Position numbers and translations under genes: made by a program
Notes under the pieces: model-generated
What the model saw: only the letters and a program-made list of their open reading frames with translations
Told to the model about the DNA's origin: nothing
Databases searched by the model: none
From: Allacma fusca
Lineage: Eukaryota; Arthropoda; Collembola; Symphypleona; Sminthuridae
Length of the DNA: 64,000 bases
Assembly: GCA_947179485.1 (NCBI GenBank)
Contig: OX359248.1
Location: forward strand, 47,936,847 to 48,000,846
Direction: 5' to 3'
Shown here: positions 1-64,000 of the stretch, piece after piece
Layout of the letters: each line of letters opens with the position of its first letter
How positions within the stretch are numbered: position 1 is the stretch's first letter

Positions 1-1588
1 ATACTTGGAGGCCGTAGTGTCAACTTCTGCGCCAGTGCGTGAATCTAAATAAATTATTAATATAATATGTGACGACACCAATGTATGTATAAAAACAAGC
101 ACATATTTTTTTTTTGAATAATTTTTCATGTACTGGTACGTAAACATGAATTATTATATATTGGTAGGCTGAACAAAACTATTGAAGCATTTTAGCAACA
201 ATGTCGACAGATTTAGATTTGGAATTTACTCAAAATGTTATCTTAAATGTAGTATATATGTACCTCTAATGATGAAATTTTATTATGACAAAAGCAAATA
301 TAGTCTCATTAATAAATTTATAATTAAACTAAATAGTTATGTAATTCTGTGCCTTTTTAGTAGTAGATACTGAGAGTCGTTTAAAAGGGAGAAGCCTCAA
401 GACATTTTGAATTTCCTGTGCTTCAAATTTCATTGACTCTGCAACGCTGGCTGTGAAATACAAATCGATTGAAAATAATATGACGGGGGAGGTTGACACC
501 ACTAATCTAGCATACGCTTGGTCGCGAATCCACAAAAAATCGAAGTACAAGAAAACCAAAATCGTCATAACTTCCAACCACGTATTAATGGCCAAATGCA
601 TTCCAAAAACTGTGCTATATTTTTTAATTTGTTCGCAGACATTGTAGTAGGAATCGATGCAGATGTTAACCATTTCGTTCAAATATGAATCCGAATATGT
701 GTTTACTTCACTCTGAGTTAGGATTTTAATCAGTGCTTTCGGATTTTCAGACAAAGGTACACTTAAGTTGAGCATTTTGCTCATGTCTGGAATATCAATC
801 TCTACAGGAAGCACGCATTCCGAGAGGTGTCTACGTCCACAGTTATTCTTAGCTGAACCAAAATCGGATTGACTGTTAAATTCCTTTGCGATTTGATTCA
901 ACTTGTGCCGAATTTTACGGAAGCAAATTCCGTATAATTGGGGGAAGTAATTCGACCAGCAGGGAAGGCCTACATTGAAATATATACGGTAGGTCCAGTA
1001 CAGAAACACAAGCAAAAATCGAAGGTTTTGCCCCGTCACCCCGAATGTTGTGCCCAACAAATTGTGGCATAAAAATATTACGGTAATAACACTTAATTTC
1101 TTTCCCATTTGTCGCTTTAACTTCCAAAGTTCTTTTTGATCAGCGTCATCTTTGCATATATGCAAAAACTGAATCATAGAAAAATTTGTAAACATTGAAA
1201 CATTGCTCTGCCAGAACTCCACAAACTTTTTCCCATTAGTTAAAATCCGAATTTTAAGGATTACGGACATCAAAACAAACGAACACGATATAAGAGACTG
1301 AGTAAATTGCTCCGTTGATCCTGTGAACTGCAATGTTTTCCTAACATGAGCGAGTACGTGGGAATACATGTAACCCCAAACTATTCCGCCAATAGTCAGT
1401 ATGACAGTTGAAAACGTTGCGGCACTAAAAGGCCTCCAAATTAATTTGTCACTTGAAACCGTATACGGAAAGTACCCAATGATCCTGCTTGCTAAAATCC
1501 CCCATTTTCCAATGTGTAACAGCTTTCTTTCGATTTCTTCAAATCTCTTATCAAATGTTTTGGACGTCATTTTTAAAAATACTCCCAT
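1..1588 (-). CDS. chemoreceptor (gustatory receptor-like), 3' end cut by window edge
   Basis: Likely a ligand-gated membrane chemoreceptor of the insect gustatory/odorant receptor superfamily. Exon 1 runs 1588 to 371 (406 codons). It shows several hydrophobic segments, including one near residues 55-75 and others around 85-105, 165-185 and 335-395. A long polar loop holds the Gr-like position before the last third. The exon ends in RLS followed by a GTATCT donor at 370. An acceptor (TTTAG) at 45-49 opens exon 2 at 44, phase 0, reading IHALAQKL, which fits the helix before the last membrane span in this family. Without this splice the frame would stop at 329. The final span, with the family TY...QF motif, must lie beyond base 1. 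The start could be ATG 1588 or ATG 1570. The family call rests on topology and pattern, not on a database match. Confidence 0.72.
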
Positions 1589-1603
1589 AAATTTCAGGTC
1601 CTA

Positions 1604-4600
1604 AATGGGACAATGTTCTTTTTTATATTCAGAGTTAATTGAAAGAATAGCTTGCAGTTCCATGTTCATTGGGAATCTAATTATGTATCTACATTTAATT
1701 ATTTGTTCAAGGCGTTTTCAGTTTTACGTTTTAATTAATTAGCTGTATTTTACATAGTATTTAGGTTCAGCTGTAGACTTTTGGTTTATTAAGTATTGAG
1801 TGGTTCATTATGTATATTACAGTATACATCATCTATAAATACGAACAGCCAGTCTGTGCCTTTCATTCCCTGGTTGTGCTAATTACTATAATTACCTGGA
1901 ATAAAAGGTACTTGCAACTGAAAATATGGAAGAATACTTTCTGGAAGGATATTTTGGAGCTTAGAACTTTAAGACATTAAGAGCTGGAATTCGCCCCTGC
2001 AAAAAATAGTTCGTGCTTTAAAAATTTCATGTCCTACGTATGTAATTTACGAATTACCAAATCATTAAATTATTACTCAATTTTTCGACTCTTGCAGTCG
2101 TGTCTGAGTTCTGACCTTTTTTCGTTGAGCGGAATTATGTGATACAATAACGAGTGACGATGATAAGACCTCGAATGTATAACCGTACATATATAAATCA
2201 TTACACACACAAATCCATGTCCATTAAACTTGACAACACTTGCTTTTAAAACCAACGTGAATTTATTTAATAGTGCAGGAAACATAATCTGTGCGTACAA
2301 ATGTATATTGTACACACACATTTTTGCTGCTATTGGATCATGTGTACTCATTAAAATACGTTTAGTTCCAATCAGAACATGAAACTTCTTATGTGCATCC
2401 TAAAATACATACATTGATTCTCAATAATTTTGGCATGAGTTTCATGCAGGTCTGTAAACATGTTAATCAATTTGAGCGGAATGAATACTCAAATTTAATA
2501 ACATGAGGTCTCTTGGATGTGGTTCACGACAGCAAGGATCTGACACGTAATCTCAGGGAGAAAATTGAGATCGACTACTATATATTTATTTACATGCAGT
2601 CCTATGTGCCACTACCTACAAAACATCACTGTGAATATTAAAACTCGGGAGGCTCTCGTGGAATGCATCCAATCCAATTACACTCGCACCCAAATAGTAG
2701 CTCCGAATTCCCCGAAGGAATGATAAGAACAAAGAATAGATTAAACAGTGACAGTTAGCAGGATAGTATGTACAGCTAATTGGTTCTAAATTCTTAGCAA
2801 TATTATTAGCATTTAGAACTAATTATTTCTAAATTGTGTTCCACTCAAATTCATGCAGACTGAAAAAAAAATCTGCATTCAAATGTTTATTTTTGCTCCC
2901 AATCCCGAAAATTGTGTTTCAACTACACAAAATAGGGGTCTATGTCTACAGAAATGTATTACTTTAGAAATTGATGAAAATGTTTATATATTGCAAACTG
3001 TTACAAAATATATTTTCTCGCTTTGCAAACTTATTTCCCTCGATTTCCTTAAATTATTGGGATTCTGGTCCCAAAATCGCAAGGCATAGATGACATAAAA
3101 TTCTGAGGATTTTTTATGCAGGTACACGTGCGGACTTGGTAATGTCTCCAGCTCTGAATGCTTCCAATTAGAAGAATAGTGAGTGCAAAACTCTGCTAAG
3201 AAAAATACCTTCTTAACGATAAGCTCTCTGATAAAAGCTTATAATTGTACGAAAAAAGCAGTCGTATTTTACCAGATGAGGCGGAGGAATGTAACCGACA
3301 ATAATTCCTTGATCAAAGATACAAGTTTTAATTAATAAAGCGTCGCTCTCAATTATTCCAAGCGCTCTGGGAAATTCGAACCAATAAAAGAAACTTGATA
3401 GCCATTTGACTATACCTCTCTAACTCTAGTGCATCGCTCATATATTTGTCATTGTAGGATAATTTGAGTGACTCTGATGATTAAAAAAAAATGACATGAA
3501 ATTTAATTAGCTAATAGCAGTGAATAATGGATACTGGGATACTGTCTGTGATTTAGGAGGAAATCGTAAACAGTATCTTAATGTTAAAACTATTATCACA
3601 TTGTCATTCACCAAGGAAAGAAAAGGCGAAAATTTATTGATAACTATGGATATATAGGGTAAAGACATTAAGGCTCTGAATAAAATATACGCTGTGTCAT
3701 TTCATTAATCATAAGAAATCAAATACAGACGAGTTAATGTCACTTAATGAAATGAGCTCTGGAATGGAGGGAGCATTGGCCAAGAAACTTCCAAAAGGAC
3801 TTTTAATTGCATTTCGTCCTGATAAGGCTGAAAATATCAAGATGCACAATTTAAAACACAATACAGTGTACTCTCTGTGTATGAGAATACTGTACCCCTA
3901 AGAGTACAGATATAAGAATAATAAAGTACTCGCAAATAGGAACCAAAGTAAAAACGCACTCAATGACAATCGGTCTAATATTTTTATTGTAGCAGAGCGT
4001 CCTAAAAGGGAATCTCTCCTAGCGAAGAAGCACTTTACACGAAAAATTATGTATCCGTCTATGTACGTATATCTCCAGTACAATTCCTGCATAACTGTAT
4101 GATCCACAAAATTATCTGCATGTTATACAAAAACCTAGCTAGCATATAGATCATTTTTCCTCTTCAGCGAGGATTTTGTATCTACATATGCAGTTGTACA
4201 TATATAGTTAGTAAATACTGTATACCATATGAGCATAAATAAATACAACACATAATAACATTAACCCCACTTTTCTTAATAAGTAATAAAATTCTAATGT
4301 CAGCTTGCAAGCACGTACGGCTACGTAAGTTCAGTAGGAATCTAGGTTTAGAAGGTTCTGCCTAATGCCAAGCTATGTATGTATATGTACATAGTTCATA
4401 TTAAATATTGTGCAAAATTGCGAGGCTTAAAATAGATGACAACGACCTTAGAGCGTCAGAGCAACCAAGTAATATCACTCAACGTCGCACTCATGACTGA
4501 CTTTTTTCACACTTTTGCCCCCCATTAATAACTGAATCATTGCTGATGTTGACACTGGAGAGATGTAAAGGTTTCTTTATCAAATTGTCATTTCATTCAT

Positions 4601-4620
4601 TTTGTACGACCGAGTCTTAG
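1604..4620. other. intergenic, no gene recognised
   Basis: AT-rich spacer between the chemoreceptor and the transporter gene. Short open frames here (for example around 2073-2351 and 2853-3089) have no recognisable domain, no splice partners and low-complexity composition. No clear transposon ends were found. Confidence 0.6.
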
Positions 4621-4626
4621 TCCAAC

Positions 4627-4653
4627 TTTATATTATAGACTTTATTTCTCAGT
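4627..4653 (+). promoter_or_regulatory. possible core promoter of the SLC35G-like gene
   Basis: A TATA-like stretch at 4628-4637 lies about 20 bases before an arthropod-type initiator, TCAGT, at 4649-4653. The initiator is about 48 bases upstream of the ATG at 4699. The spacing is slightly short for a canonical TATA/Inr pair, so this is only suggestive. Confidence 0.3.
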
Positions 4654-4698
4654 GTCAACGGGACCGTTATTCAAAGCTGACGTGAAACCTGACAAAAC

Positions 4699-6178
4699 AT
4701 GGGTAATCAAGGCATTAGGAATGGATCGGGGTGTGAGGGGATCCCGGGGAAAGTAGTTCTTAGTGATGTTCTATTCCCTCCAGAAAAACCAATTGACATC
4801 CCTAGAATCTCACCAGAACATTTTAATTTCAAAGAAAAGGCAAGAATTCAAGGGGGAGAAAATGATCACTCGGGGAAAAGTGAGAAAAAAGGTTGGAAGA
4901 GATTCGGAGGAATTATCTTTGGACTCAGTGCAAGTTTCTTTTTCTCACTGACTATTGTCATGGTGAAGACGTTGAAAAATTATCATCCCTTTGGACTCTC
5001 ACCATGCTTATTTGCTGGGACGGCTTTCCCAGCCATACCCATTTTGTTCTACTACCAATTTAGGGGAAATTCTAAAGTCAATGTTTTTGAGACTGTGTGG
5101 CCGCTGGAGAAAAGGGCAAAGCGAATAATCCTTTTGATGTTAATGGCAAGCTTTTAATTAATTACAGACAAAATTAATAAATCAATTTATAAAGCTTTAA
5201 TTAATTTAAAAGTGCATTAAATATTTGACGTATGCTTCCTCATATTATCTATAACAGACGCTAAAATTATTTCGAAATACATACACTATATATTTTTGTA
5301 ATTATACATTACGTTGTTTTTGTAAGAACGAACAATTTTTTTCCCGAAGATTCGAGCCATTCTTGGAAGCACGTCGGTCTTCCTGCGATTCTACTCTTTG
5401 AAGTACATGAGTATTGCAGATTCTTCCGTGATATCCCACTCTTCCCCAGTTTTTGTAGTCATCATCGCTCATTTTACTCTCAAAGAGAAATGTGGTTTTG
5501 TTCCACTCTTCGTAGCCCTGGTAACTTGTTTCGGTGTTTTTGTCATTTTTAGACCACCAATCTTGACTGGGAGTGAATCCTTTGATTCGGAAACTTTGGT
5601 AAGTGCAATAATTGATTAATATTTCACTCATTCACTTTGAAATAATAAAAGCATTTTTGCTGGAGAAGCTTCACCGGAGATCATAAATGAATTATATTCT
5701 CCAGACTGGCTCAATCCTCGCCTCATGTGCAATGCTCATCAACGCTTTCATGTTCATTGTGATGAGGAAACTCCGTCAAGTACACTTTACCTTAATGCTG
5801 GTCAGCTTCGGACTATGGGGACTGGCGGAGTCATTAATTATTGGAGGATCGATGGGGGTACTACAATTACCTTCGAATCTACAGGAGTTATTACTAACCT
5901 TTGGGGTCATGCCTGCAACCGTTTTTATGGGACAGATTTCTTTAGTGTTAGCTTTGAAGTTCGAAAATGCGGGACCAGTTTCCCTGCTTCGAACATGTGA
6001 TGTTGTTTTGTCATTTCTGTGGCAGTATATATTCTTGAATGTGATTCCGGATGGTTGTAGTTTGGTCGGGGCTGTGATTGTGATTTTGGGAGTGGTCGTA
6101 ACCGCTCTTCGGAAGTGGGTTTCAACTTTAGGACCGGAGGATTCTCATAGGAAGAAACTTAGTTTTTTCCTGCTGTAG
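4699..6178 (+). CDS. SLC35G-like EamA-family membrane transporter
   Basis: Multi-pass drug/metabolite transporter related to animal SLC35G1-type proteins (EamA family); the substrate cannot be told from sequence. Exons are 4699-5145, 5350-5598 and 5705-6178, all joined in phase 0, giving 389 aa against roughly 365 for the family. A charged N-terminal tail of about 70 residues precedes the first membrane span near residues 75-95. The first EamA repeat carries the family-like stretch GSTSVFLRFYSLKYMSIAD around residues 153-171, then IFRPPIL; the second repeat covers exon 3. The first intron has a GC donor (ATG|GCAAGC) and a TTCCCGAAG acceptor; no GT donor there keeps the frame. The second intron is GTAAGT to CTCCAG. 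The gene stands alone with no operon-like partner. Confidence 0.9.
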
Positions 6179-9100
6179 TAATTTATTTAAAATTATTAGC
6201 TAATAATTATTCAATGGAAACAACAGCAATACAATCTTGTTTCCTGATTCCAACGAAATTAATTTATTGATACTCAATCCAACAATAAGTAATTACATTC
6301 ATTATAGTACTGTAAATCCTACTATTTTTATGTCAGGAGACTATTTTAACGTGTAATTACATAAAATATCAAATTATTTGTTTTACATTCAATTGGACGG
6401 ATATAAATTCCTGAAGATTTTGTGAGTACGACAGTTAAGATAACTCGTTCGATTTTGACTAAAAATTTGAAATAACTTTTTTGGAACTCATTTTACGAAA
6501 TGCCATGTTGGAACTGAACTTATTCTACAGCATGAATTTGCACATGCTCTAGCGCATTGTGCACAGTTTCGTTGGACATAAATTGCGTAAGCATTGGGTT
6601 AAACGGGGTCTTTATTAATGATTATATTAGTCAACTGTTATGTCCGTTCCTAGGAGGGGTGGACTCCACTGGTATATAATATTAGAGGACATGAGGGGTC
6701 AAGTTGAAAAGATGTCAATATCCTTCTTGTTCAATTGACCACAACCTAAAAACATCCATAATGAAGAGACTCACTGTACCTAAGGCAAAATGTTTATGAG
6801 TTTAAAAAGGCTCCCATATCCTTAAACTGAATTGCTCGCTCTATTTGAAACGTATGAAGCTTCCTTTTCCGTCATTTAAAAAGCTCCCTCTATCCGTAAA
6901 CTCTGAAGCTCCAGTCTCAAACGAATACGTTTTTAGCATATGGCTGCAAGAAAATAAGGAGGTAATAATGCCGACTGCAAAAAAAAATGTTTTCAGCCCA
7001 AGACACCTCTTGTAATTGATGAATTTTCCCAGCAGGAATCTCCAAGAGCTCAAAAACGAGCTTTAAATTATCAATCCTAATTAGCATCGCATTAACACAG
7101 GAAAGCCTCCATACGACCCTTAATGCGGGTGGCTCCCTTATTGTACTGTATATTGTAGAGCCCTTCTGGATTTTATTAAGTCACTATTAATTAAACCTGT
7201 TTTTTTGAATTTTTGAAAATGAGTCGACGAATTTTAATTTTTTTTATCTAAAAACTTCATCAGGTAACTGATTGACGCAAGGTCTCAAAAGAAGTCTTGA
7301 AGGCAAAAAATCGAAATTTTGATGCAAAATCCATTATTTCGATTACCCCGCCAAAATTCCTAATTCGATATTGAAATTTCGATTGGCATGATTTTATCTT
7401 GTAGAACAATTATTAAATACCTTTCCAATGAGCTAATAACGACATGAGGTATGCTTTGTTAAAATGAAGTTATTAGTTTTTCTAGGAATGTCCAAAAGTG
7501 GTGACTTCAAAATTGTGAACTTGAGTCGACATGAATTAGGGATTTAGTATTTCATTTTTTTTATTTATTTCATTTTTTATTTGTATAATTTTATTTATTC
7601 TTCAAAGCTTCCTCACAAGACAATTTGTCCCAAGAGAGCCTGTGCAATGCAAGTTCTCACAAGATTCTTTATAATATTCCTACAAAATTTAGACTAGAAT
7701 TTCGAAATATCGGTAAATATGGTTTTAATTTGTCGAGCAAATAAATAACTTTCAAATGATATATAACAATCAAGATACAACATTCCTGTATGTAAATTTC
7801 GTGTAATCTATCGAAACAGTTGGCTGGGATGGCAAAAACAACGTCAGGATTTCCAGTTTCAAGTTTTACAAAACCGTTTAACCAAATAAAATATGTTGAA
7901 GGCTGCCACCATTGTTGAGGTATTTAACTTCGAGTTAACTCTATACTTAATGCTTTCGGAGTTACTACATTGGTTTATGCTTTTCCCTTAAGAATTATTT
8001 ACAATTATTAGGAATATTAGTAATGCAATGTCCGACAGTAATACGTAGTTCAGAGATACACAAATGAAATAACCTTTCATCAAGTCTTCGAAGGCTAGAT
8101 TATTACAAATATTTCATTCTTCTACATATCTTTAAATGAAACCTCGAAAATGTTTGGCCTTCCGTTCGCCTTCCTTCTAAAGCAAATAAACTCAATTTCA
8201 CCTTCCGCTTTACTCTAAAAAGAACCTTTCTACAATTTTAACTTTCATCTAATTTAATTGAATGAAGTACAATATTGTACACAATAAAATCTCGTTCTAC
8301 AAGATGTATTTTAAAGCCATTTCGGATATATTTCTGGTCTCTTCAGCATGTTATAGCAACAGTTCCCTTTACTCGGTCACATGATTTGATCCACACGAAT
8401 CATACTTCAGATGATAATTTCGCTATAAGGGGTGATCAAGGGGACGGGAAATCATGTTTCTTATAGACAATACACTTTGTGTAAACGTCTACGGTGAAAA
8501 TTAAATTCAAAAATGGTCTTCATTTTAGGATATTTAGCAAGATTAACCTCTACTGAGCCTGCACAATAGCTTAGAATATTGGACGCTATGAAAATAAGCT
8601 TTCCGCCTTCAATGAAGATTTCTTGGAAGGTTTTGAACGCTGTTCATCTCTATCCTAGTCTTTAACTATCTTCAAATATTTTCTGAAAAATAGATGAATC
8701 ATCCTTATCTGCACAAATGTGAAATGGTAAATCCAGAGAGATTTTATCGGCTACTACATTATGCCGCTGCTGAGTATTTAGTCAAACATCATTCTATAAA
8801 ACACAAATACAACATTGTGTAAAAAATCCAAATGAACTTTGTACCGGAATCTCACATAATCTGAGATTGCATAAAATTACTTTAGTTTAATCAACTTTAG
8901 TGGCATATCGTGAGATAAAAATGGATGAGTACAATGTGATACAACTTTAATCACTACAGTGCACAGCACATTTGTTATCATAACCGGTGTGCTTCGTCAA
9001 AATATTGCACTTGTTATTATTTGCATGTACGACTGTACTGTTAGAAGCTGAAAGTTTCATTGTTCAGAGATTTGGAGGTTTCGAATCTCAAAAAATATTT

Positions 9101-10327
9101 ATTGGTATATTTAATTTAATATTAGTATTAATGTGGCAAAGTTTGTGACCTAATTGTTAAAGACACGGATACACAGCCACACTGGTAAAATATTTAATTC
9201 ATTTTATCATAATAGCCAAGTATTAGTCATATTAATTTACGGATGGCAATCGTATGATCTGATCCAGATTTTATGAAACTGGTCTGTCCATAGCTCATCA
9301 GGTCAGACCATGGTACAGAAAACCATTGATTTTAATTAAATTATTGTTTTATTTGGTGAATTTTTCAACAAAAATTACATTTTAACATCTTCCACGAGAT
9401 TTCGTTCAATATACTGCGGGTTCATTTTAATGAATCCTTGTAGCCAATACTGCTGGCGATTGTTTGGCTTAGGTATGTACATTATTGCATGGTGTACTAA
9501 GATTTTTAATAATTCAAGAATTTGTAGACAGTGTTTTTATTGATTTGTGGTCTTGTCCACCTATCACCCGATCACCGATAGAAGGTTCATATAAATTCAG
9601 ATTCTTCATTGCTTTTTTGCTGTTAGCTACAAATACATATACGCTTTCATACATAGGTGAATGATGATAGAGATTAGTATAGATACTATTGTACTTATTT
9701 TTAAAGAAACATCACAACTATATTGAAAAAGAATTTAGATAAAATCAATAGAAATCCCTTCTTCGGAGGAAGCACACTAGGATGCTTGTGTTTCTGAACA
9801 TTTCGTCCCTTGTGGTTATGGGTCAGAGGTGCAGTGATTGGAATTTATATTTTAAATTGCTGATGATTAATGGTTTAGGTTTAGGAACTTTCTCCAGCCA
9901 CGTTGAGGTACGTTCTTCTGCCCGAAAAATTAAAAATCACAGGACTATCAAATCCGAAGAACCGGTCACCGAGTACTGACGTATTAATCACTGTGTGGCC
10001 ACAAAATGGTAAATATTAGCCAAACATTTTAATCACAAACTATCCAGATTCACAGCCTTCAAAAAAAGTGAAACATTTTATCATCAAATTGACTACTTTA
10101 GGTCTTAAGACCAGTATGAAAATATTCTATGAAACTGGTGCTATTTGGAAAATGTCAATTAAATTTTAGCGGATTCTTGTTCTGCATAATTTTTAAGCTT
10201 CAACTGAAGACACTACCTGAAACTCTTCTTCCTTGAACTCATGAGAACTTTGAACTTTGAATAAAAGACCGTCACAGTGTATCTAATACGATTCCGTTAA
10301 ATTTGAAATCAATGAAAAACAACAGCA
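6179..10327. other. intergenic, no gene recognised
   Basis: About 4.1 kb of AT-rich spacer. Open frames such as 6841-7053 (minus), 8275-8466 and 9782-9979 (plus) are short, lack domains and lack convincing splice partners. No transposon ends or tandem arrays were recognised. Confidence 0.55.
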
Positions 10328-13300
10328 ATGGCAGAACAGCCTGAGGACGCGGCTCCAACGGGTCAGCTAATCAAGGGAGGGTATATTAATTACGGTAGTA
10401 ATTCTGTGACGGTGAATGTTTCTAACACCAATAATTTTCCTCGTGAATTGTATATCATCCCTGAAACCAGTCAATACTTCCATGGACGAGAAGCTCAGAT
10501 AACACAAATATCCGAAGCTATTGAAGAACGGCTTAGCGAAACCAACTCTTTCCACAGAACGATCATTCTCGTCGGATTTGGAGGAATGGGGAAGAGTGAG
10601 ACAGCAAAAGCCTTTGCTGAGAAGTTTCACAAAGCCTACGAATATATTGTGTGGATTGATGCTCAAACACAGCAAAGTATGGAAGCCAGTTTCAGGAAAT
10701 TAGCCGACAAATTGAAGATAAAAATGAACTCACTCGCGGATATACCGGAAATTCAGGAGGTTCTGTCAAATTCCTACAAAAAGGGATTATTCATCTTCGA
10801 CAATGCAGAAAGACTATACACTACAGATCGCCAACTCGGCATCGAGGACTGTTTATATAAAGAATTTCTACAAAACAAGCCTATTTTCTTAGCCACATCC
10901 CGCAATGGAAGCGGACAATGGGGTGGCATTAAATCAAAAATTAAGTTGATTAATATTGATACTCTAGCAAAGGAAGAAGCCACTAATGTATTGAAAAACT
11001 ACTTGCTCATTGAAAAAAATACGTCTGTTCCAGAATCTCTGGAAAACGCCATTTCTTTGTTGGTGGACGCTTTGGGTGGCTATCCTTTGGGGCTGAGTCT
11101 TGTTGGTTCCACAATAATGGAAAAGGCAGAAGAGTTGTCATTTGAAGAGACCGAGTCCAGGATTAAAGCTTATACTACGATTTTAAAAGACGTTCCTCTT
11201 CAAGATATCTCTGGGGAGTTTAAGTACGAAGCAGCTCTTGAATTTATTTACAACAAAACGATTGGTGAAATCAAGACTCAGGACAATGGGAACCTTGCAA
11301 TTGAACTTCTTAATATCATGACATGTCTGGATCCGGACGAGTTGTATCTAGGACTGGTTGACGCGATCTGCAGCGGAACAACTTATGAATTCAATAAGAG
11401 CAATAATTCTAAGAATGTGAATGTGATTAAAGGCTTTAAAATACTGATGGATTACTCGATTGTGAAAAAGTACGACTCGGATAGATTGCAGATACACAGA
11501 TTGATTCAGCAATGTACACGTAAAGCGCAAACTTCTCAGGAAGCGATGAGTAAAATCTGCAGGTTTTTTGAACTAAATGAGTACAACATGAATGGGCGGG
11601 GCCATATTGTAACTTTAATTGACATGTTGTCAGCCAGGACAACGATTGACAATAGAAGCTATTTTATGTGCTTACTAGTTTGGCGATATTGCTTGGAAGA
11701 GCAGAATTTTCAATTCGAGAATATACAGAAGTGCAAATCTTGTTTTAATTTTGAAAAATCAGACGAATCTTTCATGTTTAAGTTGGCGGAGATTTATTGG
11801 AGTTGGAACAGAAAATCTGGTTGGCCAACCGTCAACTGGGAAGAAATAGAAACAGAAACTCTTGGATTGTCACAGCATTTGTCAAGTCAGTTTTGGGTTA
11901 CAAGAGCTCTACTGACTTTCCTAGAGGAATGTTTGATTTACAAAATGGTAAGAGTTGTTAAAATATTTTTTTATCGTGATGGCAATAAATTTCTTAAGTA
12001 ATCAAACAATTATTGTAATTTACTACATATTATTCCTTTATTTGTGCATTAAGCCACTGATGCCGTCTACAAGGGATAAAATCAGCTCTTATATTATTAA
12101 CCGATGCTTGGACTTTCAATTGGAAAAACTGGAGGTTTTAATTGAAAAGGGGTTTCTTAAAACGATGTATGGATACAAGAGTTGTCGAAATGTCTGTCAA
12201 GATTCCTTATTTCTGAAAAGACTTTTTAATTCTCCACGAGAGGAATTTAGGAAAAAGCTGTGGCTGAATGTTTGGGTAAGTATATTTGCATCTGTTCTTT
12301 GGATTCTCTATTAGCTAAACTCCGGTTTAAATTGCAACAAATATTAACGAAAGTAAAATATTTATTAATATACAAGTTTACAGGAAATTATTCTGCATAA
12401 AAACGCTTTTTTTAAATTTGATTGTATCAAAGTAATTTCGAACGCAAATTTTATTTCTTTTGGGAAGGGATTCTGCGTCTAATATAATATTATTCAAAGA
12501 TTATATTATTATTACTAGAACCACTTAAATAATACCTATAGGTATTATTTAAGTGGTTATTGCATTGTCTAAATTTGTTACAGTCGTGCCCATCATGGGT
12601 ACAGTTAGTAACCGCGTTTTTGGATACAGGCATATGTCCAGGAACAAAATTTTGGTCTGTTTTGGGTACAAAAAATTCGTACCCTCAAATTTGTGTTAAG
12701 TTGTGGTTACGCGTATATAAGAATACTTGTTGGAGTGGATTGCATCAGCTACAGGTACGTTGGGATAAAATAATTACCTGTACCTGATCTCAAAATACCT
12801 GAACTATTTGGGTGCTTTAATGGAAATAAAGTCAGGAAAGCAACCACTAACAAAGTCTGTTGTGTATAAAACGAATGTGATTTTCTGTGAACCACTTTTC
12901 TACTATTTGGCATCTTGTATTTATGATTTTCTTTTCCAGTGATTCCAGTTGATTCGAAAATGAGGTTTTCGAAAATGTATAACTATTTGTCTAATGTAAT
13001 TGTAATCGTTTAATTTAGTTAAGTCATTTGACAGTTTAAAATGTGTTGAAATTTTCACTGCATTTTTAATTCTATATTTAGTGAATGCGAATATTTAGAG
13101 TATAATTGTAATAAATACAAACATAATTACTGATGCTTGTTTCAAGTATGTACTCACACTCCATCACGTCGTACTATCATTGTCATGTAATTTAGAATGT
13201 AGTACTAATAGTATTTTCACAATTTGAAAAAAATTAATATTTTTGTGTAGTAAATTCCTATCCTAATAATTTTAAAAACTACATTAGTGCGTATGAGCAT

Positions 13301-16300
13301 ATCTACATATATGCCGAATAGAAAATATCGCCACGGTATCTTTGTAGTTGTCTACGGAATGTCATTTGACGATGAAGTGGAGATATCGCATCCCCGGACA
13401 ATTCGTCATCCAGAAGATGTTAGGGCGATGCCATTAAAACATTTTTCTTTACTGTGGCGATTATCGCATATCTAGTTTAAAATATCCCCTAGATATCCTT
13501 ATAATATCGCTAGCTGATTACATCACTCGATCATTGAAACAAACTTAAAAATTTTGGAACCGGATTTGCAATCTAATGAGAGAATAAAATGTTGAAAAGG
13601 GGGCAGCACCGTATCAGGTATGTATCTAAACAATCGTCCAAACGCGTAGTGTATCTGTGTACGTATTGTGCGTTTAGATACCCTATACGTTGGGACGATT
13701 GTGTTTAGATACCTTTTGCGTTTAGACGATTATTACACGATTAGGCGATTATGCGCATAAATCTATGCGTTTAGAGGTTATACGTTTTGCCATTTATGCG
13801 TTTAGGTATGATACCGAAAAAACACATACTAGTTATATTTTCCACGTTTATGGTGCGGAAAATTAATGAGGGTTGACTATTAAGGTTACTAGGACAAAGA
13901 AACTAGGTAAAAACCGAAATCAATATGCCAAAAATAAATAGGTGCACCAAACCTTCAATGCACGACTAAAATTCGATGAAACAAATATCTTAACAAATAA
14001 ACAATGTATTACAAAAGGTTCAATTGTTTTCAGCACCTACAATCGGAAGCTAATGGAAATAATGATTTTGTCCGAAACTTGTATTCAGTCTGTGGGATGG
14101 ATTTTCTTACGTCATCTTTGAAATTTACTTATTCCGAAGGGAAGGAGAATATTGTTCATAATGGCAGATTTTTCGACTTATTAGGTATTTTTAATTGACG
14201 ATATTTTCTTCATCTTTTTGTTTTTACTCTTCCAAATACTCTAAAATATGCTGTCCAAAAATATTTTAATAATTGTCGTAAAATAAATAAACATGGTAAT
14301 ATTTTTAGCATTTATCTCCTCCAACCTAATTTAAATCTTAAAGAGAAGTTAATACTTTTAAATGATACTATTTTTCGCTTGTTTTCGCTATTTGACGCCA
14401 GGTTTCTGTTTTTAATTAACCTTACAATTTTAGGTTGTCTGTGTAATATGCTGAATCCTACTATGAACCCCAAGATATTTCTGGATTTCACAGATTTCAC
14501 AAAACCCTTTTTAGGTGTTTTAAATTTGTGGTTAAATATGCCGAATTTACAAGTCAGGTTATGTTGCAGCCACTTTGATATTGTTTTAAATGCATCATGC
14601 GTAATTAAACATAATTAAACATTTAAAATAGATATTCCGGGAAGTAACCTTATGACTTTTAATATTATTTACCTAGATTGATAAATTATTTCAACTAACC
14701 TCAGCGCTGCTTACGTTGTTTGTGGAAGATGTGAAAATATATAACGAATTTCAGGAGGATGGTATTGAAGAATTATTTGAACACAATTTCATGAGGATGT
14801 TGATATTTTATCCATTGAAGCCATTACATTGTATTGAAAGGTTAGCTAATTAATTCCTGTTTAATTTGGTTTAACATTTGTACAATGCTTTTAATTATAT
14901 TAGCTTGAAATCGAATGTCGCCTTGGACCAAATACCCCTGTTTTCAAAACTGCTGAAAGATTCGCAAAGAAAGGCAAAGTGGGTGACTGCATTACTCGGC
15001 TTTATGGATATAATACAATGGCAAACCGTTGTAAGTTTTTAATTTGATTATTTATCATGTATTATACTTGATTTATAACCCACCTTGAAGGCGATGACTA
15101 CGTTCCCCTTCCTCTGTTAACTTTTCCAAATCGTTCTTTCTTCAAGGGACCCAGAAATAAAAAAGTGGGTGCTCCAAAATTGCACAACGAAAAATTTCAA
15201 GGAAATACATGTGAGCAGTTCCTTGGGATGTTGACGACTCACTAGTACTTAAAGCATACTTGCAACCGTTCAGTTCATAAAGTGGTGAACTGAACTGAAC
15301 TAGCCCTTATTCTTATTGTTTTTGAATGAACATGAACGAACTAGCTAAATGCAAACTTTTGATTGAATGAATTTGAATTGAACTCAGAAAAACTTATTTT
15401 GAATGTAAACGAACGTTCATCATACGTTCATGTAACGCAAATTGAACTGAATTGAACTTAAGAGTCAGGGATTAAATATAAGTTCATATAATCATGATCA
15501 CAAAACGAATATTATACATGTATTCCTAAATTGCATGATAAAAAATGTTATTTTTGTAATCTTAAGAGCTAGTCCCCATTTTTTGATTCTCCATTTCAAT
15601 GACATTAAATTACAAATCAATCAAATTGCTTACATGCAAACAGATTTTTACATTCAAGAACGAGTATTCAGCACATTTTAGTCGAAGTTGCATGAATTAA
15701 AAAGCCCAATAATTGTAAGCAGAGTTGTATGATTTATTAATTTGGAAGCGCTTGGTTTTTTACTCTGATTGTTTATCAGAAAGTTCAAAGTCAATACTGC
15801 TTTCAAAACACCGGAGTTTTGAAAGCAGTTATTTAATCAGTCATTTAGCAAAAAATCTGGCTTCAGTCAAAGTTCAGAGTTATAAAAATAAAACTAAATG
15901 TCACTTATGTAAATATATCGTAATTGTCACGCTAATGACAGATAAAGTGAACTGAACTGAACGACCGAAAAGTATATAATGAATTGAATTGAACTTTGAA
16001 AAAATACTGCAAGGATGAACTGAACTGAAAGTAACGACTGGAAATTACGCAGTGAATTGAACTGAACTACGACAGGATTTTAACAAGGGGAACTGAACTG
16101 AACTGAACGATACGAAAAATTTTGGGATGTGAATCGAACTGAATTTGAACTTTGGACCAAAACTGCAAGTAGGACTTAAAGTATTACGACTTACAATTAG
16201 CCGTGAGGTGGCGCGAAAAAATTCCGGGTAATGTGCGTTTCGTCTGAGAAACAGTTTTCGTTCTGTCTATATAATATCACAGATACAGCCAACTACGACA

Positions 16301-19300
16301 AGTATTTGTTCCGGTTTGTTTTCTGAATATAAACAGTACTGTGAGGACTCACAATATTGTTATTATTATAATAAATAGTATAATAGGATAAGGTAATGGA
16401 GGTGGATGAACTGGGGTTCTGACTGTAACTGAGTAAATGAGCCCACCAGGAAGACATCCTTGTGGCAAGTTCGATGGCAAAGTAGAATATTGAAAAAGTC
16501 AGTCACTAATTATTAGCTAACCCGAAGCATCTAAACATTTGGCTCTCATAACTTGCCAATAGCCTGAAGTAGATTAAAGGCAATTATTTGTAAGTAAGCC
16601 CTAGTAATGAATGCTCACAGTACATACACATGCAACCCCTGAAATGCTAAAATAAGAGGGTGAGGTTAACTATATGCTTTAACTACAGTTTAATACATAT
16701 CGTCGCTGAAGAGGCAAAATGGAATACATGCAGTTTTACTAAATGCAAAATGGAATAGATGCATCAAGTTTTAAAAGCAATATGGTCTACTTACAATTTC
16801 GTCTAAAAGCAAAATGGTCTACATACAATTTCGCTTTAAAGCAGAAATGCCATTATGAAAGTATACACGCATGTAGACCATTTTGCTTTTAGTGAAAACT
16901 GCATGTAGTTCATTTTGCTTTCAGGAAAGCTTGCAACTATTCCGTTTTGCCTTTAAGGAAAAAGGCATGTAGACCATTTTGCTTCTAATCGAAATTGCAC
17001 TTAGTCCATTTTGCCTCTTCAGCGACGATATGATCTTATCCATACTCACAATTTAGGGAAACTACTCCCGAGGAGAGATAGAAAACCGTTTTTGCCATAC
17101 AATGTTCGAGGTCTGGGGCGTTGACTGGTTTATTACTTCCCTTAACTTTAGAGATGATTACGAAAAAGGCAAATGGTGTAAATTCTATTTTCGAGAATAT
17201 CTGGGCAAGTTCATTGCATATAAATATGCATACTCTATAAGATTCATTGTATACAACGCAAACATTTAAATCTTTGTGCATTCAATTCTTACATATCGCC
17301 GGCTAAACTTGCTAACCGCATACAATTTAAAATGTTTAGAATGAGAGAATGACTGTACAACCATCTTACTGGAAACTCTACTGTAAAAACCTTCCATGAT
17401 TCCCCTCTGCTCTTCTGCTTCGCGGAGCGGATTTATTGCAAGAGGGAATTATGGCCGGTTTTTACTTTAAAGTTTACAGCGGAATCACTGCAACCGTTTT
17501 TTATTTTATGCATTGGGTTAGCAAGTTTAGTCGACGATATGCAAAAGATTAAGCCGTAGAAAAAGTTATGAAAAAATTGTTCGTATCTCATATTTTCGCA
17601 GTTTCATTGGTTTAACGGGTTTTGTTTTCACATTACAGATAAATTACTGAGAGTCTGGGTGGTCCCAGGAAATTTGTCCGAATTTGTGAAGTCTCCAGGT
17701 TTTTTAAATACGTTCTTGGACATAGGGAAACTCCGCCTGGAAAATATTCATTTTTGTTACGTATGTAGATATTGTTATGCTGCTGCTGAGATAATTTATT
17801 ACGATCTCATTTTATGAGCCACAAATTCTGTATTTACGAGATTTTAATTTTAGGAATGGCATGTATCTGAATATTTCCGCCTATCATTCGCCTTTATTTG
17901 TCTGATTTGTTTGGATAAGAAGATTTACGACGACTTCAGGGTCAGCTTGCAAGCATTATTTGAGAATGCATTTAAACAGTTAATGGAAGAATTTAAATCA
18001 GAGGAATGGAATGTCCTTGAATTGTAAGTGTTTTCTGAAGTTGGGTTTTCCTGTACTCCTGCTACAGTGAAATTCTGATGTGGCATGTTGGTTTTTCTTG
18101 TCGAATTTTTTTCCCCTCCAAAATTTCCTTTGTACTGATATGGTACCAATTATCAATTTTGGCATCTCTTTTAAAGCAATGACAAAAAACTGACAAAATG
18201 GTTTGTCAGTTGTCAGAAAAAGTTATCCTAATCAAATATTTTCTCAGGTTAACGAAGAGTGAAACGGATAATCGTTTACAAGAATTTGATCTGAAAGTAA
18301 ACAATTGTAATTGGAAACCAAAATGGGCGACTGACTTTTTAAAAATCATCAACAACCCATTACAAACTGATAAGAATTATTCCGTTCGCACTCACGAATG
18401 TTATTTAGCTGCCGTGTATTTAGTAAGTATCATCCGAAATACAAATTATTATTAAAAAAATCTAAAATTGAGTTGCTTTTGTGCAGAAGTATAAAACAAG
18501 ATTCAGCTCAAATGGGTAACACATTAGAGAAATTTTTCACCTGTATCAAGAAATTGCAAGATCGATTTTGTTCGACCAAAAGAAACACAATCATTGCGAC
18601 TACGTATTCTTGGTCAGCTTAATAGCGGTAATAATATTAAAGACGCAGAAAACTTAAATTACATAGATTAAGCAAGATAAAATTGAACTAAATATATTCT
18701 TGAATTTTACAAAAAATGATCGCGTTGCTTTTGGTCGAAAAAAATCGATCTTGTAATTTCTGGGTACAGGTGAAAACATAATGTGTTACCCATTTCAGCT
18801 GAATCTTATTTTATACTTTTAAGAGTCGAAAAGACTTGCTGTGGTTATTTTTTTGCGGTAATACATTTAGTGATAATTAAGTTAATAATAATTAACTTTC
18901 TTTCTCAATAAACAATAATAATATACTTTATTCTTATGATTTAGGAAATCATATCCAGAGAAGATATAGAAAATGAATATTGTAATAAAATATTCGAAAA
19001 ATTGGGTGTAAATGGGTTTACTAAATCCCTTAGTTTCATACATGGTGAAGAAGGGAACGTGTGTTGTATTAAATTCAAAAACTACTTAGGTAACGCATTC
19101 CGATATTTACCTTTCAAAATTTAATAACTAATAACTTTAATAACAGAATTAATTTGTGGAATGCCTTCTTCAAAACACTATCTTTAACGAGATGCTAGCG
19201 ACATTTTGTTTCTATTGATTGATATGAGTTTTTAATTGTTTTTGACTGATTTTTGACAAATATTAGGTAATTTATTAAAAGTCTGGAAGACCCCTGGAAA

Positions 19301-20377
19301 CCTGGCCAAATTTGTGAAGTCTACATATTTTGTAAAATTATTTAGGAACACAGGAAAACTTCGGCTACAAAATATTTGTTTTTATGATGTAAGTTTAGTC
19401 TTGTTCATGTTAAATTTATTAAACAAGATTTGATAAATTGCTTCAAAAATGTAATTGATTTCATTGTTAGGGGTCTGAAATACCTGAATTCTTCCGCCTA
19501 TCTTTGGCTGTTATTTGGATGTTTGACTCTGATAAGAAACTTTACGACGACTACGTCAGTTTGCAACCACTATTTGAGAACGCTTCAACGCAACTAATAC
19601 ACAGCTCAGAAAAATTAGATGTGCGTGAAATGTAAGCGTTTGCTAATATGGTTTTGCCTTACTGCTAGTATATTTAATTTCTCAAATAGTGATTTTATCA
19701 TAAATATAAATAATTACTTCATTACTGTTAAGGTAAATATAATACTCTCCAACATACAAAATATTTTGTAACCTCTGTATTGTAATACCACTTTCTCCTT
19801 CTTTTATGAATCAATATTTTTGCGAACTGTTGATACATACACATGTCGAATCCAAAAAATACATTCCTTGAAATTCTCCACTACGAAAACAATTACTTTG
19901 ATTAACAAACTTACACCAGATATCACTATTATGCTTCTCACCGAATCTCCAGGCGCACAAAGCTTTGATAAAGAAATTTTGTGTGCGGTATCCATTACCT
20001 GGATTCCCCACACACAACAGTGTTTTGGGTATACAGGTATTGGTATTATATTGCCGGTAATGGGGGTATTATAATACATACATTTAAGTTCCTACTAAGT
20101 CAGACTCGCATGTACAAGTAATATCAAACGGTATCTCAATGTACCAGCGTGTGTATTGACAGTACCTGAAAACCACTAAAAATTTACTGTCATTGAATTA
20201 ATTAAATCGTTTTAAAATGTTTATTCATGTTTCTATTCCAGATTATCCAAGAGTGAAACGGAAGGTGATTTGAAAGAATTTGAGTTGAAAGTAACAAATT
20301 GTAAGTGGAAATCGAAATGGGCGACGGACTTTTTGAAAATCATCCAGGAACCTCAACGAAGTTGCACCATATTTTAA
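10328..20377 (+). CDS. NB-ARC/STAND P-loop ATPase with tandem C-terminal repeat modules
   Basis: Putative signal-transducing ATPase of the STAND class (NB-ARC, as in APAF1-like and NLR-like proteins); an immune or cell-death role is only inference. Exons: 10328-11947, 12054-12275, 12584-12754, 14034-14184, 14434-14552, 14677-14840, 14904-15030, 17057-17204, 17639-17760, 17854-18023, 18248-18422, 18945-19089, 19267-19388, 19471-19631, 20242-20377. Every join keeps frame and the product is 1250 aa. Visible motifs: FHGRE at 51-55, Walker A GFGGMGKSE at 83-91, Walker B LFIFD at 154-158, FLATSRN at 197-203, GYPLGL at 241-246. No N-terminal CARD, death or TIR domain is evident. From about residue 515 onward the protein consists of about four diverged, helix-rich modules of roughly 190 aa; the last three are encoded by exon quartets with matching phases. 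The intron after 17204 uses a GC donor. Introns carry a hAT element, foldback elements and a palindrome. Confidence 0.88.
12519..12558. repeat. 40-bp perfect palindrome in NB-ARC gene intron 2
   Basis: The 18-base left arm AACCACTTAAATAATACC is followed by TATA and then its exact reverse complement. It sits 25 bases upstream of the exon that starts at 12584, so it can place a strong hairpin next to the branch point and acceptor of that exon. Confidence 0.9.
13605..13818 (-). repeat. fragment of the GTTTAGACGATTAT repeat family
   Basis: Many degenerate copies of GCGTTTAGACGATTA and its relatives lie in the intron before exon 14034. Read on the minus strand, 13700-13816 aligns with 49258-49390, sharing the order GGTATCAT, AAACGCATAA, GGCAAAACG, CATAACCTCTAAAC and AATCGTCTAAACG. 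It is therefore an inverted fragment of the larger element at 49.2-52.3 kb. Confidence 0.7.
15243..16186. mobile_element. hAT-like non-autonomous element
   Basis: The left end TAGTACTTAAAG and the right end CTTAAAGTATTA are imperfect inverted repeats; a second matching block, ACTTGCA, lies further in. Flanking 8-mers are CGACTCAC (15235-15242) and CGACTTAC (16187-16194), a 7 of 8 match and the target-duplication size of hAT elements. The interior is dominated by GAACTGAACTGAA-type simple repeats and a 14-bp-arm hairpin near 15797-15832. No transposase is visible. It lies in the intron between exons 14904-15030 and 17057-17204 of the NB-ARC gene. Confidence 0.75.
16697..17031. mobile_element. 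foldback element, copy 1
   Basis: The ends read ATATCGTCGCTGAAGAGG and its inverse, with inverted similarity through most of the element. Inside, units of about 32 bases beginning GCAAAATGG run in one orientation in the left half and the opposite orientation in the right half. The right end stops 25 bases before the NB-ARC exon at 17057. Same family as 36979-37320 and 52880-53278. Confidence 0.88.
18486..18820. repeat. intronic inverted repeat with ~100-120-bp arms
   Basis: The left arm (about 18486-18605) and right arm (about 18715-18820) are imperfect reverse complements. Both carry AGTATAAAA, AGATTCAGCT, ATGGGTAACACATTA, AAGATCGATTTT and TTCGACCAAAAG when read in the same sense. It lies in the NB-ARC gene intron between exons ending at 18422 and starting at 18945. 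The family is not recognised. Confidence 0.8.
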
Positions 20378-20634
20378 AGCAACTATTCCTAACATTGCGC
20401 AAGAAACTTTACACTATATGCATAATTGTGTTGTTATTCCAAATATCTGAGCATGTATTTGAAAGAATTATTTATTTATTAAATTTTCCACACATTCTAA
20501 TATTATTTTTAAAGACATGCAAGCATGTTGGCTACTGTAGCATGCCATTTTAATGTAACGGCATGTGGAATGGGTAAAGCTAAAATTAAGAAGAAAATTT
20601 TAGTATAACTTGAAAAGTTGAAGTACGTATGAAT

Positions 20635-21603
20635 CAGGGACGGGATATCGGAAAAATACGGATTTAAATTCGGATTCGAATACTTTCGAATTTCGATTTC
20701 AATTTTAATTAATTTTTGTAATACTTAAAAATTTGAATTCCGATAGATACGGATTCCAATATATTTGAATACTTCCTGAATTTGAATTCCGATTCAAATA
20801 CTTTTCGGATATTCGTACAGAAAATGGGAATTTATACAAAAGAACAATTTAATCGCAAAAAAATAAGCGATACGTAACACATTAAGCGTTTTTGCGTCTA
20901 CATTACCACGCATATCATTTAATATAAATTTAAGCGCAGAAAACACACTCAACTGAAATTTCAGTAACTAGAAAAGCGAGGATTGATCCCATAACATTTC
21001 TAAAAAATTCGGAGGAATCTGTTAACCTGTCTAACTAATTTTCCGGTTAGTTCTTTCTGACAGTATCTATTTGCAAAAACGATTTGTTTGATAACACATC
21101 GTAACTTCGTAACTAAAATGCACTTCTACAGAATTAGTTTTAGGCATCCCCATGATGAGAACAAGATTAAAGAAAGGAGAAACTTGATTTACTTGATCGT
21201 CCTGTAAGACCGACACCATGCAGTAATCTCATCCTATTTGTAGGAATGTTTGCAAAACGGGCTATAAAGCACTGCCCATTACCAACCATACACTTTTCGT
21301 TTACCAAACGTTCGTTACTTCCCCTTTGGGTTTTATATTAAAACGTGTGCGGCTTTCAAAAAATCCTTCCTATGAACTTTTTCTCCCACGTGGAAGTATA
21401 AAACGCAATGAAATCGATACTTTATTGGAATCGGAATTCATTAAAAAATATTCGAATACCCTTGTTTTTATTCTAACCCAATTTTGGATACAAATACTTA
21501 CCATGGCGAATTTTTTTCTGGTTCTAATACCGATTCGGATACCCGAATTTTTTGAATATAATTCCGATTCTAATTCCGATTCGAATTCGAATTCCCGTCC
21601 CTG
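20635..21603. mobile_element. hAT-like non-autonomous element downstream of NB-ARC gene
   Basis: Ends are CAGGGACGGGA and TCCCGTCCCTG, an 11-base perfect inverted repeat of hAT type. The flanks are GTATGAAT on the left and, after one extra base, TTATGAAT on the right (7 of 8). The interior is rich in GATTCGAATTCC-type simple sequence near both ends. No transposase reading frame was recognised. Confidence 0.75.
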
Positions 21604-23146
21604 ATTATGAATTTCAGGTCACGTTCTGGAAATGTTTTAACTTGAATATGAAGTTCAGTAAAATCATACTTTTAACCAGAATTTTTAGAGACGTTAATAA
21701 TGTATTACTTTGGTTGGCAAAAGCTAGTCAAGTTCTACATCAAAATACTTGAATAGTATCGCCAAGGTACAATCATTGTAATGTTTTCCGTAATTCTGTA
21801 ACATGGCTGTGGGCTGTTGAAGAGAGAAAACATAATATATATTGTACTATAAATAATGTGTATTATTTTACTTTTACTAAAATGTGCATTCCGTCATTTT
21901 ACTTTTTCAGCAATGTTATGAAAATTTATTTCGAATTTTGAAATAAATCTTAATCAATCTTTCAAAAAAAAAATACTGGCCTGTTCCCTCCCCATTTCAA
22001 TAACTACTACACTACAGATATCGAGATATTTTCAGGTCAAAAATCAGATTTTTAATCTTAATGAATTTAATATTGATTTTTACAAACGCAAATTGAGCAC
22101 GTTTACTTTTGTGTATGTTTTATGCTTAAATAAATTCCACCATCCAAAAGATAATGGTTAGCATTTTTGGTTTTCTCTAAGTTTATGTTCATCGAGCGGG
22201 ATATATTAAACATTATTATCATTAACTGTTTTTCGAATTTTAACGATAATAACATTATTCATATTAACTTTAGCCAATAACGTTACCCATCCCTGCATTG
22301 CATATTCAATAAGCATCCTTGCATTTCCTCTACACATAATATTCAGTTTGAATCGTTATAATATTAACATCCTTGTATTTGTTTTTTTGCTGTTGATATT
22401 TTTGAATTTCTAAAGCCTCGTGGCTGAAAATAATTCTTATATCCTGTTTTCTGAATAATTAAAAGTTCCAACTTATTATTTTATAAGGTGAGTTAAAGGT
22501 TTATATATTAATCTAACCTGGATTCTATTAATTCACTTATACCACTAATTCTAAACGTGAAAAATGAAGATATTGATACACAAGGGTCTAGCTTCATTAA
22601 AAACATAAGTGCAAATGATAACCCAGCTCAACTGTATGAATAATTTTTGTTAAAACATGATAACACGGATGAAACACAATCAATTCCATGTAATATAAAG
22701 AAACTCCATACTTTTTATGTAAAATTAAGGACGGCAAATAAATTAACACATTAACACAACTACTGGTTACACACATCGGGTGATTGCAACACTCCCGCTT
22801 TCACTAACTTCCAAAGTTATTCAACTTCTGGTAAAAGAGATGCAATAGGCTCAATTATATTTGCTGATTTTAAGTTGGCTAATTCAGTGGCACCCGCAGT
22901 CTTACAATACTTTCATTCGATAAATCTAAATCCTACTATTCTTGTGTTGGAATTAGGAGACAATTTTGTTGTGTAACTACATAATATATTAGATTATTGG
23001 TTTAACATTCAAGCGTACAGATAATTATAAAGTCCTGGCGACTCTATACATCCTGAATACTACAATTTAGATGCTTCGGTCATGCTAGTTGGCCTCTGTG
23101 CAACTGTGCACGACAAACTTTGAGGAACAAATTTGCACCTCAGGGC
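21604..23146. other. intergenic, no gene recognised
   Basis: AT-rich spacer between the hAT element and the second chemoreceptor. Nothing beyond short random reading frames was seen. Confidence 0.55.
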
Positions 23147-24540
23147 TCAGAGCTTTGCCGCAATAAGAAGGTTGCTGGACAGACTCGTTACAATCGCTCC
23201 TACCGTAAAAACCGTCTCTTTTTTTACCACATACAAAAAGCTGACGTACACCCCTAAAGGTCTATATGCTCTAAAAGTAGCTTTGTCCAGTTTGGAATCC
23301 GCACAATTTTTCCAGGATTCCAGGAAACTTTTGGATTTTTCATGAATTTGAGCCACTGTTGGAAATAGTAGAAACTCAACAGCAAGCCAATTTAAGAGAC
23401 TCGTCGGGAACAGTAAGTAACTCGGCATTGGAATTACTTCGTAGAGTCTGATTGTTATGAAAATCGTCAAGGAATGTTGTATTATATTGAATATCTTGAT
23501 TGTCGGCCATATTGAATTCTTCATACAGTAGTTGTAGAGTTTTTCTAAAATCAATAATTTTTTGTATAATGAAAAAGCATGGGCAGCATTCCGAATTTTC
23601 TGAATTGTCATATTGTTTGGTTGGCCGGACAATCTGGAAATTTTAAATTTAATGGTTATACAATCACATTTTGGAGACATTACAATTTTCTGAACAACTC
23701 AAAACGAATGCAATTCTAAGATTAAATGTATATGTAAATTATACATTAATGATGAATATAAACAGGTAATCGGACATACGTGGATTGCGTTAGCCAAAAA
23801 GTGGTAGCTTTAGAGTGCATGAGTATAAAATACCAATACAGTAGACATATGAACCATTGTTGCAAATAAATGTAGGACTGGAGCAAGAAGAACCCTCCCA
23901 AAAGTATTTTCGAAGATTCATATTCTTGTGGTACGAAGGTTGAGAACATATAAAAGGAACTGGTTGGTTTATGTAAAAATAATGTTGATCCTGCAAGACT
24001 CATTACGAAGGCTACAGTTGTTAAAGTTTGAAACATAACCTCACAGTTATCTCGTTTCAGAGCATTTGCTCGAACAAAATAATTACCTGAAACCAGCAAT
24101 AAATCCTTAGCATTTTGAGACTTGATATCATACTTTAAAAAATTGTTTTATAAAAACGTATTTATTAACTTACGCTTATACTTTTGACTCAGGCTGATAG
24201 TGTTATTTAGTAAATTTGCCATTTCTGTTGATTTCTTGAAATTGTTAATCTGACCCACAATGGATGCACAACTCCATTGGAATAATGTGAAATGTACCAT
24301 AATATTTGCAGGTGACTCCGTGGAGCCTATGAAGCAAGTCACTACAGCGTGAAAAAGATGAATTGTATTGACAATCATGAGGGAAGCATTTGCTTTACAT
24401 ATTAAAGACATGTATTTATCCTTAACTGGCTGAATACGGATTTCATCTTGGTGTTTAGTTACCTCAAAGGGAATAAGTTTGAATTTCTCAGCTAATTTTA
24501 AGAAAATCCCAAGGATTCGAAGCGTTGCAGGTGTGAACAT
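23147..24540 (-). CDS. chemoreceptor (gustatory/odorant receptor-like), complete
   Basis: Seven-pass chemoreceptor of the arthropod Gr/Or superfamily, predicted to sit in sensory-neuron membranes. Exons on the minus strand: 24540-24174, 24086-23780 and 23633-23147, giving 386 aa. Donors are GTAAGT and GTATGT; acceptors end GTTTCAG and ATTTCCAG; joins are in phases 1 and 2. An in-frame GTG upstream at 24564 is less likely than ATG 24540. Hydrophobic segments occur near residues 55-80, 90-110, 130-160 and 170-200, and again in exon 3. The C-terminus carries the loop RPLGVYV followed by the last hydrophobic span with KKETVFTVGAIVTS, typical of the conserved final helix in this family. It resembles the gene at the left edge only in architecture. 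The ligand is unknown. Confidence 0.76.
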
Positions 24541-24564
24541 GTTTGCTCCGTGTAGAACACACAC

Positions 24565-27500
24565 AGCCCACTTGAGTACACTGACACTAACTGAAAAGAA
24601 TTTCTTAAATATCTGTCGGGTAAAATTAACTGCTTACTATACAGTGGTGTGTTATATAGTTGCGATACTAATTATAATTACTAATAGTGTCGTATTAAGT
24701 TAGTCATTAGTTTTAAAGTAAAAATGTGATGATCGCTATTTACAACACTCTCCGTGAGAAGGAAAAATTAGAGCACGGTCAAATCGGAAAATAATTCACT
24801 TTTAAATACTTAAATAATACCGTACTATTCTATTCATTCGGAATTCCGCCAGAGAGTAATGAAAATGATGGACACAAAGCAATCGATGGCATGAATTCTT
24901 ACATAAACGTACGCAGCAGTGTGCAGCATATAGGGGAAATGTATTAGCAATAGTCAATAATTATTTGTATTCAAATAATTAGCCTTTACTCATTTTCATG
25001 GCATTAGGGGAACCTCAGATGATGTAGAACAGTTACAGTAAAAACGTAAAGTTAATGCCTCCAATTATTTTCGTTTGAATGAATGATCTGAGATGTTTTG
25101 GCACGTATTATGCTATCAATTATTGCAACAATTATTACAAATTTGTTTGCATTACTGTAAAGAAATACAGCCGAAGTAATTATTACTTGGACTAGGAATA
25201 AAATTAATGCCAACCGTTATGGGCAAGAACGTGGGCCAATTTAGTATTCCAATGGCGCAAGGATTAACTCAAATTTGACCTACAGCTATGTATGCACAAC
25301 CGGAAATTATAGTAATATTAATTTTCAGTGGGACCTTCTCGTTGAACGTAACAGCGGACTAAAATTGATTTTCATTTACCTCGCTTCAATGGTGCGAGAA
25401 TTTACTTACTGGGTGGTGATGGTGACCCCAGTAAATTCTGTCACCGTCTGTAGCGAGATAAATACATCAAGCTTATGCTAATTGTAACATACCCAACCTT
25501 CGTAAAACAAGTGGTACTTCAAAAGGGACAAATGAGTGACACGTCAAACTGAAAAAAATCTTGCCGTACCTCTTATTGTTAGATCTGATCGAAAATCTCC
25601 CTAACCACAACCTGAAAAGTTCCTTGCATATAAAACCGAAGAGGCTACATTTATTCTATAAGGAACGCATAAAGCTCCATCTATCGATTGCCTAAAAAAC
25701 CCAGGAGTAGGGGGCTTTATTTTCTGTGCTGCCCGTGGTGAAGCCGGTGGGTGAAGACAATTCTTGAATTATTTCAAAGTTAAGTTTTTGTTCCGGCGCT
25801 TAAATCTTTTTCTGAAAATATTTGAATGCTATGTTGTAAATTTAAACGAAAAAAACATTGTAGCATTGTAGGTTACGAGTTAATAATAATTATTATGTTG
25901 AAAAATTCGGAGAATAAAAAACTTCAATGCAATCTGCAATAATTCTAAAACATGTTAAATGTAATGCATGAGCACTACAACCATCAGTACCAACATCACT
26001 ACGATGCTTCAAGTATGGTAGATATTCATACATGAAGGAAGCGTTCACAATAACACTCCATGATGGTATTTAATAGATTGAAGGAGGATACAATTTACAA
26101 ATCATAAGCAATAATACCAAGTAAATGATTGAAATGGAATAAATTTGTACAAAGATGAACCAACTTTGGTGCCTTGAGAGTAAACAAAATATATTTTGAG
26201 AACTCACTTAATTGGTTTCTACGAATTCATCAACAAAACAATCTCCCCCTAATTTTATTTTGCAATTTGCAATCGATCAAAAGGTTGCTGGTACATATCG
26301 CTGGCTTCGTTGGCTAAATTCTAAAGTGTTTGTTTATTTTATTATTGTAAAATTGTATTTGCGAAATTAGGGAACTACTGTACTGAGTCCTGAGGGAATT
26401 TCCTAATTAATAGACCAAATTAATCGTCGCCAGCGCTCATAAATTTTGAGATGTTATTGTAGCCATTAATAATAATTTTATTATTGGTACACGAGCTTAT
26501 CCACCACACACTTCCGCGTGCTTAGAGCTTCTGTAATCACATAACTCAATTCGCATATGTATGTGTATTTAGCATTAAGTAACCATTTAATTTCACTTAT
26601 TTGTAGGGTATGAAGAAACAATTCATTGTCCCCTACAAGACCGCATAATGAGGTATGTTAAAAAAACTTACGTTTCCTCATAATTTGCAAAACTTTTTTC
26701 ATCCCGTTTAGCACAAAAATCTCGGTAGATTGATCAAGGAAGTAAAGCAAACTCAGGAAATAGCAATTTTTCGCAATATGTTTTGTCACAGAGCCTACAA
26801 AGTAATACTAACTACATTGACACTTGAGTCAATTAGCCATTAGCCAGTGGTGGTTATGCAAGAAAAGTATTGGCTCCAAAAAAATACTTGTAAAAACTCT
26901 AAAGGGAAATTTTTAACTCGGATAAAATTTCACGTAAGCTAATACTTTTAAATATAATAATTTATGGAATATTAAAACTGTAAAAACGTTTATTTAAACA
27001 AAAACACCAAGTCTACGATGAGCATAGCTAAACTCTACTCCAATATGGATTCAGGAGTGGTAGAGCAAGGGTTTTCGAGAATTTGTGTTAAAGGTCCGGG
27101 GGAAAAATCCGTTTTATGTATGATGGGGGGGGGAAATATTTTTTTTAACGCCATCTTTAGGAGGACTAGAGGGGGCCGTTACTTGATCGTTACTTGACAC
27201 TCTGTAGTTTCCTGATTGCAACCTTAATGCTCAGCTTGCAATTTAATCGTTCAAACGTGTGCTTATAATTATACATAAGTTCTCATATACGATCTCAATT
27301 CAAGATGATCAAACTAACTATTATGCATATTAAGCGATAAAAATTATATATATGTATATGTATGTGCATACCATATTGTATACTAGTGAACTGTAATTGC
27401 AAGATTGGTCTCAAGTCTAAAGTGGTAATTTTGACGAATTGTATGTTATTATTATACAGAAAGCATTATTCTTTCTAAAACAATATTGTTTTTATTGGGT

Positions 27501-27640
27501 CATTGGGTGGCATTTACAAATAATAATTTAACCATTTTTATTAATATATTTTAGGTATATATAATCTGTAAAAGTAAATTCGCAAAAGTAATGCGGACCT
27601 CTAATAAATTGTAAGTAACTAATAATGTAGCCTATATTAC
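24565..27640. other. intergenic, no gene recognised
   Basis: AT-rich spacer upstream of the chemoreceptor. Short open frames such as 25275-25481 show no domain and no splice partner. Nothing else was recognised. Confidence 0.55.
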
Positions 27641-27687
27641 GGGCGAAGACAAAAAATCATCGCCACGCGATAATTTGAGGCTTCCCG

Positions 27688-28101
27688 TAGGTTGGCGTCA
27701 GCTATCGTCGTCAAAGTAGGATACATTTTGAGTTTTTCTTCGAAATTTCAGTTTTTGTTCGAAAAAACTATATGGCCGATTTCAACCACATAGACAGTAA
27801 CCATTACTATTTACATAAGCAATATTCACAAAATTTTCATAGAAATACATTCAGTAGTTTTGGAGATAATAGTCATTTGACATAAAGTCCAAAATTTCAA
27901 GATTTTTTACTAAAAAACTATCCGGCCAATTTCGACCAAATACGAACTCAGCCTTACTTTTGATACAAGTAATGTTCATAAACAATTTCATTGAAATCGG
28001 TTCAGTAGTTTTTGAGTAATCGTGCGGAATACTGCGGAAGGACATACGAACCTACTGACGTACGGACAAGGCTATTTTACTAAGGGGCTGACGCTACCCT
28101 A
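27688..28101. mobile_element. TIR element with GGCGTCAG/CTGACGC ends
   Basis: The left end near TAGGTTGGCGTCAGC and the right end GCTGACGCTACCCTA are imperfect inverted repeats. Two internal direct repeats carry AACTATATGGCCGATTTC and AACTATCCGGCCAATTTC, and a phrase GAAATCGGTTCAGTAGTT occurs near the right. A relative with similar ends and the same GAAATCGG phrase spans 56150-58553. Coding capacity is absent. Confidence 0.5.
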
Positions 28102-28372
28102 AAAATAGATGATTCTCCCATTTTCAAGCAAGCTACTTTCCCGATTTTTAAAAATTTATTTTATTCCTCCAGCTCAAATTCTCTGGATACAGCGGTCAAG
28201 AAAATGGAGTAAATTCATGATTGTTTTCAGGAAAAGGGCAAATTTGGTAGTTTCATCTTCCAAATGGTATTTACTCAAAATTCAAAATTTGTTTGAAAAT
28301 AATTTTGAAACTCGATTGTAGGAAATTTCATTGGCTCCCAGAAGAGTGATTAACAGGTCTATACGTTGAGAA

Positions 28373-28760
28373 TTGTGGGCATGACTCCGAATCACATCGG
28401 GCAGGATTCGAGAAATTCTTCTTCAGGCGCAAATACGCGGATAAAAGAGTTTTTGATCTTGACATTGTTTCATGGACAGTCCAAGGAATTTATGAATCTT
28501 TATGAATTTATTTTTTGAAATAATATTTGCTTTTATCTTGCCTCATATTTTTAGCTCTTGAGACTACAGTATTTGTCTTAGGAAGGCGACAGTAGGATGA
28601 AATCATTCCCCTTAAAATCTGCTTCAGAAACAGAATCTCTAAATATTTTTCTGAATCACAGACCGTCCATGAAACAATAGCAAGATCAGAAACTCTCATT
28701 TCTGCATCTTTGCTTCTACAACCGCGCCCTCTGTTCTTACGGGTCATACCCGCCAACGTA
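28373..28760. repeat. inverted duplication with coding-like conservation
   Basis: Bases 28373-28480 (plus) and 28665-28760 (minus) are related in inverted orientation, sharing GATCTTG, ATTGTTTCATGGAC and GGGCATGAC/GGGTATGAC. Translated in the matching frame both give a similar peptide core: KRVFDLDIVSWTV on plus and MRVSDLAIVSWTV on minus. No start, splice or domain identity could be assigned, so it may be a degenerate duplicated exon or a transposon remnant. Confidence 0.5.
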
Positions 28761-29154
28761 GAGACCTGCTGTTAGGTAGCTGCTCCGACATACCATGAAA
28801 TTTCCTACCGTCAAAAGAAATTATAAAACAAAAATTTAAAATACCTAAAATTTCCAAAACATCTCGACGTTGCTTCACGTTTTTGAATACTTTGACATCA
28901 ATTCTCAATAAACTTAATTTTAAAAAATCTGGAAAAGAATTTGCTTGAAAATGCATGAATCACATATCTAGTTGTATGGGCTATGGGCTAGTGGGGGAGA
29001 CAATATATATGAAACACCCGGTACAATCATCCTTTGTGAGGAACAGAAAAGGAGAATTTGTCTGAAGGATTTTTCTCCTAAGAAATATTTTAGCTATGTG
29101 ATAAATATCATAGATGAAGATATTACGGACCCGCTAGGTCTGAGGGGTTCATAA

Positions 29155-30555
29155 CTAATATTCACGAATACTGCGGTTTCAAAAACTATTCACATTTCAT
29201 TTCGATTGATTTTCTTGGGCGTAGATCCTTTCAAGTCACGAAAATCTATAAAGACCCTGTTTGACCCTTTATCTCGTTGTGGGGAAAAACTTACCTTCAA
29301 GTTAACCATATTGATTTTTGGACTGTCGCCGAAAACTGTATTTATTTTTTTGGCCTACTTTCCTCTATAATAAGACCTAATGACTTTATTTACAGCCATC
29401 CGTTTGTGACGTCTAACTTCCAAAGCCATGTCTAAATCACATCTATTCAAGTGAACACGCTGAGGTACGGTCGTGTGTGAGTCGAAGCCAGTGTAGTATT
29501 CCCGTCGTGTTGTTTATTTAAGGTAGTGAAGTAAAAATTTAGACCAAGCAATAATGACTTTTTCAATAAATCAAAATAGCAACAGAAAATACTAATGTAC
29601 GTTATAATTTATGCTTGTGCGAAATGTTTGGAAACACAAAACTCACATACTACAGGGAATTTGTAAAATTATAGTTTGCACGTGTCAAACGACCTGCCAA
29701 TCTAGCTACGATTGACTTCAAGCACGAAATGAAACAAATGTTTCTTGTCTCTTTATTACCTTTGACGAGGTATAGCAGACATCATGCATCAAATCAAAAA
29801 AAGCCCTACTGACTTTCAACTTTCATCCATTGCTCATTTCTTTTATCCCTGTGAACACATCCATATACATAAATAGGTATCTACAGAAGGTGAAGCACGC
29901 AAAGTTGTATGTTTAAACAAAAACTGAAAAATAGATATTCTTTTGAGCTTGAAGGAGATACAGATAATCAGTTACATTATCTCAAATGAGATACATGTAC
30001 ATTACTTAGAGTTCCTCCCCTGGAGGAGACCTTCGTGCAAGATCTTTTGCTTTTCTGCTAATGTCCATGCATGCATAGTAGGTTTGCCCCGAATCGAAAT
30101 AAATCTGAAATATTGAGGAAGAAAACATACAGGAGCCTTCATGAATACCCGACTTAGGTATTATTCGTAAAATATGACCCTAACATGCAACTGACAGCTA
30201 TTCATTGCTCACTTCTTTGCGAATACTCCTTTTGTTTCTGAAACAAGAGAAGTATTCTTTCTTCGACAGCATTCATGTCCTCATGCCTAAATAACGGTGC
30301 TTTCGTTTGGGGAAGTCATTTGTCTCGTGGCCGCAAACATGTACATATCCACAGCTACCAACAGAACATCAATTTATGCATGTAGATGAATATTGTGATT
30401 GATTACCTGTCAAACTTTATGCTACCTTTATACTTCCTGCGTTCATGTTGGAGTTAAACTGTGCTTAAACTCCTTTGCATTAATTCATCCGGAGTCAGTC
30501 CTTAGTCTCTCTGGTCACTTTTACCTTCCAGTTGACTTCCCGTAATCAAGTAAAG
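29155..30555. other. intergenic, no gene recognised
   Basis: AT-rich spacer upstream of the leucine-rich-repeat gene. It presumably contains that gene's promoter, but no convincing core-promoter motif was identified. Confidence 0.5.
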
Positions 30556-33500
30556 ATGAAAGGAAATTTTAGTACTCCAAGAAACCCAAATATTACACAT
30601 ATTGCGTCGACGTGCTTCCCTTCAAAAATCTCATTCCCAGTCCCAAGTCCCAATGATTCATTAAAAAAGCCAGCAGCAGTTTCTGCAGTGATTCGTAGCG
30701 TTGTTGTAGTAAAAGGATTTTTTTTTTGTGTTTTGAAAAAAGTAGGGACGGAAGCATCCATAAATAGATAGCTCTGCTGGCATATTTTCCCACTAGTTTA
30801 ATATTCTTAACAATATTGTTGTCTCTGAAAAAAATCGAAAATAAAGGAGTTTATTTCTCTAACTAATACTCTTTTGAAGAAATTAATCAATTTTTGGTAT
30901 TTGTCTTCATTGTAAGTTATGATTTTGGATTCGGCAATAACTGCAAGAAAAACCTAAATAAATATCCAATCGCTTGGTTATTGCTGTCCATGTACTTTTC
31001 TTTTAGGAAAGTGTTATGCAATGAACTTGCATAGCTTTTTTTGAGGAAAAAGACTTTGAAATGTTCAAAATAAAAGTAACAAGACGATTATTATGATCTT
31101 GACCTGAATCTCCAAACTTTTAAATCTCGATTGAAGCTCACAAGCGGAAGCTAATACTCTAAACAAAATTCAATTGAAATATTAATAACCAATACTCACT
31201 CATCCCGTCACGAAATACAACTATTAATTACCATTACCATTTACCATAATACAACAACTATAACGAAATACAACTATTATGGTAATTATGTTTCTGAATT
31301 AATAGCCATTACCAATTTATATGTACAGAAGTGTAATTATTATGAATTGTATAATTTGTAAAACACGGAGTAAATAATTTAAAATTTAAAACAAACAGGG
31401 TAGCTTCTCAAAAAAATCTGACGCCGGCGAATCAGAAATCAATTTTATGTACAATTGCTATGATTATATTAAACAACAAGGGATCCCAGGCGAATATGGT
31501 GATCCTAATTTTGAAACTATGTTGGAAGCCAAAGAAAAGTACCTCCGCTACGGACAACGGTGCAGAAAAACTGAGGAGGAGGGAGGGGAAGATGAGGATG
31601 AGGAGGAGGACAGTTGCGATGACCCCTGCTTATGCCCGGATAAAAACAGAAGATACACGCTGCCTCCCTCTCCCGAACCTTCGGATCATACCTTTGAAAA
31701 TCTAAATGCTACTAGGAGAGGTTTATGTGGGCAAATCTATCCAAAAAATTTGGGTCATGTCTTGACTGAAGATATTCTTCTGGAGATTTTGATTAGAAAT
31801 CCACAAGGAGATTATGAAATGATTCTTCCTGGAAACCAAATTTATCCCGGGTTTCTTGCGTGAGTGAGAAGTGTCTTTAATAATTGTTATTACGTAAAAT
31901 TTCAGACCCAACCTTCTTGTAATTCATTTGTAGCAATACTCCTGCCCTGCTCTTGTATTTGAAGGATTATTTCATTCAGAATTACTGTAATTTAGGAGGC
32001 GTATTTCTGATGAAGATATTCCAGTAATTGTCAACGTCTTATTGGAAATCCGTGGAATCACAAAAATAAATTTATGTTATAATGAGATAACCGATACGGG
32101 CATTCAGCTCCTGGCCCCAGCTATTCTAGAATGTGGAAATGTCGTGGACATTGACCTAATGCATAATAATTTAACAGCTCGTGGGATCCTGGCGCTGGTG
32201 AAAGTCCTCGCGGGGAGAGGTCCCTTACGGAGTCTTCGGCTGACTGGGATGAAAATAGGGGAAGAAGTAATGATTAGATTCTTTCCAAAAAAAAACGAAT
32301 TCAAAAAAATATAAAAGACAAATATATTTGATATATCATTTTTTTTAGGGAATGCGAGCCCTCACCTGTTTGGTTCTCAGTGGCCGAGTACCTCTTGACC
32401 TTGATATTGGCGAATGTGACGTCAACATCGAAGGCTTCCAGACCTTGTGCTCTGCTTTGTATGCAATCGAAAATGATATAGACTACCCGGACTTCATTTT
32501 GCTCAAGAACAATTTGCCAATGGATTTAGGTACGATCAAAAAACAAGCCTGACGATGAGTCTCATATATCGAGAGTACACTGTACACAATTTGCTTAAAC
32601 TTGATTTGTAAAATTTATTAAAACTGCATCCAGTTGCCTTAAAGAACATGAAAGCAGACTTTAATGAAGAAGTTTCTCAAACTGTACGCCTCAATCGTAA
32701 AACCAGTTTACCGGAGTTTGTACGAGTCAAAGACGTAAAGTGGAAATAAAAATATTTTAAAGAGAAATCGATTCTGTAAGCTGGGACTGATGACCTAATA
32801 AATCTTGCTGACCCAATAGGATCCATTTGCAGAGAAATTAATGCCAGGGCAAAGGGGTGGGGGCGACGCATGGGGCCTGGAGCCAGAAGTGTTCGAAACC
32901 TTTTCAGCCACGATTCTTCAAGGACTCTTTGATCTCCGGCACCGTTTCAGTGAGGATGATGTTGAGAAGCAAGAGCTTGATAACGCCTTTCTTAATCCCC
33001 CTCAAGTATTACCTGGAGACAAGCATCTACCAGAAGTAGACAAAATTATCGACAATTACAAGAAAATTCGTGATGGGGAGATGCTCAACGGAGATGACGA
33101 CGATGAGGAGTCTGTGTTTATTACCCGAAGTTTATATTGCTTAGATGATACGGAGGAAGTGTCTGTTTTAGAACCTCTGATTGACTACTCCGATGAGTAC
33201 GACCACGATTCATTTATGGATATCAATGATCATTCTGCAGATAACCCTTCAGATCTGTATACAGCTCAGGCTGCTGCTACTTTTGTGGTTAAAGAAGCTG
33301 TTCAAACTGCTGCGAAAAATACGGGTGAGTTGACTCAGATTTAAATAAAAAATATTTGAATGTAGTAACAGTCGCAACGTTTTAACCCAGGGATAATTGG
33401 TTTTATATTTATTATTTTGTTTTTACTATATTTCCATAAAATATAGCTACCAGCTCCTTCAGCGACGGCACGGATATTACTCAATTGTTACTGATGACAG

Positions 33501-35440
33501 TGCTGAACACAATTGAGAGTATCAGTCAAGGCCTGAATTTAACGGAAGAAGATTGTAATCGAATCCTGGAAGATGCAATGGAGAAGGTTTGCGAATTTCT
33601 ATTCCCAAAACTGGCCCTAAAGTGTCAAGTGACTAAAGATGACATTCGTTGCTTCTTCAAAGTCCTGTTAAATGCATCGAAAGGAACATTTAAGCAGTTG
33701 TTAGAAAACCCCTTCATTACTCAGGTACCGTCTTTTTTTGTGATTTCAGTTTTCATATGTTGATATCATGTCATCAAAATTAATGAATTTATGTTGGGTA
33801 AATAATTATTGTATGTACATATAGTGGTGTGATTGATTATTAGGCACTTGTTGACCACGGGACAATTGCTTGCAGGGAAGCTGACCAACAACGCCAAGGT
33901 CGGAGATTGAAAAGTCGAGGAGGCGCCATGTCGGAGTCACAAATCCGTACAATAGCAGCAAGTTTCCTTCAAGGAGTGATTAAAGAGTCTGCTAGAATCG
34001 TCGGAGTTGCTAGCCCTTTCGGATTGGAGGAAGACCTTACAAGCGATTTAGCAGCCACCGAATTGAAAATAGATGAGACCCTGAATTCCTTATTTGATAC
34101 GGCAGGATCTTTAGCTTCTGACATTAAAGCTAGAGCCAATGTATGTAAAATATAAATTTTGATAAGGCTTGATGTTTTCTATGCATACGAGGGTTAAATG
34201 TATAAGATAATTTAATTTGGCTGTTAATACTACAGTAATAATATTTGTTTTGTGTTTTCATTTTCTAAAAACAGCAAATCGATGAGGTGAATCAGGAATA
34301 TGGAGATGCAGCTGACGGTTTTGTATTTGATTTATTCGAAAATGTTCATAAACTCGTCTGCGAAACTGAGATGAAAGACGGCGATGACGAAGACGATACA
34401 AGCAAGGGACCCCAGACTTATAAACATGTATCAAGACCTGTTCGTTTAGTACTTAATCGCCCATTATTTGGACCTAGCTCGGACATATTAGCGGCAAAAA
34501 TTGGTGACTATTTGGCCGTAAGTTTCTAAAGTATAAAAACTTGATGCAAGCGGTTAACATCTTTTGTGATCTTGAAGATGGGTATTTTTCATAGAGTAAC
34601 ACATCAGTGAAAGCCCTGCATATGCAAAAATGGGAATTAGCTGAAGACGGTATGGCTGCTCTGATGGAACCGATTTTATCCCGAAATACGACTTTGGTTT
34701 TAATGGATCTGGCGTGCAACTACTTGGCTGCGGATGGTATCAAGTTGCTTTCCATTTACATGACCCAAAACAAGAATCTGAGACATTTGATTCTGCACCA
34801 TAACGGCATTAAGGATGCTGGTTTAGCGTATGCCAAATTGTGAAGCTTTAACTATGTGTGGATTGATAATCTACAAGCCTTCTTTTAATTGACATGTTTT
34901 TTCACCAGACACCTCAACGAGCATTTAATGGAGTCTTCACTAGTGAGTTTGGATATTGCTCACAATGACATTACCAATAAGCAACTCAATCCGTTGCTGA
35001 CAATTTTACCTCTGACTCAAATTCGTGCTTTATTTCTGTGGGGAAATAAATTCGGTCCGGAGACGTGGGCTGTAAGCTTTTCTAGGGTTTTCATAAAACA
35101 TTCTACATTCTTTCTAACTGACATAACTTATGAGTAGCAATTAGGAATGGATGGATGAGCTCATGTTGTAGTACCAATAATAATTTGCGATATTTGCTTG
35201 CAGCGCATGAAAAGCTTGTACGACCAAGGAATACTGAATGCAGGTTCCACGGATATAATTTTACAACAAGCTGACCAGGAAAGAATGGTAGTGAAAAATA
35301 TGCAGATCAGAGATACAAATGAATATTATGAAGTACCCGCAGAAGCTGACGTTGGCTTGAGGCTCCCTCCATCGTACGTTGACCAGCCTCATAAGCAACC
35401 TCGTCGTCTCGGGACCACAAATGCCAGTGTGATATTTTAA
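30556..35440 (+). CDS. leucine-rich-repeat protein with two separated LRR blocks
   Basis: Ribonuclease-inhibitor-type LRR protein, probably cytoplasmic and a protein-binding scaffold; not confidently assignable to a named orthologue. Secure exons: 31399-31859, 31996-32266, 32349-32529, 32634-32734, 32835-33324, 33447-33724, 33844-34140, 34275-34517, 34595-34839, 34909-35071, 35204-35440. All joins keep frame. A first exon 30556-30708 with a GTAAAA donor fits phase 0 and gives 1039 aa in total, but it is a guess; otherwise translation may begin at ATG 31447. Exon 31399 has a strongly acidic E/D run near codons 108-120. LRR block 1 (about residues 205-355) carries INLCYNEITDTG and IDLMHNNLTARG. 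Block 2 (about 825-990) carries LMDLACNYLAADG, LILHHNGIKDAG and LDIAHNDITN. Between them lie about 470 residues that are acidic, then helical. No signal peptide or membrane span is visible. Confidence 0.82.
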
Positions 35441-35508
35441 ACGTAAAAATATTATTATGCTACGAGTTAGTTGGTAAACAAATATAGACACACATACTTA
35501 TATTCTCG

Positions 35509-35514
35509 AATAAA
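35509..35514 (+). terminator. polyadenylation signal of the LRR gene
   Basis: AATAAA lies 69 bases after the stop codon at 35440, in an AT-rich context. The position is typical for a short animal 3' UTR. Confidence 0.55.
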
Positions 35515-36978
35515 ATATAAAATGATGACTTACATAATTACTTAAACTATTCCCAGGAACTCACAATAAGACTTATTGGTGAATCATACCTACGAAAAGG
35601 TTGAGGAACAAAATTGGCGTGTCCAGTTTTTCGAAATTGTTTTGTTTCATAATAATACACTTCAAAGCAAGGGCCATTCGTGGGTTAAATTCTAAGAGTT
35701 AATTAATTCTAAATAAATCTGAAGTGTGTACAATAATTCGGTCAATAATTGTGTAATCATGTAATCATGTATAGCTAAAACTTAGTTCATCTTTCTGCTG
35801 CAAAATTTTCATAATGGACTTATGACTAAATGACTCAAAATGGAATTTTATAATCCTGACTAATTTTCTGAAATTATCTTTAGTAACCCCATCAGATTTT
35901 TTTTAAAGTAAATACATATTCATATGACTCGAAATAATATATGAGCTAATTAAGTATTTCTAAAATATTTTCCGCATCCTTGATTACAAATTTGCTGCAT
36001 TAAAAGACTAGCTATTGTGCTACAACCCAAACCAATTTTTTAAATAACTATTATTTAAAAAAATATGCAGACTACATCTGTGGGCTCTTCTGATTTCAAC
36101 AGTTCGATTTGAAACAATTCTGATTTATTCTGTCAACAATGTGATATGTGATACATGTACTCAAGAACTCAAGAATATCCGAATTCGCCACAAAAGTTCT
36201 GACCCATCTTGAGGAAATATCACTCTTTATTAATGCAGACAAATCTTGAAGATGAGTTACTGCATGTATTTCTTTTAGCTCAATAATATGGCAGTACAAA
36301 TTATCCATCGTGGACAATAAAGCAGCTCAAAACCTTTGAGTGGACTGGTCAGATTCAGTAAATCTGGTATAGGCTTGCTACAGATATTCTGAAAAAAATT
36401 CAAACTAAAAATAAAGACATAAACTAAAGGGAAAAGTTTTAATTTTTCACTTATATAACTGTATGGAGGAAACATTTAGCAAAATTACTTCTCAACAAAT
36501 GTTAACCTATTTACATTATGCATACACTCACATTATGTATGCAAGGTCTTCCATACATTCACATCACTTGTTCTTGTTTATTCTGTATCTGTATTCTGTA
36601 CTGACAGTTGAATGGACTCATTGTCAGCTTGCTCAAGAGCAGGACATTGCGTTGTGAAACATGTCCGTCTCTCAAGAAGCCTGGAATGATGGAATTCCCA
36701 AACGCCCAATTAAAAAATATACACTGGCTTATAATTATTACATCATAGGAAACTTAAATGGCAAGATACATCTCTTTATGCAATGCCATCACATATAAAT
36801 AAAATGCAAAGTACCCTGGCTGCTGTAGTACGCATCACAGTAGGGGAATTATCATGTATCCTCTATAATTACAGGTAATTATGCTCTCGCTATAAAGATG
36901 CCCATAAATACATACAGGGGCCACACAGGTTGGATTCACCCCTGTTTACTACTTAAAGTTGTAATTTTCCTCCTTATA
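35515..36978. other. intergenic, no gene recognised
   Basis: AT-rich spacer between the LRR gene and the second foldback element. Short frames (36096-36317, 36275-36475 minus; 36463-36657 plus) have no supporting features. Confidence 0.55.
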
Positions 36979-37320
36979 ATATCGTCGCTGAAGAGGCAAA
37001 ATGGAATACATGCATTTTGGATTAAAATCAAAATGGTCTACATGCAGTTTTACTAAATGCAAAATGGAATAGATGCATCAAGTTTTAAAAGCAAAATGGA
37101 ATAAGTGCAATTTCGTCTAAAAGCAAAATGGTCTACATGCGTGTATACTTTCATAATGTATGTAGACCATTTTGCTTTTAGTGAAAACTGCATGTAGTTC
37201 ATTTTGCTTTCAGGAAAGCTTGCAACTATTCCGTTTTGCCTTTAAGGAAAAAGGCATGTAGACCATTTTGCTTCTATTCGAAATTGCACTTAGTCCATTT
37301 TGCCTCTTCAGCGACGATAT
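36979..37320. mobile_element. foldback element, copy 2
   Basis: Same ends (ATATCGTCGCTGAAGAGG and inverse) and the same inverted array of ~32-base GCAAAATGG units as 16697-17031. Much of the right half is almost identical to copy 1, including AAAACTGCATGTAGTTCATT and CTTGCAACTATTCCGTTT. It is intergenic. Confidence 0.9.
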
Positions 37321-38490
37321 GTAGCATGTCCATTAAGAGTCAAATTAACTTCCCGTGTCGCTCTTATATATGTACTGCAACAGAAATCTGAATGTGCATC
37401 CATCCTTACATTAATAATGCATTAAAGGGAAGTTGGAATGATGAGAAAATGTAGTCAATATTTTCGGCATTTATTTTGTGGTGCTGTCACTAGGTTCAAC
37501 TCAAAGGGTTCAAATAAATAATTTAATGAATGCATTATGCGTGAAAGTACAGAGCCATAGAAGAGCGACATCGTACTATAAGGAAGGCCACTGCCACCGA
37601 AAATCGATCCACTAAACTGAGTTTCAAGCAGTGCCGGCTCCCGTACGTGCCTCACTGGTGCTCTCTCCGTTATGCAATCATCAGTTCCGTCTCTATCATA
37701 TGCTCTTTTTCTACCGGGCTATCTCAAGAAGTTCAGTCACAGGGCAGGAGGCACAAGTTCACTTCGTGGTCTTGTCTTTAATTTCTTCTACCGATTTCCC
37801 ATTTAACGATCCCACTCATTATCATTAGACTTGTGGAGGGAACGTGGAAGCGATTACATAATACACTTGCCCTGGAAATACATATCTGAGTATACGCTTA
37901 TCAGTTGATATCACTTCCAGAAGTTCAGTGCTTCAATCAACTTCAATGTTAACCCATATAATTCTAAGGTTTGTATAAGGGTAGCCTCATTCCTCAATTT
38001 ATGCAAGCAGAGAAAGATAACTATAAGTTATTCACTATACGCTTCTCAGAAATATTCCATCAATCCAGCCTTTTGTCAGTCGGAATTCCCAGCCTCCGAG
38101 AGTACAGTATTAGCCATAGCAGGACTCTACTTTTAAATATTGAATTTACTGCCAACTGTCATTTAGACGCCTCTCCTATAGGGAAAAAGATAACGTGCGT
38201 AATGTATAAGAATCAATTAATATGTGCTTTGTCCGTATGGAGGACTAGCACGAGTAATTTATTCTGCCTCATCTTCACTTTAAAATAGCTCAACGATTTT
38301 ATTGTTGGTGGAGTGTGAGACAAAAACATAACAAACATAATGGTGAAGGTGACTCATTGTTAATTGAGAGAGTTGATATAAGTTATTGATGTGCACCTAT
38401 GCAATTTTATAGATTTCGGAATGCTATAAAGGTGGAACGTCCGCAGGCAACAGCAAATAAAATTAAAAGTGATTATAATCACTGAGTTAG

Positions 38491-39705
38491 ACAAAAAAAC
38501 GTAGTTCGTATACAAAGTTAATATATCATGCACTTATCAGGTGTCCAAACGGCTGAGATGGCATTAACGTGCAGTTGGCTTTCGCATGCGAAATATCTCC
38601 GTACGTTTTGAGTTCTCGGAATATTACTTATAATTGTTACTGTGAGCATTTTAAGACTAGCTGGGCTTTGGCGTCTGACGGATCCTTACAATACGATTAC
38701 ATATTAAGTCTCACAATCAGTGTGAAAAACGTGAAAAGTAGGCGCAAACGTTGTGTATGTCATCCCATAGACTGGGAGGGAGAAGCACTACTAGCTCAAG
38801 CGTTGCAGTAGAAGTCAACAATAGTCAAGGTTGAATAGCACATTGAGTACATAGATATGTATACACACAGCCCAAGGGCTACATTTCCGATTATGCTTTT
38901 TAGCAGTCCATGCATGCTGACTCCCGCTGACTGATAATGAACCATCGAAATAGCTGACAATGAGAGTATTCAGCAGTTATTACCTTTAACATTGTCAAGT
39001 AATATTACTACAACTACAATAACTCAGTCTTTATTTAATCTCAGTGTGTCTATCGGAAATCAGAACCATAATTTATCCAATTTAATTTTTTGTTTTATTA
39101 CTTCAGTGAAATCAGTAGATTGAATGGTATCGTCCAGAGGAATTAAATTTTACGTCCAACACTTATAGTTATTTTCACACCTCTCATTTTGTTGAATTTT
39201 CGGAAGCCTCATTTTGATGGATTTTTGTGAAACCCCTTTTTTCAGTTTTCTTGAAACACATTTTGTTTAATTTTTGTGAAATCTATTTTTGTTGAAGTTT
39301 GCAAAACCCTTTTCCTTGAATTTTGTGCAAAACCCTTTTCCTTGAATTTTGTGCAAAACCCTTTTCCTTGAATTTTTGCGAAACCCTTTTCTTTGAAATT
39401 TTACGACGCCCATTTTGTTAGTTTTTGTAAATATCCTTTTGTTGATGTGTAAAGTTCTATACGTGGTTTTATCGGCGAAGACATTTTTACTGACATTAAG
39501 TGTTTTTAATTGTCTCCATTGATTAATTAATTCTATTACTGACATAGGAATCCTAGCCATTTATTTAATTTCTTCACTTCTTGATATTTAATTTCTCAGC
39601 ACATGCTAACGTCACACGACGAAATCCATGAATACTGTAGACGGGAGTATCTTCAAATCGCATTTATGAACTGCACATTTTTATCTTGAGCATAATGTTT
39701 GGAAT
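38491..39705 (+). repeat. dispersed duplicated segment, copy A
   Basis: Similar to 58901-59730 over most of its length, including TTAATATATCATG, GGCATTAACGT, GTTGGCTTTCGCATGCGAAA, CTCCGTACGTTTTGAG, CACAGCCCAAGGGCTA and ATTTAATTTCTCA. Copy A has about 400 extra bases at 39070-39470 that include a 26-base tandem repeat. It ends about 570 bases upstream of the ABCC start codon. The nature of the unit is unknown; no transposase was seen. Confidence 0.75.
39297..39400. repeat. 26-bp tandem repeat, about 3.5-4 copies
   Basis: The unit is close to GCAAAACCCTTTTCCTTGAA plus TTTTGT. The first three copies are nearly identical and the last is degenerate (CTTTGAAATTTTAC). It lies inside the extra part of duplicated segment A. 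Confidence 0.85.
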
Positions 39706-40276
39706 TTAAAATATTATAAATATTAATTAGAATTATTATAAATATTTAAACAAAAAATAAATGCAACGGTGCTTGTACAATATACGTTGTCATTATTTTC
39801 GGTTATCGAGGCCCGTATACACAAAATTTTACGGTGTTATGACGAACAGTTGAGTCTGGTGCAGGCAGACCACGAGTTTCCCGTGGGACTCATCTCAGCA
39901 GTCAAAGAATAGTGAACACTTGCCATGAAAAACAAATAGAGTAATGAGTAATATATACATATTTGTAACTATAAGGTTGTTAGGAAAGGATTTGCGGTTT
40001 GGCTCTCTCTCTCTCTCCAATCACTTAAGCCTTCAACGTGTGTGCAAATATTGGACTTAACCATTCAATCGTAATTTGCAGTCAAAGTGCCAGTTCTAAA
40101 AATGTTTAAGCTTACAATTAGGTCGTGCGCTCGTGTTTTCCATTCATTCATTGACAGCACTCAGAGCGGTGTAGACGCACTCCTGTCACTGTGGAAATAA
40201 TTCCAGGCAAAAGAGCCTGTAGATCAATTAGCCGGTGGCCGGTAGTGTCACAACGTTATTGCCAACTAATTTCATA

Positions 40277-48476
<8,200 letters not shown>

Positions 48477-49196
48477 GGTAGAGCAAAAGTCGGAATGTAT
48501 TTTTAGGTGTTAGGGATATTTTAAAATACTGCATACTGTATTTGATGTAGTACTTCAGAATACATTCTGTATTTTCTCACCACTTAAAACTTGTTTGTGT
48601 TCTTTGTTCCTCATTTTGTCGCTATTAAAAATTCTCTTGTATTTTGTGTTTCCTATTTTGAAAAGTATCCAGGTGGTATTTGTCCGTGTTTATTTATCTT
48701 GTAGTGCTTATTCATCATTTATTTTAATCAGACATCTGATAATGAGTAGGTTACGTGAATACTATTAAATGCTAATACCTCAAATAATTCAGAGTCGCTT
48801 GTGGACTATAGGATTATGGAGTAAATCTAATCATTATTCACACCAGGAGCAAGTATGAATAAAAACCCTAATTGAACACAAAAAAATAAGAATAGATGAT
48901 GATTGTAGGTAATGGAATTCCCCAACGAGGGGTGTTCATAACCGGCAATGGTTTTAAACTGCCCCGAGAAATAGAGGCTATGCCCCGCCATTACAAAATT
49001 CGAAGCCAAAAGATTATTCACCCCCGTGCAGTTTCACGGAAAATCTTACCTACATTAATTATTTCATTACAACAATCATCATATATTCTTTTTTTTTCAA
49101 TTAGGGTTTTTATTCATACTTAAGCCAGATGGCTCCTGGAGGGTGAATAATTATTTTGACATACTGTATCATAACTATTTATAATCATGCGTACTT
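48477..49196. other. intergenic, ABCC 3' flank
   Basis: AT-rich sequence after the ABCC stop codon, presumably including its 3' UTR. A weak inverted pair (GAATAAAAACCC near 48856 and GGGTTTTTATTC near 49104) brackets about 260 bases. No gene was recognised. Confidence 0.5.
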
Positions 49197-49774
49197 AGGG
49201 TATGTCGATTGAAAATGCCTGCAGTATTTGCCCGCCCAGCTGAAAGTGCCCAAAATACCTGCCCAATGTTTGGTATCATGGCTAAACGCATAAGTGGCAA
49301 AACGCATAACCTCTAAACATATAATCGTCTAAACGTATAATCATTTAAACGCATAATCACCTATACGTAAAGGTATCTAAAAGCATAAGTAGTAAAATGT
49401 ATAGTAATGCACTGGTAAATATTGACATTCGTTTGAATAAGGCTGGTGCTTTAATTCAGAGATCAAAAAAATGTTTGACGTTCTCTTTAATACATTCCCT
49501 TGCAAGAGTATCGTAGTTAAAGACAATAAATTATCTATTCGATATTCCTCTTTTGGCTTGGGACTTGGCGACTCGATTTTTCACTTCTTGATTTATTCGG
49601 CCTTTTACATTAATTTTCTCACCTCAGTAGCTCTGTGTACATGTAACTCATTAATATCTTGTTACAAATATCCGCCTTTTTCTAATCAACTACCAATTAC
49701 AAAAAATATCTTGCCATCCAACTCATCGGAACTCTAATTTTCAAATTGTATTCATTGTGGCTAATGAAGTATCA

Positions 49775-50993
49775 TGTGCATACGTGTCAATCAGACTATT
49801 TATGCAATTAGTGACAAATTACTACATTATGAAGACGTTTTGTATAAATTTCGTTGAATCCTATTCTCCACTTCTATTTTGATATTATTCCTCGTCTGTT
49901 TATTAATTATTCTTCCTAAAACCTTTTTCCATAAAAATATATATTATAGATATAAATCTATATTTTAGCAACACAGTCTGAAATACAGTTACTGCATGTT
50001 GTAAGGTTAAAAGGGTATTAACAATAAGCTATATGCATTCAGAATTACTAAAAATACCGACAGAATTTTCCAACGGAAGTTTCATTATTTTCATAAAATT
50101 CATCAAAATGTCTCAAATCTCAACATATCCAAATACTCGGGTACAGTGGTCGCGGGTACTGGTAAATGACACCATTATACCCGTACCCGGTGGGTATATA
50201 CCCATTTTGAAATCATTGTACCCGTACCCATACCCGTATCCGTACCCGAAATTTTGAGCCGACCAAAGTGTACCCGGGTAGTACCCGGAATTGTTCGGGT
50301 ACACAAAATCCGTACCCGGGTAGTACCCATACCCATACCCGTTTACCCGAGTATTACCCATACCCGTGCCGAGCACTGATCGTGTGCATACGTGTCAATC
50401 AGACTATTTATGCAATTAGTGACAAAATACTACATTATGAAGACGTTTTGTATAAAATTTCGTTGAATCCTATTCTCCACTTCTATTTTGATATTATTCC
50501 TCGTCTGTTTATTAATTATTCTTCCTAAAACCTTTTTCCATAAAAATATATATTATAGATATAAATATATATTTTAGCAACACAGTCTGAAATACAGTTA
50601 CTGCATGTTGTAAGGTTAAAAGGGTATTAACAATAAGCTATATGTATTCAGAATTACTAAAAATACCGACAGAATTTTTCAACGGAAGTTCCATTATTTT
50701 CATAAAATTCATCAAAATGTCTCAAATCTCAACATATCCAAATACTCGGGTACAATGGTCGCGGGTACGGGTAAATGACACCATTATACCCGTACCCGGT
50801 GGGTATATACCCATTTTGAAATCCTTGTACCCGTACCCATACCCGTATCCGTACCCGAAATTTTGAGCCGACCAAAGTGTACCCGGGTAGTACCCGGAAT
50901 TGTTCGGGTACACAAAATCCGTACCCGGGTAGTACCCATACCCGTACCCATACCCGTTTACCCGAGTATTACTCATACCCGTGCCGAGCACTG
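49775..50993 (+). repeat. ~0.61-kb tandem segmental duplication
   Basis: Bases 49775-50378 are repeated at 50383-50993 with only a few substitutions and small indels. Each copy ends with a CCCGTACCC/GGGTACGGG-rich block that looks like a small hAT-type MITE (50147-50378 and its counterpart), with ends CAGTGGTCG and CCGAGCACTG. Open frames across the block on both strands only reflect the 6-base periodicity. Confidence 0.92.
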
Positions 50994-51471
50994 GTACAGG
51001 TAAGACACGCGAGTTGTTCATACAATCAGGTTTTATCAGTCACAGTCCTCCAACCCTAACAGTCAGTCCACTCAGTCGTATAGTATCCATCCATCAGTCC
51101 TTTCCAGTTTCGATCCTACCAAAAGTCCTTAGCAAAAATCTCAGCCAGTCGATTATGTATTTCTTATGCATTTAAGAGGCCATAAGAGTAAAAAATGTCT
51201 CATTGAGTTCACCAGAGTCAAAAATGTAATGTATGGTTTAATATTTTGATAAATTTCGTTCCTGATACTCGATTTTACTTGTAAAACTTTACAATATTTC
51301 ACTGGAAATCCTACAAGATTTCCAGCAAACATATATTAATTTTGAGTTGTAGAAAAATCCATATTTGCACCCTTTTTGTGAGTCAAATTACCCAAACAGT
51401 GACGTAGTTCAATACGTAAATTTTAGAAAATCTCGAAAAGATTGGTCCAAGTGAATCAATTGTATTATACG

Positions 51472-52089
51472 CAGGGTTGGTTTTGTTTAAACCAAATGAT
51501 TTAAACCATGGTTTAAACCAAACGGTTTTTTTATAAAAACCAATGGTTTAAACCAAACGGTTTTTTTATAAAAACCAATGGTTTAAACCAAACGGTTTTT
51601 TTATAAAAACCAATGGTTTAAACCAAACGGTTTTTTTATAAAAACCAATGGTTTAAACCAAACATAAAATTTTAATATTTTCAATCCAAAATGCTTATAT
51701 TTCGTCGTGCACAAAACTTGTGCAGTTACTGTGATATTGTGTAGTTAAACTTTAGTGAAGTAAATAATACTATTAGCTTTTAGTCTTGTACATTTAGAAA
51801 TTCGGAATCGTTTGTAAAATGAAAAATGTCAAACTTGTGTTTATGCTGCAAAGTTATCGTTAAAATTATATCTAAATTATTAAATATTTAATGCTTTGTG
51901 ATACTAACTGAGTTTGGGAAATAAGTAAATTTGTTCAAATTCACATGTTTTTGCATATTCATGAATGTTTTGGATTAAAAATTTGTTTAAACCAAAAAAA
52001 CCTGGTTGAGACCAAAAAAACTCGATTTAAACCAAAAATACCTGGTTATTTGGTTTTTTTGAAAAAAACCAAAAAAACCCCCAACCCTG
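51472..52089. mobile_element. hAT-like MITE with GGTTTAAACC repeats
   Basis: Ends are CAGGGTTGG and CCAACCCTG. Flanks are ATTATACG (51464-51471) and ATTATACG (52090-52097), a perfect 8-bp target duplication that falls within the CGTTTAGACGATTATACG repeat of the surrounding element. The left part contains four copies of a 35-base unit with GGTTTAAACCAAACGG (about 51513-51663). There is no coding capacity. Confidence 0.93.
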
Positions 52090-52706
52090 ATTATACGTTT
52101 GGACGATTATACGTTATTTTACCATATACCTACAGGTGATTATGCGTACGGCCTTATACGTTTGGCTATTATACGTTTAACTTTTTTGCGTTTAGAGGTG
52201 TAAACCAATTTTTTGGCACAGGGCCAGAACCAGTATGCCCAAAATGCCGAGGATTTTCAAATCGACAGACCGTAGGTGTACTTACATAAACACGCGTACA
52301 TAACCCCCAAATTTATTTAAGACACATGCGTACATATCACGTTACCGATTTAGTTCATGTCAGGACCGAATTAGATCATTGATTGTGTTTTTGGTGTACA
52401 AATATACCATAATCCTTTTAAAAAACTAACTACACAAGATTCCTGCCTATCGCACTAATCCATATTACATTCATATTTGACGTAGGGTCTCAAAGTAATC
52501 AATAAATTGAAGTTTTAACACGAGTCGAAACACAGCATCCCAACAACTCTCATTAAACTCATACCCGGCAAGGGAAATAAACTGGCATATCTTGCACTAC
52601 TCAAACGTTTCAAGTTGAGTAAAGACTTCCATTTCTGCAGCGTATTTTTAGGGGCGAAGCGAAGCGAGAGTCCCTATTGCGAAGGTTTGGCTGTCTGCCT
52701 GTCTGT

Positions 52707-52879
52707 AGAGGCTGTCTTGTCCGCACGATATCTGGAGAACCATTACTACTACACACTACAAATTTTTTACCGGGACAGATCATGCAAAAAGGAAGAATCC
52801 TGTTGTTTTTGAAGGACAGCGTGTCATCCTTTTGACCTCAGAAGATTAAATGAGGTCACGTATAAACTCATGGTAATAC
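52707..52879 (+). repeat. direct repeat, copy 1, left of foldback element 3
   Basis: Shares GATATCTG, AGAACCATT, CTACTACACA, GGGACAGATCATG, TTTGACCTCAGAA and ACGTATAAAC with 53607-53775. It stops at the left end of the foldback element at 52880, so the element was inserted into one copy of this repeat. Confidence 0.7.
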
Positions 52880-53278
52880 ATATCCTCGCTGAAGAGGCAA
52901 AATGGACTAAGTGCAATTTCGACTAGAAGCAAAATGGTCTACATGCCTTTTTCCTTAAAGGCAAAATGGAATAGTTGCAAGCTTTCCTGAAAGCAAAATG
53001 AACTACACGCAGTTTTCACTAAAAGCAAAATGGTCTATATGCTTGTATACTTTTATAATGGCAATTCTGCTTTAAAACGAAATTGTATGTAGACAATTTT
53101 GCTTTTAGACGAAATTGTAAGTAGACCATTTTGCTTTTAGACGAAATTGTAAGTAGACCATATTGCTTTTAAAACTTGATGCATCTATTCCATTTTGCAT
53201 TTAGTAAAACTGCATGTAGACCATTTTGATTTTAATCGAAAATGCATGTATTCCATTTTGCCTCTTCAGCGACGATAT
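52880..53278. mobile_element. foldback element, copy 3
   Basis: Same family as 16697-17031, in the opposite relative order of internal units and slightly longer. The left end has one change (ATATCCTCGC). Internal ~32-base GCAAAATGG units reverse orientation near 53060. The minus-strand open frame at 53201-53455 overlaps it and is not a gene. Confidence 0.88.
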
Positions 53279-53606
53279 GTGTGCACATTTGGGAAAACAG
53301 CTTGCGCTATCTATTGTAGCATTGTTGTAACATCGAATTGTCTGTTGTAACGACCGGTAGAGGTCGGGAGTGCTTGTACATGGTGTTGTAAAATCGAATA
53401 TGAAACGTTTTTCACAATTTACTAAATGCGTAATACTACATACAAGGAAGTACATGTATAAACCATTTAATGCGCAATTATATACAGAAACGTTTTAACG
53501 CGCTCATTATTATAAACTGGTAATGGTTACTGCGCACTAGTATGTATACAAACGTTTCAAGTCAAAATACTCACCGTGTGGAAACGTTTCATACGGAAGC
53601 ATATTA

Positions 53607-53775
53607 AATATGCTGTCTTGACCGCATGATATCTGCAGAACCATTGCTACTACACAATTCACAATTTTGCAGGGACAGATCATGAAAAAAGGGACCCCTA
53701 TTCTTTTTAAACGACATGGTGCCATCCCTTTGACCTCAGAAAAATAAATGAACTAACGTATAAACACATTCGTAT
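53607..53775 (+). repeat. direct repeat, copy 2 (empty site for foldback element)
   Basis: Aligns with 52707-52879. Where copy 1 is interrupted by the foldback element, this copy reads through as TACATATGTAG, with a single ATAT. Confidence 0.65.
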
Positions 53776-54604
53776 AAATACATATGTAGACAAACTACTA
53801 CATACCACATGCTCCATCTGACTTCGAAAGTGACGTTTAATTTTTTCTTTTGCCTCACAATCAGTTAAAATCTTTGCCCAGTACATATAACAGTAGCCCC
53901 TGTTGCCACATTCCGCCGGCGCTTCGCCCACTGGTGACTTAGCACGTAGCGCTGATCGCAGATGATTTTTGTATGGTATGTTTGTATATAAGTACTCTCT
54001 AGATAAACACGTCGTACTAGTGCTCCACTGCTCCGATCACTTTTAACGGGATGATCTTGATGGGTTCATCTTAAAATCAACGGGAGTATTACTTCAGTGT
54101 GAGAACATAAAAAATGTTACGATTCCATAACATGCGCGAAAGTCTGAACGTTTTCAGAATTTTCTGGATTGTGGATTGAACTGTGGAATCCCGAAGTGGC
54201 TTTTAAAGGAAATTTAATTACACCATTCACAAAAAACCCATAATAAACGTCCAACTGCTATTGGTCTTCTGATTGTGTGGTTATCTGGTCAATCGATCCA
54301 AACCCTCACGAGACTAATCACGAGCAGAAAAGCGTCAATGGAAATTCTAGCAGCTACCAATCAGGATAGAAATATCATCCAATCCAGCGGAGGGAAAATA
54401 CGCATTGTTTTTGTGTTCAGTTGTCGAATTGAACTATTATTTACTTACAAATGTTGACTAACTCATGTATATATATTTTCCCATACGGAAGAAGCTCCAC
54501 AAAAATATAAGTAATTATTTATTCTGTCCCAAAATTAGCAACAATAGGTCAACCATATCTTTTATTGTTAATTGAGTGTAGGTCAGAATCATAAAGAATC
54601 ATAT
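53776..54604. other. no gene recognised
   Basis: Mixed AT-rich sequence. A short open frame around 54275-54457 has no recognisable domain. Nothing else could be supported. Confidence 0.5.
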
Positions 54605-55847
54605 GTGATATTATAAATTATACTAATTAATATTAACTAACTATAAAAACCGAAAATTAAAATGATTTGCCTTTCCCGGAAACCCATGGCCCACTATACT
54701 ACACACACTCTCACGCACACTCAGGCTATACTAATTTACTTTCCCGCGGAGGCGGAGCTACCCCCACCACACCATTTTCTTCCTTCACGTCTCTCCACAT
54801 AACCCTACTCTTATATGTCCCCATACGAGCCACCTATGACTCTTTCGCAAGTTGCGTCCACTTACGTGCCCCAACCCTTCCACCTTAAAAGTACCCAGCC
54901 TATCATATTCAATCCTTGGGTAATATTTTCATTATAACTTTATTGAAAATATTACCACTTTAAGTGCCGTTTGCAAAGCCTATGGGAAAGGCATAGACCC
55001 TTTGTGTTTTTTCCTTTTACAGACACGGTACTTCCACTGCCTAGTCCTATAGACTTACTCTCGTAGAGGTAATTGTATGGGTACATAATTGGGCATAACA
55101 TTCTACCTACCTTATTTATTCTTTCATATTGTAGCCTTAAATATTAGCTTATGCTATATTTAAGATACATATGCATTTCCTTGTGTTTGATGCTATCTTA
55201 AATTAAATAAATAATTCTGTACTATACGTATATGCCTATATTCTCACGGTTGTGTGGCGTATAAGTCCTTGCCCACTTCCAAGGCGTATATTAGCTTATA
55301 GCACCATCTTTCCCGTGCTATAAGGGTAGGGTATTGAAGCTCTGGAGAGGTTCTGTGCTCTCGGTTAGAGGCGCAGAGCAGAGCTGTCCTGTAGGGATAA
55401 ATAGGCTATAGGCCGGGACACTTCTTCCAGGGAAATTACTTCCAGTGGTAAAACAGACCATCACCCCAAATACCCCACCAGTGTATATACGTATGTTATA
55501 TGACATTATATGAGTCCGTAACGCATTGTAGCGCCATATACTTATTGATTATTGTTAATATTGTAAGGCTACCACCTAGAGTGATCTCAAGTTGTTATTG
55601 ATCTCTATAATTAATTTAAGTGAGCATTCGTTACGTAATTGGAGCGATATAGTAGCCTAGGGGAGACGTCCGTCGTCTAATATATTAAGAATTGTGTTCT
55701 ACCTCACGGTAAAATTGTATCTGGAACTTTATTCAATTCTATTCTGGGTTATATTGAATAAATATAAAGAGTTTATTCCCAGTATTTTTGTATTTGATCC
55801 TGCCTTTATTACTTAGCACAGGTAATAACCAGGGCGGTTCATTACAG
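54605..55847. repeat. possible solo LTR or other GC-richer repeat
   Basis: This stretch is less AT-rich than its surroundings. It contains several TATA-like and polyadenylation-like motifs (GGGATAAATAGG near 55396, AATAAATATAAA near 55758) and ends TTCATTACA. That layout resembles a long terminal repeat, but no exact target duplication or TG...CA pair could be fixed. Confidence 0.25.
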
Positions 55848-56859
55848 TGATCAGCATTATGCGCTAAATCACGAAGAGCAAAGCGCTACAATGAGATGCA
55901 ACAGTGTGGGGTAGTATTAAGTATCTATATGTAAAGTAATGAATCCAGCAACATATGTAGTGGTCGGAACAATTCAATTCAATTCAAAATTTACAATTCA
56001 ATCCAGTTCGAATACTGAACTGGATTAAAATTTGGGTTTCAATTCGGTTCAGTAAAACACAATTCAATTCAGTTCAGTTCACTCTATGAACTAATCTGAA
56101 TTGTAAACCATTTGGTTCGCAGAGCATATTTAAATACTGCCAAGGTGGCTAGGGTAGCGCGTCAGCTAAGGTCATCTCCCCTTACCCTTTTTATAGTATT
56201 ACGAGCACTGCACAGCCAGCAAATTGTTGGCTTAGCGAGGAAAATGTAAAAAGGGTAGACAGTAAATAACAGTTGTATGCAATAGCTAGCTGCACAACCC
56301 TAGTAAATGTGTAGACTAATGTACGGTAAAACGATTTTTTCATTTAATTTTGCTGTCTTGGTTGTGGACGGCTGCCCGTGCAATGCCGCCGCCCTTGCTA
56401 CTGTATAATGCTTTTAATTTTTTTAGAATAATTTTCATAATTTATTTAGTCAGCTATTGCTGACTCAGCAAATAAAAAAAGCTCGCTTTTTGAATCTCAA
56501 ATCCGCAAAAAAATGTAAAAAAGTTTTTTTAATAATTTCGAGTTAATAAGACTTTTTAACATCCTTTTTTCATTTGAGCAACATTATTTTCATTCAAAAA
56601 AAAAGAAAAAGCGCAAAACAGTATAACGCTTTCATTTTTTTTTAATTTAAAAAAATAATTTTAATAATTTATTTCGCCAGTTATTGTTGGCTCAGCCAAT
56701 AAAAAAAGCGCGCGAATATTTGAATCTTACCATCACGGAGACGAAGACGGAGACTATCCACTTTTTCAACTTAGAAGAGAGGATGTTGAGAACATTTAAA
56801 AAATAAAAATGCAAATTTTTTATAATTTTTGAAAAAATTAAGCTAGTAGTACTGACTGG

Positions 56860-58343
56860 CAGAGATGTGTAGTACTTGAAATACTTAAATACAAAATACT
56901 ATCTAAAATACAAAATACGTATCTTGTATCTTGTATTTCAAATCTACTGGGGTCGACCGGGTATTTTGTATCTTAGTATTTACAAACTACTATGCTGGTA
57001 AGTATTTAGTATTTTATTTATAGCCATTAATAGTATGTATAAGTATTTAAAATAAGATACTTTATCAAAATACTTAAGTACTCAATATTTTGAAATTTCC
57101 ACAATCAAGCTTATTGTCAAACGATTTACTATCGTTAGAATTAAGTATCGGAACAACGTTTTTTAGCGATTTACATACGTCGTACGTACGGGAAATAATA
57201 AACGGGATCAATTCACTCCGACTATCCACTGCAAAGTAGCATCAGAGAGCATGGTCCTTCTCTTTAGCATGCTTTAATTATAAATTATAAGAAATCGGTA
57301 GTTCGGAAAGCATAAGGCATTTCAAAATGTCATCCTCGGTGCGACCTTTACCCGCAATTCTGGACGGTAATTATTTTCGTGTAATTGAGCAAGACAATGG
57401 AAGTTTGGTCTCCCAGTGCATTATTTGTGAAAGAACCTTGGAGTCGGAACCAAAACGGCGAGGGCTAGTAAAACTAATGGGATAATAAAAGGAGCTTTGT
57501 CATCAACGTCAAATTTTTTAAAGAACTTGGTGAGCAAACAGTATTTAATCTTGGGATCATATCTAATTAGTTTGTTAAATTAAATTAAACTAAATATTTT
57601 AATTAATTAAGATATATTTTGCGTAGATTTTAATCAAGCGCTTGTATCTAATTAGTTTTGTAACTACCGAAAATATTAATGTTAGTTTGTTTAAAAATTA
57701 TGTGAATAAAGTCACAACGCATATTTAACCCAATTTATTTTTTCGTGATTTAGAAACTCCACCCGGAAGATCATGACGAAGCTAAAATGTTTTGCAAGCA
57801 AACCAGCTCTTCCGATGCAAATTCTGAAAAAAGCCAAGAAGACGATTTTTCTTAATTTTAAGCTGACACTACCATAATGCATTGCAGAGATCTGATGAAT
57901 CCTTTGAGGCAGAATGCCTTAATTATTTACAGGATGTTTCTGAAAACGTCCAAATTTTGGATAAATATCCAAATATAAAATCTGTTTTCATAATTTAATA
58001 CCCCACTGCCATCTTCAGCTCCTGTGGAAGGATTGTTTAGCATTGCAGGTCTAATTTTTAGTGCGCGTAGAGCTAGATTGTCGGAAGAAATGTTCAAAAA
58101 GCTTGTAATTTTGAAGTTTTGTACTCGATTTCCAAAACAATAATTATATGTATTTCTTAAAGTTAAAGTATTTAAGATAGTATTTTGTACTTAAGTATCT
58201 TTGGAGCGGTCTTTGATATGTATTTTACTTAAGTATTTTAGAAAACCTAGTTGCTGGTATCTTATTTAGTATTTTGTGTTACGAAAAAAATTAAAAGTAT
58301 TTGGTATTTTTGAAACTAAAATGAGGTATTTTACACATCTCTG
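56860..58343 (+). mobile_element. innermost hAT element, internally deleted
   Basis: Ends are CAGAGATGTGTA and TACACATCTCTG. Flanks are CTGACTGG (56852-56859) and CTGACTGG (58344-58351), a perfect 8-bp duplication. The 1484-bp interior carries two transposase remnants (see the pseudogene). Subterminal sequence is rich in AAATACTTAAGTA. Confidence 0.95.
57327..58143 (+). pseudogene. hAT transposase remnant (BED finger and C-terminal dimerisation domain)
   Basis: The first part, from ATG 57327, has the start of a BED-type zinc finger with the pair CIIC, followed by a frame shift near 57480 and a possible donor GTGAGC near 57530. A second exon-like piece near 57754 continues with LHPEDHDEAK, which could supply the finger's histidines. 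The last part (about 57885-58143) encodes the hAT C-terminal dimerisation region, with PSSAPVEGLFSIAG and FSARRARLS, and has a stop inside it near 57995. The catalytic core between the two is missing, so the element is non-autonomous. Confidence 0.85.
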
Positions 58344-58900
58344 CTGACTGGTAAATGTGAACAAAATTCCATTGAAATCGGTGGAACAGTTTGTCGTTGT
58401 TATTTTTTTACGTACAAACACGCATTCCGATTTCAACCAATAAAGAACACCTCCAAGAGAGTGGAATCAAGAATGTTCACAAAAAGTTTGAACAAAATTG
58501 GTTCGGAGTATCCACGGACAACACTATCATATAAGGGACCTGACGCCACCCTAAAAATATTAACACATACGTTTTAATGTTCGTTATATTGGCACAAAGA
58601 TGGTGCTAAACTTATCCTTACAATATCGGTTTTGATTCAGCCTGAAATTGTTTTGAATTGGAATTCAAAGAAAACAATTCAATTGGATTCAACAGGTGAA
58701 TTGAATTATTCGGTTCAGTAAACGATTGAATTGAATTGAACTGAATTGAATTGAATTGTAAAATTGCAATTTAAACTGAATTAATCCGACCACTAAACAC
58801 ATGTAAATACCCTTAACCGTTCCCATCTTTACATACATAATAGTGAGTATTAACTATTGGTCATCAAAACGTACATGTATGTACGCATACAGGTGCGCAG

Positions 58901-59730
58901 ACAAAAAACGTAAACATTGTACAAAATTAATATATCATGGACTTATCATGTGTCCCAAGTCCCAACGGCTGAAATGGCATTAACGTCCAGTTGGCTTTCG
59001 CATGCGAAAAACCTCCGTACGTTTTGAGTCCTCAGAACATTAAGTACTTATAACTGCTACTGTGAGTATACTAAGACCATCTGGGCTTAGCCTTCTGACA
59101 GATCCTTACAATTCGATTACATATTCAGCCTCAGTGTGAAAAACGTTGTGAAAAGGTAGGAGCAAGCGTTGTGTATAACATCCCGTAGATTGGGAGGGAG
59201 AAACTTTAACTCAAGCTTTGGAGTAAAAGTTAGTATAGTCAATAATAATCAAGGTTGCGAATAACTTGTTGAGCAGATAGATATGTACACACACAGCCCA
59301 AGGGCTATTTGTCGGATTATGCTGACTCCAGACGGCCGACTCATAATGATGCCTCGAAATTAGCAGTAAGAGTATTCAGCAGTACTAAATTGTCACATCC
59401 TCAAGTCTTAATACTACAATTTATTACAGTAACTTAGGTTTTATCTAATCACACTATGTTTATCAGAATCAATGGCAGACATTTTCACTGATAAGGTATA
59501 TATGGTTTTAATAATTTCAGTTGATTAACTAATGTTATAACTGACCTGGAATCCTATCCAGTTATTTTAGTCTCTTCACTTGTTGATAATATTTAATTTC
59601 TCAACATATTTATATTTATTTGTATACGTATACTATAACAACGTCATATATCAATACTGTGAACGGATATATCTTCGAATCACATGTGTGAACTATATCT
59701 TTTCATCTTGAGCAAAATATTTTGAATTTC
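58901..59730 (+). repeat. dispersed duplicated segment, copy B
   Basis: Partner of 38491-39705 in the same orientation, about 20 kb apart. It lacks the ~400-base insertion with the 26-base tandem repeat. It is not followed by an ABC-transporter gene. Divergence is moderate, so the duplication is not recent. Confidence 0.75.
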
Positions 59731-59839
59731 AATGTCAAGGTTTAATGTCAACAAAACATTTCTAAATTCAACTTGGACTGTGGTCGTATAGTAAATTTCA
59801 AGGTTCTCAACGGATCGGATAATTCACACATCTTAATTG

Positions 59840-61167
59840 CAGTGATGGGTAACGTTATTGGTTAACGTTAATGAATAACGTTATTATCGATAAAATCCTA
59901 GTAACGATTAATTAGAAATAACGTTTAACATATTCCCCTTGACTAACAAAAACTTAACGAAAACCGAAACCCCTGAACAGCAAATAACATAAACCGAATC
60001 ACAATAACGTGTTATTATCCGTTATTGAAAATCTTTAATAAATGATCTAATTGTATTTCTGATCATGATACATAAGTATATATTTGCAAACATATAGAAA
60101 CTGTTCCATATTTCCATGTTAGATTTAATTTTACTTTTTAAAAATTCCAGTCGATTAATTTGACATGACATTTTGTCACAAATTGTAAACAACAATAACT
60201 ACTTCATTTTGATTTTGCAACAAGTTGCCATTTTACGTTTGGTTGAAAATAGATGTACACCATTTTTACTGGTTACCGACAATGTATTTATTCTGAAACT
60301 ATTTGCATTAAGTCATTATTGTTTCCTGAAAACAAAAGTTACAAAGACTTTTCGGGAATTAATAAAAGCAATACTAGTGCTAAAGTATGTACGTATAACC
60401 ATTAAGCATGATTACTAGTAACCCTCGCCCCATGCCCACTCGGGATCGGAATGAAAATTTGTGGGAGCTTCGGTACCTGGCCCAAGGTCCCAGCGAGACC
60501 AAAAGTTTGTGCGATCTCGCCCTGGTTTGCGCTGGAAATCGCGCAAAAGTTTTAAAATCTAACTCGTGATCATGTCCAACATGAATTTTATAATGTTAAA
60601 TCCCATAAGAAATTTTCATTATCGAAAGTCCATGCTCTTCTAAAAGAATGACACCTTTATGGCATGCATTCATCATACGTGGTTCTAGCTACCTTCTTGA
60701 CCTTAGATTGGTCAATAATAGCCACAATTAGGTTTTTGGCCTCTATTGGTCAATGTTGGTCACAATTATTTCTTTGGCTTCTTTGCTCACGAATTAGATT
60801 TTAAAACTTCTGCGCGATTTCCCGCCAAACCAGGGCGAGATGGCACAAACGTTTGATTTCGCAGGGACCTTTGGCTAGGTACCTAAGCTCCCACAAAATT
60901 TTATTCCTATCCCGAGTGGGCATGGAGCGAAGGTTACTTGTTAGAGAAGTTTTATAGTACTTTAAATCCAGAAAAATACTTTTCACCAACCGTATTCACT
61001 GTTGTTAATACTAACCGTTATTAACCGATTAACGCTATTAAATCCAACTGCTAACCGTTTATAACCATAACCGAATTCCTAAAAAACCAATAACGAAAAC
61101 CGAATTTAGACTGTCATTAACTTCTGGGTACTTAACGTAAACCTAAATTTTCGGTTACCCATCACTG
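59840..61167. mobile_element. hAT-like non-autonomous element
   Basis: Ends are CAGTGATGGGTAAC and GTTACCCATCACTG (perfect 14-base inverted repeat). Flanks are CTTAATTG (59832-59839) and CTTAATTG (61168-61175), a perfect target duplication. Subterminal regions are full of TTAACGTTAATAACG-type sequence. The centre holds a foldback repeat (60417-60938). The open frame at 60173-60418 shows no transposase motif. Confidence 0.94.
60417..60938. repeat. long-arm foldback repeat inside the hAT element
   Basis: Arms of about 150 bases: the left begins AGTAACCCTCGCCCCATGCC and the right ends GGCATGGAGCGAAGGTTACT. They share CCCACTCGGGAT, GTGGGAGCTT, GGTACCT and CTCGCCCTGGTTTG in inverted order. The arms are clearly richer in GC than the surroundings. 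It is probably a separate MITE nested in the hAT element. Confidence 0.88.
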
Positions 61168-61952
61168 CTTAATTGTATCCGAACCTTATCCGTGGATTTT
61201 CGGATGACGTTTATCTTAACCGAAGCCGTCGGATATAAAAAAGGAACTATCCGATCCTATCCGCGGGTATCCGATCCTACCTACGGATACATGGGTCAAA
61301 GAAATTAAAATTGTTCCTAAAGTTTGGTTTAGTTTTTAATTCAATATACTGTCAGCTTATAACGTATTATAGTGACAGGAGAAACAGTACACACGTTTGT
61401 TTGATAAAACATTTAAAATAAGCAATTTAAGAAATGAGAATTCTTCGGTTTGGCATATCAAGTACAAAATTAACTTACTGGAAAGCTTAGACTTGGACAA
61501 TTTCAACCCTAAAAGAACAGGTAACTAGAATGAACAACTGGTTTTCAAAGCTGAATTCCTGGCCGAAACATAATTACTTGACGAAATGCTTGCACTTACA
61601 TATATTCGTAGGTTGGATTCTAGCTTTGCTGCAAAAGCTGCATGAACTGAAAAAATCGTATAAGTGTAACGGTGACAGAGGGAGCGAAGCTAGATATGAA
61701 GGAAATGAGTTAGACGGAATAGTTGCATAGCATGATTAATGAGGTGATCTTATTGTCAGTCAAAATAAGAAGGGCCTTCGAAAATATATCTGGAGCAGTG
61801 TACCCCATAGGTTCCATGAACAGTATTTCTTATCCTCCATGATGTATAGTTGTCCCTAAGCGGTTTCATGAGAAGTTTTTGCCATGAAACTGCACGGGGG
61901 TGTAATTGCGTCAAATCATCACAATGCAAAGCATTGATTTCAAGCAGTGCTG

Positions 61953-62125
61953 CCCGCCAGGCTACCTAGTCAAGTCTAGTCTAGTCTTTAAAGTTTACAG
62001 TCACACCTAGTCAAGTCTATTCAAGTCAGCTGTACGTTTAATTAGCAATAGTCAAGTCTAGTCCTAGTCTTGATTCTGCAGCTGGTTCCCTAGTCAAGTC
62101 TAGTCAATTCCCCTAGTCACAGTAT
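61953..62125. repeat. CTAGTCAAGTCTAGT low-complexity repeat
   Basis: Degenerate repeats of CTAGTCAAGTCTAGTC. The left edge CAGTGCTGCCC looks like a hAT-type end, but no matching right end was found, so this may be a truncated element. Confidence 0.6.
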
Positions 62126-62486
62126 TTTTCTAAACATTCCTTCATTTTGATTAGCAAAATATGAAAAATATTATTTTTTACAACTTGAACTTCATTGAGT
62201 TCAAAATTTTCAGATTTTAGCAAATACCTCTATCAAAAAACCAGTTCGTGTTAATTTGCATCAAACGACGTAAAGATGTGAAACTACACGTGTAGTTTAC
62301 ATAAATACAAAAATAATGCTAGGTAAGATTTTAGCACAATCAACAATTGTCAGTATATGAATTAGTTAGTTTTTGCAACTTTAACCGCAAGTTCGGAATC
62401 AAATTTTCCCAAGAAAATAGGGCTTTGTAACAATTTATGGGTAAACTTTTTTAACTACAGGGAGGTCACTTATGGACTTAACTACA

Positions 62487-62766
62487 GGGAGGCCACTTAA
62501 AGAATTAATTAAAGGGAGGCCACTTAAGGAATTAATTAAAGGGAGGCCACTTAAGGAATTAATTAAAGGGAGGCCACTTAAGGAATTAATTAAAGGGAGG
62601 CCACTTAAGGAATTAATTAAAGGGAGGCCACTTAAGGAATTAATTAAAGGGAGGCCACTTAAGGAATTAATTAAAGGGAGGCCACTTAAGGAATTAATTA
62701 AAGGGAGGCCACTTAAGGAATTAATTAAAGGGAGGCCACTTAAGGAATTAATTAAAGGGAGGCCAC
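62487..62766 (+). repeat. 27-bp minisatellite, 10 copies plus a partial
   Basis: The unit is GGGAGGCCACTTAAGGAATT plus AATTAAA. Copies are almost identical (the first differs by one base), so the array is young or homogenised. Because 27 is a multiple of 3 and the unit has no stop in one frame, an open frame (62472-62798) of GRPLKELIK repeats arises; there is no sign it is a gene. Confidence 0.97.
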
Positions 62767-62798
62767 ATATGAACTTAGCTTGCGTCTTCCTTGGTTAA

Positions 62799-64000
62799 AT
62801 CCAACCTGGTTTAAAGAAAGAAGTACCAGGTATGTAATTTTCATTTTAGTTGCAATTTGAAAAGTATTAATACAAAAATTGTTTTGCAAAAAGTCAATTC
62901 TTATGGAAAATGTATCCTAGCTATCGTTAGGATCAATTGCACTGTTAAGGAATAAATTGTAATATGTTCCGAAGCACTTTACGTACCTAGTAGAAAATTG
63001 TATGTTTTGTTCTTTCGAAATGAAGCCATATACTTAAGCATACCAAACGGTACTGAGGATGATCATTTCGTGTACACTGGAATTTCACGCTGGCTTTCTA
63101 GCTTTGATCTTCAGCTACATAAGGGAGCCTCAACCCAGTAAACCACGAACTCTGGTTCTTTCACGGACAACTTTAGGCAATGAAGGGAAGATAGTGGCAG
63201 GCAAATCTTGTTGGCTTGCCAGACAGACACCAACGACAACTGCATGGTACAATGAAAATATTTTTCTGGCTATGACGGCCAGCCAATACGATGATACTTA
63301 ACGGCCAGCCTTTAAAGGTCCGGCAATGGTTGTAGGTTGAATTTGACGCACAGGAGATTATTGTAACACAATAGGCAGTACGATATTGGGCCAATATACT
63401 GTATCACGGGTGAAGTAGTTTCATTAACGGTTTGCATACTTTTGCCAGTAGGAGCATGTTGCATTCTAAAATCATAATTGCAATGCTCTCACTATCACGC
63501 GCGCATCATATCCAGAATATTTCAGTACATTCTGGCAGTTCTGAGAATTAATATATTTGCATTTAATTTATTGCTATGCAGTGAACTTTTTATATTGTTC
63601 ATTTCCCTAAGGACAACACTGTTTAAGTTGTTCCATTTAAACTTCTTGCGAATAAGGCAAAATCACACAGGCCTGTTAACACAGTGACATAAAAACAACA
63701 AATCTTGTGAAGAAATCAGTGGACCCTCCTTGAACATCGAAAGTTAAGTGGTAAATCAGGTAAAGATCCCATTAACTATACGTGTGTATATTTTGTAATA
63801 ACATGTTACGAAATAATTTATTATTAGAAGAGTAGAGATAAGATATGACACATGAAGACGACTGTTATGCAAGGAATCTGTTAACGAAGCGATTAACGTA
63901 ACAATTTAATATTTGTTTATTTTAGTATCAGTATTCATTATTTCTGGTTAATTATCATACAATTTGTGAGAACACCTGTGATGGATTCGAGATTATTTCC
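62799..64000. other. no gene recognised
   Basis: AT-rich sequence to the right edge. Short frames at 63059-63301 and 63478-63687 have no domain or splice support. Confidence 0.5.

Follow-up and report, generated by a model that had tools for sequence, protein, structure and literature searches.

The window, a 64,000-nucleotide stretch of the Allacma fusca genome, carries a gene encoding ~1200 amino acids (Table 1). The gene model has 15 exons, is stop-free with usable splice sites throughout, and its reading frame closes at 20377. The acceptors are all AG and the donors are all GT, except for the GC after 17204. From the N to the C terminus, the protein is composed of a short N-terminal segment, an NB-ARC ATPase, DUF7779, a linker and three modules, M1, M2 and M3. 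The Walker A motif of the ATPase, GFGGMGKS, starts at residue 83. DUF7779 is the domain next after NB-ARC and is presumably winged-helix-like, taken here as the helical/winged-helix part C-terminal to the STAND NTPase.

Table 1. Features of the window gene (positions within the window)
Feature	Position	Strand	Remarks
Whole gene	10328-20377	+	~1200 aa encoded
Exon 1	10328..11947	+	540 aa: N-terminal segment, NB-ARC, DUF7779, linker start; end phase 0
NB-ARC domain	10508..11161	+	residues 61-278; PF00931, E 5.6e-10, 39.3 bits (cut-off 23.5)
DUF7779	11294..11533	+	residues 323-402; PF25000, E 5.8e-8, 33.3 bits (cut-off 27)
Exon 2	12054..12275	+	linker region of 74 aa, phase 0 at both ends; splice sites
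Exon 3 of model	12384..12431	+	16 aa, phase 0 to 0; weak donor GTAATT; doubtful, may be intron
M1 exon A1	14034..14184	+	relatives in L016, L017, L023, L025, L027, L029, L034 and others
M1 exon B1	14434..14552	+	donor GTCAGG; equal-scoring alternative donor 48 nt on
M1 exon C1	14677..14840	+	splice sites, exon alignment, relatives
M1 exon D1	14904..15030	+	splice sites; alone marginal in shuffles; relatives exist
M2 exon A2	17057..17204	+	GC donor GCAAGT; exon alignment
M2 exon B2	17639..17760	+	splice sites, exon alignment
M2 exon C2	17854..18023	+	splice sites, exon alignment
M2 exon D2	18248..18422	+	21-residue end, like other internal D exons
M3 exon A3	18945..19089	+	splice sites, exon alignment
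M3 exon B3	19267..19388	+	splice sites, exon alignment
M3 exon C3	19471..19631	+	splice sites, exon alignment
M3 exon D3, terminal	20242..20377	+	stop codon 20375-20377

Exon 1, an open frame with donor GTAAGA, aligns over most of its length with the first exons of paralogs (e.g. L029 2-539, L016, L017 and L028). Exon 2 is the tail exon most conserved among the paralogs, with tblastn values down to 3e-28 (L034). Exon 3 is doubtful, since no counterpart was seen in the paralogs examined and the gap between exon 2 and A1 in L034 is only ~124 nt, leaving no room for it. Pfam scans of the full protein and of the N-termini list no effector domain for the N-terminus, and the short N-terminal segment is weakly common to the window gene and the TPR-tailed paralogs described below. 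A RHIM-like N-terminus was tempting by eye; RHIM was not listed when seven N-termini were searched against Pfam at E ≤ 10.

Exon quartets in the tail

The tail is built from three sets of four exons, present at the exon starts given in the original prediction, and the matching intron phases predicted for every quartet border are borne out in all three modules. Exon A runs from phase 0 to 1, B from 1 to 0, C from 0 to 2 and D from 2 to 0, and the A-B-C-D modules are 187 (M1), 205 (M2) and 187 (M3) residues long. As each quartet starts and ends in phase 0, whole quartets can be gained or lost with the frame intact, and the tail length varies from gene to gene. The AB and CD halves inside the quartets are also phase-0 units. 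The end of B1, at offset +18, is used likewise in L028 and L032.

Comparisons of the modules showed that M2 and M3 are closely related (score 449, shuffle maximum 66 in 500 shuffles), with M1 more distant from M2 (112, maximum 62) and M3 (111, maximum 55); M1 matches the M2-type profiles at E 4e-15. For same-letter exon pairs, judged against 300 shuffles, the scores of 8 of 12 pairs were reached by at most three shuffles, those of two D1 pairs were marginal (2-21 shuffles) and those of two B1 pairs were not significant (55-119 shuffles). Support for B1 and D1, weak within the gene, comes instead from their relatives in paralogs. The identity is 53% between M2 and M3 and 23-24% between M1 and either of them, so the window gene has no sign of recent homogenisation.

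A fourth, older module (M0), proposed for the end of exon 1 and the next two exons, did not stand in the shuffle and profile tests. The M0/M1 score of 46 was reached by 11 of 500 shuffles, and M0 was at chance level against M2 and M3 by the same test. An M0 profile of 13 sequences scored 14.8 against M1 and 15.0 against the M2-type profile in hhalign, neither value exceeding what column shuffling produced (30 shuffles per comparison; maxima 25.6 and 20.1). M0 was thus rejected as unproved. The weak M0 matches in the M1, M2 and profile comparisons fall mostly in one register, which pairs the end of exon C with exon 2, so a very old relation between M0 and the modules is conceivable.

A module-tailed family and its sister group

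The genome contains at least 98 NB-ARC matches. A tail query gave 90 matches, 12 in the window gene and 78 elsewhere, all of the latter on contig C1. Among these 78, 52 lie within 20 kb of an NB-ARC hit, compared with 2.3% of random positions on the contig, and 73 lie within 50 kb, compared with 4.9%; the other five, at C1:2.25-2.31 Mb, are more than 50 kb away from any NB-ARC hit. Elsewhere, quartets with identical splice phases trail related NB-ARC exons, the number of modules in a gene ranging from two to about six, and adjacent genes at C1:55.34-55.39 Mb differ in module number. Acceptors occur in the claimed phase for 24 of 33 A, 20 of 23 B, 21 of 34 C and 18 of 20 D exons, with any other phase at three or fewer. 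On the donor side, the claimed phase stands out for B (19 of 23) and C (22 of 34). The signal is weak for A, where the GT rule gives 8 of 33 and the best other phase 4, and D, with 5 of 20 compared with 4 in another phase, is uninformative. Locus L035, fetched after the profiles had been built, likewise combines an NB-ARC exon with exon 2 and with two quartets in the same phases. The predicted multiplication of a ~190-residue unit by genomic duplication behind an NB-ARC domain is supported here and beside many NB-ARC exons genome-wide. Judged from the sequence, the main part of the finding holds, namely an NB-ARC gene with a tail of repeated four-exon modules. GC donors recur at the A/B border.

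In an NB-ARC tree of 31 loci, module-tailed and TPR-tailed loci lie on opposite sides. One side comprises nine loci (support 1.0), eight of which have TPR. On the other side, TPR is found in none of the 22 loci and module exons in 15, three of these with weak or partial hits only; the remaining seven showed no coding-strand module exon within the ~10 kb examined. The TPR tails read in paralogs are open in one exon, whereas the modules are divided by introns.

Nature of the module and rival explanations

Searches of Pfam, NCBIfam, PADLOC and PDB by sequence turned up nothing convincingly related to the module. When 17 modules were scanned with Pfam at E ≤ 10, every family that matched did so in a single module. 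TPR, WD40, LRR, ankyrin and HEAT/ARM were not listed for these modules or, at E ≤ 1, for the full protein. A PADLOC search of the tail at E ≤ 0.1 returned nothing, the NCBIfam search of the tail returned FlaH alone (0.053, far under its cut-off), and the best PDB profile match of the module, at E 0.29, is no relative. Within these sequence tests, the claim that the module is not WD40, LRR, TPR or ankyrin is supported. A prokaryotic relative was sought by a pattern scan of genome contigs with M2, which detects close relatives only; 26 stretches matched and none was confirmed. The hydrophobic periodicity of the module peaks at 105 degrees, which is helix-like, and the module is an unclassified, probably helical, unit of ~185 residues. 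STAND proteins carry C-terminal superstructure-forming repeats; the sequence comparisons establish repeats in this tail, which may form such a superstructure.

The gene anatomy, the module homology, the phase rule, the family expansion, the tail split in the NB-ARC tree and purifying selection are shown from the sequence. The gene likely belongs to an NLR-type (STAND) receptor subfamily in which a new helical-repeat tail, in place of the TPR of the sister group, spreads by phase-0 exon-quartet duplication. We infer that the receptor is expressed and that its tail forms a helical superstructure with a role in immune sensing. The NB-ARC/DUF7779 part would act as a nucleotide-driven switch, kept off at rest by the module tail. 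Binding of a ligand or host protein to the tail would prompt nucleotide exchange in the NB-ARC domain and oligomerisation, clustering the short N-termini for signalling.

The module may instead be a TPR, or another alpha-solenoid, that has diverged too far for sequence tools to recognise, with sequence drift alone separating the tails. The helical periodicity is consistent with this, as are the TPR tails of a sister group with the same NB-ARC/DUF7779 and a few weak single-module Pfam matches (e.g. Muted 0.0079, NEW1_HB 0.018, EFR3 0.04) to helical proteins. However, hhalign of the 17 modules with TPR tails from five NB-ARC paralogs detected no relation (score 17.8, E 0.12, 23 columns), and TPR was listed for none of the 17 modules. 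TPRs have a period of 34-42 residues, whereas hhalign of the module profile against itself showed nothing off the diagonal, leaving a ~185-residue unit with no detected internal repeat. The introns that split the modules, compared with the single open exon of the TPR tails, also argue against a diverged TPR, which we consider unlikely. A STAND regulator of another process, such as development or genome defence, with modules binding endogenous partners, is somewhat less improbable. PMC11508797 reports that arthropod NLRs do not have the N-terminal effector domain, consistent with such a role; on the other hand, the big clustered family, its near-identical copies and the variable tail length would fit birth-and-death receptor families.

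The array could also be a relic of decaying pseudogene copies, with no expression of the window gene. Some array genes have in-frame stops or gaps (e.g. genes 1 and 2 of the C1:55.34-55.39 Mb cluster), indicating that long arrays may in part be decaying genes, and the intron preceding A2 carries a MITE-like element. However, the window gene has 15 stop-free exons with usable splice sites, and the DNA similarity between M2 and M3 is confined to exons B, C and D, with none in the introns. The dN/dS ratio is 0.35 for M2/M3 (dS 0.94), 0.27 for exon 1 against L029 and 0.26-0.64 across the four module pairs whose dS exceeds 0.3; the modules are under purifying selection. A relic is thus very unlikely. 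Within the preferred reading of an NLR-type receptor, we advance only tentatively, and with less confidence than we give a diverged TPR, that in a family of animal NLRs a new repeat fold took over the sensor end. The phase-0 quartets and the AB and CD halves would then be cassettes that genes gain or lose and that single genes may skip in-frame, helped by GC donors, giving receptors of differing reach.

Comparison with known systems

NLR-type receptors of arthropods are little known. Among the papers searched in full text, none linked NB-ARC with springtails, with Folsomia candida or jointly with arthropods and Collembola, and the words NACHT and NB-ARC are absent from the genome paper of another springtail (PMC5644144). 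If the NLR-type reading is correct, a large NLR-type family in a hexapod carries a repeat unit absent from all libraries searched here, and its genome clearly records how a sensor domain has grown through the duplication of exon sets.

The closest switch is that of NCBIfam FxSxx_TPR (NF040586), which matches residues 45-405, the switch part only, at 5.9e-28; the window protein scores 97.8 bits, far under the curated cut-off of 300. The switch part of TPR-tailed paralogs in the same genome also aligns with that of the window protein (phmmer). Compared with NB-ARC/DUF7779/TPR STAND proteins, the window tail has no detected TPR and many introns. Fungal NLRs with WD, ANK or TPR likewise carry repeats in copy-variable number after a STAND NTPase; however, the highly conserved repeats described in PMC4986451 exceed 85% identity, compared with 53% (M2/M3) and 23-24% (M1) here. 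In vertebrate NLRs (NLRP3 and kin), a STAND switch also precedes an exon-modular sensor domain, the LRR, and PMC6642158 presents this modularity as a precondition for alternative splicing. The unit there is the LRR, whereas here it is ~185 residues over four exons and not recognised as LRR. The window gene offers a testable case of whether phase-matched exon sets of this kind serve alternative splicing, which is reported for the LRR exons of human NLRs.

Exon quartets in the window gene

Fifteen exons of the window gene (10328-20377, + strand), when joined, read into a protein of 1209 amino acids with no internal stop, and all the introns are GT-AG except for one GC-AG intron after 17204. The domains recognized in the protein are listed in the Table together with other elements of the window. 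FxSxx_TPR of NCBIfam aligned with residues 45-405, encoded by exon 1, but below its cut-off (5.9e-28; 97.8 bits vs. 300). The tail has no Pfam match above cut-off and no convincing match in NCBIfam. The protein has no recognizable effector domain, an absence also described for arthropod NLRs in one study (PMC11508797). Among the window gene and N termini in the related loci L001-L031, the short segment preceding NB-ARC (10328-10450 in the window) is weakly common to the TPR-tailed and module-tailed proteins, many with T-G, then G, then V-x-x-N; seven N termini scanned against Pfam at E≤10 gave no RHIM match.

The twelve exons of the three quartets (modules M1-M3, each of exons A, B, C and D) were found where the original prediction had placed them, with the claimed identical phases of 0, 1, 0, 2 and 0 in all three modules. 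The lengths of A+B and of C+D are multiples of three in each module, so the quartet and both of its halves begin and finish in phase 0. Sequence identity is 53% between M2 and M3, and 23-24% between M1 and either of them. Smith-Waterman scores were 449 for M2/M3 (maximum of 500 shuffles, 66), 112 for M1/M2 (62) and 111 for M1/M3 (55). For eight of the 12 same-letter exon pairs, no more than 3 shuffles in 300 reached the observed score; by the same comparison D1 alone is marginal and B1 alone has no significant similarity to same-letter exons, and relatives of both are present in paralogs in the expected order. At the DNA level, exons B, C and D of M2 and M3 are similar at 72-82% but the introns share no similarity, which, together with a dS of 0.94, indicates that the duplication is old.

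Features of the window and of the window gene protein
Feature	Position	Evidence
NB-ARC	residues 61-278	Pfam E 5.6e-10
DUF7779	residues 323-402	Pfam E 5.8e-8
Fold-back (MITE-like) element, internal 32-bp units	16696-17032, 36978-37321, 52879-53279	three window copies
27-bp minisatellite	62451-62766	11.7 copies, 97% matches
Open frames, chemosensory-receptor-like	332-1600 (-), 23150-24633 (-)	by eye
ABC transporter gene piece	44675-45064	PF00005
EamA-like transporter gene piece	5687-6175	PF00892

All three MITE-like copies carry a 27-nt inverted end on either side with 0-1 mismatches, and the first copy ends 24 bp upstream of exon A2. The minisatellite is open in a reading frame on either strand. 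The pieces of the chemosensory-like frames scanned against Pfam (332-1600 and 23749-24147) gave no match at E≤0.01.

Quartets in related genes

The main observation of the original prediction is correct, and more general than its reader could know. Among 392,743,791 bases in 91 contigs, the tail query gave 90 matches, 12 in the window gene and 78 elsewhere, all 78 on contig C1; the window itself is C12:47936847-48000846. An NB-ARC match lies within 10 kb of 29 of the 78, within 20 kb of 52 and within 50 kb of 73, compared with 2.3% (20 kb) and 4.9% (50 kb) of random C1 positions. The remaining five (C1:2254642-2306173) have no NB-ARC match within 50 kb and are perhaps modules without the switch, or with a switch decayed past detection. 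Exon profiles detected more than the tail query, with 33 A, 23 B, 34 C and 20 D matches in the window and L001-L034 (the window's three of each counted), and a full quartet on contig C8 (L021). Four NB-ARC matches on C1 (79525349, 79767035, 80003603 and 80274041) have equal scores at a spacing of 237-270 kb, and two of these copies (L009 and L026) differ by a single silent change across exon 1; either large duplications of recent date or an artefact of the assembly would account for them.

Over all profile matches, within a single 9-nt interval, the claimed-phase acceptor was present in 24/33 A, 20/23 B, 21/34 C and 18/20 D exons, with at most 3 in any other phase. Claimed-phase donors were present in 19/23 B (best other phase, 2) and 22/34 C exons (4), and in 8/33 A (4) and 5/20 D exons (4), the D figure being uninformative. 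The A count is low because 13 of the 32 A exons having a donor use GC, a count that includes some near-identical copies; the same scan found GC in 0/23 B, 0/32 C and 0/12 D exons. In M2-type modules (those resembling M2 and M3), GC donors at the A/B border were seen at 17205 in the window and in L010, L012, L015, L016, L017, L028 and L031-L034. Nine of the 20 D matches reach a stop within 7 residues past the profile core, seven extend 21-26 residues to a GTAAGT donor, and four show neither ending (D1 of the window gene and a single match in each of L029, L032 and L033).

The number of modules varies between genes. Of three consecutive NB-ARC genes at C1:55.344-55.394 Mb (- strand), the first has M1 and four quartets, the second M1 and five quartets (one without a visible A exon) and the third two quartets without M1. 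In gene 1, the first M2-type quartet has a D exon with no visible donor, so the three quartets downstream may be disconnected. In-frame stops or N stretches occur in some of the three genes, so the cluster tells the duplication history better than present function. L016, L017, L025 and L027 have M1 and one quartet with a terminal stop, M1 exon B being unseen in L025 and L027. In L035, obtained after the profiles had been built, two quartets are present along with exon 2 and an NB-ARC exon. Eight of its nine profile matches are flanked by a candidate acceptor and a candidate donor of the expected phase; the ninth, of 8 bits, lacks both.

Nature and history of the tail

A fourth, older module had also been proposed at the end of exon 1 and in the two exons that follow. 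A profile of the exon 1 tail and exon 2 (13 sequences, the window's own plus those of 12 loci, near-identical in some cases) scored 14.8 and 15.0 against the module profiles, within the range of 30 column shuffles each (maxima, 25.6 and 20.1), whereas the comparison of M1 (9 sequences) with M2-type modules (15 sequences) scored 98.1 over 172 columns (E 4e-15; shuffle maximum, 20.7). The fourth module is thus unsupported. This region is kept between genes, with E as low as 3e-28 for exon 2, and is best called a linker.

No Pfam family was matched by more than one of 17 modules at E≤10 (best E, 0.0079), the profile of the 17 found nothing under E 0.29 among PDB sequences, and the TPR tails of paralogs did not match the module. 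The hydrophobic moment of the module peaks at 105 degrees, so the module likely contains helices. Judged from its sequence, the window gene encodes a predicted NLR-type receptor whose repeat tail is unclassified and grows by exon quartets.

In a tree of the 17 modules, the four M1 modules cluster separately (support, 1.000) and window M2 is not sister to window M3, albeit with weak inner nodes, which indicates that the M1/M2-type split precedes the split of these gene copies. In a midpoint-rooted tree of 31 NB-ARC parts, nine loci fall on one side (support, 1.0). Searches by phmmer with the tail of L006, a TPR-tailed paralog, found TPR in eight of these nine, with none in the locus DNA examined for L003, and in none of the other 22 loci. 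Module exons were found in 15 of the 22 in the locus DNA examined (weak or partial in three, L018, L023 and L024). A single tail replacement would be the simplest account of this split.

Selection on the modules and comparison with STAND proteins

The modules are under purifying selection: the four pairs having dS >0.3 gave dN/dS of 0.26, 0.35, 0.49 and 0.64. They evolve faster than exon 1 in two comparisons (0.64 vs. 0.37 in L016/L017; 0.49 for window M2 vs. 0.27 in window/L029), but slower in one (0.30 vs. 0.55 in L025/L027). Very recent copies gave ratios above 1, at ~2.7 for exon 1 of L009/L010 and L010/L012 (in each case 10 nonsynonymous changes and 1 synonymous) and 1.19 for the modules of L010/L012, from a number of changes too small for judgement. 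In known STAND proteins, NB-ARC and the domain after it form the nucleotide switch, and the tail repeats usually serve sensing or restraint. The selection pattern is compatible with, but no proof of, such a sensor tail.
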